Of a stretch of DNA of 64,000 nucleotides, positions 1-64,000 are shown one piece after another (within the stretch, counting starts at the first letter, position 1; each line of letters starts with the position of its first letter). The DNA is from Corallococcus sp. AS-1-6. GTDB taxonomy: Bacteria > Myxococcota > Myxococcia > Myxococcales > Myxococcaceae. The stretch lies in the NCBI RefSeq assembly GCF_020037015.1, contig NZ_JAIQDE010000011.1, forward strand, positions 186,001-250,000, written 5' to 3'. The position numbers and the translations under genes were made by a program. Below the pieces are notes generated by a model that ran no database searches, was not told the origin of the DNA, and worked only from the letters and a program-made list of their open reading frames with translations.

Positions 1-2
1 TC

Positions 3-95
3 ACCATGGAGGAGCCCGGCATCTCCAAGCTCGTCAGCGTGAAGATGCGCGAGGCCTCCGCGCACAACGACGACAAGGTCCCCGCCGCGTCGTAG
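3..95 (+). CDS. C-terminal end of an unidentified protein, 5' cut by the window
   Basis: An open frame runs from the window edge to a TAG at 93-95 and encodes about 30 residues ending DDKVPAAS. An in-frame ATG at 6-8 exists, but nothing before it can be seen, so this is more likely the tail of a longer gene than a 29-residue gene. It is followed by a strong hairpin shared with the converging lipoprotein gene, as expected for the end of a real transcription unit. The tail matches no family I recognise. The terminal run of small and acidic residues looks like a disordered C-terminus. Confidence 0.45.
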   Translation, partial: TMEEPGISKLVSVKMREASAHNDDKVPAAS

Positions 96-125
96 CCGCG
101 GGGCAGGGCCGCGCGCTGGAAAGAA

Positions 126-161
126 GACGGGCGCCCCGGGATGTTCCCCGGAGCGCCCGTC
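126..161. terminator. Bidirectional terminator-like hairpin
   Basis: A GC-rich inverted repeat of about 15 bp with one mismatch flanks a 5-nt ATGTT loop, between a plus-strand stop at 95 and a minus-strand stop at 190. The convergent position suggests it ends both transcripts. The T-tract is weak (TCATTTCA), as is common in myxobacteria. Confidence 0.7.
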
Positions 162-189
162 GTCATTTCAGCGGCTCAGCGTCGAAGGA

Positions 190-1398
190 CTACTTCTTCT
201 TCGCCGGCGCGTAGCTCTTCTTCGGGCAGGCGCCCTGGTCCGCGGCCAGACGCTGCTGGGCGGCGGCGAGGTCCTTCTGGGTGTTGGCCAGGGCCTCCTG
301 GCTGGCGGTCTCCACCGGGGCCCAATCCTCCTTCTGGGCCTTGAGCTCCTGCACCAGCGTCAGGGTCGTCTGGTCCACCGTCTCCTGCGCCTTGAGCGCG
401 TCCACCCACCTGGTGGCCGAGTCCACCAGCGCCTGGCACTTGGAGGACAGCTCGTCGAAGAGCCGGTAGTCCTTCGTCTTGGTGTACTTCTGCACGACGG
501 CGTCATACGTGTCCGCCGCGTTGGTGCGCGCGCCGAAGGCGATGGCGGACGCGGCGGCGGACTGGGTGCGCGCCAGCTCCAACTGGAAGAAGCGCAGCTC
601 CGGCGGCATGCTCGCGGAGGCCTCCACCGGGGCCTGCGAGTTGAAGAACACGAAGCGGAACGGGAACTTCAGCTCGCCCGTCGTCGTCGCCGGCATGGCG
701 GCCACCTTCGCCTGGAGGCAGGACGCCAACTGGTCGCCCTCCGTGCTGCCGGAGGGCTTGAAGACGACCTCCGTCGGGTTGGGCTGGCCCTTCACGATGT
801 GGATGTCGGACGTCAGCACCGGCGGCGTGGACGTCTTGAAGCCGGCGAAGCAGTCACACCAGCTCTTCTCCGCCAGGCGCACCGCGCCGGAGAAGTCCGA
901 GCCCTCGTTGATGCCCATGGTGACGGAGGGGTTGTTGGCGGTGGCGTGGTCGTACTCGTACGAGGCCTCCACCGGCTTCGCGTCCGCCGCCAGCGGCGCG
1001 GGCTTCACGTGCGTGTCCAGCACCTGCTGGACGCAGCCGATGCCGGCCGGGGTGAGGTTGTCGCTGGTGACGGCGTGCGTGACGCCCTGGGCGTTGACGG
1101 TGGACTTCACCGTCACCTTGGTGCTGGCCGCCGCGCCGCGGTTGGCCGGATCCACCAGGCACTCCAGCACGTCCGGGCGGACGCTCAGGAGCGCGCCCAC
1201 GAGGACACCCTCGTTGGCGGGGGAGGGCAGGGTCTGCTCGTGCGGGAAGCAGGTCGCCAGGTCGAACGGGGGCTGGTTGGTGATGCGCAGCCGCTCTTCC
1301 TTGGTCATCTGCTTCTGACCTTCGGTGGCTTCGGTCTTCTGCTGGCCCGCACAGGCGGCGGTGAGGATGACGGAGGCGACGGCGAGACGCTTCAGCAT
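190..1398 (-). CDS. Lipoprotein with two TonB-C/AgmX-tail-like segments
   Basis: This is a 402-residue secreted protein. The start at 1398 was chosen because it gives a lipoprotein signal (MLKRLAVASVILTAAC, lipid-modified Cys at residue 16) and has GGGAG just upstream; the frame stays open further upstream but reads as non-coding. The mature part holds two segments with a shared pattern: a conserved Cys, a basic or hydrophobic strand, a strand with V-x-V-x-x-x-V, and a second Cys-containing helix (for example GIGCVQQVLDTHV). That resembles the TonB-like C-terminal halves of GltG and GltJ. The C-terminus (residues about 290-402) is helical, rich in Gln, Lys and Ala, and may form a coiled coil. 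The gene lies 44 bp downstream of the FHA/AAA+ regulator on the same strand, so the two may be co-transcribed. Function is unknown. Confidence 0.8.
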   Translation of the reverse strand: MLKRLAVASVILTAACAGQQKTEATEGQKQMTKEERLRITNQPPFDLATCFPHEQTLPSPANEGVLVGALLSVRPDVLECLVDPANRGAAASTKVTVKSTVNAQGVTHAVTSDNLTPAGIGCVQQVLDTHVKPAPLAADAKPVEASYEYDHATANNPSVTMGINEGSDFSGAVRLAEKSWCDCFAGFKTSTPPVLTSDIHIVKGQPNPTEVVFKPSGSTEGDQLASCLQAKVAAMPATTTGELKFPFRFVFFNSQAPVEASASMPPELRFFQLELARTQSAAASAIAFGARTNAADTYDAVVQKYTKTKDYRLFDELSSKCQALVDSATRWVDALKAQETVDQTTLTLVQELKAQKEDWAPVETASQEALANTQKDLAAAQQRLAADQGACPKKSYAPAKKK

Positions 1399-1442
1399 GG
1401 TGAGGCTTTCTCCCGGTTGGGGTGGGGACTGCGGTCGGGCGC

Positions 1443-2825
1443 TCACTTCTCCAGGCCCTCGGCGTTCTTGAGGTCCTTGAGGCGGAGCCCGTTCTTCTTC
1501 AACAGGCGGTAGAGGCTCTGCATGGACAGGCCGGTGCGCTGCTCCGCGGCCTTCATGTCGAAGGACACCTCGCGCATCACCTCCGCGAAGTACAGCCGCT
1601 CGAAGTCCGCGAGCACCCGGTCCTTCGCTTCGTGGTACGGCATGCCGGTGACGATGGCGGCCACGTTGGTGGCGGGCTCCGTGCCCTCCGTGCGCTTGGG
1701 CGCGTGCGCCAGGAAGTCCAGCCAACTGGTGTTGCCCGTCTCCTGCATCAGCGCGCCGCGCTCCAGCACGTTGCGCAACTCGCGCACGTTGCCCGGCCAG
1801 TCGTAGCCCTCGAAGAGGGCCAGCGTCTGCGGCGTCAGTTCCAGCGCGGCCTTCATGCCGCGCGACAGGGCCTGCGCCAGCGTGGGGATGTCGTCGCGGC
1901 GGGTGCGCAGGGGCGGCAGCCTCACGCGCGCCACCGCGAGCCGGAAGTAGAGGTCCGCGCGGAAGCGGCCCTGGCGCACGTCCTCCTCCAGGTTGCGGTG
2001 CGTGGAGGCGATGACGCGCACGTCCACCGCCACCGGCTGCCCGTCCAGCGACGGCACCTCGCGCGTCTCCAGCACGCGCAGGAGCTTGCCCTGCACGGAC
2101 AGGGGCAATTCGCCCACCTCGTCCAGGAAGAGGGTGCCGCCGCGCGCCGCCTCGAAGATGCCGCGCGCGCCCTTGTCCTCGTTCTCCCCGGCGCGCAGGC
2201 CCCCGAACAGCTCGCGCTCCGCCTTCTCCTCGGAGATGAGGTTGCAGTCCACGACCTTGAAGGCGCCGTGGCGGCGCAGCGAGTGCTGGTGCACCGCGCG
2301 CGCGGCCAGCTCCTTGCCCGTGCCCGTCTCACCCTCGACGAGCAGGTTCATGTCCTCGCGCGCGATGCGGCGCAGCTCCGTGAAGACCCAGCGCATCTTC
2401 TCCGAGCTGCCCACGAGCTGCCCGAAGGACTCCGCGCCCGCGACCTCCACCTCCGTCGCGCGGGCGGCCACCTTCACCGCGAGCTTCGTCTTGCCCAGCT
2501 CCACCTTGTCGCCGCTGGAGACGAAGGCCTGGAGGACGCGGCGCCCGTCGAGGAACGTCCCGTTGCGGCTGCCGGTGTCGCGCAGCAACAGCCCCTGCGG
2601 CAGCCGCTCCACCTCCAGGTGACGGCGGCTCACCGTCGGGTCGCTCAGCACCAGGTCGCCCGCGGCGTCGGAGCCCACGCGCACCAGCGAGTCCTGGGTG
2701 GTGACCTTCTTGCCCTTGTCCGGACCGCTCACCACCTCGACCGTCCACTCCTGAAGAGGGACGCGCGTGGCCTGGCCTTCGCGCTCCGCGTGGACGGTTT
2801 CGGTGACATCCGGTCTGTCAATCAT
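1443..2825 (-). CDS. FHA-domain sigma54-family AAA+ regulator lacking a normal GAFTGA loop
   Basis: This 460-residue regulator has an N-terminal FHA phosphothreonine-binding domain (about 45-100; SRRHLE and SRNGTFLDG), a central AAA+ domain (about 135-365; Walker A GETGTGKE 165-172, Walker B TLFLDE 231-236, sensor IASTHRN near 272) and a C-terminal Fis-type helix-turn-helix (about 415-455). The GAFTGA loop, which contacts sigma54 in this family, should follow ELFG at 205-208, but the sequence reads GLRAGENEDKGARG. ATP binding looks intact while sigma54 contact looks doubtful. TyrR is a known family member that lacks the motif and works with sigma70. The start at 2825 (MIDRPDV) was chosen over an open upstream extension because coding character begins there. 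FHA-EBPs in myxobacteria usually respond to Ser/Thr kinases. Confidence 0.9.
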   Translation of the reverse strand: MIDRPDVTETVHAEREGQATRVPLQEWTVEVVSGPDKGKKVTTQDSLVRVGSDAAGDLVLSDPTVSRRHLEVERLPQGLLLRDTGSRNGTFLDGRRVLQAFVSSGDKVELGKTKLAVKVAARATEVEVAGAESFGQLVGSSEKMRWVFTELRRIAREDMNLLVEGETGTGKELAARAVHQHSLRRHGAFKVVDCNLISEEKAERELFGGLRAGENEDKGARGIFEAARGGTLFLDEVGELPLSVQGKLLRVLETREVPSLDGQPVAVDVRVIASTHRNLEEDVRQGRFRADLYFRLAVARVRLPPLRTRRDDIPTLAQALSRGMKAALELTPQTLALFEGYDWPGNVRELRNVLERGALMQETGNTSWLDFLAHAPKRTEGTEPATNVAAIVTGMPYHEAKDRVLADFERLYFAEVMREVSFDMKAAEQRTGLSMQSLYRLLKKNGLRLKDLKNAEGLEK

Positions 2826-2970
2826 GGTCACGAACCCCTGGTCGCAACGGGGCGTGGGGGGCAAAAACACCCCTCGTCGCCCTGAATCCCGCCTCTTTAG
2901 GGGGGACTGCACACACGGGGCAAGCGGAACAAGTAGACGCGGAAACGTCCGTTGAAGATGAAGACAGAAG

Positions 2971-3003
2971 GGGCCCGTCCGCCCCTACCGGGGACGTCGG
3001 GCC
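2971..3003 (-). terminator. Possible terminator hairpin
   Basis: An interrupted inverted repeat (GGCCCG at 2972-2977 with CGGGCC at 2998-3003, and an inner CCCC/GGGG pairing) lies just downstream of the minus-strand gene ending at 3027. The internal mismatches make it a modest candidate. Confidence 0.35.
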
Positions 3004-3026
3004 TGCCATCCGGATTTCCCCTCGCC

Positions 3027-3452
3027 TCAGTACTTCGCGGGTGCGTCGCTCGCGGGGAACGACTCCTTGGACTGCTCGTCCACCTCGTCGTCGCCGGGGC
3101 TTCCGCCGGAGCGCACGCTCGCGTTGGTGGGGCCCTTCACCTCGCGCGTCGGCACCTCCGCGTTCGTCCTGCGCTTCGTGCTCTTGGACTCCGCGCCTGA
3201 CGCGGCCGCACGGCCTGTGCCGGCCTGCGCGGTCATCATGCGCGCGCCCAGCAGGTTCTTGGCGCGCTCGGCCAGGTTGCGCTGCTCGTCCTGCCAGTCG
3301 CGGAAGAGCTGCGCCAGCTCCTGATCTCCCGCGGCCTCCGCGTCGCGCAGGTACTGCGCGCTCACCGACGCGCCCTTGAGCAGGTGGTAGAGCGTGCTGA
3401 TGAGGTCGTGGTGCTCATCCCGGGTCCCCGTGACTTCCTGTCCGCCCGCCAT
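3027..3452 (-). CDS. Small hydrophilic protein with ferritin-like helical N-terminus and ESFPASDAPA tail
   Basis: This 141-residue soluble protein starts at 3452 (MAGGQEV) behind a clear GGGAGG site. Residues about 10-72 are strongly helical (HHDLISTLYHLLKGA, AAGDQELAQLFRDWQDEQ) and resemble the helical pair of small ferritin-like or DUF2383-type proteins. I cannot point to metal ligands, so that is only a fold suggestion. The rest is low-complexity and charged, ending in KESFPASDAPAKY. The ESFPASD-P-A tail is a short motif that recurs at the ends of many small, uncharacterised bacterial proteins. The gene stands alone between the glutaredoxin and the FHA regulator. Its function is unknown, possibly stress-related. 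Confidence 0.8.
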   Translation of the reverse strand: MAGGQEVTGTRDEHHDLISTLYHLLKGASVSAQYLRDAEAAGDQELAQLFRDWQDEQRNLAERAKNLLGARMMTAQAGTGRAAASGAESKSTKRRTNAEVPTREVKGPTNASVRSGGSPGDDEVDEQSKESFPASDAPAKY

Positions 3453-3550
3453 GGTGTTCCTCCCGTGAAAGGGGTGAATGCCTTGGCGAAGAAGGTAGGC
3501 ACGCGGGGACGCGGGTGGCGTCCGGGCACGGGGCCCGGCCGCCTGGCTGC

Positions 3551-3808
3551 TCAAGCGTGGAGCATGCCGTCCAGCTTGCCCTCGCGGTCGAGCGCGGCCA
3601 TGTCGGAGTAGCCGCCCACGTGCGTGTCGCCGATGAAGATCTGCGGCACGGTGCGCTGACCGTTGCTCATCTCCACCAGCTTCGCGCGGGCGTCGTCGTC
3701 CCCGGTGACGTCCACCTCTTCGTAGGCCACGCCCTTGCGCTTGAGCAGGTCCTTCGCGCGCACGCAAAAGCCACAGTAGGTCGTCGTGTAGATCTTCACG
3801 GGCTTCAT
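3551..3808 (-). CDS. grxC: Glutaredoxin (GrxC type)
   Basis: This 85-residue protein has the length and motifs of a class I glutaredoxin: a first strand KIYTTTYCGFC with the CxxC redox pair at residues 12 and 15, the cis-proline element TVPQIFI, and the GGYSDMAALD glutathione-site region. It would reduce disulfides or glutathione mixed disulfides in the cytoplasm using reduced glutathione. The active site is CGFC rather than the usual CPYC, and loss of the proline may shift the redox potential. It is on the same strand as groEL and lies downstream of it, but the groEL terminator hairpin sits between them, so it is probably transcribed separately. The start at 3808 is preceded by GGAGG (minus strand). 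Confidence 0.93.
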   Translation of the reverse strand: MKPVKIYTTTYCGFCVRAKDLLKRKGVAYEEVDVTGDDDARAKLVEMSNGQRTVPQIFIGDTHVGGYSDMAALDREGKLDGMLHA

Positions 3809-3898
3809 GGAATTCCTCCTGGCTCTCTTGATGCCAAACCTAAGGGGCCGTTGCACGGGAGGCCATGGCCTTCGCGCGTGCCCGGCCCCTTGAAACAC

Positions 3899-3936
3899 GA
3901 CGGCCCCCGGAGCCCAGGTGGGCGCCGGAGGCCGTC
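3899..3936 (-). terminator. groESL terminator
   Basis: A GC-rich inverted repeat (GACGGCC...GGCCGTC with further pairing around GGAGCCC/GGGCGCC) lies about 40 bp downstream of the groEL stop on the minus strand. It is the likely end of the groESL transcript. Confidence 0.7.
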
Positions 3937-3975
3937 AGGTCCATCCCCGGGACTGCTGGGGGACGGGTGGGGCGA

Positions 3976-5640
<1,665 letters not shown>

Positions 5641-5675
5641 CTAGAAGTTGTGGGTGGGAAGAGAGACGGCGGGCT

Positions 5676-5966
5676 TCACTTCTCGATGATGCCCAGCACG
5701 TCCTCTTCGCGGAGGATCAGGTGATCCTCGCCGTCCAGCTTGATCTCCGTGCCCGCGTACTTGCTGAAGAGGATGGTGTCGCCGGCCTTGATGTCCATGG
5801 CGCGCACCTTGCCGTCCTCCAGCACCTTGCCGTTGCCGACGGCGATCACCTTGCCCTCGAGCGGCTTCTCCTTCGCCGTGTCGGGGATGAAGAGGCCGCC
5901 CTTGGTCTTGTTCTCCTCGGCGACGCGCTTGATGATGAGCCGATCCTGCAGGGGACGAATCTTCAT
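5676..5966 (-). CDS. groES: 10-kDa co-chaperonin GroES
   Basis: This 96-residue GroES starts [14 protein letters not shown] and contains the mobile-loop region [16 protein letters not shown], which docks onto GroEL, and the roof strands that follow. It caps the GroEL ring during ATP-dependent folding. The start at 5966 is supported by GGAG upstream and by the family's fixed N-terminus. It is the first gene of the groESL operon, with a leader of about 100 nt that includes the CIRCE operator, so repression by HrcA would act on the promoter or leader. Confidence 0.99.
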
Positions 5967-6062
5967 GGCTTGCTCCTGTGAATCGCGGCGGCCGGAGGCG
6001 GACGGAAGGTCCGGACCGGGATGCCGCAGGGGTTGTTGAAAAAGGGCCTGTGGGCCCCGGCG

Positions 6063-6089
6063 TTGGCACTCGCACCCGCTGAGTGCTAA
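6063..6089. promoter_or_regulatory. CIRCE operator (HrcA site) of groESL
   Basis: TTGGCACTC, nine bases, GAGTGCTAA. This differs from the classic CIRCE inverted repeat (TTAGCACTC-N9-GAGTGCTAA) at one position in one arm. It sits immediately downstream of the -10 box of the groESL promoter, where bound HrcA would block transcription. Confidence 0.95.
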
Positions 6090-6105
6090 CGCCCAGGCGC
6101 GGCGG

Positions 6106-6133
6106 ATAATAACCAGGGACTTCACCCCGTCAA
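6106..6133 (-). promoter_or_regulatory. Housekeeping-type promoter of groESL
   Basis: On the minus strand TTGACG (6133-6128), a 16-bp spacer and TATTAT (6111-6106) form a near-consensus sigma70-type promoter. The predicted start site falls just before the CIRCE operator. This is the expected layout of a CIRCE-repressed, not alternative-sigma-driven, chaperonin operon. Confidence 0.8.
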
Positions 6134-6247
6134 GCGACGTCGGGCCATCTGTCCGGATGCCGCTAAACTCCCGTCCTGATTGGGCTTTTCCGAAAAAGAT
6201 TCCCGCGGGTCGCACCTGCCCGCAAGGCCGTGCCGGGTGTCCGGACG

Positions 6248-6274
6248 TTGGCACTCGCCGCGGCCGAGTGCCAG
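6248..6274. promoter_or_regulatory. Second, upstream CIRCE-like element
   Basis: TTGGCACTC, nine bases, GAGTGCCAG: another CIRCE-form inverted repeat with the same 9-bp spacing, about 160 bp upstream of the first and also upstream of the divergent gene at 6,407. The arms are as well paired as in the first copy. The rest of this 440-bp intergenic region (5,967-6,406) shows no gene. The element may be an auxiliary HrcA site or an operator for the divergent gene. Confidence 0.7.
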
Positions 6275-6406
6275 CGTAAGTGCTTGATAAGACTCAAGTG
6301 CCTTTTGCCGGCGCCTTGAGACGTGACTACGCTTGCCTGAGCGTGTCCTGGAGGGTCCGGGCGCTGGCCCGGGGGCCTTCCAGGCTTCATCCGGGAGGTG
6401 TGGTCG

Positions 6407-7006
6407 ATGAGCGGACTGGTGACGTCCTCTTCCTCGCTGAAGGAGTTCTTCCGGGAGCTCCTCTTGGAGGTCGCGGCCCGGCAGCGGGTGGCGCTGGGCG
6501 AGTCCACCGAGTTCTACCTGGTGAACCTGCTGGCGGAGTTCGCGGCCACGGACAAGCTGTTCAGCCGTGACGCGGAGGGCCGGCGGGACCACGAGCCGCT
6601 GGCGGAGCTGTACCACCGCTCGCTGCAGCAGGAGCGCGAGGAGCGCATCCGCACGCTGCGGCGGCTGGGCGACGTGTCGCTCTACAAGGTCGGCTTCTTC
6701 TCCGGCGCGCTGCAGCAGGGGATGGTGGGCCCGGACTACTACATCCAGATGGGCGGCGCGGCGTACGGGCAGGTGGCGGAGCTGGTGCCCCCGGGCGGCT
6801 TCACCGGCGTGTACCGCGAGCTGTGCGACAAGTTCCGCTCGCTCGCGGAGCTGCTGGAGGAGATCAGCGCGCGCGGCCTGGTGAGCGCGGGGCCCGCGGG
6901 CGCGCTGCGCGTCTACGAGTCCTGGGTGCGCACGGGCAACGACAAGCTGGAGCGCGTGCTGGTGGACGCGGGCTGGGTCCCGCGCAAGGGGCCGCTTGCC
7001 AACTGA
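6407..7006 (+). CDS. Conserved-looking protein of unknown function
   Basis: This 199-residue soluble protein has no signal peptide, membrane segment or motif that I recognise. ATG 6407 was chosen because GGGAGG lies eight bases upstream. The composition is well balanced and rich in helices (SSSLKEFFRELLLEVAAR; CDKFRSLAELLEEISARG), which argues for a folded cytoplasmic protein. The next gene starts at a TTG overlapping its stop by 11 bp, so the two are translationally coupled. It is transcribed divergently from groESL, and the second CIRCE-like element lies in its upstream region, so it may be heat-responsive. Confidence 0.8.
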   Translation: MSGLVTSSSSLKEFFRELLLEVAARQRVALGESTEFYLVNLLAEFAATDKLFSRDAEGRRDHEPLAELYHRSLQQEREERIRTLRRLGDVSLYKVGFFSGALQQGMVGPDYYIQMGGAAYGQVAELVPPGGFTGVYRELCDKFRSLAELLEEISARGLVSAGPAGALRVYESWVRTGNDKLERVLVDAGWVPRKGPLAN

Positions 7007-7667
7007 CGCCGGGGACTTCCCGCTCGTGGGGCGCCTCCAGGCCCACCTGGAGGCCATCTACGGCTTCCAGTGCGAGGCCCGCGCGGAGGCCTTCGTGGTG
7101 GTGGACGCGCAGGTCGCCGCGCTCCTGGGCGGCACCGGGCGCGCGCCGGAGGAGCTGCTCGTCCTGGAGGCCCGGGGCGACCTGGAGGTGGCGCTCTACC
7201 TGGACCCCGCCTTGCGCGAGCGCATGGCGCGCTACGGGGCCAGCCCGCTGACCTCCGTGCTGGAGGGCGACCTGGACGGCTACTGCCAGGTGACCGAGGG
7301 CGTCAGCCACTTCCTCTACGTCGCGCACACGGCGCACTACGAGCGCACGGTGTCGCTGCTGGAACTGGAGGCCCAGGCGGAGGTGGACAAGTTCGTCGTG
7401 TGCCTCCTGCACCGCTGGGGCGAGGGCGTGGCCGGGTGGGCGCGGGAGCTGTTGGGCCGCCTCTTCGACCGCGTGACCTACCAGCCCCTGCTGTCCGTGG
7501 AGGAGCGCTGGCGCTACGAGGAGGCGAACCGGCTGTCCCGGCGCTTCTGCGCGCGGCTCATGGGGCACGTCCTGAGCCGGCGGTTGGACCGGCTCCTCGG
7601 CGACCTGCGTTATGCCTACCGGCTGGGGGCGGAGGCCAAGCTGCGCCACTTCGCGCACGGCGGTTGA
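6996..7667 (+). CDS. Unknown protein coupled to the preceding gene
   Basis: This 223-residue protein probably starts at TTG 6996, inside the end of the previous gene, with AAGGGG just upstream. The frame is coding-like throughout. Segments such as VSHFLYVAHTAHYERTVSLL and VDKFVVCLLHRWGEG suggest a mixed alpha/beta fold with a helical C-terminus (LSRRLDRLLGDLRYAYRLGAEAK). There is no signal peptide or recognised catalytic motif. The overlap with its neighbour suggests the two products work together. I do not recognise the family. Confidence 0.78.
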   Translation: MPTDAGDFPLVGRLQAHLEAIYGFQCEARAEAFVVVDAQVAALLGGTGRAPEELLVLEARGDLEVALYLDPALRERMARYGASPLTSVLEGDLDGYCQVTEGVSHFLYVAHTAHYERTVSLLELEAQAEVDKFVVCLLHRWGEGVAGWARELLGRLFDRVTYQPLLSVEERWRYEEANRLSRRFCARLMGHVLSRRLDRLLGDLRYAYRLGAEAKLRHFAHGG

Positions 7668-7706
7668 GGGTCCCGGCCGCCGCCTGCATCGGGTAGGGTG
7701 GAGCCC

Positions 7707-8183
7707 ATGCCGCGCGAGGCGTCCTCAGGAGGCATTGTCATCCGCTTCCAGGACGGGACCTGGGAGGTGGCCGTCATCCGTCCCCACGGGCGTCACCTGT
7801 GGGCGCTGCCCAAGGGCCACGTGGATCCGGGCGAGACGCCGGAGCAGACCGCGCGGCGTGAGGTGAAGGAGGAGACGGGGCTGTCCGCGGTGGCGCTGCT
7901 CGCGCCCCTGGGGGAGATCCGCTACGTCTACCAGTTCCGGGGGCAGCGCATCTTCAAGCGCGTCCACTTCTTCCTCTTCCGCTACGAGGCGGGGGAGTTG
8001 GGGCCGCTGCCGGGGCCGCGCGTGGAGGTGGACGAGGTGCGCTGGATGCCGCTCGAGGGGCTGATTCCGGCGCTGGGCTACAAGGGTGAGAAGGCCGTCG
8101 CCGGCCGGGCGCTGCGGTGGATGCGCGCCCAGGGCCTGGCGCCCGGGACTCCTCCCCCCATGGAGGGGAAGGAGCCGGGGTGA
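7707..8183 (+). CDS. Nudix hydrolase
   Basis: This 158-residue protein carries a complete Nudix box at about residues 37-59: GHVDPGE, seven residues, then REVKEETGL (pattern G-x5-E-x7-REUxEExGU). The two EE glutamates would bind Mg2+ for hydrolysis of a nucleoside diphosphate linked to another moiety. The N-terminus SSGGIVIRF and length fit the single-domain family resembling diadenosine polyphosphate or (di)nucleoside polyphosphate hydrolases. The substrate cannot be fixed from sequence alone. ATG 7707 has a GGTGGAG site; an in-frame GTG at 7698 is an alternative. It follows the previous gene by about 40 bp and is probably in the same operon. Confidence 0.92.
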   Translation: MPREASSGGIVIRFQDGTWEVAVIRPHGRHLWALPKGHVDPGETPEQTARREVKEETGLSAVALLAPLGEIRYVYQFRGQRIFKRVHFFLFRYEAGELGPLPGPRVEVDEVRWMPLEGLIPALGYKGEKAVAGRALRWMRAQGLAPGTPPPMEGKEPG

Positions 8184-8190
8184 CGCGAAG

Positions 8191-8430
8191 CTACTTCTTG
8201 GCTTCCTCGCCCACGTACTTGCCGGACAGCGCCTCGCGCACGTCGCGGTCGAACTTCACGCGCTGGGTGGCGACCTCGCGCAGGGCGAGCACGGGCGGCT
8301 TGTTCTTCGAGGTCTCGATGATGGGCCGGGCGCCGGCCATGAGCTGGCGCGCGCGCTTGGCGCCCAGGAGCACCAGCGCGAACCGGTTGTCCACGTAGGG
8401 AAGGCAGTCTTCAACGGTAACGCGGGCCAT
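8191..8430 (-). CDS. rpoZ: RNA polymerase omega subunit
   Basis: This 79-residue omega subunit starts [20 protein letters not shown] and contains the conserved helix [14 protein letters not shown], followed by the segment that packs on the beta-prime C-terminus. It helps assemble RNA polymerase and, in many bacteria, forms part of the ppGpp site 1. The length is typical. AAGGA lies upstream of the start at 8430. It converges with the Nudix gene with only 7 bp between the stops. A promoter lies about 50-75 bp upstream. Confidence 0.97.
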
Positions 8431-8444
8431 GGAACATCCTTCTT

Positions 8445-8462
8445 GGCTCTGGACTCAGAGCC
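8445..8462 (-). other. Hairpin in the rpoZ 5' leader
   Basis: GGCTCTG, four bases, CAGAGCC: a perfect 7-bp stem between the predicted rpoZ promoter and the ribosome-binding site, beginning about 15 bases before the start codon. It could stabilise or regulate the leader. This is seen in sequence only. Confidence 0.35.
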
Positions 8463-8476
8463 GGTGGAAGCCTCTC

Positions 8477-8505
8477 AACCTAAAGAGCGGGTTCGGATCA
8501 GTCAA
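8477..8505 (-). promoter_or_regulatory. Predicted rpoZ promoter
   Basis: On the minus strand TTGACT (8505-8500), a 17-bp spacer and TAGGTT (8482-8477). The -35 is near consensus and the -10 is weak, but spacing and distance from rpoZ are right. Confidence 0.55.
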
Positions 8506-8801
8506 GGAAGGATGGCGGGCCCAAAGGTCCGCCGGGCGCCCGGCAGCCGGCCCTCCCACACGCGAGGTGTTGGCTGACGTACGCTCCATTCTCAACCTCC
8601 GGAATTTGAGAGCACAGGCCTCAACGGATCAGGAGGGGTGCGTTCTTCCGGAGTAGGGAATGGGACGCCAGGGTGGGTCTGAATCACCCCGCCATCCGCC
8701 GGTTTCCGGAGGGGGCGGGTTCGCGGGAGGAGGTTCCTCATGAGCGCAGGAGCGTCGTCTGGCGCCGGGCGGGTCCGGCGGTTGGCGGAGGGGTGGCCGT
8801 G
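8506..8801. other. Intergenic region with no recognised element
   Basis: Between the rpoZ promoter and the NmrA-like gene I find no gene or RNA. One plus-strand frame runs open into the downstream gene but lacks coding character before about 8,800. The promoter of the downstream gene must be here but is not obvious. Confidence 0.5.
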
Positions 8802-9668
8802 GTGAGTGGGCCGGTGCTCGTCACGGGGCCCACGGGCAACGTGGGGCGCGCGGTGGTGCGCGCGCTCCTGTCCGAAGGGGTGGCGGTGCGCGCGGCGGTG
8901 AAGTCGCCGGAGCACACGGTGTCGCTGCTCAAGGAGATGGACGGGGACGTGATGCCGGCGCCGCTGGACTTCCTGCGGCCGGAGACGTTCCTCCCCGCGC
9001 TGGAGGGCGTGCGGGGCGTGTTCCTGATGCGCCCGCCGGCCCTCGCCCACGCGGAAGGGGCGCTCCACGCGTTCATCGACGCGGCCGCCACGCAGGGCGT
9101 GAGGCAGGTGGTGTTCCTGTCCATGGCGGGCGCGGAGACGCGCGCGTGGGCGCCGCACCACGCGGTGGAGGAGCACCTGATGCGCGCCAACGTGGGGTGG
9201 ACGCTGCTGCGCCCGGCGTTCTTCGCGCAGAACCTGGGGGACGCGTACCGCGAGGACATCCGCCAGGACGGCCGGCTCTACATGCCCGCGGGCCACGGCA
9301 AGGTGGCCTTCGTGGACGTGCGCGACGTGGGCGAGGTGGCGGCGCGGGCGCTCCTGGACACGTCGCTGCGCAACCGCGCCTTCACGCTCACCGGGCTGGA
9401 GGCGGTGACGTTCGACGAGGTGGCGTCCGTGCTGTCGGAGGTGCTGGGCCGGCCCATCCGCTACGTGCCCGCGTCGGTGCCCGGCTACGTGCGCCACCTG
9501 CACCAGCGCCGGCTGTCCTGGGGCCAGTTGGGCATGCAGACGCTGCTGCACGTGGGGCTCCGCTTCGGGAAGGCGGAGAAGGTGGACCCCACGCTCACCC
9601 ACCTGCTGGGCCGGCCCACGCGCACGGTGCGCCAGTACATCGAGGACCACGCGCCGCTCTGGCGCTGA
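8802..9668 (+). CDS. NmrA-like NAD(P)-binding oxidoreductase or sensor
   Basis: This protein of about 288 residues opens with a Rossmann strand and glycine loop (VLVTGPTGNVGRAVVRAL, residues about 6-23) typical of atypical short-chain dehydrogenases of the NmrA/HSCARG/NAD(P)H quinone reductase group. Other typical segments are VRQVVFLSMAGAE, GWTLLRPAFFAQN and VAFVDVRDVGEVAARAL. The Tyr-x-x-x-Lys catalytic pair of classical SDRs is not evident, as is usual here, so it may be a redox sensor or an isomerase-like enzyme. GTG 8802 was chosen for its spacing from GGAGGGG at 8787-8793; GTG 8799 is equally possible. It converges with the DoxX gene. Confidence 0.85.
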   Translation: MSGPVLVTGPTGNVGRAVVRALLSEGVAVRAAVKSPEHTVSLLKEMDGDVMPAPLDFLRPETFLPALEGVRGVFLMRPPALAHAEGALHAFIDAAATQGVRQVVFLSMAGAETRAWAPHHAVEEHLMRANVGWTLLRPAFFAQNLGDAYREDIRQDGRLYMPAGHGKVAFVDVRDVGEVAARALLDTSLRNRAFTLTGLEAVTFDEVASVLSEVLGRPIRYVPASVPGYVRHLHQRRLSWGQLGMQTLLHVGLRFGKAEKVDPTLTHLLGRPTRTVRQYIEDHAPLWR

Positions 9669-9674
9669 GCAGGC

Positions 9675-10031
9675 TCAGGCGTACCAGAGCGCCCAGGCGA
9701 TGAGCACGGCCTGGAGCGGCAGCCGCGCCCAGAGCAGGGCCGGGGGAATCTTCCGGAACTGCTCCGGGTGCCGGGCCATGTGGAGGTTCGCGGGGAACAC
9801 CGCCACGAACAGCGCGACCAGGCCCCACGCCGCGAGCCGCGTGGTGGCGGGCACCAGCAGGAAGATGCCCAGCAGCACCTCCGCCACGCCGCTGATGAGC
9901 ACCAGCTCCCGGGGCCGGGGCAGGTACGGCGGCATGATGCGCATGTACATGCGGGGCTTGAGGAAGTGGTTCACCCCCGCGGCGACCATGAACAGCGCGA
10001 GCACATACTGCAGGATGGTTTTCACGTCCAT
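9675..10031 (-). CDS. DoxX-family membrane protein
   Basis: This 118-residue inner-membrane protein has four predicted membrane helices (for example ILQYVLALFMVAAGVNHFL, ELVLISGVAEVLLGIFLLV, LAAWGLVALFVAVFPANL and LQAVLIAWALWY). Length and helix pattern fit DoxX/DoxD-like proteins; the conserved AGVNHF near the first helix and the SGVAEVLLG segment are typical. Members are linked to redox homeostasis or quinone chemistry, but most are uncharacterised. It lies only 6 bp from the stop of the convergent NmrA-like gene and 57 bp downstream of pgm on the same strand, so it may be read through from pgm. Confidence 0.88.
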   Translation of the reverse strand: MDVKTILQYVLALFMVAAGVNHFLKPRMYMRIMPPYLPRPRELVLISGVAEVLLGIFLLVPATTRLAAWGLVALFVAVFPANLHMARHPEQFRKIPPALLWARLPLQAVLIAWALWYA

Positions 10032-10088
10032 GGGGGGTGGGGCTCCTCGCGCGGCATCGAACCCCGCGCGAGGCGCCTGCGTCCACGC

Positions 10089-11726
10089 CTACTTTCCGGC
10101 GAACGCCTCGCCGACGATGGCGCGCGCCTCCTGGACGATGGCGTCCAGGTGCGCCTGGTCGCGGAAGCTCTCCGCGTAGATTTTGTACACGTCCTCCGTG
10201 CCGGACGGGCGCGCGGCGAACCAGCCGTTCTCCGTCGTCACCTTGAGGCCGCCCAGGTCCGCGTTGTTGCCCGGCGCGCGCGTGAGGCGCTGGAGGATGG
10301 GTTCGCCCGCGAGCGACGTGGCCTTCACCGCCTCCGGCGACAGCTTCTTCAGCGCGGCCTTCTGCGCGGACGTGGCCGGCTGGTCGATGCGCGTGTACAG
10401 CGGCGCGCCGAACCTCCTGGCCAGCTCCTGGTAGTGCTCGCCGGGGTCCTTGCCGGTGCGCGCCAGGACTTCCGCCGCGAGCAGGTCCAGGATGATGCCG
10501 TCCTTGTCCGTGGTCCACACGGTGCCGTCCTTGCGCAGGAAGGACGCGCCCGCGCTCTCCTCGCCGCCGAAGCCCAGCGAGCCGTCCAGCAGTCCGTCCA
10601 CGAACCACTTGAAGCCCACCGGCACCTCCACCACGCGGCGGCCCAGGTCCTTGCCCACGCGGTCGATGAGGCTGCTGCTCACCAGCGTCTTGCCCACCGC
10701 CGCGTCCGCCCTCCAGCCCGGGCGGTTGCGGAAGAGGTAGTGGATGGCGACCGCGAGGTAGTGGTTCGGGTTCATCAACCCCATGCTGCGGGTGACGATG
10801 CCGTGGCGGTCGGAGTCCGTGTCGTTGCCGAACGCGAGCGCGTACTGGTCCTTGAGCTTCACCAGGTTCGCCATCGCGTACGGCGACGAGCAGTCCATGC
10901 GGATCTTCCCGTCATGGTCCGCGGGCATGAAGCCGAAGGTGGGGTCCACGGTGGGGTTCACCACCGTGAGGTCCAGGCCGTACCTGGCGGCGAGCGGCGC
11001 CCAGTAGTGCAGGTTGGAGCCGCCCAGCGGATCCGCGCCCAGCTTCAGCTTCGCGCCCCGGATGACGTCCAGGTCCACCACGTTCGCCAGGTCCGCCACG
11101 TACGGGGTGATGAAGTCGTACGCCTTCACCGTGGCGCTCGCGCGCGCCTTCTCGTAGGGGACGCGCTGCACGCCCTTGTTGCCCGCGGCCATCAGCTCGT
11201 TGGCGCGCTTCTCCACCAGCGACGTGACGTTCGTGTCGGCGGGGCCGCCGTTGGGCGGGTTGTACTTGATGCCGCCGTCCTCCGGCGGGTTGTGGGACGG
11301 GGTGATGACGATGCCGTCCGCGAGCCCGCGGGTGCGGCCCCGGTTGTACGTGAGGATGGCGTGGGAGATGACCGGCGTGGGCGTGGCGCCGTCCGTGTAG
11401 CGGACCTCCACGCCGTGCGCGGCCAGCACCTCCAGCGTGGTGCGCTGGGCGGGCTCGGAGAGCGCGTGCGTGTCCATGCCCAGGAACAGCGGGCCGTCGT
11501 AGCCCTGCTGCTTGCGGTACTCGCACAGGGCCTGCGCCACCGCGAGGATGTGCGCCTCGTTGAAGCTCCGGCGCGCGGCGCTGCCCCGGTGACCGGAGGT
11601 GCCGAAGGCCACGCGCTGCTCGGCCACGGACGCGTCGGGCGTGTCGTCGTAGTACTGCGCGCGCAGCGTGTCGGGGTTGATCAGCAGGTCGCGCGAGAGG
11701 GGCTTGCCAGCGGAAGGGTGTGCCAT
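10089..11726 (-). CDS. pgm: Phosphoglucomutase (alpha-D-glucose-specific)
   Basis: This 545-residue enzyme interconverts glucose 1-phosphate and glucose 6-phosphate in the cytoplasm, supplying precursors for glycogen, trehalose and exopolysaccharide. It has the length and N-terminus of the E. coli Pgm group ([11 protein letters not shown] near residue 40), the phosphoserine active-site loop [11 protein letters not shown], the metal-binding region [11 protein letters not shown], the sugar-binding loop [12 protein letters not shown] and the C-terminal phosphate-binding loop RPSGTED. All catalytic elements look intact. The start at 11726 ([10 protein letters not shown]) fits the family. It is probably transcribed alone or with the DoxX gene downstream. 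Confidence 0.97.
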
Positions 11727-11867
11727 GACGGGGCAACCCTAGCCGCGCGCGCCTTCGGAGGGGAGCCGAAGTCGCGGCCCTGTCGCGCGCCTCACCCGTC
11801 CTGACGCGCTCCGTCCAGTAGCGGGCGGGGCGCGGCTGTGGGGACGGGGACGCGTGTCCGGAAGCCG

Positions 11868-13157
11868 TCAGCGCGCCACGGCGACGGAGGACTCCGCGGG
11901 CGGGAGCGCCTCCGGCGCGGGGGGCTCGTCCTCCTGCGGCTGGGCGGCGTCCTCCGGCAGGAACGTCAGCAGCACCAGCGCGGGGATGGCCGCCGCGGCG
12001 GTGAAGGCGAAGAAGGTGGGCCAGCCCATCCACGTGGCCAGGTAGCCGGACACGGAGCCGATGAGCCGGTTGGCGATGGTGCCCAGCGCGGACAGGAGCG
12101 CGTACTGCGTGGCGCTGAAGCTCTTGTGGCACAGCGACATCACGAAGGCCGCGAACGCGGTGACGCCCAGGCCCGTGCACACGTTGTCCACGGCGATGGT
12201 GCACGCGAGCATCAGGTCGTTCTTGCCCACCATCGCCAGGGCCATGAAGGCCAGGTTGGTGAGCCCCTGCGCGGCGCCGAAGATGAACAGCGCGCGGCGC
12301 ATGCTGAGCTTCACCATCAGCACGCCGCCCAGGAGGCCTCCGCCAATGGTGGCCACCATGCCCAGCGTCTTGCTGAGCGTGCCAATCTCCGTGTTGGAGA
12401 AACCCAGCTCGATGTAGAAGGGCGTCACCATGCTGGCGGCGATGGCGTCCCCCAGCTTGTAGAGCACCAGGAACGCCAGCACCCCCAGCGCGTACTTGCG
12501 GCGGAAGTAGTCCACGAAGGGCCGCACCACCGCGTCCCCCAGGTTGCGCGGAGGCCGCACGCTCTGGGGCTCCGGGGCCACCAGCGTGGCCACCACGCCC
12601 ACGCCCATGAGCAGGCCCATCACGTAGTACGTCCGCGACCAGCCCAGGTGGTCCGACAGGATGAACGCGAGCCCGCCCGCCACGAGCATGCCCAGCCGGT
12701 AGCCGGTGACGTACAGCGAGTTGCCCAGCCCGCGCTCCTCCATGGGGAGGATGTCCGTGCGCCACGCGTCCGCGACGATGTCCTGGCTGGCGGACAGGAA
12801 CGTCACCACCACCGCCATGCACGCCATGGCCAGCGGGGCGTCCTTCGGGTTCACCAGGCCCATGGCGGAGATGGCGCCCATGAGCAGCACCTGCGTGAGC
12901 AGCATCCAGCCGCGCCGCCGGCCCAGGAAGGGCAGGGTGTAGCGGTCCATCAGCGGCGCCCACAGCACCTTGAAGGTGTAGGGCAGCGCCACCAGGCTGA
13001 AGATGCCAATCGTCTTGAGATTGACCCCCTCGTTCTTCATCCACGCGGACAGCGTGACGCCGGTCAGCCACAGGGGGAGGCCGGACGCGAAGCCGACGGC
13101 CATCAGGAGCCAGACGCGCCGGCTCTTCAAGACGGTGAGAAGCGAGGAGTTGGGCAT
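11868..13157 (-). CDS. ampG: AmpG-type muropeptide permease (MFS)
   Basis: This 429-residue inner-membrane transporter has about 12 hydrophobic helices. It matches the AmpG family closely at its N-terminus (GFASGLPLWLTGVTLSAWM, LKTIGIFSLVALPYTFK, WAPLMDRYTLPFLGRRRGW, SASQDIVADAWRTDILP, ERGLGNSLYVTGYRLGM). AmpG imports GlcNAc-1,6-anhydroMurNAc peptides for peptidoglycan recycling and feeds beta-lactamase induction in other bacteria. The start at 13157 (MPNSSLL) was chosen because the known family begins there, although no clear ribosome site precedes it. An in-frame GTG at 13208 is the alternative. The C-terminus ends in a short Pro/Glu-rich cytoplasmic tail. Confidence 0.93.
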   Translation of the reverse strand: MPNSSLLTVLKSRRVWLLMAVGFASGLPLWLTGVTLSAWMKNEGVNLKTIGIFSLVALPYTFKVLWAPLMDRYTLPFLGRRRGWMLLTQVLLMGAISAMGLVNPKDAPLAMACMAVVVTFLSASQDIVADAWRTDILPMEERGLGNSLYVTGYRLGMLVAGGLAFILSDHLGWSRTYYVMGLLMGVGVVATLVAPEPQSVRPPRNLGDAVVRPFVDYFRRKYALGVLAFLVLYKLGDAIAASMVTPFYIELGFSNTEIGTLSKTLGMVATIGGGLLGGVLMVKLSMRRALFIFGAAQGLTNLAFMALAMVGKNDLMLACTIAVDNVCTGLGVTAFAAFVMSLCHKSFSATQYALLSALGTIANRLIGSVSGYLATWMGWPTFFAFTAAAAIPALVLLTFLPEDAAQPQEDEPPAPEALPPAESSVAVAR

Positions 13158-13229
13158 GGGGGCGCGGGGAAACAGCCGCCAGCATAGAGAATCCACCCCG
13201 CGCGTCACCTTCCACGGCCTGGAGAATGT

Positions 13230-13264
13230 CCGCCCGGCTGCTGTCCGGCCCTGAGCCCGGGCGG
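13230..13264 (-). terminator. Possible terminator of the caspase operon
   Basis: CCGCCCGG (13230-13237) pairs with CCGGGCGG (13257-13264) across a 19-nt loop, just past the last stop of the five-gene minus-strand operon. Confidence 0.4.
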
Positions 13265-13269
13265 CCTCT

Positions 13270-14235
13270 TCAGGGTTGAGGGTCCAGCGCGGACACGTCC
13301 GGGCAGGTGCGGCGGTCGCCCTCGGTGGGGGTGATGAAGTCCCAGTTGCGCTGCATGAAGGTGATGCGCGTCCGGGTGTCCCAGCACTCCGTGTACTGCG
13401 CGCCCTTCGCGTCCCCGTCCAGGATGTTGAGCACCAGCACGCCCCGGCCGTCCGGCGTCCAGCGCGCCACGATGTCCAGCGTCTCCAGCAGCCCGCCGGG
13501 AACCAGGTCCTCCCCCGGCAGCCGGAAGGACATCTCCCCCAACCCCTCCGGCGTCCGGCGCGACGCGTAGCGCGCCAGCGGCAGCGCGCCCCCCAGGCTG
13601 GAGACGAGCAGCTCCACGCTCGAGGGCAGCACCTTCGTCTGGTAGCGGATGTCCAGCCGCTCCACCAGGTTCGCGTCCTGCGGCTCGAACCCGCGCGCGC
13701 GGGCCTCCTTGAGGTCCATGGCGAGCGAGCCCTCTCCCTTGCGGATGCCGCCGTCCGCCTTGAAGGTGCCGGGCACGTAGGTCCACCACGCGGCCTCGCC
13801 GCCGCCCGTGGGCCGGACCTGGAGGAGGTAGCCGAAGTCGCTGCCCTGGCGCTCCATCACGAAGCGCAGCTCGTGGCCCGGGTGTCCGTCCGCGGGGAAG
13901 GGACCCCAGACGCGCCTGTCCGGCTCCCGCGTGGTGGGGGGGACGTGGCGGAACACCTCCAGCAGGGCGAGCAGGCCGTCCACGTCGGTGTTGAACTGCG
14001 TGCCCGCCGCGTAGGCCTGGAGGGCGAGCTCCGACGGCCCGCCCAGCACCTGCGCCCGGCTCAAGGCCTGGCCCCGCGTGCGCACGCCCTGGCTGGAGCG
14101 GGCGCTGTCCGGCAGCTTCGCGGCCAGGTCCTCGCGCTGGGGCAGGGCGTTCTGGAACTCCAGGTCGTCGTTGGAGAAGTCGCCGCCGCACGCGACCGCG
14201 AGGAGGCAGCAGAGGGTCAGGGCAGGGGTTCGCAT
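13270..14235 (-). CDS. Lipoprotein B of the sigma/caspase operon, paralogue of the 17,330-18,325 protein
   Basis: This 321-residue lipoprotein has the signal MRTPALTLCCLLAVAC, with the lipid-modified Cys at about residue 16. It is clearly related to the first gene of the same operon. Both share an early F-x-[DN]-x-L-P, a PPTT-x-E-x-D block followed by VWGP, an RY strand, a RWT-x-x-G-x-GR segment, and a C-terminal ECWD near a Thr/Tyr-Phe strand. An ATG at 14250 overlaps the caspase stop as ATGA, and GAGGGAG between it and ATG 14235 points to initiation at 14235; either start gives the same mature protein. No catalytic motif is seen. As the last gene it probably serves the same envelope function as its paralogue. 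Confidence 0.85.
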   Translation of the reverse strand: MRTPALTLCCLLAVACGGDFSNDDLEFQNALPQREDLAAKLPDSARSSQGVRTRGQALSRAQVLGGPSELALQAYAAGTQFNTDVDGLLALLEVFRHVPPTTREPDRRVWGPFPADGHPGHELRFVMERQGSDFGYLLQVRPTGGGEAAWWTYVPGTFKADGGIRKGEGSLAMDLKEARARGFEPQDANLVERLDIRYQTKVLPSSVELLVSSLGGALPLARYASRRTPEGLGEMSFRLPGEDLVPGGLLETLDIVARWTPDGRGVLVLNILDGDAKGAQYTECWDTRTRITFMQRNWDFITPTEGDRRTCPDVSALDPQP

Positions 14236-14246
14236 CACGTGCTCCC

Positions 14247-15977
14247 TCATGGCTCGTACGTGAGGAGCGCGGCCAGCTCCCAGAACCCCAGGGAGCGCTG
14301 CGCGTCGACGGTGTATTGGAGGTACTGCAGGCGGCTGCGCGCGGTGAGGTTCAACCGGCGCGTGAGCCGGAAGCGCGCGCCCGTCGCCAGGCCCGGTGAC
14401 ACCATGGCGAAGCGTTGATCCGGGAACGCCGCGTCATCGAACTTGCGGCCCATGACGAGGTACGCGACGCGCACGCCCACGAAGGGGGAGAAGCGCCCCA
14501 CGGGCCACTCGGCGGTGAGGCTGGTGCCCACGTTCACCACCGAGTAGCGGTACGCCGGGCCCGCCAGCGTGGGCAGGGACAGCACGCCCTCCGTGCCGCC
14601 CACCGCCGCGTCGAAGCCCCAGACCCAGTCGCGGCGGAAGTAGTCGTGCAGCTCGGCCTCCGCGCCGAAGAGGGGCACGGAGAGGAAGAGGGACTGGCGC
14701 GTCTGGGGGTCGAAGAAGGACTGGAAGCCGCCGGTGAGGCCGAACGTCCACCACGCGCCCCTGTCCAGCATCGCCCCCTTCACGGGGTCGTCGGAGAAGG
14801 GCGCGTCCTTGAAGCGCGGCTCCTGCAGGATGGTCGTGCGTCCGCGCGCGACCTCGACCTCGCCGATGCGCAGCCGGTCGCTGAGCCGGCGCTTCACGCG
14901 GTAGGTGCCGGGGGCCAGGGCCACGCGGCGCTCCGCGTCCGAGGCCTTGTCCAGCTCCGCCACCACCAGGCCGCCCGGATCCACGAAGTAGTAGGAGCCC
15001 GCGGGGGCGCTGCCGGGGACCACCAGGCCTTCGGCGCTCGCGCGCAGGTCGGTGAGCACCAGGTCGCCGTTGCCCGCCAGGTCGTAGCTGAACGTCGGAT
15101 GCTGCGGGCCCGCGCTGCTGTCCGCCGTGTCCGCGACGGTGCGGGCGTAGGCGTGCGAATACGCCTCGAAGAGCGTCACGCGTCCGTCGCCGCTGCGGTC
15201 CGCGTCTCCCAGCAGGCCGCTGGCCAGGTGATGGGAGAAGTAGCTGCCGCCCAGCGCATCCGACTCCTGCGAGTCCTCGTCCGCAGCGCTGGAGGTGAGG
15301 ATGACGACGCCCCGGGCATCGCGGGCCGCGCCGGACTCCACGTCGAAGGCCGGGGCCTTGCGCGCGCCCTTGGTGCGGGTGAGCGCACCGGAGCGGCAGG
15401 AGTCGAGGATGGCGATGCGGATGTCCACGGGCGCGTCCGCCAGCCGGCGCTTGAGCGCGTCGAAGGCGAGCCGTGAGGCCCCCATCCGCAGCGCGCCGTC
15501 CTTCGCGTGGCCGGAGTAGTAGACGAACAGCGCGGTGCGCTCGCCGCGAGCCTGGGCCTCGCGGGCCCGTTGCTCCAGCTCCGACAGCGCGACGAGGAAG
15601 TCCTTCGCGTCGTCGTCCAGGAGGAGCTTCGCGTCGGCCGGGGACACACCGCCCAGCCGCGTGAGCAGGTCGTGCATCTTGCGCGCATCGTCGCGCGCGT
15701 AGCTCAAGGGGCGCGTGTCCGCGCCGCCCGTGTCATTGCCCGCGATGAGCGCGAAGCGGTGCAGCGTGTCCGCGTGAGCGGCGGTGGAGAGCAGCATCAG
15801 CGCGGGAATCGCCGCGCCCCACGAACGTCCTCGCCCACCCGCGCGGGCAGGCCCTGCGCTCGCCGGCGAGGTGCTCCACGGCGTACGCCACGCCTCCTGT
15901 CCGAGGATGCGCGTGAACGTGGCCCGTGCCCAGGCCGCCCCTTGAGCAAGCACCTGTCTCACGGGGCCGTCGCTCAT
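14247..15977 (-). CDS. Exported caspase-like (C14) protease fused to an outer-membrane-type beta-barrel
   Basis: This 576-residue protein has a signal-like segment at 52-69 (GAAIPALMLLSTAAHA) preceded by about 50 residues. A caspase/metacaspase fold follows at about 70-310, with catalytic His157 in YYSGHAKDG and Cys194 in LDSCRSGA. It contains an EF-hand-like loop at 260-271 (D-x-S-x-D-G-x-V-x-x-x-E). Residues 325-388 resemble a PEGA-type beta domain (LAPGTYRVKRR), and 408-576 form alternating amphipathic strands ending in ALLTYEP, like an outer-membrane barrel. The start at 15977 overlaps the anti-sigma stop as ATGA, and the stop overlaps a possible start of the next gene. The protease domain would face the periplasm if the barrel inserts. 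Substrate is unknown. Confidence 0.88.
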   Translation of the reverse strand: MSDGPVRQVLAQGAAWARATFTRILGQEAWRTPWSTSPASAGPARAGGRGRSWGAAIPALMLLSTAAHADTLHRFALIAGNDTGGADTRPLSYARDDARKMHDLLTRLGGVSPADAKLLLDDDAKDFLVALSELEQRAREAQARGERTALFVYYSGHAKDGALRMGASRLAFDALKRRLADAPVDIRIAILDSCRSGALTRTKGARKAPAFDVESGAARDARGVVILTSSAADEDSQESDALGGSYFSHHLASGLLGDADRSGDGRVTLFEAYSHAYARTVADTADSSAGPQHPTFSYDLAGNGDLVLTDLRASAEGLVVPGSAPAGSYYFVDPGGLVVAELDKASDAERRVALAPGTYRVKRRLSDRLRIGEVEVARGRTTILQEPRFKDAPFSDDPVKGAMLDRGAWWTFGLTGGFQSFFDPQTRQSLFLSVPLFGAEAELHDYFRRDWVWGFDAAVGGTEGVLSLPTLAGPAYRYSVVNVGTSLTAEWPVGRFSPFVGVRVAYLVMGRKFDDAAFPDQRFAMVSPGLATGARFRLTRRLNLTARSRLQYLQYTVDAQRSLGFWELAALLTYEP

Positions 15978-16762
15978 GGCTTCAGCAGGATCCACTGCGT
16001 CTGCGCCCCCGCCACGTCCAGCGGGGCCATGCGCGTGACGTCCCGGCCCGCCGCGTCGAAGGCCTTCCGGGCCGCGTCGCTCAGCGCCTCCATGGACAGG
16101 GGCGCGTCCGTCAGCACCAGCACCACGCGCTCCGCCCCCGCGCCGGTGAACTCCACGCTCTCCGGCAGCCAGTGCTGCCCCGCGCCCGGCTCCACCGCGA
16201 GGCTGTCCCCGGACTCCGGATACAGCGGCGTCACCTCGCCCCGCGCGTCCACCGACAGCGCCGCCACGTAGCGGTACGCGTCCGCCGTGTAGCCCAGGCG
16301 CACGCGCTCACCGGGTCGCAGCGCCTCCGGCGACTCCGTGCTCGCCACCCGCTGCGGCTCCACGCCTCCACCGATTCGCAGCTCCGCGCCCGCGCCGCCC
16401 TTGATGCGATTGCCCGCGACGGGCGGTGGGACTGGCTCCGTCCTCCCTCCGGTCTCCAGCAGCGGACGCGCCAGCACCAGCACCAGCACGGAGGCCGCCA
16501 CCGCCATCAGCGGCCGGACCCACTGCGCGCGCGTCGCGGGCGCTCTCGATGCCTGCCGCGCGCGGGCCCGCTCCACGCCGGCCTCGAAGCCCTCGAAGGG
16601 CACCTCCGCCTCGAACGTGGCCTGCGCGTCCGCGAAGGACCTCAGCGCCGCGCCGCACGCCTCGCACGTCTCCGCGTGCTCGCGGACGCGGTTCGCTTCC
16701 GGGGGGGGCAGCTCACCGGCGTGCAGGCGGCGCAATGTCCAGCTCGACTCGTGCGCGCTCAT
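15974..16762 (-). CDS. Zinc-finger anti-sigma factor with DUF4384-like periplasmic domain
   Basis: This 262-residue membrane protein has an N-terminal anti-sigma zinc-finger motif, H29-x3-C33-x2-C36 (HAETCEAC), one membrane helix at about 82-100 (WVRPLMAVAASVLVLVLARP) and a periplasmic domain of about 160 residues. The last 120 residues (PGERVRLGYTADAYRYVAAL, VTPLYPESGDS, ESVEFTGAGAERVVLVLTD) look like DUF4384, a domain often paired with caspase proteins. It should hold the ECF sigma factor encoded just upstream and sense an envelope signal. ATG 16762 overlaps the sigma stop as ATGA, and its own stop overlaps the caspase start, so the three genes are translationally coupled. Confidence 0.88.
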   Translation of the reverse strand: MSAHESSWTLRRLHAGELPPPEANRVREHAETCEACGAALRSFADAQATFEAEVPFEGFEAGVERARARQASRAPATRAQWVRPLMAVAASVLVLVLARPLLETGGRTEPVPPPVAGNRIKGGAGAELRIGGGVEPQRVASTESPEALRPGERVRLGYTADAYRYVAALSVDARGEVTPLYPESGDSLAVEPGAGQHWLPESVEFTGAGAERVVLVLTDAPLSMEALSDAARKAFDAAGRDVTRMAPLDVAGAQTQWILLKP

Positions 16763-17301
16763 CGGACGCTCAGCTCCTCTCCACCCAGCTTGGCGAACTG
16801 CTCCAGCCGCTTGCGCACCGTGGGCACCGAACGTCCCAGCACCGCGGCCACCTCTTCCAGGGTCATCCCATCCACGTGGTAGTGGATCGCCGCCGCCTGC
16901 GTCTCCGCGTCCACCCGGGCCAGCAGCTTTCGCACCAGGTCGCGCGTCTCCATCGCCTCCGAGCCGCCATGGCCCTCCGAGCGGGCCGCCTCGTCCCGCG
17001 CGAACCACCTCCGCCACGCCGCCCCTTCCGCGCGCAGTTGGTTGAGGCAGTGGTGCGTGGCGATCTTCATCAGCCACGTCAGCGGAGACGCCTCCGCCCG
17101 GAACGACTCCCCGTGCACGAGCGCGCGGGCGAAGACGTCATGCATCGCGTCCTCCGCCCGGCTCGCGTCCTTCAGCAGGTAGCGGCAGCGCTCACGCACG
17201 CTGCCGCCGTACTTCACATACAGCTCGCGCAGGACGGCCCGCCGGTCCTCGGTGGGACGGGGAGGCACCACCTTCAGGGCCAGCGGGGTCGGTCCGGTCA
17301 C
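16759..17301 (-). CDS. ECF-type RNA polymerase sigma factor
   Basis: This 180-residue sigma70-family protein has a region 2 at about 25-92 (RCRYLLKDASRAEDAMHDVF, PLTWLMKIATHHCLNQLR) and a region 4 helix-turn-helix at about 122-172 (YHVDGMTLEEVAAVLGRSVP, TVRKRLEQF). There is no region 1.1 or 3, as expected for ECF sigmas. The likely start is GTG 17301, 28 bp after the stop of the upstream lipoprotein gene; its ribosome site is weak. It is followed by its presumed anti-sigma with an ATGA overlap. Its targets are unknown but probably include its own operon. Confidence 0.92.
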   Translation of the reverse strand: MTGPTPLALKVVPPRPTEDRRAVLRELYVKYGGSVRERCRYLLKDASRAEDAMHDVFARALVHGESFRAEASPLTWLMKIATHHCLNQLRAEGAAWRRWFARDEAARSEGHGGSEAMETRDLVRKLLARVDAETQAAAIHYHVDGMTLEEVAAVLGRSVPTVRKRLEQFAKLGGEELSVR

Positions 17302-17329
17302 GCGCGGCGCAAGCCTACCGCGACACGGC

Positions 17330-18325
17330 TCACAGCGACGAGTACGCCGCCGCCGTGAACCCGCCGCAGGAGGTCCCTTCCTCCCCGTAGCCCTGGCGCG
17401 GGTCCAGGCTGACGCGGAAGTAGGTGCTGAGGAAGTGCGCGTCCCAGCACTCGTTCACCGTCGCCTCGCCCATCAGGTCGCCGCCCGACACCTTGACGTC
17501 CGAGCGCCCCGCCCCCGACGCCGTCCAGCGGCTCTTGATGCTCAGCTTCTCCTTCTTCAGGCGCGTCAGGTCTCCCAGGTCGATGTTCTTGTACGTCACG
17601 AAGTCGAAGTCGCCCCCCGCCGTGGGCGACGCCTGGAAGTGGTACTTCGCGTCCACGCGCTGGCCGGCGTCCTCCTCGTCACGCACCTGGTGGAAGTCCG
17701 CGTCCACCGTCACTTGCGACGTGGCGCTGGCGCGCGCGTAGCGGATGTCCGCCGTGCCCAGGTTGTCATCCGCGCCCGGCAGGGTGAACGCCGCGTCCCA
17801 GTCGATGAGCAGCTCTCCGGAGCCGAAGCCCCGCATGCGCTCTCCGTCCGCGTTCACCTCCACCGTCTGCGTGCCGGACAGCACCGCCCGGAACGCGCTG
17901 TCCTCCTCCGCCTTCGGCTTGCCCTCCAGCACCCAGGAGAACGACGCATCCCCCGACTTCGTCACCGTCAGGCGCCACGTCGTGAACTCCATCGGGCCCG
18001 TGCTCGGTCCCCACACGGCCTTGTCCGCTTCCAGCGTCGTCGGCGGGTACTTGGTGATCTGCTCGATGAGGTTCAGCACCCAGAGCGTGCCGCCGTTCAC
18101 CACCACCGTGGCCGCCACGGTGGCCTTGAAATAGTCAGCCGTCTGACCCTGGATGGCCGCCACGGACGGGCCCTCGGCCGTCAATCCCTGGCCGTTCTGC
18201 TTCGGCGCGTTCACCTCCATCATCTCCTTGGAGGGCAGGCCGTCCCGGAACGTCGCCTCGTCGGGCTGGCCCGCGTCGCAACCGGCGAACAACAGGGAGG
18301 CACACAGCAGGCTCTTGCGGAACAT
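17330..18325 (-). CDS. Lipoprotein A, first gene of the sigma/caspase operon
   Basis: This 331-residue protein has a lipoprotein signal (MFRKSLLCASLLFAGC, modified Cys16). The mature part is beta-rich with many short strands and no catalytic signature. It is paralogous to the last gene of the operon (13,270-14,235): both carry an early F-x-[DN]-x-LP, PPTT-x-E-x-D followed by VWGP, D-IRY, an SRWTASGAGR-like segment and a terminal ECWD-containing region. Two copies bracketing a sigma/anti-sigma/caspase set suggest that they are part of the sensory or effector envelope complex. The start at 18325 has AAAGGA upstream. A 186-bp divergent region with a perfect palindrome precedes it. Confidence 0.85.
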   Translation of the reverse strand: MFRKSLLCASLLFAGCDAGQPDEATFRDGLPSKEMMEVNAPKQNGQGLTAEGPSVAAIQGQTADYFKATVAATVVVNGGTLWVLNLIEQITKYPPTTLEADKAVWGPSTGPMEFTTWRLTVTKSGDASFSWVLEGKPKAEEDSAFRAVLSGTQTVEVNADGERMRGFGSGELLIDWDAAFTLPGADDNLGTADIRYARASATSQVTVDADFHQVRDEEDAGQRVDAKYHFQASPTAGGDFDFVTYKNIDLGDLTRLKKEKLSIKSRWTASGAGRSDVKVSGGDLMGEATVNECWDAHFLSTYFRVSLDPRQGYGEEGTSCGGFTAAAYSSL

Positions 18326-18447
18326 GGTCGGGGGTCCTTTCAGGGCCCGTCTCGTGCGGGCCGTGCGGCGGTGAACTCGCCCCTATGGACACAGGCCGGG
18401 CGAAAAACAGAAAAGGCGCTCGCTGGAGGCTGAAAAGGACAGTGAAA

Positions 18448-18459
18448 CCAAGCGCTTGG
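18448..18459. promoter_or_regulatory. Perfect 12-bp palindrome, possible operator
   Basis: CCAAGCGCTTGG lies between the divergent lipoprotein A gene and the nucleotidyltransferase gene. Its symmetry and position fit a dimeric repressor or activator site. No protein can be assigned. Confidence 0.35.
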
Positions 18460-18535
18460 CGTCTGGCTGCCTGCTCTCCGGGCACCCGCGCCCGCCTGCC
18501 CGACGGTTGAAATGGGCCATCCCTACCTTTCGCCC

Positions 18536-19393
18536 ATGGAAAAACGACACCCGAACCATCCCGGGGAGATGGGTACGGACGCCACGCTGGCCGAGCGGGA
18601 GCGTGCGCCGGACGAGATCAACGCCCGCGCCAGAGCCGTCGGTCTGCTCCATGAGGCCGGGGTGCCGTTCGTGGTGGGGGGGGCGTACGCCTACGCCACC
18701 TATACCGGCATCTACCGCGACACCAAGGACCTGGACCTGTTCCCGCGCAAGCAGGACGCCATCCGCGCCCTGGACGTGCTGGAGAAGGATGGCTGGCGCA
18801 CGGAACGGCCCGACGAGGTCTGGCTCTACAAGGCCTACAAGGGTGACTACTTCGTCGACTTCATCTTCTCCTCCGGCAACGGCGTGGCGACGGTGGACGA
18901 CGAGTGGTTCACCAACGCCAGGAAGGCCACCATCTTCGGCTACGAGTGCCTCATCGCGCCGGCCGAGGAGATGATCTGGTCCAAGGCCTTCGTCACCGAG
19001 CGCGAGCGCTATGACGGCGCGGACATCAACCACCTCATCCTCAAGGCGGGGCGGGAGATGGACTGGGACCGCATCCTCCGGCGCTTCGACCGCTACTGGG
19101 AGGTGCTGCTCAGCCACCTGATGATGTTCCGCTTCGCGTACCCCAGCGAGCGCGACATCGTGCCCAACTACGTGATGACGGAGCTGATGAGCCGCACGCT
19201 CCAGACGGTGCGCGACGGCAGTTGGGACGAGAAGCTGTGCCGGGGCAACCTGGTGTCCAAGGTGAACTACCACGTGGACATCCACCACTGGGGCTTTGGG
19301 GACGGCAGGGCGTGGGACGAACAGGACAGACCCGAGGGGGAGAGCCGTGGCGCGAGATCCGAGCTCGAAGATTCGGCTGGCAGCGGTCGGTGA
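18536..19393 (+). CDS. Nucleotidyltransferase-fold protein
   Basis: A protein of about 285 residues with the core of the minimal nucleotidyltransferase superfamily: a hydrophobic strand and glycine pair VPFVVGGAYAY (GG at 48-49) followed by KDLDLF (D65, D67), the metal-binding Asp pair. The third acidic residue probably lies in DYFVDFIF. Such proteins transfer a nucleotide to protein, RNA or a small molecule; the target is unknown. The start is ambiguous: ATG 18536 is used, ATG 18512 is in frame, and neither has a good ribosome site. The 3' end overlaps the metallophosphoesterase by 47 bp, so the two are translationally linked. Confidence 0.8.
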   Translation: MEKRHPNHPGEMGTDATLAERERAPDEINARARAVGLLHEAGVPFVVGGAYAYATYTGIYRDTKDLDLFPRKQDAIRALDVLEKDGWRTERPDEVWLYKAYKGDYFVDFIFSSGNGVATVDDEWFTNARKATIFGYECLIAPAEEMIWSKAFVTERERYDGADINHLILKAGREMDWDRILRRFDRYWEVLLSHLMMFRFAYPSERDIVPNYVMTELMSRTLQTVRDGSWDEKLCRGNLVSKVNYHVDIHHWGFGDGRAWDEQDRPEGESRGARSELEDSAGSGR

Positions 19394-20081
19394 CCTGCAC
19401 TGCCGCGAGGACCAGCACGGGCGCTTCCGTCAGCTCGTCAAACAGGTGAATGCCTCCGCGGACGTGCTGCTCCTGTGCGGGGATTTGACGGACCGCGGGA
19501 TGATTGAAGAGGGCAAGGTGCTGGCCGAGGAGCTCTCGGCCTTGCGCGTCCCGTGCGCCGCGGTGCTGGGCAACCACGACTACGAGCACGGGCAGGTGAA
19601 GGACATCTGCGCGGAGCTCTCCAAGGTCGGTGTGCACATCCTCGACGGGGACCACTTCATCTTCGAGAAGGTGCTGGGCGTCGCGGGGGTGAAGGGCTTC
19701 GGGGGCGGCTTCGGCAACGCGACGTTGCAGGCGTTCGGCGAGGGCCAGACGAAGTCCTTCGTGCAGGAGGCCGTCACGGAGTCGCTCAAGCTGGAGGCCG
19801 CGCTCAGCCACCTGGACACGCCCAAGAAGGTCGTGATCATGCACTACGCCCCCATCCCGGAGACGCTGGAGGGGGAGAACATCGAGATCCGTCCCTTCCT
19901 GGGGACGAGCCGCCTGTCGATGCCCATCGACCACTACGGCGCGGCCTACGTCTTCCACGGCCACGCGCACCACGGCGCGCTCGAGGGGAAGACGAAGAGC
20001 GGCATCCCGGTGTTCAACGTCGCCATGCCGCTGCTCACCCGGTTCACGCCCGAGCAGCGCTTCGCCCTGATGGAGGTGTAG
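19347..20081 (+). CDS. Calcineurin-like metallophosphoesterase
   Basis: A 244-residue cytoplasmic enzyme with the full set of dinuclear metal motifs in order: GDLH (15-18), GDLTDRG (45-51), GNHDYE (75-80), an HYAP histidine and GHAHHG. It would hydrolyse a phosphomonoester or phosphodiester using two metal ions. GTG 19347 was chosen because GGGGGAGAG precedes it at the right distance; the upstream open frame overlaps the coding part of the previous gene. Pairing with a nucleotidyltransferase suggests opposing addition and removal of a nucleotide group, which is inference. Its stop is 7 bp from the convergent DUF4340 stop. Confidence 0.9.
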   Translation: MARDPSSKIRLAAVGDLHCREDQHGRFRQLVKQVNASADVLLLCGDLTDRGMIEEGKVLAEELSALRVPCAAVLGNHDYEHGQVKDICAELSKVGVHILDGDHFIFEKVLGVAGVKGFGGGFGNATLQAFGEGQTKSFVQEAVTESLKLEAALSHLDTPKKVVIMHYAPIPETLEGENIEIRPFLGTSRLSMPIDHYGAAYVFHGHAHHGALEGKTKSGIPVFNVAMPLLTRFTPEQRFALMEV

Positions 20082-20088
20082 CGCGGGT

Positions 20089-21549
20089 TCAGGGCGCGGG
20101 AGCCCCGCCGTCCGCAGCTTCGGGCGGCGCCTCCTGGAGGTCCGCGGCGCGCGTGGGCAGGTCCGCCACCGCGCCCATGGACACCTCCACCAGGTCCGGC
20201 CCGGAGCCCCGGGCGTAGAGCCGGTCCTCCGTGTCCGGCACGGCGTCACCCAGCCACAGCCGCGCCAGCTCGCGTCCGTCCGCGTCGCGCAGCACGACGC
20301 TCCGGGACGCGTCGCTGATGCCGTAGCGCTCCCAGTGCTTCACCTTCGCCTCGCCGAACGCGGCGGCCTTCAGCGCCTCCAGCCGGCCCAGCAGCTTCAC
20401 CACGCGGAAGTGCAGCGCGCGTCCGCCGCCAGGGCCCTCCACCTGCCACGCATCGCCGCTGCCCGCGCCGCGCGTCACCACCACGGGCGCGGCCTTGCCG
20501 CCGGGGAGGAACTCCAGGCGCCGCACGTCGTCGCGCGGGAACGACAGCACCCGCCGGTCCCTCAACTCCTGCGCGCCCACGTCCAGCGTCGTCAGCGCGC
20601 GGGGCTCCACCTCCGCCAGCGTGGACCGGGAGCCCTGTTCGCGCAGCGCATGGACGACGGTCGCGCCGTCGCGGGTCACCTGCGCCAGCCGGACGCGGAT
20701 GGGCTCACCGGAGGCCGGCACGAAGCGCGCGTCCACGACGGGCGTGTCCAGCCCCAGGGCCTTGCGCAGGGCGGCGGTGTCCTCGGGGAAGGACAGGGCC
20801 TGCTGGCCCTCGAAGGCCTTGAGCAGGTCCGTCAGCCGGCTGGCGTTCGCGCGGGTGGGCTCCGGCTTCTCCATCCGCCACGACTTGCCGTCCGCCTCGC
20901 GCGTCAGCGTGTACGCGTGGTCCTTCGCCTTCACTTCGATGGACTGGAGCGACGCGAGGTCCAGCGGGCCCAGGAACTCCTTGGCGCGCAGCTCGAAGGG
21001 GCCCTTGTCCAGCGAGTACCGCACGGCCCCGTCGGCCGCGTACACGGTCGCGTCGCCTTCACGGCGCACGTAGACGGAGCCATCGAAGGGGTTCTCATCG
21101 CCACCGGCCAGCGTCACGGTGCGCTGGCGGGACGGATCCTCCGCGCCTTCTCCGTTGGCATCCGGCAGGAAGGCCCGCGCCGTGACGGTGAACGACGGGG
21201 ACGTGAGCCCGTACTTCCTCAGGTCCGCGTCCGTCGGCGAGGCGTTCACCGTGGCCTTGAACTTCGCCGAGGTGAGCTGCTGCACCAGGGCCTCCACCGC
21301 GTACGGATCCGCCTTCGCCTCCACGGGAGAGACGAGCCGCCAGCCCTCCGGCGTCCGCGCCAGCTCCGTGGTGGCGCCGCGAGCCTTCACCGTCAGGTGC
21401 GTGAAGACGGGCGCCGGGGCCGGAGCCGCGCCACGCCGTGGCTCGGCGGGCTCCGTCGCGAAGAGCTTCGGCGGGGCAGGGGGCTTCTCCGCGTCGCGCG
21501 AGCAGCCCAGCGCCAACAACCCCAGCATCACGGCGGTGCAGGTCCTCAC
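20089..21549 (-). CDS. DUF4340 lipoprotein of the ABC operon
   Basis: A 486-residue lipoprotein. GTG 21549 overlaps the GldG-type stop as GTGA and is followed by the signal core VMLGLLALGC. The mature protein shows the repeated DUF4340 pattern: a strand such as THLTVKARGATTELARTPEG followed by W-R-[LM] and a helix like VEALVQQLTSAKF, seen again at KAKDHAYTLTREADGKSWRM and later at RRLEFLPGGKAAPVVVTRG. DUF4340 proteins commonly sit downstream of GldG/ABC-2 genes and are thought to act outside the inner membrane with that exporter. No catalytic residues are evident. Confidence 0.88.
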   Translation of the reverse strand: MRTCTAVMLGLLALGCSRDAEKPPAPPKLFATEPAEPRRGAAPAPAPVFTHLTVKARGATTELARTPEGWRLVSPVEAKADPYAVEALVQQLTSAKFKATVNASPTDADLRKYGLTSPSFTVTARAFLPDANGEGAEDPSRQRTVTLAGGDENPFDGSVYVRREGDATVYAADGAVRYSLDKGPFELRAKEFLGPLDLASLQSIEVKAKDHAYTLTREADGKSWRMEKPEPTRANASRLTDLLKAFEGQQALSFPEDTAALRKALGLDTPVVDARFVPASGEPIRVRLAQVTRDGATVVHALREQGSRSTLAEVEPRALTTLDVGAQELRDRRVLSFPRDDVRRLEFLPGGKAAPVVVTRGAGSGDAWQVEGPGGGRALHFRVVKLLGRLEALKAAAFGEAKVKHWERYGISDASRSVVLRDADGRELARLWLGDAVPDTEDRLYARGSGPDLVEVSMGAVADLPTRAADLQEAPPEAADGGAPAP

Positions 21550-23105
21550 CGGTTCCTCCGAGACAGCCAGACCGCGAGCCCCACGCCCAGCAGCGACAGG
21601 GGCAGCAGGTCGGTGGACACGAAGCGCAGGGTCCGCATCTGGTCCGCGCCGAGCTCCAGGGTGGACGTCTCCCGGTCCGGAGGCCGCAGGGTGACCTTCT
21701 CCGCCTGATGGGACGCCCAGCCCAGGGCGTTCATCACCAGGTTGCGGTTCGCCTCGTAGCCCCAGTTCGGATCCAGCAGCAGCTCCGAGTCCCCCACGGC
21801 CACCAGCCGCGCCTCGTCGTAGCGCTTGTGCTCCGCCGCGCGCGTGTCCCGGGACGCGGCGGCCACCAGCGTGAGCTGCCCCATCTTCTCGCCGCTGGAG
21901 GGCGTGGTGTCCTCCAGGGGGCGCGACTCCACCCACGCATAGGGGGAGCTCAGCAGCACGGGCTCCACCGTCACGCCGGGCAGCAGGAAGCCCTCGCGGA
22001 CGAGCGTGAAGCTGCGCGGCGTGGGGAGCTGGATGTTGAAGCCGCGCTCCTGCAACGGACGCGTGATGGGGTGCTTGCCGTAGAAGTTCGACACCAGGAC
22101 GAACGGGTTGCCCGAGTTGAATTGCGGATCCGCCGCCACGCCGTCGTCCACCTGCACGCCGTAGTCCGCGAGGAACAGGCCCAGCCCGTCGTCCGTGTTC
22201 GCGTCGGTGAAGTAGAGCAGCCGGCCGCCTTCACCCAGGTAGGTGCGCAGCGCCGCCACCTCCGGCGACGTGTACGCCTGCTTCGCGCCCGCGATGATCA
22301 ACAGGCCCGCGTCGCGAGGCACCTCCTGACGGCCCAGGAGGTTGAGCGGCTCGGGGCGGTAGCCCTCGCGCAGCAACTGGCGCCGCAGCTCCGTCAGCCC
22401 CTCACCGGGCGTCTCCAGGGACCACTCGCCGTGGCCTTCGAGGACGTACACCTTCTGCTCGCCCGTCGCGCTCAACTGGAGCAGGGCGTTGGTCAGCTCC
22501 TGCTCGGCGGGGACGGGCAGGGTGGTGTGGGGCGCGGCGTCGCCTTCTCCGCGGGAGACCACGACCAGCGTCTGCCCGTCCTTGAGCTGGTACTTCGCGG
22601 CCAGGGACGGGTCGCGGCGCGGATCCACGAAGGCGTAGTCGAAGGCCTCTGGCGCCGCTTCGTGGTAGCGCCGGAACAGCTCCTCCAGCTCCCCATAGGA
22701 CGGATGCGTGGGCGGGATGAGCGCCAGTGCGTGCGCCTTCTCCTTCAGCCCCGCCAGCGTCTGCACCGTCTGCGGCGCGAGCGAGAAGATGCGCGCCTGC
22801 GTCAAGTCCCACCGCCGGTTCTCGCGGAACGCGAGCACGTTGAGCGCCACCAGCGCGCCCAGCACCGCCAGCGCGGTGAGCACGGAGGACGCGAGGAACC
22901 GCCCCGTGCGGCGGGTGCCCGCGCGCCCCAGCTCCTGCCGGTGCGTGACGACGTAGGCCGCGAGCATCGCCGCGCCCAGCACCGCCTTGCCCGCGGCGAG
23001 CGCCACGCTGCCGGAGGTGAGGAACAGCGTGAAGGGGCTGGACGCGAGCAGCAGCAGGCCGAAGGCCCCCAGCACCCGGGTGACGTGGGTCGCTCTCATG
23101 GTCAT
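21546..23105 (-). CDS. GldG-type ABC auxiliary membrane protein
   Basis: A 519-residue inner-membrane protein with two or three N-terminal helices (about 10-95), a large extracytoplasmic domain and a C-terminal anchor ([20 protein letters not shown]). The domain has typical GldG/DUF4350 segments: a helix-strand pair near [47 protein letters not shown] and [13 protein letters not shown]. In Bacteroidetes GldG works with the ABC proteins GldA and GldF in gliding; elsewhere the set is a general exporter of unknown substrate. ATG 23105 overlaps the permease stop as ATGA. Confidence 0.9.
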
Positions 23106-23905
23106 GCGTAGCGCTGCGCTTCCACCGCGCGGTGGGTGAGCAGCAGCGAGAACAGGATGACGGACGCGAAGAACACCAGCGCCTGCACCTCCAGGACGCC
23201 CTGGATCATCCCCTGCAACTGCGTGTCGAAGGACAGGTAGTTCAGGAACGAGCGCAGCGGCTCCGCGGTGGACTGGGCCACGCCCCGCAGGAGCATCCAC
23301 GGCAGCAGCACGGAGAAGGTGAGGAACGCCGCCAGCATCTGGCTCTCCGTCAGCGCGGAGATGAACAGCCCCACCGCCATGCACGTCGCGCCCCACAGCA
23401 GCACCGCGCCGTAGCCCAGCAGCACCGTGGGCCACTCCAGCGCGGAGCCCGACGGGCCCGTGCCCACCACGGACAGCAGCACCGGGAACACCAGCGTCAG
23501 CCCCAGCGTGACGAAGATGAGGCCCAGGCCGCCCAGGTACTTGCCCAGCACGATGTCCACCGGCCGCACCGGCGTCGTGAGCAGCAGCGCGAACGTCTTC
23601 TGGCGCTTCTCCTCCGCGAACAGCCGCATGGACAGGAAGGGCGCGACGAAGAGCGTGAGGATCAACACCACGCCCCACAACTGCACCACCACGCCGTCCG
23701 TGAGGTTGCGGTAGACGATGGAGTCCGGCGGCAGCTTGCTCCAGCCGTGCTCGCGCGCCAGGGACTGCACCTGCTGGAACTGCTCCAGCAGGCTGACGAA
23801 GAAGAACGACGAGAGCGCCGCCATCGCCGTGAACACGGCGTAGGCCCACGGGGTGGTGAAGGCGACGGCCAGCTCCTTGCGGGCAATGGCCAGGGCAGTG
23901 CGCAT
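23102..23905 (-). CDS. ABC-2 type permease (GldF-like)
   Basis: A 267-residue inner-membrane permease with about six helices: one near the N-terminus after the cytoplasmic [16 protein letters not shown], then [20 protein letters not shown], and helices through residue about 255. The segment [20 protein letters not shown] is the coupling-helix region typical of ABC-2/GldF permeases. It pairs with the ATPase encoded 18 bp upstream. The substrate is unknown. The start at 23905 is clear, and the stop overlaps the GldG-type start. Confidence 0.92.
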
Positions 23906-23923
23906 GCGCTTGGGGGTTCCTGT

Positions 23924-24667
23924 TCAGGCGGCGGTCAGCTTGATGAAGACTTCTTCCAACGACGCGTGCTCGGCCTGTCCGTGGGCCTTCGCCAACCGGT
24001 CGATGGCGTCATGGGCCACCACGCGGCCCTGGTGGAGGATGAGGACCTTCTCGCACGTCACCGTGACCTCCGGGAGGATGTGCGTGGACAACAGCACCGT
24101 GTGCTTCCCGGAGAGGCCGCGGATCAACGCGCGCAGGTCCGCGCGCTGCGCGGGGTCCAGGCCTTCGGTGGGCTCGTCCAGGATGAGCACCGGCGGCGAA
24201 CCGATGAGCGCCTGCGCGATGCCCACGCGCTGCTGGTAGCCCTTGGACAGGTTCTGGAGCACGCGGCCCATCACGTCGCTCACCCCGGTGAGCCCCGCCA
24301 CCCGCTCCACCTCCGCCTTCACCGCGCGGCCGGGCACCTGCTTGAGCGCCGCGACGAACGCCAGGTAGCCGTGCACCGTCAGCTCCGGGTACAAGGGCGG
24401 CGTCTCCGGCAGGTAGCCGATGCGCCGTTTGACCTCCATGGGGTGCGTGGCCACGTCGAAGCCCGCCACCCTGGCGCTGCCCTCGGAGGGGGGCAGGAAG
24501 CCGGTGAGGATCTTCATCGTGGTGGACTTGCCCGCGCCGTTGGGGCCCAGGAAGCCCAGCAGCTCCCCCTCACCGACCGTGAAGGACAGGTCCTCGATGG
24601 CCACGCGATCGCGGTAGCGCCGGGTGAGGTTGCGCACCTCGATGATGGGCTTCTCGGTGATTGGCAT
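23924..24667 (-). CDS. ABC transporter ATPase (GldA-like)
   Basis: A 247-residue ATP-binding subunit with Walker A (GPNGAGKST), Q-loop region ([13 protein letters not shown]), signature [11 protein letters not shown], Walker [12 protein letters not shown] and the switch histidine in LLSTHIL. It would energise the GldF-like permease. It is the first gene of a four-gene minus-strand operon. Its start at 24667 is only 42 bp from the divergent aspartate kinase start, and the kinase -35 box overlaps its first codon. Confidence 0.96.
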
Positions 24668-24689
24668 GCGCGGGGGCGAACTCTACACT
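24661..24689 (+). promoter_or_regulatory. Predicted promoter of the aspartate kinase gene
   Basis: TTGGCA (24661-24666), a 17-bp spacer and TACACT (24684-24689) lie 21 bp before the kinase start. The -35 overlaps the start codon of the divergent ABC ATPase gene, so the two transcription units may interfere with each other. Confidence 0.6.
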
Positions 24690-24709
24690 GCCCGGGAAGC
24701 GAGGCGTGG

Positions 24710-25903
24710 ATGCCAATCGTGGTGCAGAAGTACGGCGGCTCATCGGTCGCTGACGCGGAGAAGCTCGGCAAGGTCGCTCGGCGCGTGAAGCAGAAGCGGG
24801 ACGCGGGCTATCAGGTGGTCGTCGTCGTGAGCGCCATGGGCGACACCACGGATGACCTGCTGTCGCTTGCCAAGAGCGTGTCCCAGGACCCGCCCCGGCG
24901 CGAACTGGACATGCTCCTCACCTGTGGCGAGCGCATCTCCATGGCGCTCCTGTCCATGGCGCTCCAGGAGCAGGGCGTCCCGGCCATCAGCTTCACCGGC
25001 AGCCAGAGCGGCATCATCACCAACGACGCCCACGCCCAGGCGCGCATCGTGGAGGTGCGGCCCTACCGCATCCAGGACGAGCTCGCGCACGGCAAGGTCG
25101 TCATCGTCGCGGGCTACCAGGGCGTCTCCTACAAGAAGGAGGTCACGACGCTGGGGCGCGGCGGCTCGGACACCACCGCGGTCGCGCTGGCGGCGGCGCT
25201 GGACGCGGAGGCGTGCGAAATCTACTCGGACGTGGACGGCGTCTTCAGCGCGGACCCGCGCGTGGTGCCGGACGCGCGCAAGCTGGAGTCGCTGAGCTAC
25301 GACGAGATGCAGGAGCTGGCGAGCGCCGGCGCCAAGGTGCTCAACGCCCAGGCCGTGGAGTGGGCCAAGGCGCGCGGCATCACCATCCTCGCGCGCACCG
25401 CGCACGGCCAGGGCACCGGCACCAGCGTGCAGGAGCTCGCCGTGCCCACCGACAGCCGCGTGAAGGGCGTGACGGCGGACGCGGAGATGGCCGTGCTCGT
25501 CGCGCACGCCAGCGTGCCCCTCCAGGAGCTGCTGGAGTTCCTGGACGCGCGCGCCGTCCGAGGCCGCACGCTCGCCCATGACGGGCTGCCGGGCGCGCCG
25601 GGGCGCACGTACCTCGCGGTGCCGCTCGCGGACATCCACGGCCCGGAGGCCCTCCGGCGCGAGCTGGCCACGCGCTTCGGCGCGGGCGTGGACTGGCAGG
25701 ACGGCTGGGGCACGGTCACCTGTGTGGGCGTGGGCCTCAACGCGGACTGGGTGCCGCTGCGCAAGGCCCTCTCCGCCGCGGAAGCCCTGTCCGCCCGGGT
25801 CCATGCGGTGAGCACCTCGCCTCTTCAGGTGACCCTCCTGGTGGACAAGGCGCACCTGAAGACCCTCACGGCCCGGTTGCACCGCGAACTGCTCGGTAGC
25901 TGA
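24710..25903 (+). CDS. lysC: Aspartate kinase
   Basis: A 397-residue enzyme catalysing ATP-dependent phosphorylation of aspartate, the first step to lysine, threonine, methionine and diaminopimelate. The N-terminal kinase signature [11 protein letters not shown] is followed by [42 protein letters not shown] and [19 protein letters not shown]-terminal ACT-type regulatory domains (about 250-397) suggest feedback control. ACT sequences are more divergent than in model species (a [18 protein letters not shown] insert), so the effector cannot be named. ATG 24710 follows GAGGCGTGG. The frame is open far upstream but antisense to the ABC genes. Confidence 0.96.
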
Positions 25904-26067
25904 CACGCTCCTCGCCCTCGCAACCCGCGTTGATCCGAGGATTTACGTGCTGTCCCTGGGGACGACCCGACATCCGCTGTCGAACTTCCTTTCCCAATAG
26001 GGGCAGGGTGCTTCCCTCTGAGAACCTGATGCCTACCCTCTCCCCCTGAATACCTTGGAGGGGCGGC

Positions 26068-28653
26068 ATGGCTCACGGGCGGCGCTGGATGGGACTGGGG
26101 GTGGTGCTGGCGCTCCTGGTGACGGGGGCCTCGGGCTGCAAGGACGCGGGGCCGGCGCCTGGCACGCCTCCCCCGGGGGACCGCCATGATGATCCGCCGC
26201 TGAGCAACGACGACGCGGGCGTCATCGGTCCGGACGGCGGCATCGTCGTCCCCGAATATGACGCGGGCATTCCGGACGACGAGCCGGACGCGGGCACGCT
26301 GCCCGATGGCGGCAGCGCGCTGCCCGAGCGCGACCCGGACGCCGTCCACAAGGAGAACCAGAAGAAGGGCACCACGGGCTGGCGCATCGACAAGAACGCC
26401 AACAGCCGTGAAATCGAAGGCTACCCCCTCAAGGCCACCCTGACGCAGGGCGAGTCGCTGCGCGTGGCGGTGTCCCTGTCCGAGGAGCGCAAGTTCAGTT
26501 GGTTCGTCTACCGCCTGGGCTACTACGGCGGCGCCGGCGCCCGCGAGCTGGCGCGCGGCGGCCCGGTGCAGGGCACGCGGCAGGCGGACTGCCCGGCGGA
26601 TCCGTCCACGGGCGTCATCGCCTGCGCCTGGTCTCCGACGCTGGAGATCCCCATCGGCGAGGACTGGGTGCGCGGCGTGTACGTGGTGAAGCTCGTGCGT
26701 GACGACCGCCCGGCGCGCTACGTGCCCTTCTTCGTGCGGGACGCCAACCCGCGCGCGGAGGTCGCGGTGCTCATCCCCACCTCGAACTGGGCGGCGTACA
26801 ACACCTGGGGCGGCACCAGCCTCTACGATGATCAGAAGGGCGTGATGAAGGCGCACGGCGTCTCACGCGCCTTCCAGTCCTCCTATGACCGGCCCTACTA
26901 CCGGGGCCAGGGCTCCGGGCACCTGATGACGGACGACCTGAGCCTGGTGACGTGGCTGGAGTCGCAAGACCTGGACGTGGGCTACTTCACCGACGAGGAC
27001 ATGGACGAAAGCTACGACTTCCTGCGTGGCGCGAAGGTGTTCGTCATGTCCGGCCACGACGAGTACTGGTCCTCCAAGCAGCGGGACTCCGCGGACCGCG
27101 CGCTTTCGGAAGGGCGGTCCATCATCAACCTGGGCGCGAACAACGCGTACTGGCAGGTGCGGATGGATCCCTCCGCGGACGGCCGGCCGCGCCGCATCGT
27201 CACCTGTTACAAGGGCGCGGCCGAGGACCCGTACAAGGACCAGCGCAGGACGGTGAAGTTCCGCGACCTGCCCGCGCCCCGTCCGGAGAACGCGCTGCTG
27301 GGCGTGCAGTTCGCCGCGCGCTGGCACCAGTGGCCCTTCCCGACCGTCATCACCAACCCGGACCACTGGGCCTTCAGCGGCACGGGCCTGAAGTCCGGTG
27401 ACACGCTGTGGATGGCGAACGGCTATGAGGTGGATCAACTGGTGTCCAACGGCCGCCAGCCCTCCAACGTGGAGGTGCTCGCGGAGTCCCCCGCGCTGTC
27501 GCTCCAGGGCGGCTTCGGCTTCGCGCACATGGTGGTGCGCAAGCAGGGGGACGCGTACGTCTTCTCCTCGGGCGGCATCGACTTCGTGCAGAAGCTGGCC
27601 GGGGTGGGGGACCGCGTGGCGGATCCTCGCGCGGGCCGCATCGTGGCCAACGTGCTCTACAAGGCGCTGGGCCGGAAGCTGCCGGGCGACCTGGTGAAGT
27701 TCCAGCCCCCGGCGGCGCCCTCACCCATGGGGCCCTTCGCCGCGTCCGTGACGACGGTGGCGGGGCAGCCCGGCAAGCGCTGCCACGCGGGCGCGAAGGT
27801 GGCGCCGGATGAGCTGGGCGCGCCGCTCGCGGTCGCCGTGCTGCCGGACGGCGGCTGGGCGGTGGCGGACTCGCTGGGCAACACGGTGAAGCGCGTGTCG
27901 CCGGACGGGAAGATCCGCACGGTGCTCACCAACCTCGCGGGCCCCATGGGCATCGCAGCGGACGCGCTGGGCAACCTCTACGTGTCCGACACCGAGAACG
28001 CGCTCATCCGCCGCATCTCCCCGGAGGGCAAGGCGGAGGTGTTCGCGGGCACCACGTGGGGCTATCTGGACGGCCCCGCGCTGTCCGCGGCCTTCAACCA
28101 GCCGGCGGGCCTGGCCTTCACGCCGGACGGCACGGGGCTGCTCGTGGCGGACCTGAACAACAGCGTCATCCGCCGCATCGACATGGTGACGCCCGGCCAC
28201 CCGGTGACGACGCTCCAGGGGGACTGGCTCTACCGCCCCTCCGCCGTGGCCCAGGCCGCGGACGGCACCACCTACGTGGTGGAGAGCGGCATGGCGCGCG
28301 TGGTGCGCGTGCGCGACGGCGTCACCACCGTGGTGGCGGGCTCCACGCCCGGCTTCCGCGACGGAGACCCGAAGGAGGGCCAGATGCTGCCGTACCTGGG
28401 CCTGGCGCTGCTGCAGGACGGCTCGCTCGCCATCTCCGACCCCGGCAACTACCGCGTGCGCCGGCTGACCTTCAACGCGTCCGGCGAGCCGGAGAAGCTG
28501 ACGACGCTCGCGGGCAGCGGCCGCTATGGCGCGGACGACGGCGCCGGCAGGGAGGCCCAGTTGGTGCTGCCCGCCGGGCTCGCGGTGGGGCCGGATGGCA
28601 CCCTCTACGTGGCGGACGCGGGCAACTCGCTGGTGCGCGCCATCCAGCGCTGA
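26068..28653 (+). CDS. Lipoprotein with N,N-dimethylformamidase-like domain and NHL repeats
   Basis: An 861-residue lipoprotein (signal ending LVTGASGC, Cys24) with a Pro/Asp-rich linker to about 95. Residues about 100-550 resemble the large-subunit domain of N,N-dimethylformamidase: SWFVYRLGYYGGAGAREL, PTSNWAAYNTWGG, a GHDEYWSSKQRD motif, and GGFGFAHM. Residues about 570-861 form NHL-type propeller repeats (WAVADSLGNTVKRVSPDGKI, NLYVSDTENALIRRISPEG, LLVADLNNSVIRRID, TLYVADAGNSLVRAIQR). The enzyme domain probably acts on an amide or sugar-like ligand at the cell surface; the real substrate is unknown. ATG 26068 has GGAGGGG upstream. The stop abuts the convergent neighbour's stop. Confidence 0.9.
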   Translation: MAHGRRWMGLGVVLALLVTGASGCKDAGPAPGTPPPGDRHDDPPLSNDDAGVIGPDGGIVVPEYDAGIPDDEPDAGTLPDGGSALPERDPDAVHKENQKKGTTGWRIDKNANSREIEGYPLKATLTQGESLRVAVSLSEERKFSWFVYRLGYYGGAGARELARGGPVQGTRQADCPADPSTGVIACAWSPTLEIPIGEDWVRGVYVVKLVRDDRPARYVPFFVRDANPRAEVAVLIPTSNWAAYNTWGGTSLYDDQKGVMKAHGVSRAFQSSYDRPYYRGQGSGHLMTDDLSLVTWLESQDLDVGYFTDEDMDESYDFLRGAKVFVMSGHDEYWSSKQRDSADRALSEGRSIINLGANNAYWQVRMDPSADGRPRRIVTCYKGAAEDPYKDQRRTVKFRDLPAPRPENALLGVQFAARWHQWPFPTVITNPDHWAFSGTGLKSGDTLWMANGYEVDQLVSNGRQPSNVEVLAESPALSLQGGFGFAHMVVRKQGDAYVFSSGGIDFVQKLAGVGDRVADPRAGRIVANVLYKALGRKLPGDLVKFQPPAAPSPMGPFAASVTTVAGQPGKRCHAGAKVAPDELGAPLAVAVLPDGGWAVADSLGNTVKRVSPDGKIRTVLTNLAGPMGIAADALGNLYVSDTENALIRRISPEGKAEVFAGTTWGYLDGPALSAAFNQPAGLAFTPDGTGLLVADLNNSVIRRIDMVTPGHPVTTLQGDWLYRPSAVAQAADGTTYVVESGMARVVRVRDGVTTVVAGSTPGFRDGDPKEGQMLPYLGLALLQDGSLAISDPGNYRVRRLTFNASGEPEKLTTLAGSGRYGADDGAGREAQLVLPAGLAVGPDGTLYVADAGNSLVRAIQR

Positions 28654-29595
28654 CTACCGGCCCGGGTTGCGCATGCCGCCCATGGGCGGCGGCGCGTCCA
28701 TCTCCTGCCGCGTGCGCCGCCGGTCCGGGGTGTCGCGCGGCAGCTCCACGAAGGTGCACATCTCGCAGAGTCGGCTGTAGATGCGCTCGCCCACGCGCTC
28801 GCGCAGCAGCTCCGCGTCCTTCATGGCGGAGCGGGCGTCGTCCGTGGTGCGGTAGCCCGAAGGCGCGCTGCTCCGCGCGCCCTTGCGCTCCGGCTCCAGC
28901 GAGTAGTTCGTGGCGAAGAGCGTGGTGCGCCCCGCGTTGTAGCGCCGGGCGATCAGCTCATCGAGCGTCTCCATCTCGAAGGGACTGCCGCGCCCCTTGC
29001 CCAGCTCGTCGATGGCGAGCACCTCCACCTCCGACAGGGGCCCGATGATCTCCCCGCCGCTCTTGCCGTCCTGGAAGCCGCGCCGGATGGTCGCGTAGAG
29101 GAGGGAGATCTCGACGTAGCGGGACTTCACGCCCATCTCCAGCACCAGGTGCCCCAGCGTCGCGGCCATGAGGTGCGTCTTGCCCGTGCCGACAGGCCCG
29201 CTCAGCACGAAGCCCTTGTTCGTCGCGCCCTTCACGTACTGATTGGCGAAGTGCATCGCCACGCCGCGGCCGCGGTCCTGCGCCTCGTTGAAGGGCCGGT
29301 AGTTGTCGAACGACGCGTGCGCCATGACGCCCGGCATCTGCACGTCGTTGTAGAGCGCCACCCGCGTGCGCCGGAGCGTGCACACGCACGGCTCCAGGAC
29401 CTCATACGTCCGGGGGCCCACCTTCGCGCTGAAGGTGCCTTCCTTCTCCACCAGCCTGTGCCCGCGTCCACCGCACATCGGGCAGTCCACCGAGCACGGA
29501 CACACCCGCGCGGTCGCGAGCTCTCCGCGCCGCTCGATGAGGTACGTCCGCCCACCGCACTGCCCACACGCCTCGCCGTTCGCCTTGGCAGCCAT
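28654..29595 (-). CDS. DnaC-like AAA+ ATPase with N-terminal zinc-binding segment
   Basis: A 313-residue cytoplasmic ATPase. Its N-terminal 75 residues hold several Cys pairs (EACGQCGG, VCPCSVDCPMCGGRGH, EPCVC), probably binding zinc. The AAA+ core has Walker A SGPVGTGKTHL, Walker B VLAIDELGKGRGSPFE and TTLFATNYSLEP, like the DnaC/IstB helicase-loader group. A C-terminal region, RVGERIYSRLCEMC, is also typical of that family. It may load a helicase or act in DNA repair; the exact role is not known. The start at 29595 is preferred over a GTG at 29613. It is 80 bp downstream of the unknown gene at 29,676-30,329 and likely co-transcribed with it. Confidence 0.88.
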   Translation of the reverse strand: MAAKANGEACGQCGGRTYLIERRGELATARVCPCSVDCPMCGGRGHRLVEKEGTFSAKVGPRTYEVLEPCVCTLRRTRVALYNDVQMPGVMAHASFDNYRPFNEAQDRGRGVAMHFANQYVKGATNKGFVLSGPVGTGKTHLMAATLGHLVLEMGVKSRYVEISLLYATIRRGFQDGKSGGEIIGPLSEVEVLAIDELGKGRGSPFEMETLDELIARRYNAGRTTLFATNYSLEPERKGARSSAPSGYRTTDDARSAMKDAELLRERVGERIYSRLCEMCTFVELPRDTPDRRRTRQEMDAPPPMGGMRNPGR

Positions 29596-29675
29596 CGCGC
29601 CCAGCCATAACACCGTCCCCCCTGGCCGTCAGCCCGCTGAACTTTCGTTCAGGCTTCCGGAAAGGGGACAACCCT

Positions 29676-30329
29676 TCAGGTCTCCTTCATGTCCAGCCGC
29701 CGTCTGACGGCCGCCTGGAGCCGGAAGCGCCGGGCCACCCGCCGCGCGCGGGCCGTCATCAACTGTTGTTCACCGGTGCGCGCATCCCGCCACACCGTGC
29801 GTCGCTCCGCGAAGGGCAGGGCGCGCAACAGCGCCAGCAGCGCCCACGCCTCCTGCTGATCCATGGCCGCGGGCTCGCGCGGCACGCACGCGAGCACCGT
29901 GTCCAACAGCCGGTGCACCCGCGGCGCCAGCGCGGCCTCGCGCTCCGTCAGCGCCCGCAGCGCCGCGCACAGCCGCGCGTGCCGGACCTCCTCCCACGAA
30001 CGGGCAGGGCGCTTCTTCGAGGACGCCGGAGGGGCTTCTTCTCCCTGGCCCGCGGACAGGTCGCGGTACTTGCGGATCTCCGTCTCCACCTGGCGCCGGC
30101 ACGCGCGCAGCGAGCGCAGCACCGGCTCGCCGGGCCGCGCGTCCCACAGCGCCTTCTCCGCCGAACGCGAGATGCCCCGCGCCACGACCTCGAAGGGCAC
30201 GCCCTCCCGCGCCCACGCGGTGACGAGCTCGGTGTCCAGCGCGGACAACATCAGGCCCGCGCCGCGCACCGCGAGGAAGTAGTCCTGCACCAGCTCCTCG
30301 AAGCTGGCGCTCTCCGGCAGAAGACTCAT
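29676..30329 (-). CDS. Unknown helical protein upstream of the DnaC-like ATPase
   Basis: A 217-residue soluble protein starting MSLLPESASFEELVQDYFLAVRGAG. It is helical and strongly basic toward its C-terminus (TARARRVARRFRLQAAVRRR), which suits nucleic-acid binding. I do not recognise a family. The position immediately upstream of a DnaC-like loader suggests a partner or primosomal adaptor, which is inference only. The start at 30329 was chosen because coding character and helix pattern begin there. Confidence 0.72.
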   Translation of the reverse strand: MSLLPESASFEELVQDYFLAVRGAGLMLSALDTELVTAWAREGVPFEVVARGISRSAEKALWDARPGEPVLRSLRACRRQVETEIRKYRDLSAGQGEEAPPASSKKRPARSWEEVRHARLCAALRALTEREAALAPRVHRLLDTVLACVPREPAAMDQQEAWALLALLRALPFAERRTVWRDARTGEQQLMTARARRVARRFRLQAAVRRRLDMKET

Positions 30330-30500
30330 GATCCGACAACCACTCCAGGCAGGGCGGCCAGACGAACAGCCGCCAGCCTCCCATACCTGTTGGGGCCTGC
30401 CGTGCAACCTTCCTGTCGCTGTCCGGAAGGGTGTTGGCGCACAGCGAAATTGAAGTTTTCCCGCTTGCTATCCGACGGACCGGACGTCCCGTCGTCTGAG

Positions 30501-30530
30501 TTGACCCGCCTTGCGCAAACCGCGCATAGT
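30501..30530 (+). promoter_or_regulatory. Predicted promoter of the gliding cluster
   Basis: TTGACC (30501-30506), an 18-bp spacer and CATAGT (30525-30530), about 94 bp before gltD. The -35 is near consensus and the -10 matches four of six bases. This is the only good promoter seen in the 294-bp gap before gltD. Confidence 0.5.
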
Positions 30531-30623
30531 ACGGGTCCCCTCATGGAAATTCCCGAAGATTCCCGGACACTTGCCAAGCAAGCAGGCGTCCGTGGACGCC
30601 GGTTCCCCGCTCCTAGGAAGACC

Positions 30624-33600
30624 ATGCGCCGCTCGCTACTCGTTTGCCTCGTTCTCCTGACTTCCATGGCTTCGGCCCAGGAGAAGAAAGCACTGCGCGA
30701 CGCTGACCTGGGCAAGAAGTCCACCACCACCGTGGACAAGTCCCTCGCAGGCGACATCACGCGCCCGAAGGAAGCCCAGCAGGCCGCTCCCGCGCTTCAA
30801 TATGATCAGTTCCGCCTGGGCGTGGAGGTGCAGGTCGCCTCCAAGCGCCGCGAACAGATCGAATCGCTGAGGAAGATCATCTCGCTGTCTCCTGATCAGA
30901 AGGAGGCCCCCAGCCTGCTGTTCCGCCTGGGCGAGCTCTACTGGGAGGAGTCGAAGTTCTTCTTCTTCGAGGCCAACCGGAAGGACGACGAGCTCATCGT
31001 CGCCATGAACCGCAACGACGCCGCGGGCCAGCAGAAGGCCAAGGCGGAGAAGGCGGAGCTGATGGCGAAGGTGAAGGAGAACGGCAAGTACGCCGTCGAG
31101 CAGTACACGAAGATCGTCCAGGAGTACCCGAAGTTCGAGCGCACGGACGAGGTGCTCTTCTTCCTCGGCCAGTACCTGATGGAGGACGGCCAGGACAAGA
31201 AGGCGCTCGTCGCGTTCAAGCGCCTGATTGAGAAGTACCCGCAGTCCAAGTACATCCCGGACGCGTACTTCGCCTTCGGCGAGTACTACTTCAACAACTC
31301 CAAGGGCAAGCGCCCGGAGCTGGAGAAGGCGCTCGCCGCGTACAAGAAGGCCGCCGAGTTCCCGGAGAACCAGGTCTACGCCTTCGCCCTCTACAAGCAG
31401 GGCTGGTGCTACTTCAACATGGGCGAGTACGAGTCCGCGAAGGACAAGTACAAGACCGTGGTCCTCTACGGTGAGCTGGCCGGCGCCGCCGCCGTGGAGA
31501 AGGACGGCAAGTCCAAGGCGAAGGGCTCGCTGGTGCGTGAAGCGCGCGGCGACTACGTGCGCGCCTTCGCCCGCGAGGGTGACGTCACGCAGGCCCGCGC
31601 GGACTTCGGCAAGGTCGCCACCAATCCGGAAGACCGCTTCGCGATGATGAAGCAGCTCGCGAACCTGTACTACGGCGACGGCAAGGACCGCGAAGCGGCC
31701 ATCACCTTCAACGCGCTGATCAAGGAGAAGCCGCTGTCTCCGGAGGCCCCCGGCTTCCAGGGCAAGATCGTCGACTGCATCCTGCGCATGGGCAACAAGG
31801 AGCGCACCGTGGCCCAGGTGCGCCGGCTCGTGAAGATCATGAAGGACGTCGAGTCCTCCGGCGTCATCAAGGACGACAAGGACAAGAAGGCGCTCGCGGA
31901 GGCGAAGGAGCTGTCCGAGCGCACGCTCTCCAACCTCGCCGTCACCTGGCACAACGAGGGCAAGAAGACGCGCAGCGAGGAGACCTTCAAGTACGCGGAC
32001 GCCGTGTACAGCGACTACCTCACGCTCTTCCCGGAGAACCCCAAGGCGTACGACCTGCGCTTCTTCTGGGCGGAGCTCCTCAACGACAACCTCCAGAACT
32101 TCGAGAAGGCCGCCGCCAACTACACGCTCGTCGTCCTCCAGGACGCCAAGGTGCTGGAGGCCAAGGACGACAAGGGCAAGCCCAAGCCGGGCAAGCCGGG
32201 CAAGTGGCTGACCAACGCCTCCTACAACGCCGTGCTCGCCTATGACGAAGTCGTCAAGGCGGCGGAAGCGCGCGGCGAGGCGAAGAGCGAGTCCGCCGGG
32301 ACGGACATCCAGAAGAAGATCGCCATCCCCACGCTGAAGAAGTCGCTGCTCGACGCGTGCGAGCGCTACCTCAAGTACGTCCCCAAGGGCGACAAGCGCG
32401 TGGAGATCGCCTTCAAGGCGGCGAACATCTACTACCGCCACAACCACTTCGACGAAGCGGTGCTGCGCTTCTCCGAGATCGCGCTCGGCTACCCCGAGTA
32501 CAAGTTCGAGGACGGGCAGCGCGCGGCGGAGATCGCCGCCAACCTCATCCTGGACTCGTACAACCTGCTGGGCGACTTCGCGAAGGTCAACGAGTGGGCC
32601 CGCCGCTTCTACGCCAACGACAAGCTGGCCACCGGCAAGTTCCGCGACGACCTGGCGAAGCTGATTGAGCAGTCGTCGTTCAAGCTGGTCAGCCAGCTCG
32701 AGGAGAAGAAGGAGTTCTCCAAGGCGGCCGAGGCGTACCTGAACTTCGTCCACGACTTCCCGCAGACGGAGATCGCGGACCTGGCGCTCTACAACGCGTC
32801 CGTCGACTACTACAAGGCGAAGAGCCTGGATAAGGCCATCGAGGTCCGCAAGCGCCTGTTCGCGGAGTACCCCCGGTCCAAGTACGTGCCGGACTCCATC
32901 TACGCGAACGCGGAGGCGCTGGAGGCCATCGGTGACTTCGAGGAGGCCGCGGGCACCTACGAGCTCTACGTGCGCGGCTACGAGCGCAACCTGAACGAGA
33001 AGGGCGGCGCCCCGGCCGCGAAGGCCCGGGCGAAGAGCAAGGCCAAGGGCCGCGCCAAGCAGGCCTCCAACGACGACGCGCCCGCGAAGCCCGCGGTGGT
33101 GCAGAAGTGGGACGAGTCCAAGGCGCAGATCGCCCTGTTCAACGCGGCCACCTACCGCGAGGGCCTGGGCCAGCTCAAGGCCGCGCTCAAGAACCGCGAG
33201 CACTACATCGAGCTGTGGCCCAAGTCGAAGGACGCCGAGGCCGCCTTCCTGTCCGTCGTGGACCTGCACGTGAAGCAGGGCGCGTACATGAAGGCCATCA
33301 AGCTGCTGGAGGAGTACGAGCGCGACAACATGCGCTCCCAGAGCAAGTTCCTCATGGCCGAGGGCCGCATCGTCGACATCTACGCGAAGATGAAGAAGAC
33401 GAACGACGTGCGCCGCATGAACAAGCGCATCTTCGAGTACTTCGACCAGCTTCCCCGCCGTCAGCAGACCGCGCTGGAGAAGCCCGCGCTGGCCGCCGCC
33501 GCGCAGGCGAACCTGCTGGCCATCGAGCCGGACTGGAACGAGTTCCGCCGCCTGAAGCTGTACTGGGGCGTGCCGCCGTCGCCGGAGCGCTTCAAGGGCT

Positions 33601-34217
33601 CGCTGGCCGACAAGGGCCGCGCGCTGGAGGTCGTGCAGAAGAAGTACGTGCAGACCGTGGCCCTGGGCGCCCCGGAGCCGGCCATCTGCGCGCTGCAGCG
33701 CATCGGCCTCGCGTATGACCACATGGCGGAGCTGGTGGTGAACGCGCCCATGCCGCGCGGCCTGGACGAGGAGTCGCAGCAGGCCCTGCGCGACGAGTTC
33801 GCCAACCAGGCCCAGCCGCTCAAGGACAAGGCCACGGAGGCCTTCTCCAGCGCGGTGGCCAAGAGCCGCGAGCTGGGCGTGTTCAACGACTGCGCCGCGG
33901 CGAGCCTGAAGATCCTCCGCACCACCTACGCGCCGGACCGCTACCCGGAGGTGCTGGAGGAGAAGCTGGCGCTGAAGAACAAGGAGCTGGTGCTGGGCGG
34001 CGACCTGCTGGCCGCCGTGCAGGACATCCCGCCCCCGGTCACCAAGGTGGAACCGGAGAAGCAGGCCAAGAGCGAGGCGCTCAACGAGGACCTGTCCGCG
34101 CTGACGAACGCGCTTCGCCAGCAGACCGAGTCCGAGGTCGCCAAGCCCGCCGCCGCGTCCAAGGACGGCGCCCCCAAGAAGACCGTTGATGATCAGGAGC
34201 CGGAGGACTTCCTCTAA
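30624..34217 (+). CDS. gltD: Gliding motility periplasmic TPR protein GltD (AgmU)
   Basis: A 1,197-residue secreted protein (signal MRRSLLVCLVLLTSMASA^Q) made almost entirely of TPR-like helical repeats, with recurring patterns such as LFRLGELYWEES, AFGEYYFNNSKG, YALYKQG-type helix starts and P-x-x-x-Y repeat ends. A low-complexity Ala/Lys stretch lies near residues 790-830. In M. xanthus GltD (AgmU) is an envelope component of the Agl-Glt gliding machine that interacts with many Glt proteins. Identification rests on its length, on being first in the order gltD-E-F-G-H-(x)-I-J, and on its TPR architecture. The frame extends far upstream but the signal peptide fixes ATG 30624. Its stop overlaps gltE (TAATG). 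Confidence 0.88.
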   Translation: MRRSLLVCLVLLTSMASAQEKKALRDADLGKKSTTTVDKSLAGDITRPKEAQQAAPALQYDQFRLGVEVQVASKRREQIESLRKIISLSPDQKEAPSLLFRLGELYWEESKFFFFEANRKDDELIVAMNRNDAAGQQKAKAEKAELMAKVKENGKYAVEQYTKIVQEYPKFERTDEVLFFLGQYLMEDGQDKKALVAFKRLIEKYPQSKYIPDAYFAFGEYYFNNSKGKRPELEKALAAYKKAAEFPENQVYAFALYKQGWCYFNMGEYESAKDKYKTVVLYGELAGAAAVEKDGKSKAKGSLVREARGDYVRAFAREGDVTQARADFGKVATNPEDRFAMMKQLANLYYGDGKDREAAITFNALIKEKPLSPEAPGFQGKIVDCILRMGNKERTVAQVRRLVKIMKDVESSGVIKDDKDKKALAEAKELSERTLSNLAVTWHNEGKKTRSEETFKYADAVYSDYLTLFPENPKAYDLRFFWAELLNDNLQNFEKAAANYTLVVLQDAKVLEAKDDKGKPKPGKPGKWLTNASYNAVLAYDEVVKAAEARGEAKSESAGTDIQKKIAIPTLKKSLLDACERYLKYVPKGDKRVEIAFKAANIYYRHNHFDEAVLRFSEIALGYPEYKFEDGQRAAEIAANLILDSYNLLGDFAKVNEWARRFYANDKLATGKFRDDLAKLIEQSSFKLVSQLEEKKEFSKAAEAYLNFVHDFPQTEIADLALYNASVDYYKAKSLDKAIEVRKRLFAEYPRSKYVPDSIYANAEALEAIGDFEEAAGTYELYVRGYERNLNEKGGAPAAKARAKSKAKGRAKQASNDDAPAKPAVVQKWDESKAQIALFNAATYREGLGQLKAALKNREHYIELWPKSKDAEAAFLSVVDLHVKQGAYMKAIKLLEEYERDNMRSQSKFLMAEGRIVDIYAKMKKTNDVRRMNKRIFEYFDQLPRRQQTALEKPALAAAAQANLLAIEPDWNEFRRLKLYWGVPPSPERFKGSLADKGRALEVVQKKYVQTVALGAPEPAICALQRIGLAYDHMAELVVNAPMPRGLDEESQQALRDEFANQAQPLKDKATEAFSSAVAKSRELGVFNDCAAASLKILRTTYAPDRYPEVLEEKLALKNKELVLGGDLLAAVQDIPPPVTKVEPEKQAKSEALNEDLSALTNALRQQTESEVAKPAAASKDGAPKKTVDDQEPEDFL

Positions 34218-35656
34218 TGAATCGCCGCATGCACCCGTTCCGCCCCCTCCTGCTGGCCACGCTGGCGCTGACCGCCGTCGGTTGCTCCACCACGCAGACC
34301 AACACCCCGGCGGCTGCCGCCAAGCCGGCGGCCGCCCCCACGGGCCCGGTGTCCATCTCCAACCGCGCCATGCTGCTGTTCGATGACGCGGTGAAGTCCT
34401 TCGACGCGCAGAAGAAGGCGAAGGCCTTCGACTACCCGTCGCTGGAGCGCAAGTTCAAGGCCGCCCTGGAGGCGGACCAGAACCTGGCGGAGGCCGAGTA
34501 CAACCTGGGCGTCATCGCCGAGCGCATGGGCAAGCCCGACGAGGCCAAGGCCCGCTACGCGGCCGCGCTCACCAAGAAGCCGTCCCTGCGGCAGGCGTCC
34601 GACAACCTGGCCATCATGAAGCAGAACGGCGGCGACGTGGCCGGCGCCGTGGCGCTCTACCAGGACGTGCTCACGCGCTACCCGGACGACGCGGGCTCGC
34701 GCGCGCGGCTCGCGGAGATCTACCGGCAGAACAACGACCACGACAAGGCGATGGAGCTGTCTCGCGCCGCGCTCATGCGCGACCCGATGAACACCAACGC
34801 CCTCAAGGTGATGATCCGCAGCTACCTGGACCGCAAGCAACTGGCCATGGCGAAGCTCGTCGCGCTGCGCGCGGTGAAGCTGGACAGCACGGATCCGGAG
34901 CTGCACCAGGCCGTGGGCCTCATCCTCCTGAAGGAGGGCGACGCGGAAGGCGCGCGCCTGCAGTTCAAGAGCGCCCTGGAGGCGAAGGCGGACTACGTGC
35001 CCGCGCACGTGGAGCTGGCCCAGCTCGCGCTCGCCGCGGAGGACTTCCCCGGCGCGGAGGAGCACCTGCGCCGCATCCTGCAGGCGGACGGCAAGAACGC
35101 CGCCGCGCACGTGGACCTGGGCATCGCGCTCAAGGGCCAGGGCCAGTACGACAAGGCCATGCAGGAGTACGACGAGGCGGAGAAGCTCAACCCCGAACTG
35201 GGCGCCACGTACCTCAACCGCGGCATCATCCTGCACAAGGTGAAGGACGCCCCCGAGCGCGCCGTGGAGCTCTACAAGAAGTACGTCGCGCTGGCCGGCG
35301 GCGAGGTCGCGCTCAACGCCGAAGCGCCCGTCTTCGGGCTCCTGCGCGAGGCGGAGAGCATCGTGCAGGCCAAGCGCGAGGCGCAGGCCGCCGAGGCCCA
35401 GGCGAAGCAGATGGAGGCGCTCCAGGCCCAGCAGCAGGCCGCGATGAAGGCGGAAGAGGCCAAGCAGAAGGGCCAGACGCCTCCGGGTGGAGCGACGCCC
35501 GCGTCCGGCACCGGCACCGCCCCGCAGGCCACTCCGGCCTCCGCCACGGGCGCGCAGCAGTCGGCCGCCACCCCGGCGGGTGGCGCGCAGACGGCCCCTG
35601 CCCAGAAGAATGCAGCACAGGCGGACTCCGACGAGCCGACGGACGACCTGCTGTGA
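34217..35656 (+). CDS. gltE: Gliding motility TPR lipoprotein GltE (AglT)
   Basis: A 479-residue outer-membrane lipoprotein (signal ending LALTAVGC, Cys23). Residues about 70-370 are classic TPR repeats (AEAEYNLGVIAERMGKPDEA, HEL-type helices, AAAHVDLGIALKGQGQYDKA). The last 110 residues are Ala/Gln/Pro-rich and likely disordered. In M. xanthus GltE (AglT) is a gliding protein in the Glt complex. Its start overlaps the gltD stop by one base, so the two are translationally coupled. The low-complexity C-terminus ends in acidic DEPTDDLL. Confidence 0.9.
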   Translation: MNRRMHPFRPLLLATLALTAVGCSTTQTNTPAAAAKPAAAPTGPVSISNRAMLLFDDAVKSFDAQKKAKAFDYPSLERKFKAALEADQNLAEAEYNLGVIAERMGKPDEAKARYAAALTKKPSLRQASDNLAIMKQNGGDVAGAVALYQDVLTRYPDDAGSRARLAEIYRQNNDHDKAMELSRAALMRDPMNTNALKVMIRSYLDRKQLAMAKLVALRAVKLDSTDPELHQAVGLILLKEGDAEGARLQFKSALEAKADYVPAHVELAQLALAAEDFPGAEEHLRRILQADGKNAAAHVDLGIALKGQGQYDKAMQEYDEAEKLNPELGATYLNRGIILHKVKDAPERAVELYKKYVALAGGEVALNAEAPVFGLLREAESIVQAKREAQAAEAQAKQMEALQAQQQAAMKAEEAKQKGQTPPGGATPASGTGTAPQATPASATGAQQSAATPAGGAQTAPAQKNAAQADSDEPTDDLL

Positions 35657-35798
35657 TGTGGGAGACGCCCGCCAGTGGCTTCACGCTGGCGGCGCGGCTC
35701 GGGAAGATGCGAACCTTGTGAGCCCCTCGCTTTTCCAGGCGGGGGCCCACCATGCGGAAACACCAGTGGGCCTTGGGAAGGCCCCACGTGGAGGCAGG

Positions 35799-36065
35799 AT
35801 GCGGAAGTGGCTGATGCTGTGCGTGACGCTGTCGGTGGCCCCGGCCTTCGCCCAGGACGAGGGCGGCAAGGCGCAGGGTGAGGGTGGTGGCGCCAGGATG
35901 CAGAAGACGACCAGCGTCGACTTCGAGGACGACACCATCGAGGGTGACCTCACGAAGCCGGACGGCGAGTACGTCGAGGCGCGCAAGACCGTGAAGCACT
36001 CCAACCTCATCCGCATCCGCGAAGACTTCGAGGACAAGGTGATGCAGTCCGTGGGCGAGCTGTAA
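35799..36065 (+). CDS. gltF: Small secreted gliding protein GltF
   Basis: An 88-residue protein with a signal peptide (MRKWLMLCVTLSVAPAFA) and a small mature domain of about 70 residues, starting with a Gly-rich linker and then KTTSVDFEDDTIEGDLTKPDG and SNLIRIREDFEDKVMQ. It is too short for a catalytic fold and fits the small GltF of the M. xanthus cluster by position between gltE and gltG. ATG 35799 follows GGAGGCAGG. 142 bp of non-coding sequence separates it from gltE. Confidence 0.8.
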   Translation: MRKWLMLCVTLSVAPAFAQDEGGKAQGEGGGARMQKTTSVDFEDDTIEGDLTKPDGEYVEARKTVKHSNLIRIREDFEDKVMQSVGEL

Positions 36066-36150
36066 TCCCCCCACCACGGATTGAACCGGCGGCGGGAACC
36101 TTCCGCCGGCACCGTTGTCCAAGAGCGCCAAAGCCTACCGGGAGCCCTCC

Positions 36151-38130
36151 ATGGCCGTACCCCTGACACTCAAGGTCTTCAAGGGCGACACGCTGGTCGC
36201 CTCCAAGGACTACGAGCGCGACATCATCAAGATTGGTCGTCTCTCCTCCGCGCACCTGTGCCTGGAGGACGACAAGGTCAGCCGCATCCACTCCGTCATC
36301 GAGGTCGCCGCCGACGGCTCCATGTCCATCATCGACATGGGCAGCGTCGAGGGCACCTACGTCAACGGCAAGCGCGTCAACAAGGGGCAGGTCTCCTTCG
36401 GTGACGAGGTCCGCGTGGGTGGCACCACCATCCGCCTGGAGAACCCGGCCGCTGTCGCCGCGGTGAACCTGGCCGCCGCCGTCGCGCAGGCGGACGCGCC
36501 CACGGACAAGAACCCCACCGTCGCGCCGGTGGCCCCCGCCGCCGCCATCGCGCAGGCCGCGTCCGCGCCTGTCGCCGCGCCCGCCCCCGTGGCCGCGGCG
36601 CCCGCGCCCGCCGCGCCGGTGGCCCCCGCCGCCGCGCTGGACGCGTCCGTCGCGCCCACGCAGAAGAACGCCGTGGCGCCCGCGCGGGCCCCCAAGGCCC
36701 CCGTGGCGGACGACGACGCGCACGAGGAGCAGGACGCCGCGCCGCGCGTGCGCACCGTGCGCAAGACGAAGTCCAACGGCCCGCAGGGTGTGTCGCTGCG
36801 CCTGCTCTGGGGCGACCAGCGCGTGGGCGAGTTCTTCGTGCCCCCCGGCGCGAAGAAGGCCTTCACGGTGGGCAGCGCCAAGGGCGTGGACTTCGTGATG
36901 GGCGACGCCAAGCTGGGCGGCCCCACGTTCGAGGTGCTGCGCACGGACGGTCAGTCCTTCACCGTGCGCTTCGCGCGCAAGATGAAGGGCGAGCTCACCC
37001 GGAAGGGCGAGACGCTGGACCTGGAAGCGGTGATGGAGTCCGGCAAGGCCTCCCAGGACGGCGACGCCTACGGCCTCACGCTGGAAGCGGACGACTTCGT
37101 CTGGGTGGACCTGGGCGGCCTCACGCTGGAGGCGCAGTTCCAGCCGGTGCCCAAGCGCGTCGTCGTGCCCATGGGCGAGAACATCGACTACACGGCGCTC
37201 AACATCTTCCTGGTGATGTTCTTCATCGGCACCGCGTTCGTCATCCACTCCATGAACCAGACGGGGGAGGGGGACGAGTACGCGGATGAGCTCGCGGGCA
37301 ACGACGCGCGCATCGCGAAGCTGATCATCAAGCCTCCGGAGACCCAGAAGAACAAGTTCCTGGAGAAGCTGAACCAGCAGAAGGAGAAGAAGTCGGGCGA
37401 GATGGCCCAGAAGCAGCGCGGCGACGAAGGTCAGATGGGCAAGAAGGACGCGCCCAAGACCAACAACCGCACCGCGCCCAAGGGCGACCCGAACAAGAAG
37501 GACGAGGCGCGCGCGCTCACCGCGAAGATCTTCGGCGGCGGCAAGGGCGGCATCTCCACCATCTTCGGCAAGGCGGGCCTGGGCGGCGAGCTCAAGAGCG
37601 CCATGGGCAACATGTTCGGCGCCAAGGCGGGCGACGCGGGCGGCTTCGGCGGCATGGGGCTTCGCGGCAGCGGCGGCGGTGGCGGTGGCACCGGTGACAG
37701 CATCGGCATCGGCGGCATCGGCACCAAGGGCCGTGGCGGCGGCAGCGGCAGCTACGGCACCGGCGTGGGGACGCTCGGCGGCAAGCAGAGCGTGGACGTG
37801 GGCATCACCTCGTCGGATCCGGAGGTGATGGGCTCGCTGGACAAGGAGCTCATCCGCCAGGTCATCCAGCGCAACCGCGGGCAGATCCGCTACTGCTACG
37901 AGAGCCTTCTCAACCGCTTCCCCAAGCTGGGCGGCAAGGTCTCCGTGAAGTTCGTCATCAGCGCCAACGGCTCGGTGGCCACGTCCAACGTCGCGCAGTC
38001 CACGGCGGGCAACTCGGACCTGGAGACGTGCGTGGCCGGCCGCGTGCGCACCTGGAAGTTCCCGGAGCCCAAGGGTGGAGGCTCCGTGATCGTCACCTAC
38101 CCGTTCATCTTCAAGCAGGCCGGTGACTGA
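36151..38130 (+). CDS. gltG: Gliding motility FHA/TonB-like inner-membrane protein GltG (PglI)
   Basis: A 659-residue protein with an N-terminal cytoplasmic FHA domain (about 25-95; KIGRLSSAHLCLEDDKVSRIHS, SVEGTYVNGKRV), an Ala/Pro-rich linker, a second FHA-like segment (about 210-325), one membrane helix near 349-368 (LNIFLVMFFIGTAFVIH), a Lys/Gly-rich periplasmic stretch with a long glycine run (about 490-545), and a TonB-like C-terminal domain (about 565-659; IRYCYESLLNRFPKLGGKV, V-x-F-x-I-x-x-x-G, TWKFPEP). In M. xanthus GltG is a core inner-membrane part of the Agl-Glt motor, thought to couple motor energy to the outer membrane. ATG 36151 has GGGAG upstream. Confidence 0.93.
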   Translation: MAVPLTLKVFKGDTLVASKDYERDIIKIGRLSSAHLCLEDDKVSRIHSVIEVAADGSMSIIDMGSVEGTYVNGKRVNKGQVSFGDEVRVGGTTIRLENPAAVAAVNLAAAVAQADAPTDKNPTVAPVAPAAAIAQAASAPVAAPAPVAAAPAPAAPVAPAAALDASVAPTQKNAVAPARAPKAPVADDDAHEEQDAAPRVRTVRKTKSNGPQGVSLRLLWGDQRVGEFFVPPGAKKAFTVGSAKGVDFVMGDAKLGGPTFEVLRTDGQSFTVRFARKMKGELTRKGETLDLEAVMESGKASQDGDAYGLTLEADDFVWVDLGGLTLEAQFQPVPKRVVVPMGENIDYTALNIFLVMFFIGTAFVIHSMNQTGEGDEYADELAGNDARIAKLIIKPPETQKNKFLEKLNQQKEKKSGEMAQKQRGDEGQMGKKDAPKTNNRTAPKGDPNKKDEARALTAKIFGGGKGGISTIFGKAGLGGELKSAMGNMFGAKAGDAGGFGGMGLRGSGGGGGGTGDSIGIGGIGTKGRGGGSGSYGTGVGTLGGKQSVDVGITSSDPEVMGSLDKELIRQVIQRNRGQIRYCYESLLNRFPKLGGKVSVKFVISANGSVATSNVAQSTAGNSDLETCVAGRVRTWKFPEPKGGGSVIVTYPFIFKQAGD

Positions 38131-38157
38131 CGTAGAATCAACACATCCGTCGTTCGC

Positions 38158-38187
38158 GCGGGCGGCCCTGTTCCCAGGGCTGCCCGC
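38158..38187 (+). terminator. Terminator-like hairpin after gltG
   Basis: A 13-bp stem with one mismatch (GCGGGC...GCCCGC ends) around a TTCC loop, followed by TTCTTC. It could partially terminate transcription between gltG and gltH. Confidence 0.55.
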
Positions 38188-38200
38188 TTCTTCACTTCAA

Positions 38201-38220
38201 CCTCCCGCCCCCGCGGGAGG
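38201..38220 (+). other. Second hairpin in the gltG-gltH gap
   Basis: CCTCCCGC, CCCC, GCGGGAGG: a perfect 8-bp stem that buries a GGAGG about 25 bases before the gltH start. It may affect translation or mRNA stability. Confidence 0.4.
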
Positions 38221-38244
38221 CCTGCCCCCCACCAGGCTGCCTCC

Positions 38245-38883
38245 ATGCAGAAAGTCCTTGCTCCTCTTGCCCTGAGCGCCGCGCTCCTCCTTCCCGCGAT
38301 GGCGGGCGCCCAGGACACCCCCAGCGCCGGTTCCGCGATGCAGGACCGGCCCGCGGTGACCTTCAACGAGGTCGAGCGCGGTGTGTACTTCGGCGTGTAC
38401 GGCGGTCCCTCGTGGATCACCAACCCGCCCGCGGACTCCGGCCCGCGGCCCTTCTCCTCCGGCCAGATGGCCCAGGTGGAGCTGGGCGTGGACCTGGGCG
38501 AGCGCCTGTCCCTGGGCGTCTTCTTCATGGGCTCCGCCAACCGCGCGGGCGCGGAGTACGTCGGCTACTCGCAGGGCGCCGCGTCCGGTGACTTCACCAT
38601 GCTGGTGCCCGGCGCCGTGCTGCGCGCCCGCCTGGTGGGCTTCGCCGACAGCCAGGAGGTCAAGCGCACCTGGATCTACGCCCGCGCCGGCGCGGGCTAC
38701 GCGATGTTCTCTCCCAAGAAGCTCCTCCCCGAATCCGACATTCTTGTGTTTGCCGGGCCCGGAGTGGAGTACTACACGCGGCTGCGCCACTTCTCGGTGG
38801 GGCTGGAGGTCATGGGGAACTACCTCGCCTCCAAGGGCGCCTTCGGGTTCGCGGTGGCGCCCAACATTCGCTACGCGTTCTAG
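38245..38883 (+). CDS. gltH: Outer-membrane barrel protein GltH
   Basis: A 212-residue protein with a signal peptide (MQKVLAPLALSAALLLPAMAGAQ) and a mature part of alternating amphipathic strands (GVYFGVYGGPSWI, QVELGVDLGERLSLGVFFMGS, RTWIYARAGAGYAMF-type, FSVGLEVMGNYLA) ending in the aromatic RYAF that is typical of outer-membrane barrels. It matches GltH, one of the predicted outer-membrane proteins of the M. xanthus gliding machine, in position and length. Two hairpins lie between it and gltG. Confidence 0.88.
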   Translation: MQKVLAPLALSAALLLPAMAGAQDTPSAGSAMQDRPAVTFNEVERGVYFGVYGGPSWITNPPADSGPRPFSSGQMAQVELGVDLGERLSLGVFFMGSANRAGAEYVGYSQGAASGDFTMLVPGAVLRARLVGFADSQEVKRTWIYARAGAGYAMFSPKKLLPESDILVFAGPGVEYYTRLRHFSVGLEVMGNYLASKGAFGFAVAPNIRYAF

Positions 38884-38895
38884 CGGGAGATTCAC

Positions 38896-40797
38896 GTGGC
38901 TCAGGAGAATGGAAGCGGTGGATCGCGTCCGGGTGGACGCGGTCCGAACGGGGGCGCGCCGGGCCAGGGGCCCCGTCGTGACGGACCGGGAGGCTTCGGC
39001 GGTCGTGGCGGTCCTGGCGGTGGCCGGGGTGAAGGGCGCGGCCGGGGTGAAGGCCGTGGCCGTGATCGCGACGCCGGCCCGGTGGGGCCCGGCCAGCGGG
39101 TCATCGCCGAGCTGAGCGTCCTGGAGAAGGCGCTCTCGAAGAACGACTTCGCGGCGGAGAAGGGTCCGCTGGAGGCCATCGTCCGCTCGCTGCGGACCAT
39201 GAACCTCAAGTCGCTCGAGGACCTGGACCTCAACACGCGCGGCCGCCTCATCACCACGCTCCTGCGCGTGCAGCGTCAGTCCAAGCCGCCCCAGCCGGAG
39301 GCCGGTGCGGAAGCCGCGGCGCCGGAGGCGGGTGCGTCGACTGAAGCCGCGCCCGCGGAGGCTCCGGCCGCCGAGGGTGCAGCTCCCGCCGAGGGCGCTG
39401 CTCCGGCCGAGGGAGGCGCGCCCGCCGAGGCCGCCCCCGCGAAGCCGGCGGTGGACCCCGCGAAGGAGAAGTTCGACGGCTGGGTGGACGTGATGTCGCT
39501 GGTGGGCCGCGTCTGGCGCGCCGCGGGCGACGCGGACCGTTCCCAGGCGGCCTTCGCGCTGAGCGGCCGCGAGCCGACGCCGGAGCCCTCGGCCCCGGCC
39601 CGCGATGAGCGCGCCGAGCGTCCTCCGCGCGGCGACCGTCCGGAGCGCGGCGAGCGCCGGGACCGGGGTGAGCGCGGTGAGCGTCCTCCCCGTGGCGAGC
39701 GCCCGGAGCGCGGCGCGGCCGGTGAGCGGCGCGAGCGTCCTCCCCGGGGCGAGCGCCCCGAGCGTGGCGAGCGTCCTGCCCGCGGTGAGCGCCCCGAGCG
39801 CGCGCCGATGCCGGAGCTGACGGGCGACTGGAAGGAGCAGGCGACCCAACTGGAAGGCATGGGCCGCACGCGCGACGCGGCGCGCATGCACGAGCGCAAC
39901 AACAGCTTCGCGGAGGCCACCCGGCTGTTCGAGGCGGGCGGTGACCTGAAGAGCGCGCTGCGCACGGCGCTGTCCGGCCAGGACAACGACGCGGCCCGTC
40001 GCCTCGTGGGCACGCTGCCCGCGGAGCAGATCGGCCCCACGCTGGAGAAGGCCGGCGCGTACGAGCTGCTCATGGAGCACTACGTCGCCAAGGCCGACTT
40101 CGAGAACGTCGCCCGCCTCTACGAGCGCGCGCGGCAGTTCGACCAGGCGGCCCTCGCGTACGAGCGCGCGAACAAGCTGACCCTGGCGCGCAAGGCGTAC
40201 GAGCGCGCCCGGGACCTGGCCAGCGCCAACCGCATCCGGGGCCTGGAGGTGAAGGCCCTGGTGGAGCGCGGCGACCGTCTGGGCGCGGCGACCCTGCTGG
40301 TGGCCGTGGGCCAGCGGCGCGAGGCGGTGGAGGTGCTGAGCCCCCTGCCTCCTCCCAAGGCGTTCCACTTCATGCAGCGGCTCACCCTGGAGGACGAGGC
40401 CAAGGAGCTCGCGCAGCGCGAGCTGGCCCGCGCCGAACAGGAGCAGAAGCCCGCCGGCCGCGCCCGGTGGCTGGAGCTGCTGGGCGACATCACCGCCGCC
40501 GCGGAGACGTGGACGCAGGCGGGCCGCAAGGACAAGGCGCTGCCTCTCTACGAGAAGCTCGGTGGGGAGCACCTGCCCCGCGCCGCGCAGATCGCGGAGG
40601 AGCTGCAGCAGCGTGACAAGGCCATCGCCCTGTACACGCAGCTCAACGACAGCGCCGGTCTGGAGCGCGCGAAGGCCCTCCCCGAGGCCCCTGCGACGCC
40701 CCCCGCGGACAGCAAGGCGGACGCCGCTGACGACGCTGAATCCGCGGCGTCACCGGCGGAAAATGCTTCCTCGGCTGGCGAGCAAGAAAGCCAATAA
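38896..40797 (+). CDS. Disordered RGG/Pro-Arg-rich protein with helical-repeat C-terminus, in the gliding cluster
   Basis: A 633-residue soluble protein with no signal peptide. GTG 38896 has GCGGGAGA upstream and follows gltH by 12 bp. The N-terminal 60 residues are Gly/Arg-rich like an RGG box (GGRGGPGGGRGEGRGRGEG). Residues 130-190 are Ala/Pro/Glu repeats, and about 235-304 repeat PPRGERPERGER-like units. Residues 305-600 are TPR/HEAT-like helical repeats (AARMHERNNSFAEATRLFE, VARLYERARQFDQAALAYER). Its place between gltH and gltI suggests a gliding or regulatory role, but no function is established to my knowledge. RGG segments often bind RNA or drive phase separation, which is only inference here. 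Confidence 0.85.
   Translation: MAQENGSGGSRPGGRGPNGGAPGQGPRRDGPGGFGGRGGPGGGRGEGRGRGEGRGRDRDAGPVGPGQRVIAELSVLEKALSKNDFAAEKGPLEAIVRSLRTMNLKSLEDLDLNTRGRLITTLLRVQRQSKPPQPEAGAEAAAPEAGASTEAAPAEAPAAEGAAPAEGAAPAEGGAPAEAAPAKPAVDPAKEKFDGWVDVMSLVGRVWRAAGDADRSQAAFALSGREPTPEPSAPARDERAERPPRGDRPERGERRDRGERGERPPRGERPERGAAGERRERPPRGERPERGERPARGERPERAPMPELTGDWKEQATQLEGMGRTRDAARMHERNNSFAEATRLFEAGGDLKSALRTALSGQDNDAARRLVGTLPAEQIGPTLEKAGAYELLMEHYVAKADFENVARLYERARQFDQAALAYERANKLTLARKAYERARDLASANRIRGLEVKALVERGDRLGAATLLVAVGQRREAVEVLSPLPPPKAFHFMQRLTLEDEAKELAQRELARAEQEQKPAGRARWLELLGDITAAAETWTQAGRKDKALPLYEKLGGEHLPRAAQIAEELQQRDKAIALYTQLNDSAGLERAKALPEAPATPPADSKADAADDAESAASPAENASSAGEQESQ
39601..39807 (+). repeat. Tandem PPRGERPERGER-coding repeat
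   Basis: Within the 38,896 gene, short in-frame repeats encode variants of PPRGERPERGE and GERGERPPRG. The units are imperfect, so expansion or contraction by slippage is possible between strains. Confidence 0.8.
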
Positions 40798-40833
40798 TTC
40801 CCGCCGGTTGACGGGTTTTGCATGATTGCCCGG

Positions 40834-40871
40834 GGGCGCCCGCGGCCGGTACACTCCGGCCGCTGGCGCCC
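40834..40871 (+). other. Strong hairpin just upstream of gltI
   Basis: A 16-bp stem with one mismatch (left arm 40834-40849, right arm 40856-40871) around a TACACT loop, 32 bp before the gltI start. There is no T-tract, so it is not a clear terminator. The loop itself matches a -10 box (four of six), with TTGCCC 18 bp upstream at 40826-40831, so a gltI promoter may overlap it. Confidence 0.5.
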
Positions 40872-40903
40872 TCGTTTCATTCCCCCTTTGGCCAACGAGC
40901 ATC

Positions 40904-43900
40904 ATGGAACAGCCTTCCACCCCTGCGCGTCCCACGCTGCGTGTGACCGATGACCGCTCCTTCGTTGAAACCGAAGCGGCCCTGGAGAAGACGGGCCGGG
41001 TCGAGGAGCTGATCCGCCTGTACGAGGGGCGCTCGCGGGACGTTCCCACGGAGGAGGCGGCGCGCCTGCTGTGCCGCGCCGCGGAGCTGGCCCACGAGCG
41101 TCAGCGCAACGCGCCGCGCGCGGAGGACCTGCTCAAGCGCGCGCTGCTGGTCGCGAAGGACCCGATGCCCGCGCTGCGCGGTCTCAAGCGACTGCATGAG
41201 ATCCGCCAGGACTCCTCGTCGCTGGTGGACGTGCTGGAGCGGCTGGGCGCCGCGACGCAGGGCGAGGAGAGCGCGGGCCACTACCTGAAGGCCGCGGACC
41301 TCTACGAGCAGAAGCTCTTCCGGCGCGACCGCGCGGTGCTGTGCCTGCAGCGCGCGGCGCGGGTGAAGCCGGACCGCGCGACGTTCCGGCGCGTGCGCCA
41401 ACTGCTGCTGTCCGAGGAGCGCTTCCAGCCGGCGTTCGAGGCGCTGCAGCGCGAGCGCGCCGCGCTGGGCGACGCGGGCATGGCGGAGGAGTACGCCGCG
41501 CTCGCGGAGCGGCTGGTGGACGACCCCACCGAGCACACGCTGGCGCAGCAGGTGCTGGGCGTGGCGCGGGAGCTGGATCCGCAGAACGCGCGCGCGGACA
41601 AGGCCGCCCGCGCGATGCAGCGCTTCGAGCAGGTGTGGCGCGACAAGGTCCGCATGCTGCGCGGCATGTCGCTGGAGGAGCGCGACCGCAAGAGCGCCGC
41701 GCGCCTGTCGCTGCTCGTGGCGAAGCTGTTCGCCTGGTACGACCCGGGCTCCGCCGCCAAGGTGAAGGAGGCGTTGGACCGCTGCTTCCTCCTGTGGCCG
41801 GGCATGCCCGAGGCGCTCACGCTCATCGAGCGGATGGCGGGGCGCGCGGGGGACTACGGGCCGGCCATCACGCAGTTGGAGGCCATGGCGGGCGAGGCGC
41901 GCGACCGCACGGCGCAGGTGGACCTGTGGCTGCGCGTGGGCACGCTGAAGCTGGGGCGGATGAACGACGCGCCCGGAGCGCTCGCCGCCTTCGAGAAGGC
42001 CGTGGCGGCGGATGCGTCGCGCGCGGACGCGGCCAGCCTGGCGGCGGAGCTGATGCTCGGCCAGGAGCGCTACGCGGACGCGGTGGCCACGCTGGAGCGC
42101 TACCTGGGCACGGTGAAGGACCGCGCGCAGCAGGCCAGCCTGCGGCTGCGGCTGGCGGACCTGTGCATGCAGCAGTTGCAGGACGCGGACGCGGCGCGCG
42201 CGCACCTGGAGGCGGCGCTCAAGCTGGAGCCCACCAACGCGCTCGCGGCCTTCCAGTTGTCGCGCCTGCTGGCGGAGGACGAGAAGCTGGACGAGGTGCT
42301 GCCGCTCCTGGAGCTGGCCATGCTCGCCCCGCGTCCGCGCGCCGAGCGCGTGGCGTTCTGCGAAGCGCTGGCGCTGATGTTCGAGGAGCAGGAGAACGCG
42401 CGCGGCGCCTTCGAGGTGCTGGCGCGCGCGCTGGAGCTGGAGCCGGGGCGGCCGCTGCTGCTCGACACGGTGGTGGAGCACGCGGAGAAGGCCAACGCGC
42501 AGCCGGCGCTGGCGCACGCGCTCCTGCGCGCGGCGCAGGGGGCGACGCCTCCGGCCGTGGCGGTGGCGCTGTGGCGGCACCTGGCGCAACTGCTCCAGGG
42601 CCCGCTGGCGGACCCCGTGCGGGCGGAAGCGGCGTGGCGCGAGGTGCTCGCGCGCGCGCCGGGCGACACCGCGGCGAGCGAGGCGGTGAAGTCGCTGCAG
42701 GCGGCCGCGGCGCTGGCGGATGATCCGAAGACGCGGCTGGAGACGGACATCGCCCGGCGCGAGGCGGCCGGTGCCTCGCCCGTGGAGCTGGAGCCGCTCG
42801 TGCGTCAGTGGGTGCAACTGGCGCCCGAGGACTCGCAGGCGGTGCAGCGGCTCCAGGCGCTGTGCGTGGCGCTGTCGAAGTTCGAGGAGGCGGCGACGCT
42901 GGCGGGGAAGCTGGCGACGCTCTCCGAGACGCAGCTCGAGCGCAACGAGTGGACCGCGCGGCAGGCGAAGCTGTACGCGGAGCGGCTGAACCGCCAGGAG
43001 GACGCGGCGGACCTGTTCCTCGCGCTGCTGGCGGAGAACGTGTCCACGGGCGTGGTGGTGGGCGGCCTGGAGCGGCTGGCGGCCGGAGGCGTGCGCACGG
43101 CCGCGCTGACCGAGGCCCTGGCGAACCACTACGGCCGCACGGGTGACCACCAGCGGCAGGTGGCGGCGCTCCAGCAGCAACTGGACTCCACGACGGACGC
43201 GCCCACGCGCAAGCGGCTCCTGACGGTGCTGGCCAGCATCCACGAGAAGCAGCTCGCGGACAGCCGCGCGGCGTTCGACACGCGGCTGCGCATGGTGCGC
43301 GAGGAGCCGAAGGACGAGTCGGGACGCGCGGAGACGGCGCGCCTGGCGCGAGACCTGTCCGCGCACGCGGAGCTGGGCCGCGTGCTGCGCACGCTCGCCA
43401 CGGAGTCCGAGGATCCCCTCCTCGCCGTGCAGTTGCTCTCCGAGGCGTCGGTGCTGGCGGAAGAGGGCGGGATGGCGGCGGAGGCCATCACGGCGCTGGA
43501 GGCCGCGCTGTCGCGCTCGCCCGAGTCGCCGCAGGTGCTCCAGCGGCTGGTGCGGCTGTACGGGCGCGCGGGCCGCTCCGCGGACGCGGAGACGCTGCTG
43601 CGCAAGCGCATCCACGCCACGCGCGGGCCGGAGCGGTTGGACCTGCTCCTGCGGCTCGTGGACCTGAACGTGGAGCTGGGCCGTCCGCAGCAGGCCGCCG
43701 AAGCGCTCCAGTCCGCCATCACGCATGGTGGCGAGGAGGGCCGGCACCTGCCGCGCCTCGCGGAGCTCTACGAGAAGGCCGGCATGCAGCGCGAGCTGGG
43801 GGACACCCTGGCGCGGATGATCGGCCTGGCGGAGACGGCCGGTGACGCGGACCACGTGTCGCGGCTGAAGCTGCGCCGCGCGCAGTTGCTGCAGGGCTCG

Positions 43901-46900
43901 CAGGACGGCAGCGCGGAGGCGGTGCAGAGCTACGCGGACCTGCTGCGGCAGCGCCCGTCGGATCCGGACGCGCTCTCGGCGCTGGAGGCGATGCTGGCCT
44001 CGGGCCCGTCGCGCGAGGCGGCGGCGCGCGCGCTGATTCCGGCGTACGAGCGCACGAAGGAGCACCGCAAGCTGGTGGCGACGCTGGACGTGCTCGCGGA
44101 GGTGGCTCGCGACGACGCCGGCCGGGTGCAGGCGCTGCGTCACGCGGCCCAGGTGCACCTGGCGCACCTGCGGCAGCCGGAGCTGGCGTTCGCGTCGCTC
44201 GCGAGGGCGATGCGCCTGGCCCCGGCGGACGGGGGCCTGCGGGCCGCCGCGCGTCAGGCCGCGGAGGACGCGGACGCGCTCGACAGCTTCGCGGAGATCC
44301 TCTCCGAGCTGACGGAGGAGGGCGACGTGGGCCCCGCGCGCGCGGCGCTGCTGCGCGAGCTGGCGGAGGTGCAGGAGAAGAAGCTCGACGACCGGCCCGG
44401 CGCGGTGAAGGCGCTGCGCGCGCTGTTGGAGCTGGAGCCGGGCAACCTCGACAGCCTGCGGGCCTTGCAGCGGTTGCACCGCGCGGGCGAGGAGTGGGCG
44501 GCGCTGGCGGAGGTGCTGGAGAAGCTGGCGGCGGCCATCCAGGAGCCCGCGGATCAGCTCGTGTGCCTGCGCGAGGCCGCGCTGCTGCACGAGGCGAAGC
44601 TCACCGACAAGGAGAGCGCGGCGTCCGCGTGGCGCGCCATCGCGGAGCGCGACCCGGCGCAGCGCGAGGCCGCCACGGCGCTGGACCGCCTCTACACGGA
44701 GCTCAACCGTCCCAAGGACCTGGCGTGGACGCTCACGCTGCGGCGCAACCAGGAGGGCCAGAGCCCGCAGGGGCGCGAGGTGTCCTTCCGCCTGGCGGAG
44801 CTGCTGCGCACGGTGCTGGACGACGCCAACGCGGCGCTGGGCCTCTACAAGCGCATCCTCACCGAGGACCCCGGCCACCCGGGCGCGAGGGCCGCGCTGG
44901 AGGCCTGGGTGAAGGCGGCCGTGCCCATGAGCGGCGCGGCGCTGGAGGTGCTGGACAAGGTGCTCGCGCAGGTGGGCGACCATGCCCGCCGCGTGGCGCT
45001 GCGCGAGACGCGGATGGAGTCCGCGCTCACGGTGGAGAAGATCATCCTCGCTGGCGAGGTCCGCCGCATCTACGAGCGCGACATGCAGCAGCCGTCGCTC
45101 GCGTTCATGGCGGCGGTGAAGGCGTTCGCCAACGACCTGGACCGCGAGGGTGTGCGTCCGGACCTGGAGCGGCTGGCCCGCGACACGGGCAGCCACGAGG
45201 TGCTGGCGGAGATCTACGAGAGCGCCGCGGTGGATCTCACCGCGGGAGACCCGGCGACGCTGGACCTGCTGCGCCGCGCGGCGGAGCTGCGTGAGAGCCT
45301 GGATCAGCCCGAGGAGGCCACGCGCCTCTGGAAGAACCTGCTCGCGGACGCGCCGCAGGACCGCCAGGCGCTGGAGGCGCTGTCCCGGCTCTACGAGAAG
45401 GGCCAGAACGCCAAGAGCCTGTCGGAGGTCTACGCGCGTCAGGCGCAGCTCTCCACCGACCCGGAGGCGCGGCTGGGCCTGCTGCTCAAGGCCGGCGAGG
45501 CCTACGCGAGCGCGGGCGAGGACGCGAAGGCCATCGAGGTGCTCCGCTCCGCGCTGGCCATCCGCAAGGTGCCCGAGGGGCTGCTGGCGCTCGACAAGCT
45601 GTACGCGAAGACGCGCCACTTCGTGGAGCAGGCGGACGTGTTGGATCAGCTCGCGGAGCTCGCGCCGGACGAGCCCGGGCGCCGCGCGTACCTGCTGCGC
45701 CGCGCGCAGTTGCTGGAGAAGGAGGTCGGCCCCACGGAGGCGCTGCCGGTGTACCGCCGGCTGCTGGAGCTGTCGCCGGGCGACGGTCAGGTGGTGGCGG
45801 GCCTGGAGCGCCTGCTCGCGCACGACGGCCCCCGCCTGGAGGCGGCGCGGCTGCTGGAGCCCGTCTACCGCGGCCTCAACGACACGCGGAAGCTGGTGGA
45901 CGTGCTGGAGGTGCTCCTGCCGGGCGTCCCGCCGGAGCAGCGCCTGGAGCGGCTGCAGGAGATCGCCGTCCTGCGCGAGGGCCTGGGCCAGACGTCGCTG
46001 GCCTTCGTCGCGCGCCTGCGCGCGTTCAACGAGCTGCCCGCGGAAGCCGGCGTGCGCGACGAGCTGGAGCGGCTCGCGGCGGACTCGGGCTCCTTCGAGG
46101 AGGTGGCGGCGGCCTACGAGGACCAACTGGAGCGCGACCCCGCGGAGCCCCTGGCGGGCGACCTGTGGCGGCGGCTGGCGGCCATCTACGACAACCGCCT
46201 GAAGCGCTACGACCTGGCGGTGCGCGCGCTGGAGCAGGTGAGCCGGCGCGACCCGATGAACAAGCCGGTGCTGGAGTCGCTCGCCCGCGTGCACCGCCGC
46301 ACGGGCGCGCACCGCGAGCTGGCGCTCGTCATGCGCCGGCAGGTGGCCGCGGAGACGAACCCGTCCTCGCAGATCAACCTGCTCTTCGAGCTGGCGCACC
46401 TGGCCGAGGAGACGCTGGCGGACAAGTCGCTGGCGGCGCAGGCGTACCGCGAGGTGCTGGAGCGCCGGCCGGAGAACGCCAACGCGCTGAAGCTCCTGGG
46501 CCGCGTGCTCGCGGACATGGAGCGCTGGGCGGAGCTCGCGCAGCACGTCGAGCGTGAAATCCAGATGGCCGACGCACGCGACGCGCAGGAAGAGGCGTCC
46601 GACCTGCGCGTGCGCCTGGGCCGGCTGAAGGTGTCGCGCCTGGATGATCCGCGCGGCGCGCTGGAGCTGTACCAGGCGGTGCTCGCGCGGCGCGCGGGAC
46701 ACCCGGGCGCGGTGGGCGCGCTGGAGGAGCTGGCGCGTTCGGAGAGCCCGCTGCGCGGCGCGGCGGCGAGCGCCCTGGAGCCCATCTTCGCCTCGGTGGG
46801 CAACCACCTGAAGCAGGTGGAGATGCTGGAGTCGCGCGCCTCCGCGGAGGCCGTGCCGCAGGAGCGGGCCGCGCTCCTGCGCCGCATCGCGGAGATCTAC

Positions 46901-49900
46901 GCCTCCGCGCTGGAGAACGCGGAGATGGCGTTCCTCTCCGCCACGCGCGCGCTGCGCGAGCTGCCGGAGGACCCGCGCTCGCTGGAGCTGTGCATCCAAC
47001 TGGTGGACAAGGCGGAGGCGCCCGAGGAGCTGTGCGCGGTGCTGACCGAGGTGGCCCCCAAGGCCAGCGACGCGGCCCGCGCGGAGCTGTACCGCGCGCT
47101 CGCCCGGATGCAGGTGGACCTGGGTGAGCCGGCGGAGGCGCTCCAGTCGTGGAAGCGCGTGCTGGAGCTCAAGCCCACGGACACCGAGGCGCTGGACGGC
47201 ACCGCGCGGCTGGTGGCCTCGCAGGGCCGTCCCTCGGAGCTGCTGGAGGTGCTGCGCCGTCAGCTCGCGCTGTCGGAGGAGCCGGCGCGGCGCGCGGCGG
47301 TGCTCCACCAGATTGGCGCGTTGCAGGAGGAGCAGCTCAAGGATCCGCTGGGCGCGCTGGCCACGTTCCGCCGGCTCCTGGAGCTGCAGCCGGACGACGC
47401 GGTCGCGCTCGCGCGCATGGACAGCCTCTGCCAGAAGCAGGAGCGCTGGCCGGAGCTCGCGGACGTCCTCGCGCGGCGCATCGCGCTGATGCCGCCGGAG
47501 GAGGGCCTGGAGCTGAAGTTCCGCCTGGCGACGGTGCGCGAGTCCAAGCTGCTCGACAAGTCGGGCGCGCTGTCGCTGTACGGCGAGGTGCTGTCCATGC
47601 AGCCCAACCACCCGGGCGCGGTGGGCCGCATGGAAGCCATCGTGGCGCGCGAGCCGCAGAACCTGCTGGCGGTGGAGACGCTGCTGCGCGCCTTCCGCGC
47701 GAGCGGTGACGTCATGCGGCTGGCGCAGTTGATTGAAACGCGCGTGGGCGTGTCGCCGGACGCCATCGAGCGCAAGCAGTTGCTCGGGGAGCTGGCCACG
47801 CTGCGCGAGACGCAGGGCGAGGGCGAGCTGGCCTTCCTCGCGCTCTACCGCGGCTTCAAGGAAGACCCGAACGACAGCGAGGTCCGCAGCCGCCTGGAGA
47901 ACGCCACCGACGTCGCGGGCAGCTACGACGAGCTGGTGGTGCTCTACGAGGAGGCCCTGCCGCGCATCGCCGAGGCCGCCGACGCGGCCCAGGTGTGCCT
48001 CAAGCTGGGCCAGTTGCTGGAGACGCGCCTGCGCGACCCGGACCGCGCGGTGTCCTACTTCGAGCGCGCGCGCACGCTGCACGCGTCGGTGCAGCAGAGC
48101 TCGCTCGTCGCGTTGGACCGGCTCTACCTGCACCTGGAGGCGTGGCCGGAGCTGGCCGGCGTGCTGGAGGCGCTGGCCACCGGCGCGACCCAACCCGCGG
48201 ACAAGATCGGCTTCCTCTTCCGCCTGGGGCAGCTCTACCAGGAGCGGATGGACAGCCCGGACCGCGCCGCGGGGGCCTACGAGGCCATCCTCGCGCTGGA
48301 TCCGTCGCACCTCGCCTCCGCGCGGCTCCTGGAGGGCATCTACGAGGGCGCGGGCGCGTCCGAGAAGCTCTACGCCATCCTGAAGCTCCAGGCGGACAAG
48401 GTCACTGGCAGCGAGCGGGACCGCGTCCTGGGCAAGATGGCGCAGGTGTCGGCCGAGGGGCTGTCGGACCTGGGCCGCTCCATCGACCTGTACCGCGAGC
48501 TGCTGGCGAAGAACCCGCGCAACGAGCAGGTCTTCAGCGCGCTGGAGTCGCTGTACGAGCGCGCGGGCCGTCCGCAGGACCTGCGCGAGATGCTCGAGGG
48601 CCGCCTGGCCATCACGCTGGATCCGCGTGAGGTGGTGCGCCTCAACGAGCGGCTGGGCCGCGTGGTGTACCGCCTGCTCAAGCAGCCGGAAGCGGCGGTG
48701 CCGTACTTCAAGGCGGCGCTGGACCGCGACGCCCGCCACCGCGGCGTGCTGGACACGCTGCGCGAGCTGTACGACGAGACGGGCCAGCGCGAGGAGCTGG
48801 TGGGTGTGCTGCGCCGCCTCATCCCGCTGCAGGACAGCAGCGACGGCGTGAAGGCGCTCCGCCTGCGCATGGCGGAGGTGCTCGCGGGCATGGGCCGGCG
48901 CGAGGAGTCGCTGGACGCGGCCCGCCGCGCGCTGGAGGTGGAGCCGCACGCCGTCTCCGACCTGGAGCGCGTGTACGCGCTGTCCGTGTCGCTGCGCGCG
49001 TGGAACGACGCCGTGCGCGCCCTGGAGCTCAAGGTGCAGGTGCACCTGGCGTCCGAGGAGCGCGACCCGGCCATCGCCGCGTACTTCACGGTCGCGGACC
49101 TGTGGGAAGGGCAGGGCGGCAAGCCGGAGCTGTCCGCCGGCGCGCTGGAGAAGGTGCTGGAGCTCGACCCCGCCAACCGCACCGCCTACGAGCGCGTGTG
49201 CACGCTGTACCGCGCGAACAACGACTGGCGCGCCTACGCCACGGTGATGGACCGCTACATGCCCCACCTCGTCACGGACGAGGAGAAGATGGCGGCGCTG
49301 CGGGAGATCGCCCGGGTGCAGGAGGAGCGCCTGGGCCAGAAGGACGTGGCCTTCCTGGCGCTCTGCCGCGCGCTGCAACTGGACGCGGCCGAGGACGCGC
49401 TGCGCGAAGAGGTGGAGCGCCTCGCGGACGAGACGGGCAGCCACGAGGAGCTGGCGGCGGTCTACGAGGAGGTCGCGGACGAGCTGCCGCGCGGCCCGCT
49501 CGCGGAGCGCATCTACGCCACGCTCGCGCGCATCCACGACTCGCGGCTGGATGATCCGCAGGCGGCCGAGGCCGCGTTCCGGAAGATCCTCGAGTTCGAC
49601 CCCACCAACGCCACCGCGCTGGACGGGCTGGCGGCGGTGTTCCAGCGGCGCGGCCGCGACCGCGAGTACGTCGTCGCGCTGGAGCAGAAGCTGGAGGCGG
49701 CGGGCTCCATCGAGGCGCGCAAGGGCATCCTCAAGGAGATCGCCCGCGTCTGGGACGAGACGCTGGACGACCCCACGGAGGCCGCCAGCGCCCTCTTGCG
49801 CGCGCTGGAGCTGGAGCCGGACCTGGAGACGCTCGGCGTCCTCACGAACCTCTACCGGCGCGGGAACGCGTTCCGCGACGTGGCCACCACGCTGCTGCGG

Positions 49901-52900
49901 GCCCGCGACCTGGCGGCGTCCAACGAGGAGCGCGCGCGCATCCAGGTGGAGGTGGCGACCGTCTACGAGCGCGACCTCAAGGACGACGAGTCCGCGGTCT
50001 CCGCGTTCCGCATGGCGCTGGAGTTCGACCCCTACAACCGCGAGGCGCTGGAGTCGCTGGAGCGGCTGCACACGCGGTTGGACCAGCCGGCGGACCTGCT
50101 CGCCATCTACGAGCGGATGCTGGAGCTGTCGCAGGACTACCGCGAGAAGGTCCGCGTCCTCTTCCGCAGCGCGACCATCTGGGAGGACACGTACCAGAAC
50201 CCGGCCAACGCCGACGCGTGCGTGGAGGGCGTGCTCTCCATCGACCCGCAGAACGTGCCGGCCATCAAGTCCCTCATCCGCCTGCGCCGCGCGCAGTCCC
50301 GCTGGGAGGACCTCATCCTCGCGTACGAGCGGCAGCTCGCGCTCGCCACCAGCCCGCAGGAGCAGGCGGAGCTGTACGTGGAGATCGGCAACGTCCAGTA
50401 CCAGAACCTCAAGGCCGTGGACCGCGCGGTGAACAGCTACCACGCGGCGCTCGCCACCGACCCCGAGTCCCGTCCCGCGCTGCACGCCCTGGGCAACCTC
50501 TACGAGCGCAGCGGCAACTGGCCCTTCGCGCTGGAGATGCTCCAGAAGGAAGCGCAGGTCGTGGGCAGCGACCCCAAGGCCGTGGAGCTGTGGCACCGCC
50601 TGGGGAAGATCAACGAGGACATGCTCGCGGACATGGCGAGCGCGCGGAACGCGTACCAGCAGGCGCTCGCCATCGACCCGGGCCACCTGCCCACCATCCG
50701 CGCCCTCAAGGGCATCCAGGAGCAGGAGCAGGACTGGAGCGGCTACGAGCAGACGCTGCTGCAGGAGGCGCAGCAGACGGATGATCCGGCAGCCAAGGGC
50801 AAGGCCCTGCTGGACGTCGCGCGCTACCACGCGGAGACGCGCGACGACCGCGACACGGCCACGCCCTACTGGGAGGAGACGCTCAAGCACATCCCGGACA
50901 GCCTGGAGGCGGCGCGCCCGCTGGCGGACGTCTACATCGCGCGCGAGGACTGGGCGTCCGCGGAGCGGATGCTGGACATCGTCACGCGCAAGATGGCGGA
51001 GAAGGCCATGGCGGAGAAGGACCCCGCCATCGCGCAGGACCTCTGCCGCCAGCTCTACCGGCTGGGCTACGTGACGGAGAAGCTGGGCCGCCGCGACAAG
51101 GCCCTGTCCTCGTACGAGAAGGCCTACGGCCTGGACGCCACGTACCTGCCCGCGCTCGAGGGCTACGGCAACCTGCTGGTGCAGGCGAAGCGGTACGAGG
51201 ACGCGCTCAAGGTCTTCCAGACCATCCTCATCCACCACCGCGAGGAGCTGACGGACCTGGAGGTCGTGGAGGTCTACTGGCAGCTTGGTGACGTGCACGC
51301 CGCGCTCGGCCAGACGGACCGCGCGCAGAACCACTTCGAGAAGGCGCTCGCCATCGACCCGCAGCACGAGCAGACGCTGCGCGCGCTGGTGACGCTGATG
51401 GACAAGGCGGGCAACTTCGACAAGTCCGCGGAGCTGCGCCAGGAACTCGTCAACAGCCTGGAGGGCGAGGCCAAGGTCAAGGTCTACCTGGAGCTGGGGC
51501 GCATCGCGCGCGACGAGCTGCACGACCCGTACATGGCCATCGACGCGTTCACCGGCGCCCTCAAGACGCAGCCGGACGCGCCGGAGGTGATGGACGCGCT
51601 CTACCGGCTGCTGCGCGAGACGCGTCAGGGCCAGAAGGCCGCGGACGTGCTGGGCCGCATGCTGGCGCTGCCCGCGCTCGCCCTGGAGCCGCACAAGGCC
51701 AAGCGCGTGTGGTTCGCGCTCGGCGAGATCCGCCGGGACGAGCTGAAGGACGTGGAGGGCGCCGCGCAGGCCTTCAACGCCGCGCTCGACCTGGACCACC
51801 GCTTCGTGGAGGCCTTCAGCGCGCTGGAGGCGATGCTCGGCGGCGCGCGCCAGTGGAAGACGCTGGAGGAGAACTACACGCGCATGCTCGCGCGGCTGCC
51901 CAAGACGCCGGACACGCACCCCGCGCGCATGACGCTGTGGCGCGCGCTGGGCGACCTGTACCTCCAGGTGCTCAAGCACCCGGAAGGCGCGGTGGCCGCC
52001 TACGGCGTCGCGGCGAAGGGCCTGCCGGACGACGCGCCCATCCAGGAGACGTTCGCGGAGGTCGCGGGCCAGATGCCGGGCCGCGAGGAAGAGGCCATCG
52101 TGGCGCTGCGCCGCGCGCTGCCGAACACGCAGAACCCGCGCAAGGTGGTGGGCCATCTGGTGCGGCTGTCCGCGGTGCGCAAGGACTACGACACCGCGTG
52201 GCTCGCCGCGCAGGCGGTGTCCGGCCTCCTGGGCGAGGCGGGCGAGGACGAGCAGGAGATCCTCACCAAGCTGGGGCCCTACGCGAAGAAGAAGGAGCTG
52301 GCGCAGCGTCCGCTGACGGACCGGCTGTGGCAGACCGCGCTCTTCCACCCGAAGGTGCGTGGGCCGCTGTCGGAGCTGCTGGGCCTGCTCTTCGAGAAGG
52401 CGGGGCACCTGTACGCGGTGCCCTTCCCGCAGTACCAGTTGGTGCCCAAGCGCCACCGCATCGACGTGGCGACGGCGCAGGAGTACCACGTCAACCACTA
52501 CCGCTACGTCGCGCGGCTCTTCGGCATGGAGGCGGTGGAGCTGTACTCGCCCTTCCTCGTGGCCACGCGCGAGCGGCTGGCGAAGCGCTCCAACGAACCG
52601 GCCCCCGAGCCGCTCGTGAACGTGGATCTGCTTCAGACGCATCCCGCGTGTGTGCGTGTGGGCGGCAAGTACTTCGCGGAGCAGGGGCAGAAGGAGGTGT
52701 ACTACCTCCTGGGCCGCACCCTGGCGCTGGCGCGTCCGGAGCTGGCGTTCAGCCAGCGCGTCGCGCCCGAGCGGCTGGAGGCCGTGGTGCAGGCCGCGCT
52801 CAGCCTGGTGGTGGGCAACGTGCGCTACACGGTGGATCCGCGGCTGGTGGACGTGGAGCGGCAGTTGCTCCAGAAGAGCCTGAGCGAGCCGGACCGGGCC

Positions 52901-53179
52901 GCCCTGGCGAAGGTGGCGAGGGCCTACCTGCCCACGGCGACGCCGCAGGACGTGCGCACGTGGCTGGAGGGCGCGGAGCTCACCGCGTCGCGCGCGGGCC
53001 TCTTCGCCGCGGGCGAGCTGGAGCCCGTGCGCCGCATGGTGCAGGGCGAGACGGGGTCCGCCTTCCGCGTCGCCCCGCGCACCAAGCTGCGGGAGTTGCT
53101 GGTGTTCGCCACCTCCGAGGACCTGCACGAGCTGCGTGTGGCCGTTGGCACACACGTCGAGGTCCAGGTTCGAAAGTAA
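40904..53179 (+). CDS. gltI: Giant cytoplasmic TPR gliding protein GltI (AgmK)
   Basis: A 4,091-residue protein without signal peptide or membrane helix. About residues 15-3,790 are tandem TPR-type helix pairs of varied length (frequent A-L-x-L-x-P, L-x-x-L-Y, R-x-x-D-x-x-x-A elements, for example [40 protein letters not shown]). The last ~300 residues (from about 3,790; [40 protein letters not shown]) form a distinct non-TPR domain. In M. xanthus GltI (AgmK) is a cytoplasmic part of the gliding complex linked to MglA and AglZ. ATG 40904 fits the frame; the ribosome site is weak. The reading frame contains no TTA, CTA or TCA codon, which leaves a complete antisense open frame. Confidence 0.95.
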
Positions 53180-53315
53180 GGCCCTCAGACCGCGACGAGG
53201 GTTCACGCGTTGAAAGCAGGCGGGCGTTCAAGGCGGGTGTCCTTGATCTCCGCCTGTGGCCACTTCTACGATTCCGACGGGATTTCGCCCGTCATTTCTG
53301 AGGCTTACGGGAACG

Positions 53316-55460
53316 ATGCGTTTCGTCTGCGACAGCTGCCGCGCGCAGTACATGATCAGCGACGACAAGGTTGGCCCGAAGGGGGTCAAGCTGCGTTGCA
53401 AGAAGTGCGGTCACACCATTCTGGTGAGGCCCGCCGGTGCATCGGCGGCGAAGGAGGGCGGGGCGGAGGCCTCCGCGTCCACCGAGACCAAGAGCAGCGC
53501 GGATGCGAACGCGCCACGCATCGTGGAGTCGTCCGGCACGGGGCTGCCCGCCACGCTGGGCACGCCGCCGGAGGGGGGCCTCTTCACGGACGTGGAAGAG
53601 GATGAGATTGGCGCTGTCTTCGACCAGGTCCTGAGCACGGGCTCGCAGAAGCTCAAGGCCGCGGAGGCGGAAGCGGAGGCCAAGGCCGCGAAGGCGGAGG
53701 CCGTGCGCAAGCTCGCCGAGGCCGAAGCCGCCGAGCCGACCGCGGAGGAGAAGGCCGCCACCGCGTCGCACGAGTGGTACGTCGCCATCGACGAGAAGCA
53801 AGTGGGCCCCTGGACGGTGGAGAAGGTGAAGGACGCCTGGGACCGTGGCGAGGTGGGCCCGGACAACCTCTGCTGGCGTTCGGGCTTCAGCGACTGGATT
53901 CCCCTGTCGGAGACGGCGGAGCTGGCGTCGGTGCTGGCGCCGCGCCCGGCCAAGCCGGTCATCGTCGCGCCCGCGCCGGTGTCCACGTCGTCGCCCACGC
54001 TTCCCGCCGGTCCGGTGGAGTCCGCCTTCAGCGCGGGCGCCTCCCGTCCGGGCGCGGGTGGCAACTCGGCCGCCGCCGAGGAGCCGGTGGGCTGGAAGCC
54101 TTCGGCCGCGAGCGTGCTGGCCTCGCTGGTGAAGGAGGAGAACGACGCCCTCAGCAAGCCGCCGCCGCGTCCGGCGCCGTCGCTGGAGCGCGAGCCGTTG
54201 TCACAGTCGCGCCTCCTGGATGTGCCCGTGCCGCCGCCGGAGCCGGGGTCCTCTCCGGCGATGCCCGGGGCCATGATGGCCGCCGCGCCGGGCATGGCCG
54301 CGCCCGCGCCCTACGCGCCGCCGCAGCCGCAGGGCTACGCGCCGCAGCCGCCGGTGCAGCAGCAGTACGCGCCGCAGCAGCCCGTGGCCTATGCGCCGCA
54401 GCAGCCCCAGATGCCGTACGGGCAGCAGCCGCAGGGCTATCCGCCTCCGGGGTACCCGGCGGCCTATCCGCCTCCCGCGGCGGCACCGGCGGGCGGCAAG
54501 GGCCGCATCGGGATGATGGTCGCGCTGACGGCGGGCGTGCTGGTGATGGCGGGCGCTGCGGTCGTCTTCGTCGCGCGCGGCAATTCGTCCGACCGCCCCG
54601 CGGAGCAGCCGGTCCAGGTCGCGGCCGCGCCGACCCCCAAGGCGGAGATGCCGCCCATGCCACCGCCTCCAGCGGCGGTGCAGACGCCTCCTCCGGCGGC
54701 GGTACAGCCCGCGGCGACGCCGACCGCGCCCGCCGCGACGCCCACGGAAGGCACGGCGACCGCTGCCGCGGGGACGCCCGCCGCGGGTGGCACGCCTCCC
54801 GCCGCGGGGGCAACGCCGCCCGCCGCCGCGCCCGCCGTGGCCACGGCTCCGGCCGCCACGCCGACGCCTCCTCCGGCGGCGGTGCAGCCTGCCTCCACGA
54901 CGCCCAACATGGGCACGGCGGTGGCGCGCGTGGATTCGCGCACCCATCGCAAGTCGGGCTCCAGCGGGAGCCGGGGCTCCTCGCGGGAGGACGACGAGGG
55001 CGATGCCATCACCGTGTCGAAGCCTTCCTCTTCATCGTCGTCTTCGTCGACGAGCTCCGGTGGCGGGGATGACGACTTCGACGAGCTGTTCGGCACGAAG
55101 AAGGCAGCGCCGGCGAAGCCCGCCAGCAAGCCGACGGCGACGGCGTACATCCCACCCGAGCCGGGAGGCGGCACGCTGGATCGCCTGCAGCAGTCGGACA
55201 TCATGCAGGTGGTGTTGAGCAACAAGCCGGCCATCGTGAAGTGCGTGAACGAGCAGAAGCAGAAGGACCCGTCGCTCAGCGGCAAGCTGGTGATGCGCTG
55301 GACGGTCCAGACGAGCGGCAAGACGAGCAACGTGTCGTGCCGCACGGATGAGTTCCGCTCGAGCTACATGGCCACGTGCATCACGGGCCTCATCAAGAGC
55401 TGGTCCTTCCCGAAGCACCAGAAGCAGGGCGAGCCCATCGACTTCCCGTTCACGTTCTGA
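53316..55460 (+). CDS. gltJ: Gliding motility zinc-ribbon/GYF/TonB-like protein GltJ (AgmX)
   Basis: A 714-residue inner-membrane protein. It starts with a zinc ribbon (C5-x2-C8 and C28-x2-C31; RFVCDSCRAQY, LRCKKCGHTI), then an acidic Ala/Glu-rich coiled stretch, a GYF-like domain at about 152-200 (EWYVAIDEKQVGPWTVEKVK, SGFSDWIPLSETAEL), a long Pro/Gln-rich linker, one membrane helix near 398-420 (VALTAGVLVMAGAAVVFVA), and a periplasmic Ala/Pro linker to a TonB-like C-terminal domain (about 625-714). In M. xanthus the zinc-ribbon and GYF domains bind MglA and AglZ to control focal-adhesion assembly. ATG 53316 was chosen because the zinc ribbon begins there. It is the last gene of the gliding cluster and is followed by a strong terminator. 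Confidence 0.95.
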   Translation: MRFVCDSCRAQYMISDDKVGPKGVKLRCKKCGHTILVRPAGASAAKEGGAEASASTETKSSADANAPRIVESSGTGLPATLGTPPEGGLFTDVEEDEIGAVFDQVLSTGSQKLKAAEAEAEAKAAKAEAVRKLAEAEAAEPTAEEKAATASHEWYVAIDEKQVGPWTVEKVKDAWDRGEVGPDNLCWRSGFSDWIPLSETAELASVLAPRPAKPVIVAPAPVSTSSPTLPAGPVESAFSAGASRPGAGGNSAAAEEPVGWKPSAASVLASLVKEENDALSKPPPRPAPSLEREPLSQSRLLDVPVPPPEPGSSPAMPGAMMAAAPGMAAPAPYAPPQPQGYAPQPPVQQQYAPQQPVAYAPQQPQMPYGQQPQGYPPPGYPAAYPPPAAAPAGGKGRIGMMVALTAGVLVMAGAAVVFVARGNSSDRPAEQPVQVAAAPTPKAEMPPMPPPPAAVQTPPPAAVQPAATPTAPAATPTEGTATAAAGTPAAGGTPPAAGATPPAAAPAVATAPAATPTPPPAAVQPASTTPNMGTAVARVDSRTHRKSGSSGSRGSSREDDEGDAITVSKPSSSSSSSSTSSGGGDDDFDELFGTKKAAPAKPASKPTATAYIPPEPGGGTLDRLQQSDIMQVVLSNKPAIVKCVNEQKQKDPSLSGKLVMRWTVQTSGKTSNVSCRTDEFRSSYMATCITGLIKSWSFPKHQKQGEPIDFPFTF

Positions 55461-55468
55461 AGTCCAGC

Positions 55469-55504
55469 AGCGACATCGCCGTCACGTATGACGGCGATGT
55501 CGCT
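55469..55504 (+). terminator. Terminator of the gliding cluster
   Basis: A perfect 16-bp inverted repeat with a CGTA loop, 9 bp past the gltJ stop. There is no long T-run, but the perfect stem and location make it the likely end of gltJ transcription. Confidence 0.75.
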
Positions 55505-55574
55505 GTGACGTGCATCAGGATTGTGCGCTTTCGTGAACAGTGAATTTCCTTGGGGAGGAGCCGTGGGAAGGTCG

Positions 55575-55590
55575 GTCAACACTCGTTGAC
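55575..55590. promoter_or_regulatory. Inverted repeat overlapping a -35 box
   Basis: GTCAAC, ACTC, GTTGAC: a perfect 6-4-6 inverted repeat that overlaps the -35 element at 55586. It has the shape of a repressor operator. The cognate protein is unknown. Confidence 0.4.
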
Positions 55591-55615
55591 ACGTCTGGAG
55601 CGAGAGGACTAAAGC
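55586..55615 (+). promoter_or_regulatory. Predicted promoter of the Cys-rich lipoprotein gene
   Basis: TTGACA (55586-55591), an 18-bp spacer and TAAAGC (55610-55615). The -35 is a perfect consensus; the -10 is weak. It lies about 80 bp before the start. Confidence 0.45.
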
Positions 55616-55697
55616 CCGCTCGACTTCAAACCCCGGTGTCTGGAGTCAGGTGGCCGGAGACGCCGGGCGACGTACCCCATCCAGGAGGATGTTCCGA

Positions 55698-56606
55698 ATG
55701 CAGCTGCGTAAGATGATGGTGATGCTCGCCGCGGTGAGCTCGATGAGCCTGGCCCTGACGGCCTGTGGCGATGACGCGACGACGGTCGAGTCCTGTACGT
55801 CGGACACCGACTGCTCCTCCGGTTTCTGCAACACGGCGGCTGGCGTGTGCATGGACACCTGCGAGAGCGGCTCTGACTGCTCGGACACCGAGAAGAACTG
55901 CGACGTGCTGGCCGGCTCGGGCAAGACGCAGAAGGTCTGCCAGTGCCAGACCAACCAGTTGTGCAACTCGGGCGACTCCACGGACCTGGTCTGCGGCACC
56001 GTGTCCAAGCGCTGCGAGGAGCCCGGCTCCACCCCCGCGGGCTGCACCAAGGACTCTGACTGCGGCGCCGGCAACACCTGCGACGAGGCCACGGGCGTGT
56101 GCAGCCCGGCCGCGACGACCTGCTCGGGTACGGGGCAGTCCACCTGTGCGTACGGCAGCTACTGCGGCGGCACCACCTGCACTGCCGTGCCTGCGCCCAC
56201 GTGCGACAACTTCAATCCTTCCAAGGGTGGCAAGACGCCCGTGTGGAGCGCGACCTCCTCCTCCGGCCCGATCATCTACAGCATCACCAAGCTGACCTGG
56301 GGCGCGGACGTCGTGTCTCCTGCGTTCTGCTCTGGCGATACCCTCCGGGCCGAGGTCAAGGCCTACGCCCAGACCGCGGGCACCTTCCCCTCTCAGAAGT
56401 CCGCCCTTCAGGGCCTCTTCTATGTGACGGTGAACGGGAGCCAGCAGGATGGTTCGCCGCTCATTCGTCCCTCTGGCTACACCCCGTCGGCTGACGGCAA
56501 GAGCGCGACGTTCATCATGAACTTCTGCCCTGCCGGTATCTCCACCATCTCGCTCGGCCTGTACTTCACGGGCGGCAACGAGATCTGCGCTCAGCTCAGC
56601 AAGTAG
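55698..56606 (+). CDS. Cysteine-rich surface lipoprotein
   Basis: A 302-residue lipoprotein (signal MMVMLAAVSSMSLALTAC, modified Cys near residue 23). ATG 55698 has AGGAGG nine bases upstream. Residues about 30-165 hold repeated short Cys motifs with paired acidic residues (CTSDTDCSSGFCNTAAGVC, CESGSDCSDTEKNC, CTKDSDCGAGNTCDEATGVC), like the Cys-rich repeats found in many myxobacterial surface proteins. The C-terminal ~125 residues form a beta-rich domain. No enzymatic motif is seen. Two elements next to its promoter (the inverted repeat and a strong -35) suggest regulated expression. Confidence 0.88.
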   Translation: MQLRKMMVMLAAVSSMSLALTACGDDATTVESCTSDTDCSSGFCNTAAGVCMDTCESGSDCSDTEKNCDVLAGSGKTQKVCQCQTNQLCNSGDSTDLVCGTVSKRCEEPGSTPAGCTKDSDCGAGNTCDEATGVCSPAATTCSGTGQSTCAYGSYCGGTTCTAVPAPTCDNFNPSKGGKTPVWSATSSSGPIIYSITKLTWGADVVSPAFCSGDTLRAEVKAYAQTAGTFPSQKSALQGLFYVTVNGSQQDGSPLIRPSGYTPSADGKSATFIMNFCPAGISTISLGLYFTGGNEICAQLSK

Positions 56607-56649
56607 GGCGCAGTCCGGGCTGCCTCATAGGGCCGGTTTGAGCAAATTG

Positions 56650-56682
56650 GCCTCGTCCCGGTAGGTTGGGACGAGGCTTTTT
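56650..56682 (+). terminator. Intrinsic terminator
   Basis: GCCTCGTCCC, an 8-nt loop, GGGACGAGGC followed by TTTTTG: a perfect 10-bp stem and T-tract, 44 bp after the Cys-rich lipoprotein stop. Confidence 0.95.
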
Positions 56683-56818
56683 GTTTGAATCGAAAGCATT
56701 CTGTTGGTGGATGGTGTGCGGCGGGAATCTCGGGTGAATTTGCCGAGCGCTCGTGCGTTCTTGACGGTGGCGGCCCGAAGAAGGGCTCCTCGCCGTCTCG
56801 CAAGGAAAGGAAGCATCC

Positions 56819-57301
56819 ATGTTTCTGAAGCAGGCTCCCCAACTCCTCATCGCGTCCATGTTGGCCTTTTCCGCGACGAGCCTTGCCGCGGATGCGCAGT
56901 TGTCCTGCCCCGCTGGTTCGCTCCAGAAGGGCAAGGCCGGTAGGGATGAGGCTGTCTATTGCGCCAAGATGAACCAGAAGGCTGGCGAGCCGGTCATCCA
57001 CGGCGCCTATGTGGACTACTGGCCCAACGGACAGAAGCAGTCTGAAGGGCAGTACCTGAACGGTTTCCGCACGGGCCACTGGACGTTCTGGGATGCCAAC
57101 GGCGTGAAGACAGGGGAAACCGATTTCGCCGCAGGCGACTATCACGGCACCCGTGTACAGTTCTTTGCCAACGGGAAGCCGAAGATGATCGAGCAGTACC
57201 GGAAGGGCTTCCGGAACGGCACCGTCCAGGAACTCAGTGAGGATGGGACGGTCATCCGCCAGATGCAGTTCGCGGACGGTCACGAAGTCGCCTCGCGGTA
57301 G
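56819..57301 (+). CDS. Secreted protein with MORN-like/YwqK-type repeats
   Basis: A 160-residue protein with a signal peptide (MFLKQAPQLLIASMLAFSATSLAA). The mature domain has repeats of the MORN or YwqK type: GAYVDYWPNGQKQSEGQY, NGFRTGHWTFWDANGVK, GTRVQFFANGKPKMIEQY, GFRNGTVQELSEDG. Such repeats form small beta hairpins and occur in surface or interaction proteins, often toxin-antitoxin neighbours, though no toxin is next to it here. It contains only two visible Cys residues, both early. Its own terminator hairpin follows. Confidence 0.87.
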   Translation: MFLKQAPQLLIASMLAFSATSLAADAQLSCPAGSLQKGKAGRDEAVYCAKMNQKAGEPVIHGAYVDYWPNGQKQSEGQYLNGFRTGHWTFWDANGVKTGETDFAAGDYHGTRVQFFANGKPKMIEQYRKGFRNGTVQELSEDGTVIRQMQFADGHEVASR

Positions 57302-57314
57302 CGCCTGGAAGGCC

Positions 57315-57340
57315 GTGGGCCTGCCTGGCTGCAGGCCCAC
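57315..57340 (+). terminator. Terminator hairpin after the MORN-like gene
   Basis: GTGGGCCTGC, CTGGCT, GCAGGCCCAC: a perfect 10-bp stem 13 bp beyond the stop, followed by GCTT. Confidence 0.75.
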
Positions 57341-57425
57341 GCTTGCCATCTGGACCGTCGAGGTTGATGGCAACTTTGGGGGCGAATGAGGCTCTTTCCC
57401 TTCGCGCCGTGGCCGACTAGGAACG

Positions 57426-58532
57426 ATGCCCGTGAAGGCACCCTCCCTCGCCCCCGTTCTACCTTCCATTCCTGTCCGCACCGTCGACCAGATGGGGCTG
57501 CGGGAGCTTGAACGCATCCGGCTCATCCTGCGGGGTGGGTCCGTCATTGACTGGCGACGGATGCACTTCCAGACGCGGGACGAGGTAGACCGTTTCCTGC
57601 GCCTGTGTCAGCTCGACGTGTCCCGCTCCTATGACGATGCGTGGGCTCGGACGGTCCTGGCGGATGCAGTGGAGTATCTTCGAAAGACCTTCGACTACCG
57701 GGTCGCGGAGGCTGTCGCGGATCCGGAAGAACTCCACGATCTATTTCTCTTTGCGTCGGGAGCGAAGGGCCTCGCTCGCTACCGGCGGATCGCCTGCATC
57801 GTTCTGAAGGTCATGCACGTCATCCAGCACATCGAAGGGCGTGACCTGCTCTTCCGGCTGGCGGCCTCCGAGGCCGAACTGGCGGAGATGGTCACGGAGA
57901 AGGTGCTGGGCGTTGCTCGTGAGATGAAGGAAATGGGCTTGCCCATCGTGGAGTTCGCCCACTCCATCAAGACGCGGGACTCTCTGGTCACGAAGCTGAT
58001 CGCGAAGAAGGAGACCGTGGCGGCGCAGGTCTATGACCGCACGCGGTTTCGGGTCATCACCCGAAGTCGGGAGGACCTGTTGCCGGTCCTCTACTACCTC
58101 ACGCAGCGTCTGTTCCCCTTCAACTTCGTCGTCCCGGGGCAGACGGAGAACTCGCTGCTGCCGTTCAAGGGGCTCCTGGAGGAGAACCCTCACTTCGAGC
58201 AGTTCATCCCCCAACTCCACCTGGACCGAGACTTCGAGGACCGCGAGGACCGGACAGGGAACGCCTTCTCTGGAGATTCCTACCGGGTCCTCAACTTCGT
58301 CGTGGACCTTCCCCTGCGGATGGACCCCTATCTACCTCCGCCCGAAAGTGATACCCGCTCTCGAAAGGGGCGGGTCACCTTCGCGCTTGTTGAGTTTCAA
58401 ATGGCGGACGAGGAGACGGCCCGTCGCAATGAGCTTGGTGACAACGCACATGAAAGCTACAAGCGAAGGCAGAAGCGCCGCGTCCTGAATCGCTTGAGCC
58501 GGGGGCTCGTTGTACCCAAGCGACAGGGTTGA
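57426..58532 (+). CDS. Protein with a possible RelA/SpoT-like synthetase fold
   Basis: A 368-residue soluble protein of a family restricted, as far as I recall, mainly to deltaproteobacteria (possibly TIGR04552; not certain). Its C-terminal half carries features in the order of a RelA/SpoT (p)ppGpp synthetase: FAHSIKTRDSLVTKL (179-191), VYDRTRFRVITRSREDLLPV (202-221), GDSYRVLNFVVDL (283-295), LVEFQMADEE (321-330, Glu323 and Gln325) and AHESYKRRQ (341-349). RelA has the comparable R-x-K-x-x-S-I, D-x-x-x-x-R, Y-x-S-L-H and E-x-Q motifs. I infer fold similarity only; the synthetase active-site motifs are not perfect. No HD hydrolase domain is seen in the N-terminal half. The start has AGGAA upstream. 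Confidence 0.8.
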   Translation: MPVKAPSLAPVLPSIPVRTVDQMGLRELERIRLILRGGSVIDWRRMHFQTRDEVDRFLRLCQLDVSRSYDDAWARTVLADAVEYLRKTFDYRVAEAVADPEELHDLFLFASGAKGLARYRRIACIVLKVMHVIQHIEGRDLLFRLAASEAELAEMVTEKVLGVAREMKEMGLPIVEFAHSIKTRDSLVTKLIAKKETVAAQVYDRTRFRVITRSREDLLPVLYYLTQRLFPFNFVVPGQTENSLLPFKGLLEENPHFEQFIPQLHLDRDFEDREDRTGNAFSGDSYRVLNFVVDLPLRMDPYLPPPESDTRSRKGRVTFALVEFQMADEETARRNELGDNAHESYKRRQKRRVLNRLSRGLVVPKRQG

Positions 58533-58561
58533 GGTCTTCCTGAGCTTGGCCTCGCGTGCTG

Positions 58562-60676
58562 TCAGTAGTTGAGCCTGAAGACGTGGACATTTGCGGACGT
58601 CGCATCTGCCTCAGTCCAGGCAATGACCGGCTGTCCATTGGCGTCCATTGAGACGGAGGGGCCAAACGCAGGGGTGCCACTTGCCGTCAAGGCGCTAATA
58701 GGCAGTCCCATGGGCTTCCATGAGTTGTCAATCCAACGGCTGACAAGAATGCTGCGTTCAGACGCCGCGACGCCGCTCCAAGCAAGGACATGTGGAGTAC
58801 CTGCCCCCAGTGCGAGGCTGGGCGAATTGTTCCCCGTGGAGTTATTGCTGACGAGTGTAGGTGTGCTCCATCCACTTGCTTCCCATCGGGCCCAATAAAG
58901 CATCCCATCCGTTTCTGCCTGAGCCGGTGATTGTACCCACGACACCCAAGGCCGTTGCGTCGTATCCACCGCGACCGAAAGCACTCGTGCGTCTGTTCCA
59001 AGCGTTGTTCCCCCCAGGAGAGACGCGTCGTTCGCAAGAACGGCCACACCTCGACGTGAGGCTGTATCGTCGTAGACCGAATAGGCTGTGAAGATGCTAT
59101 TGCCCGCCGCGGCTACTGAAATGCTGTCCGCATTGAGATGGCCAGTGGGGTGGACAGGGTTCAGATCGATCCATGCCGAGCCTGTTGATGGAAGCTTGAA
59201 CCCACGGACCTTTGAGTTGTTTCCATCGTGTTGGGTGGCATGAAAGAAAAGGTCCTCATTGGCTCCGACGACGAGTTGCGGCCGCAAGGCGTATTCTTGT
59301 GAGCTGGAGACCAGCGGAATGTATGGCAATGAAGTCCAGGTGCTTCCCGTCCACCGACGCGCGAACACGTCCCGGCCCTCGCCATTGCCAGTGGCCTCGT
59401 CCCAGACGACGACCGGACGATTGGATGCGTCGATTGCCAGGTCGGGCCTCGCCGCATCTGTTCCAAGAGCAATCAGACCGCTCAGGGGCGCCCCCAACAT
59501 GTCCCAGGCTGCACCGGACCATTTGGCAACGTAGATGTTCCGGGTCGAGCCATCGGATTCCGACCAAGCGATGACAGGACGACCCTCGCGGTCCACCTTC
59601 AAGATGACATCTTCGGCCGACGTCCTGCCCGCCACGGCGCTGATGGCGCCACCGAGCGGGAGCCAGGAAGGAACCGTGAACTTCCAGGTGGGAGCCGTCT
59701 GCACTCCATTTCCTGCCAGATCCGTGATGTTGCTCACGAGCGTCGTGAGATCGACGGAGATCGTATCCGGGGCCGCCAGGGGCTCGTTCGGAGTAACAGT
59801 CAGGACTTGTCCGTCCGCAGAGACCGACACCGATTTGGGAATGGCGACCCCCGCGCCTGTCTTGAGCCCCACCGCCGCCTCCGTCACCGAGAGGGGGTTC
59901 ATGGGCTCACTGAAGGTGACCCGGATGGACTCGTGGACCCCCACGGTCGCCGCGTCCTTGGCCGGCAGGAAGGACGCCACGGTGGGCGCGGTCCGGTCGA
60001 CGATGATCGTCCTCGGCGCGCTGGTGAAGACCGCTCCGCCGCGGGTCGCGCGGATGGACAACTGGTACGTCCCCTCCGCCTCCGAGGTCGTGTCCCAGGT
60101 GAACGAATAGGGGCTCCCCGTGGGTTTCACGAGCACCGTGGAGTCCTTCAGGATCTCCACCTGCTCCGCCGCGCCTCCTTCCACCGTGAACTGGAGGAGC
60201 AGGGGGCCTCGCGTGTATGCCTTGCCGGGCGTGGGCACGACCCAGTTCACCACCAGGTCACCGGGCTTTCCGACCGTCACCGTCAGCGTGGCCTGCTTCG
60301 TGACCGAGCCGCTCTTGCCCTGGAGCGTCAGCGTGTAGGCCCCGGGCACCGTGCCCGCTCCCACGCGGATGCTCAGGGTGGCTCGCGTTTCTCCCTGGGG
60401 CAGGGTGTACGCCTGGAGTTCGATGCCCGCGGGCGGGGACACGAGGTTCCAGGTGACCGCGCCTCCTGCGGCTTCTGTCCAGGCGAGCTGGACGCCGCAG
60501 TCCAGGGTTCCTCCCGGGAGGACCTGCTCCTGGGCGGGCGTCGCCGTGAAGGTGAAGTCCGCGTCGGGGGTCGACCGCGGATCCTCCTTGGGCGGGTCAT
60601 CCAGCGGGGGGACGTCGATGCATGCGGGGCTCAGGCCGATGCAGCTCAACAGCAACAGGTGTTTCAGGTTGGGCAT
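58562..60676 (-). CDS. Large lipoprotein with Ig-like/SbsA domain
   Basis: A 704-residue protein that begins MPNLKHLLLLSCIGLSPAC, a possible but atypical lipobox (Cys19, Pro at -2). It contains an N-terminal Ig-like domain (about 40-140), another (140-240; LLLQFTVEGGAAEQVEILKD) and an SbsA/Big_5-type domain (about 240-345; PTVASFLPAKDAATVGVHES, VTFSEPMNPLSV). The C-terminal ~360 residues are repeating beta segments with Asp/Ser/Trp (for example GRPVIAWSESDG, NRPVVVWDEATG, GQPVIAWTEADA), suggesting a propeller or adhesin. The C-terminal half has noticeably lower G+C than the N-terminal half. No catalytic site is seen. Confidence 0.87.
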   Translation of the reverse strand: MPNLKHLLLLSCIGLSPACIDVPPLDDPPKEDPRSTPDADFTFTATPAQEQVLPGGTLDCGVQLAWTEAAGGAVTWNLVSPPAGIELQAYTLPQGETRATLSIRVGAGTVPGAYTLTLQGKSGSVTKQATLTVTVGKPGDLVVNWVVPTPGKAYTRGPLLLQFTVEGGAAEQVEILKDSTVLVKPTGSPYSFTWDTTSEAEGTYQLSIRATRGGAVFTSAPRTIIVDRTAPTVASFLPAKDAATVGVHESIRVTFSEPMNPLSVTEAAVGLKTGAGVAIPKSVSVSADGQVLTVTPNEPLAAPDTISVDLTTLVSNITDLAGNGVQTAPTWKFTVPSWLPLGGAISAVAGRTSAEDVILKVDREGRPVIAWSESDGSTRNIYVAKWSGAAWDMLGAPLSGLIALGTDAARPDLAIDASNRPVVVWDEATGNGEGRDVFARRWTGSTWTSLPYIPLVSSSQEYALRPQLVVGANEDLFFHATQHDGNNSKVRGFKLPSTGSAWIDLNPVHPTGHLNADSISVAAAGNSIFTAYSVYDDTASRRGVAVLANDASLLGGTTLGTDARVLSVAVDTTQRPWVSWVQSPAQAETDGMLYWARWEASGWSTPTLVSNNSTGNNSPSLALGAGTPHVLAWSGVAASERSILVSRWIDNSWKPMGLPISALTASGTPAFGPSVSMDANGQPVIAWTEADATSANVHVFRLNY

Positions 60677-60785
60677 GGGGGCGTGTTTTGCAATGTCAGG
60701 ACCGGTCCGGTCCCGAGGGCGAACACTGCCATGCCCGTCCGGGGAACAGGACAGGCGTCCGGATCCGCAGGCCCCGGAAACACGA

Positions 60786-60828
60786 CTGCCCGCCGCCCCC
60801 TGGACTTCAGGTGGGGACGCGCGGGCAG
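60786..60828 (-). terminator. ffh terminator hairpin
   Basis: CTGCCCGC (60786-60793) pairs with GCGGGCAG (60821-60828), with further CCCC/GGGG pairing inside, just beyond the ffh stop on the minus strand. A T-tract is absent. Confidence 0.6.
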
Positions 60829-60851
60829 GGGGGACTGCTGAAGACCGCTGA

Positions 60852-62498
60852 CTACTTCTTCTTGCGGTTCTTCTTCTTGTTCTCCTTCTCCTTCTTGCGC
60901 CGCTCCTTGATGGCGTCGCGGTCGTCCGGCTTGCTCACGGACGGTGGCGCGTAGCCCATCAGGCGGGCCTTGGCCATCGCGGCCTGACCCATGGGCGGCG
61001 TGTAGCCCGGGGCGATCTGCGGCAGTTGCATGGGCATACCGCCCATGCCTCCGCCCATCGCCGACATGGCCTTCTCCAGCGCCTTCGGGTCCTTCCCGAA
61101 CATGCTGCCCAGGTCCATGTTCTTCATCTGGCCCAACTGCCCCAACTGCTTGAAGCCGGGGATGCGGCCCAGCAGGCCCGGGTTCTGGCCGATGGTGCCC
61201 ATCACCTGCTGCATCATCCCGAACTTCTGCAGGAGCTCGCGCACCTCCTCCGGCTTGCGGCCACTGCCCTTGGAGATGCGGTTGATGCGGCTGGTGTTGA
61301 TGATGTCCGGACGCAGGCGCTCCTTCTGCGTCATCGAGTCGTACATCGCCTCGATCTTCGTGAGCTCCTTCTCGTCCGGGTTCAGGTGCTCGGTGAGGTC
61401 GCCGAAGAGGGGGAACTTCTCCAGCAGGTCCTTCAGCGGGCCCATCTTGCGGACCATGCGGATCTGCTCGACGAAGTCCTTCATCGAGAACTGGCCGGAG
61501 AGCAGCTTGCGCGCGTCGTCCTCGGCCTTCTTCTCGTCGACGACCTTCTCGAAGTCCTTCATCAGGCCGACGATGTCGCCGAAGCCCAGGATGCGGCCCG
61601 CGAGGCCCTCCGGACGGAACTCCTCCAGCTTGTCCATCGACTCGCCCATGCCGAGGAACTTGATGGGCTTGCCCGTCACTTCCTTGATGGACAGCGCCGC
61701 GCCGCCGCGCGCGTCACCGTCCAGCTTCGTCAGGATGAAGCCGTCCAGCGTCAGGCGCCGGTCGAACTCGGCGGCCGTGCGCACCGAGTCCTGGCCAATC
61801 ATCGCGTCGCACACCAACAGGATGGTGTCCGGCTGCACGTTGGACTTGATGGACTCCAGCTCCGTCATCAGCGTCTCGTCGATGGCGAGCCGGCCCGCCG
61901 TGTCGATGAGCACCACGTCGCACTTCTGCTCGCGCGCGGCCGCGTAGCCCCGCTTCGCCAGCTCGGGCGGCTGCACGCCGGGCTCGTGGTAGACGGGGAC
62001 CTTCAGCCGCTCGCCCAGGACCTTGAGCTGATCCACGGCGGCCGGGCGGTAGATGTCCGCCGCGACCAGCAACGGCTTGCGCCCCTCCGCGAGGAGCCGG
62101 CTGGCGAGCTTGCCCGTGGTCGTCGTCTTACCGGAGCCCTGGAGGCCCACCATCATGATGCCGGAGAGCTGGCCCTTGGGCTTCAGGTGGAGGCTCGTGT
62201 CCACCGGGCCCATCAGGGCCTCCAGCTCGTCGTGGCAGATCTTGATGAAGTGGTCCATCGCGCTGACCTTGCGCTTCTGGCCCCCCGCGTCCGTGACGGT
62301 CGTCTGCACCACCTCGCCCACGGCCTTCTCGCGGACGCGGGCGACGAACTTCTTCACCACGTCGAAGGCGACGTCGGCCTCCAGCAGGGAGACGCGGATG
62401 TCTCGCAGCGACTCGTCCACCAGCTCGGGGGTGAGTTCGCTCTTGCCGGCGAGGCGGTTCTTGGCGGCCCGGAAGCCCTTGGTGACGGTCTCAAGCAT
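60852..62498 (-). CDS. ffh: Signal recognition particle protein Ffh
   Basis: A 548-residue SRP GTPase. The N-domain (about 1-85) is followed by the G-domain with GLQGSGKTT (P-loop), DTAGRLAID and TKLDGDARGG, then the Met-rich M-domain (about 310-470) that binds signal peptides and 4.5S RNA. A Lys-rich tail (KERRKKEKENKKKNRKKK) ends the protein. It targets nascent membrane and secreted proteins to FtsY and the Sec translocon. The start at 62498 has only nine bases (GCGCCCCCC) after a TATAAA box and no ribosome site, so the mRNA is probably leaderless or nearly so. Confidence 0.98.
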   Translation of the reverse strand: MLETVTKGFRAAKNRLAGKSELTPELVDESLRDIRVSLLEADVAFDVVKKFVARVREKAVGEVVQTTVTDAGGQKRKVSAMDHFIKICHDELEALMGPVDTSLHLKPKGQLSGIMMVGLQGSGKTTTTGKLASRLLAEGRKPLLVAADIYRPAAVDQLKVLGERLKVPVYHEPGVQPPELAKRGYAAAREQKCDVVLIDTAGRLAIDETLMTELESIKSNVQPDTILLVCDAMIGQDSVRTAAEFDRRLTLDGFILTKLDGDARGGAALSIKEVTGKPIKFLGMGESMDKLEEFRPEGLAGRILGFGDIVGLMKDFEKVVDEKKAEDDARKLLSGQFSMKDFVEQIRMVRKMGPLKDLLEKFPLFGDLTEHLNPDEKELTKIEAMYDSMTQKERLRPDIINTSRINRISKGSGRKPEEVRELLQKFGMMQQVMGTIGQNPGLLGRIPGFKQLGQLGQMKNMDLGSMFGKDPKALEKAMSAMGGGMGGMPMQLPQIAPGYTPPMGQAAMAKARLMGYAPPSVSKPDDRDAIKERRKKEKENKKKNRKKK

Positions 62499-62507
62499 GG
62501 GGGGCGC

Positions 62508-62513
62508 TTTATA
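62508..62513 (-). promoter_or_regulatory. ffh -10 box next to the start codon
   Basis: TATAAA on the minus strand ends nine bases before the ffh ATG. No convincing -35 is seen 17 bp upstream (CGTCGC). A start site 1-3 bases before ATG would give a leaderless mRNA. Confidence 0.5.
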
Positions 62514-62652
62514 ACAGCGTCCCGCCGGATGCGACGGTCACGGAAGCCCCGGTCGTCCAGCAGTGGAGGAATCGAGGGGCTTTCCCCACCACCCGGGATG
62601 CCACTGCCCCGGGAGCCCCACCCCGGAAGGCCCTTTTCGCCCCTTCCCGGGC

Positions 62653-64000
<1,348 letters not shown>

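Follow-up and report, generated by a model that had tools for sequence, protein, structure and literature searches.

In discussions of myxobacterial caspase homologues, a possible role as death enzymes has been raised, and operons linking a metacaspase to a sigma-70 factor are described for Myxococcus, Anaeromyxobacter, Haliangium, Sorangium, Ralstonia, and Fibrobacter, four of the five metacaspases of M. xanthus DK 1622 being arranged in this way (PMC3501461). In the proteolytic cascade of a Haliangium type III-B CRISPR system, a myxobacterial caspase homologue reportedly acts on partner proteins, the trigger being CRISPR. The site-1 protease of the DegS-RseA-sigmaE and RsiW-sigmaW systems is a PDZ serine protease or a protease of another type. 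In these systems, as in the one proposed below, a membrane anti-sigma factor is inactivated by a first cut on the periplasmic or extracytoplasmic side (PMC10028731). A caspase-like protease cleaves the inhibitor of an ECF sigma factor in the Csx29-Csx30-CASP-sigma system of type III-E CRISPR (PMC10028731), a caspase domain is coupled to an ECF sigma factor in EACC2-caspase neighbourhoods, for which autopeptidase activation was proposed (PMC8195603), and ECF54 neighbourhoods place an ECF sigma factor near proteases, including those of the CHAT type (PMC8999054).

In the present study, we analysed a window of 64,000 nucleotides (the whole stretch of DNA) from Corallococcus sp. AS-1-6, for which an earlier note had claimed five minus-strand genes packed end to end. 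All five were present, at 13270-18325 (-), with the following features.

18387-18410 (-): promoter-like motif CTGTTTT-N12-TGTCC, upstream of LipA (genome scan and upstream alignment)
17330-18325 (-): LipA, lipoprotein (open reading frame)
16759-17301 (-): ECF sigma factor, GTG start
15974-16762 (-): anti-sigma factor with an HX3CX2C finger, one membrane helix, and a DUF4384-like, predicted periplasmic domain
16460-16510 (-): predicted anti-sigma membrane helix, about residues 85-101 (hydropathy window 2.26; exact ends by eye)
16397-16408 (-): R119-I-K121-G122 of the anti-sigma factor, proposed cleavage site after K121 (alignment A4)
14247-15977 (-): predicted exported caspase-like protease with a C-terminal barrel (Peptidase_C14 and AlphaFold2 model)
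15048-15770 (-): caspase domain, model residues 1-241 (VIA match to MALT1 4i1r)
15507-15509 (-): catalytic His157 (H88 of alignment A2), 48/48
15396-15398 (-): catalytic Cys194 (C125 of A2), 48/48
15366-15377 (-): R201-T-K203-G204 of the caspase, proposed site of autoprocessing in the loop that follows the catalytic Cys (A2)
14256-14753 (-): predicted eight-strand barrel, model strands 340-505 (AlphaFold2 model and Foldseek)
13270-14250 (-): LipB, lipoprotein related to LipA

The ATGA overlaps claimed for the sigma/anti-sigma and anti-sigma/caspase junctions were found as four-base overlaps at 16762-16759 and 15977-15974, respectively, and the ATGA option at the caspase/LipB junction as another at 14250-14247. 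Among the named relatives, an ATGA, GTGA, or TTGA overlap was present at 62/70 sigma/anti-sigma, 66/76 anti-sigma/caspase, 28/66 caspase/LipB, and 5/66 LipA/sigma junctions. The five genes are one conserved unit in predatory soil bacteria: the order LipA-sigma-anti-sigma-caspase-LipB is kept in 48 of the 56 named loci with complete flanks, so that most homologous operons lack neither the sigma factor nor the caspase. The operon is decayed in four genomes, in which LipA, sigma, and caspase are shortened, LipB is a remnant at most, and the anti-sigma frame is still open. This pattern of decay, together with the gene order, supports the single system that the earlier note had claimed and had proposed to check by a gene-order search across genomes. 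A downstream transporter (AmpG-like by eye) was rejected as a sixth gene, being matched in 15 of the 55 loci with enough flank and in near relatives only, some at just 36-37% identity, and a role in anti-phage defence was set aside because none of the five proteins was matched by PADLOC.

The operon resembles those of PMC3501461 in holding a caspase homologue and a sigma factor; this link was already published in 2012 (PMC3501461), and what is new here is the architecture and a mechanistic clue, an R-x-K-G sequence shared by the protease and the anti-sigma factor. The main text of that paper is without the term 'anti-sigma', and the passages compared mention neither an outer-membrane barrel nor a pair of lipoproteins nor a motif common to both proteins. 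Unlike the cytoplasmic, target-RNA-activated CHAT protease of the Csx29 system (PMC10028731), the protease here is predicted to be an exported Peptidase_C14-barrel protein accompanied by a membrane anti-sigma factor. EACC2-caspase neighbourhoods differ in their constant EACC2, variable C-terminal domains, and DUF1822 protein, with no occurrence of 'anti-sigma' in the available text of the source (PMC8195603), and for ECF54 a mode of action independent of any anti-sigma factor was proposed (PMC8999054). In contrast to the DegS and RsiW systems, the site-1 cut proposed here would fall to an outer-membrane caspase. The titles, abstracts, and passages retrieved by full-text literature searches contained no description of the five-gene unit or of the motif match.

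The sigma factor exceeded the Pfam cut-offs for Sigma70_r2 (46.3 bits) and Sigma70_r4_2 (30.3 bits) and that of TIGR02937 (sigma70-ECF), with regions 2 and 4 both present. The zinc finger claimed for the anti-sigma factor scored just above the zf-HC2 cut-off (23.1 versus 22.2 bits); the H, C, and C of its HX3CX2C pattern are kept in 48, 49, and 49 of the 50 sequences of alignment A4, respectively, and zf-HC2 is matched by 25/50 orthologues at E<=0.01. One membrane helix was predicted, as claimed (hydropathy window 2.26, L162). DUF4384 was matched by 28/50 orthologues at E<=0.01 (best 7.8e-6), and the window protein itself stayed below the cut-off (21.6 versus 27 bits). Fusions of DUF4384 to orthocaspases are described in 23 cyanobacterial cases (PMC8283722). 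The anti-sigma profile matched ChrR, DdvA, and RsiW weakly only (E 0.018 to 0.48). The sigma and anti-sigma factors would presumably bind each other.

The claim of a caspase-like protease with a predicted outer-membrane barrel was borne out by a Peptidase_C14 match (45.1 versus a cut-off of 21.4 bits), a caspase fold in the AlphaFold2 model (VIA Z 19.7, rmsd 2.5, 187 residues aligned to MALT1 4i1r), and eight predicted C-terminal strands, which matched OmpA 9fzc in Foldseek (E 3.1e-9, TMt 0.72). The His-Cys dyad is kept in 48/48 caspases (A2), and the one further Pfam match was a weak one to C13. The caspase fold and the OmpA-like eight-strand barrel indicate that the protease is probably periplasmic and anchored in the outer membrane. 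Counted from the ATGA start, its first ~50 residues are poorly conserved, and the alignment of most orthologues begins only at about residue 50. The protein was not assignable to the TPR-CHAT protease of type III-E CRISPR CASP, with no PADLOC match, and scored below the NCBIfam cut-off for the EACC1-associated caspase (NF047832, 63.2 versus 140 bits). A single-sequence search of solved structures gave nothing at E<=0.1, and the nearest solved relatives by profile were type I metacaspases (7qp0, Metacaspase-1, E 5.9e-5). Type I metacaspases cleave after Arg or Lys. This preference is also stated for metacaspases in PMC3501461.

R-x-K-G lies in the predicted periplasmic linker of the anti-sigma factors (R 49/50, K 50/50, G 49/50 in A4), where K121 is the most conserved of the 124 well-filled columns after residue 100, and in the loop after the catalytic Cys of the caspases (R, K, and G each 48/48), where the K stands nine residues past the Cys and model confidence is very low (pLDDT <50 at model residues 126-152). 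The genome has 18 zf-HC2 frames for which a helix is predicted, and only that of the window has R-x-K-G within the next 45 residues, frame L149 having K-T-R-G. The presence of this short sequence in both the protease and the inhibitor suggests that the inhibitor is cut by the protease, which would thereby act on the sigma switch; modulation of the anti-sigma factor by proteolysis has concrete if indirect support from the shared R-x-K-G and the predicted common compartment.

Both motifs are retained in divergent modules, and the residue before Gly is usually K/K or R/R. A blind motif search of divergent anti-sigma factors, in which the two scored positions were ignored, gave K in 73 and R in 5 of 85, followed by G in 77/85. 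After 70% clustering, the 97 anti-sigma/caspase pairs, in which the anti-sigma motif was set by a first-KG rule, comprised 74 K/K, 15 R/R, three anti-R/caspase-K, one anti-K/caspase-R, and four others; a rule taking the last K-G or R-G within 35 residues was discarded because it caught a further K-R-G within the beta domain, which led to false R calls. The blind-PWM table of 76 pairs gave p 0.0046 with mis-set rows such as L282 included and p 5.7e-5 after correction by hand, values that overstate the agreement because related modules are not independent. Few events underlie the agreement: on the caspase tree there are about four changes of the caspase residue, with only two independent pairs on supported branches, and, viewed from the anti-sigma side, the caspase follows in two and stays in four of six supported independent changes (automated calls, some wrong).

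We propose, with slightly less than even confidence, a self-contained envelope switch that amplifies its own response and in which the caspase makes the site-1 cut in the anti-sigma factor. The zinc-finger anti-sigma factor would hold the ECF sigma factor at the inner membrane with its C-terminal domain in the periplasm, and the exported caspase would be anchored in the outer membrane by its barrel, so that the protease domain would face the same periplasm. A signal, perhaps the state of the outer membrane as sensed by the barrel or the two lipoproteins, would activate the caspase, which would cut between the Lys and Gly of R-x-K-G both in its own post-cysteine loop and in the linker of the anti-sigma factor; further proteolysis of the anti-sigma factor would release the sigma factor, which would transcribe the operon from its own promoter and amplify the response. 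The operon's own sigma factor may use CTGTTTT-N12-TGTCC, which is conserved in the alignment of upstream regions, occurs at 24 of the 79 named loci, and is matched once in the whole 9.5-Mb genome (0 for the backwards control) and in 0 of 100 shuffles of the window.

An unlikely explanation, and the best of those competing with this switch, is that R-x-K-G is structural, as the start of the DUF4384-like domain in the anti-sigma factor and a subfamily element in the caspase, the match being coincidental and the substrates lying elsewhere. In divergent modules, the anti-sigma motif comes directly before the first strand, and it persists without an adjoining caspase, K-G being present in sigma/anti-sigma pairs with no caspase in the retrieved stretch (L296, L304/L317, L310, and L311). 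K-G is likewise present in the loop of caspases that have no anti-sigma factor next to them (L187, L199, L205, and L220), by which the K-G loop failed as a mark of sigma-linked caspases alone, and the K/R agreement may reflect shared history because both sides change rarely. However, the motif stays while its distance from the helix varies widely, from about 5 to 27 residues, the caspase loop-length variants L203, L211, L213, and L219 keep a shifted K-G, and R stands on both sides in L142, L305, L319, and L048. An anti-sigma match lies ~3 kb off in L222, L227, and L230. Caspases with or without K-G also provide points against the switch: the solitary K-G pairs and solitary K-G caspases above, and caspases with a CHSGxGKS loop, which have no loop K-G although their anti-sigma factors often have it. 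As a sign of motif decay after caspase loss, the four anti-sigma remnants are too few: L049 lost R, L052 lost G, and two are intact.

It is improbable, and slightly more so, that the caspase is an output, the sigma factor being freed by another protease to produce a periplasmic executioner and two lipoprotein helpers that would destroy the envelope or bring about lysis in development. The shared motif would be explained if one upstream trypsin-like protease cut R-x-K-G in both the anti-sigma factor and the caspase loop; none is known here. The caspase, LipA, and LipB lie within the sigma factor's own operon, some K-G anti-sigma factors have no adjoining caspase, and metacaspases were put forward as candidates for the autolytic enzymes of Myxococcus (PMC3501461). 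On the other hand, the caspase and anti-sigma genes adjoin and mostly overlap (66/76), and the caspase has its own conserved dyad. The idea that the linker is a pseudosubstrate holding the caspase inactive, the anti-sigma factor coupling restraint of sigma and protease, is very doubtful: the linker does resemble a copy of the loop in the caspase itself, as could be expected of an inhibitor, but a flexible, exposed linker whose Gly follows a basic residue would be a poor inhibitor design, and anti-sigma factors cleaved by proteases are the established pattern (RseA and RsiW; PMC10028731).

More tentatively than for the single switch, we suggest that most myxobacterial caspase homologues may be site-1 proteases dedicated to ECF anti-sigma factors. 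Each would be a periplasmic caspase with an outer-membrane barrel and one cleavage tetrapeptide common to its activation loop and cognate anti-sigma factor, which would give several separately wired switches per genome, with K/K or R/R matching helping insulation. If true, myxobacterial caspases would be signalling proteases linking the outer membrane to transcription, caspase biology would be joined with envelope stress, function would be testable at a single residue, K121 of the anti-sigma factor, and the modules would represent modular, perhaps orthogonal, protease-gated sigma switches.

Regarding the lipoproteins, LipA and LipB are related, as claimed (26% identity, E 2e-17), match no Pfam family, and carry a lipobox-like pattern in 62/67 and 57/65 named relatives, respectively. 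The predicted LipA model (pLDDT 87.9, pTM 0.84) had no Foldseek match to solved structures at E<=0.001 and no clear fold match in VIA, in which porins were best (Z 8.5, rmsd 7.3, 197 aligned); the weak matches to porin, OspA, and JlpA were given no weight. LipB also carries R-[K/R]-G, with K or R before G in 44/63, which counts against the proposed switch, and R-x-K-G or R-x-R-G occurs in 18/63 LipB, 19/68 LipA, and 8/63 sigma rows.

Five genes packed end to end on the minus strand at 13270-18325, as claimed in the earlier note, were borne out by the present analysis. They are given below in the order of transcription, followed by a neighbor on the same strand.

Gene 1, minus strand: LipA, a lipoprotein
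Gene 2, minus strand: ECF sigma factor, regions 2 and 4 present
Gene 3, minus strand: anti-sigma factor with an HX3CX2C finger, one membrane helix, and a DUF4384-like domain
Gene 4, minus strand: Peptidase_C14 protein (caspase)
Gene 5, minus strand: LipB, a lipoprotein with 26% identity to LipA
11868-13208, minus strand: membrane transporter gene, AmpG-like by eye, 3' of the operon

The three ATGA junctions claimed for this operon are all present. Among the named relatives, an overlap of 4 bases was found at the sigma/anti-sigma junction in 62 of 70 cases and at the anti-sigma/caspase junction in 66 of 76; the corresponding frequencies were 28/66 for caspase/LipB and 5/66 for LipA/sigma. In Corallococcus, approximately 50 weakly conserved residues (15827-15977 in the window) precede the caspase signal peptide, and in locus L053 the signal peptide begins directly at the overlapping ATG. 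The AmpG-like gene was matched in 15 of the 55 relatives with enough flank.

Within the order, 112, 123 (E<=1e-20), and 113 of the 145 genomes held matches to the anti-sigma factor, caspase, and LipA, respectively, paralogues being included in each count. Scanning the contigs of named genomes yielded 79 loci. The gene order LipA-sigma-anti-sigma-caspase-LipB, which was to be sought in relatives, was kept in 48 of the 56 loci whose flanks reach 2600 bases or more upstream of the caspase region and 1000 or more downstream. Three loci lacked LipA and five deviated otherwise: the caspase is split into two pieces in L113, caspase and LipB stand alone in L114, both lipoproteins are placed downstream in L134, and L141 and L142 are distant loci.

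Decayed operons occur in the genus group of Pyxidicoccus caerfyrddinensis (genomes G106, G116, G117, and G119), in which the LipA match is confined to the first 53-66 residues, the sigma match starts only at residue 90 or 109, caspase sequence is fragmented or undetected, and LipB is a short remnant at most; the anti-sigma frame is still open. The start of LipA is fused in one open frame to the end of sigma in these genomes (L049, L050, L051, and L052). In G118 (L053), the caspase gene is interrupted at 7190-9590 by an insertion of approximately 2.4 kb, which holds a 506-codon frame, transposase-like by eye. At L054 and L055 (G076 and G139), LipA relatives stand in stretches that gave no match to sigma, the anti-sigma factor, or the caspase. 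The operon, with 78% caspase identity and myxobacterial neighbors, is also present under the title Comamonas sp. KCTC 72670 (L074); this record is probably mislabelled.

For the caspase in its mature form (507 residues), a model based on 48 aligned sequences (mean pLDDT 81.8, pTM 0.63) comprises a caspase fold, then a domain of beta strands and a set of eight long strands. Residues 1-241 superpose on MALT1 and caspases (VIA-align: best Z 19.7, rmsd 2.5, 187 aligned), and the His and Cys are invariant (48/48). The top Foldseek match was OmpA (E 3.1e-9, TMt 0.72), consistent with the eight C-terminal strands, and the predicted structure is in line with the outer-membrane barrel proposed earlier. 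An eight-strand barrel topology would put an N-terminal caspase domain on the periplasmic side; as modelled, the caspase would therefore face the periplasm. LipA and LipB are conserved operon members, and the confident LipA model (pLDDT 87.9, pTM 0.84) gave no clear match to solved structures.

A short motif is shared by the anti-sigma factor and caspase. In the former, R-x-K-G lies approximately 20 residues past the membrane helix and ahead of the DUF4384 match (148-200), with R119 kept in 49/50, K121 in 50/50, and G122 in 49/50 sequences; K121 has the top conservation among the 124 well-filled columns past residue 100. In the caspase, the K of R-T-K-G lies nine residues past the catalytic Cys, R, K, and G are each found in 48/48 sequences, and the loop was modelled at pLDDT <50. 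The loop after the catalytic Cys is a frequent processing place in caspase-type enzymes. Both motifs recur in divergent modules across the phylum. With a blind motif model, which ignores the two scored positions, 73 of 85 anti-sigma factors have K at the first position and five have R, and 77 have G at the second. Of all zf-HC2 frames in the genome that have a predicted helix (n=18), that of the window alone has R-x-K-G within the next 45 residues; L149 has K-T-R-G. At residues 170-172, LipB has a conserved R-[K/R]-G (R 54/63, K or R before G 44/63, G 62/63), which may be a turn in the structure or one more substrate site.

The most economical account, favored here only tentatively, is a sigma switch gated by the caspase: anchored in the outer membrane, the caspase may act as the site-1 protease of the anti-sigma factor, and sigma would give positive feedback through one promoter. 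Two chief doubts attach to it: the independent K/R changes are few, and some modules with no caspase next to them carry the motif.

Regarding the first, 252 loci were reduced to 196 modules with an anti-sigma helix and caspase dyad by leaving out 35 without an anti-sigma, 19 without a dyad-bearing caspase, and two without the helix, and the first K-G or R-G was taken on each side. The anti-sigma/caspase residues were K/K in 154, R/R in 24, R/K in 11, K/R in 2, and other in 5, counts that contain miscalls in both directions and for which R-type modules were deliberately sought in two of the searches. L183, L221, and L290 were scored discordant though R-x-K-G comes after, and L282, L294, and L302 concordant though doubtful. 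In the same order, clusters at 70% identity (n=97) gave 74, 15, 3, 1, and 4, and those at 50% (n=34) gave 15, 12, 3, 1, and 3. On a caspase tree from which the loop columns were left out, approximately 4 changes were counted in the caspase residue and 8 in the anti-sigma residue. With caspase changes as the starting point, 2 independent pairs lie on supported branches and 4 on all branches, the anti-sigma moving the same way in 1.9/2 pairs on average; with anti-sigma changes as the starting point, the caspase moved the same way in 2 of 6 pairs and did not differ in 4. A sign test on these pairs cannot attain significance, and the agreement is suggestive and not proof. In a second caspase group (L319, L324, L326, L327, L331, L335, L343, L344, and L348), the loop has R-G and often reads C-x-[SA]-Y, and the anti-sigma linkers likewise have R-G; its member L329 has K-G and A-K-S instead.

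Regarding the second, L296, L304/L317, L310, and L311 retain the anti-sigma K-G without a caspase match in the stretch examined, and L323 and L341, with short flanks, have R-G or R-K-G without one; L300 has neither K-G nor a caspase match. Further results also weigh against the account. L187, L199, L205, and L220 have the caspase K-G loop, but no anti-sigma was found next to it, and K-G is absent from the loop of caspases in which it reads CHSGxGKS. Anti-sigma K-G is set against caspase R-G in L333, and anti-sigma M-G is accompanied by caspase R-G, R-G, and L-G in L294, L357, and L362, respectively. The K or R that precedes G in 44 of 63 LipB sequences belongs here as well.

The genome has six Peptidase_C14 matches. 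Like the window's, four more (contigs C20, C81, C22, and C65) lie downstream of matches to a sigma and an anti-sigma factor, which are weak for C22 and C65; the contig of the sixth, C10, has no anti-sigma match at E<=0.01. These placements are consistent with a 2012 survey, which describes four of the five metacaspases of M. xanthus in operons with sigma-70 factors, and such operons also in Anaeromyxobacter, Haliangium, Sorangium, Ralstonia, and Fibrobacter (PMC3501461). The bare caspase/sigma association is therefore already known; "anti-sigma" does not occur in the survey's main text. Caspase coupling to ECF sigmas was also proposed earlier for EACC2 neighborhoods (PMC8195603). The logic of the proposed switch would resemble that of DegS/RseA and of Csx29/Csx30/CASP-sigma, described as a system in which a caspase-like protease lifts the inhibition of an ECF sigma (PMC10028731). 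Domain and PADLOC tests did not place the operon in the latter system.

Upstream of LipA, CTGTTTT-N12-TGTCC is conserved among relatives. When the spacer is allowed to span 10-14, the motif has a single match in the 9.5-Mb genome (backwards control, 0), is present in 24 of the 79 named loci, and was found in 0/100 shuffles of the window. The operon's sigma may use this promoter-like motif, in which case its strict regulon might extend hardly beyond its own operon. In L105, where LipA was not found, the motif lies directly upstream of sigma.
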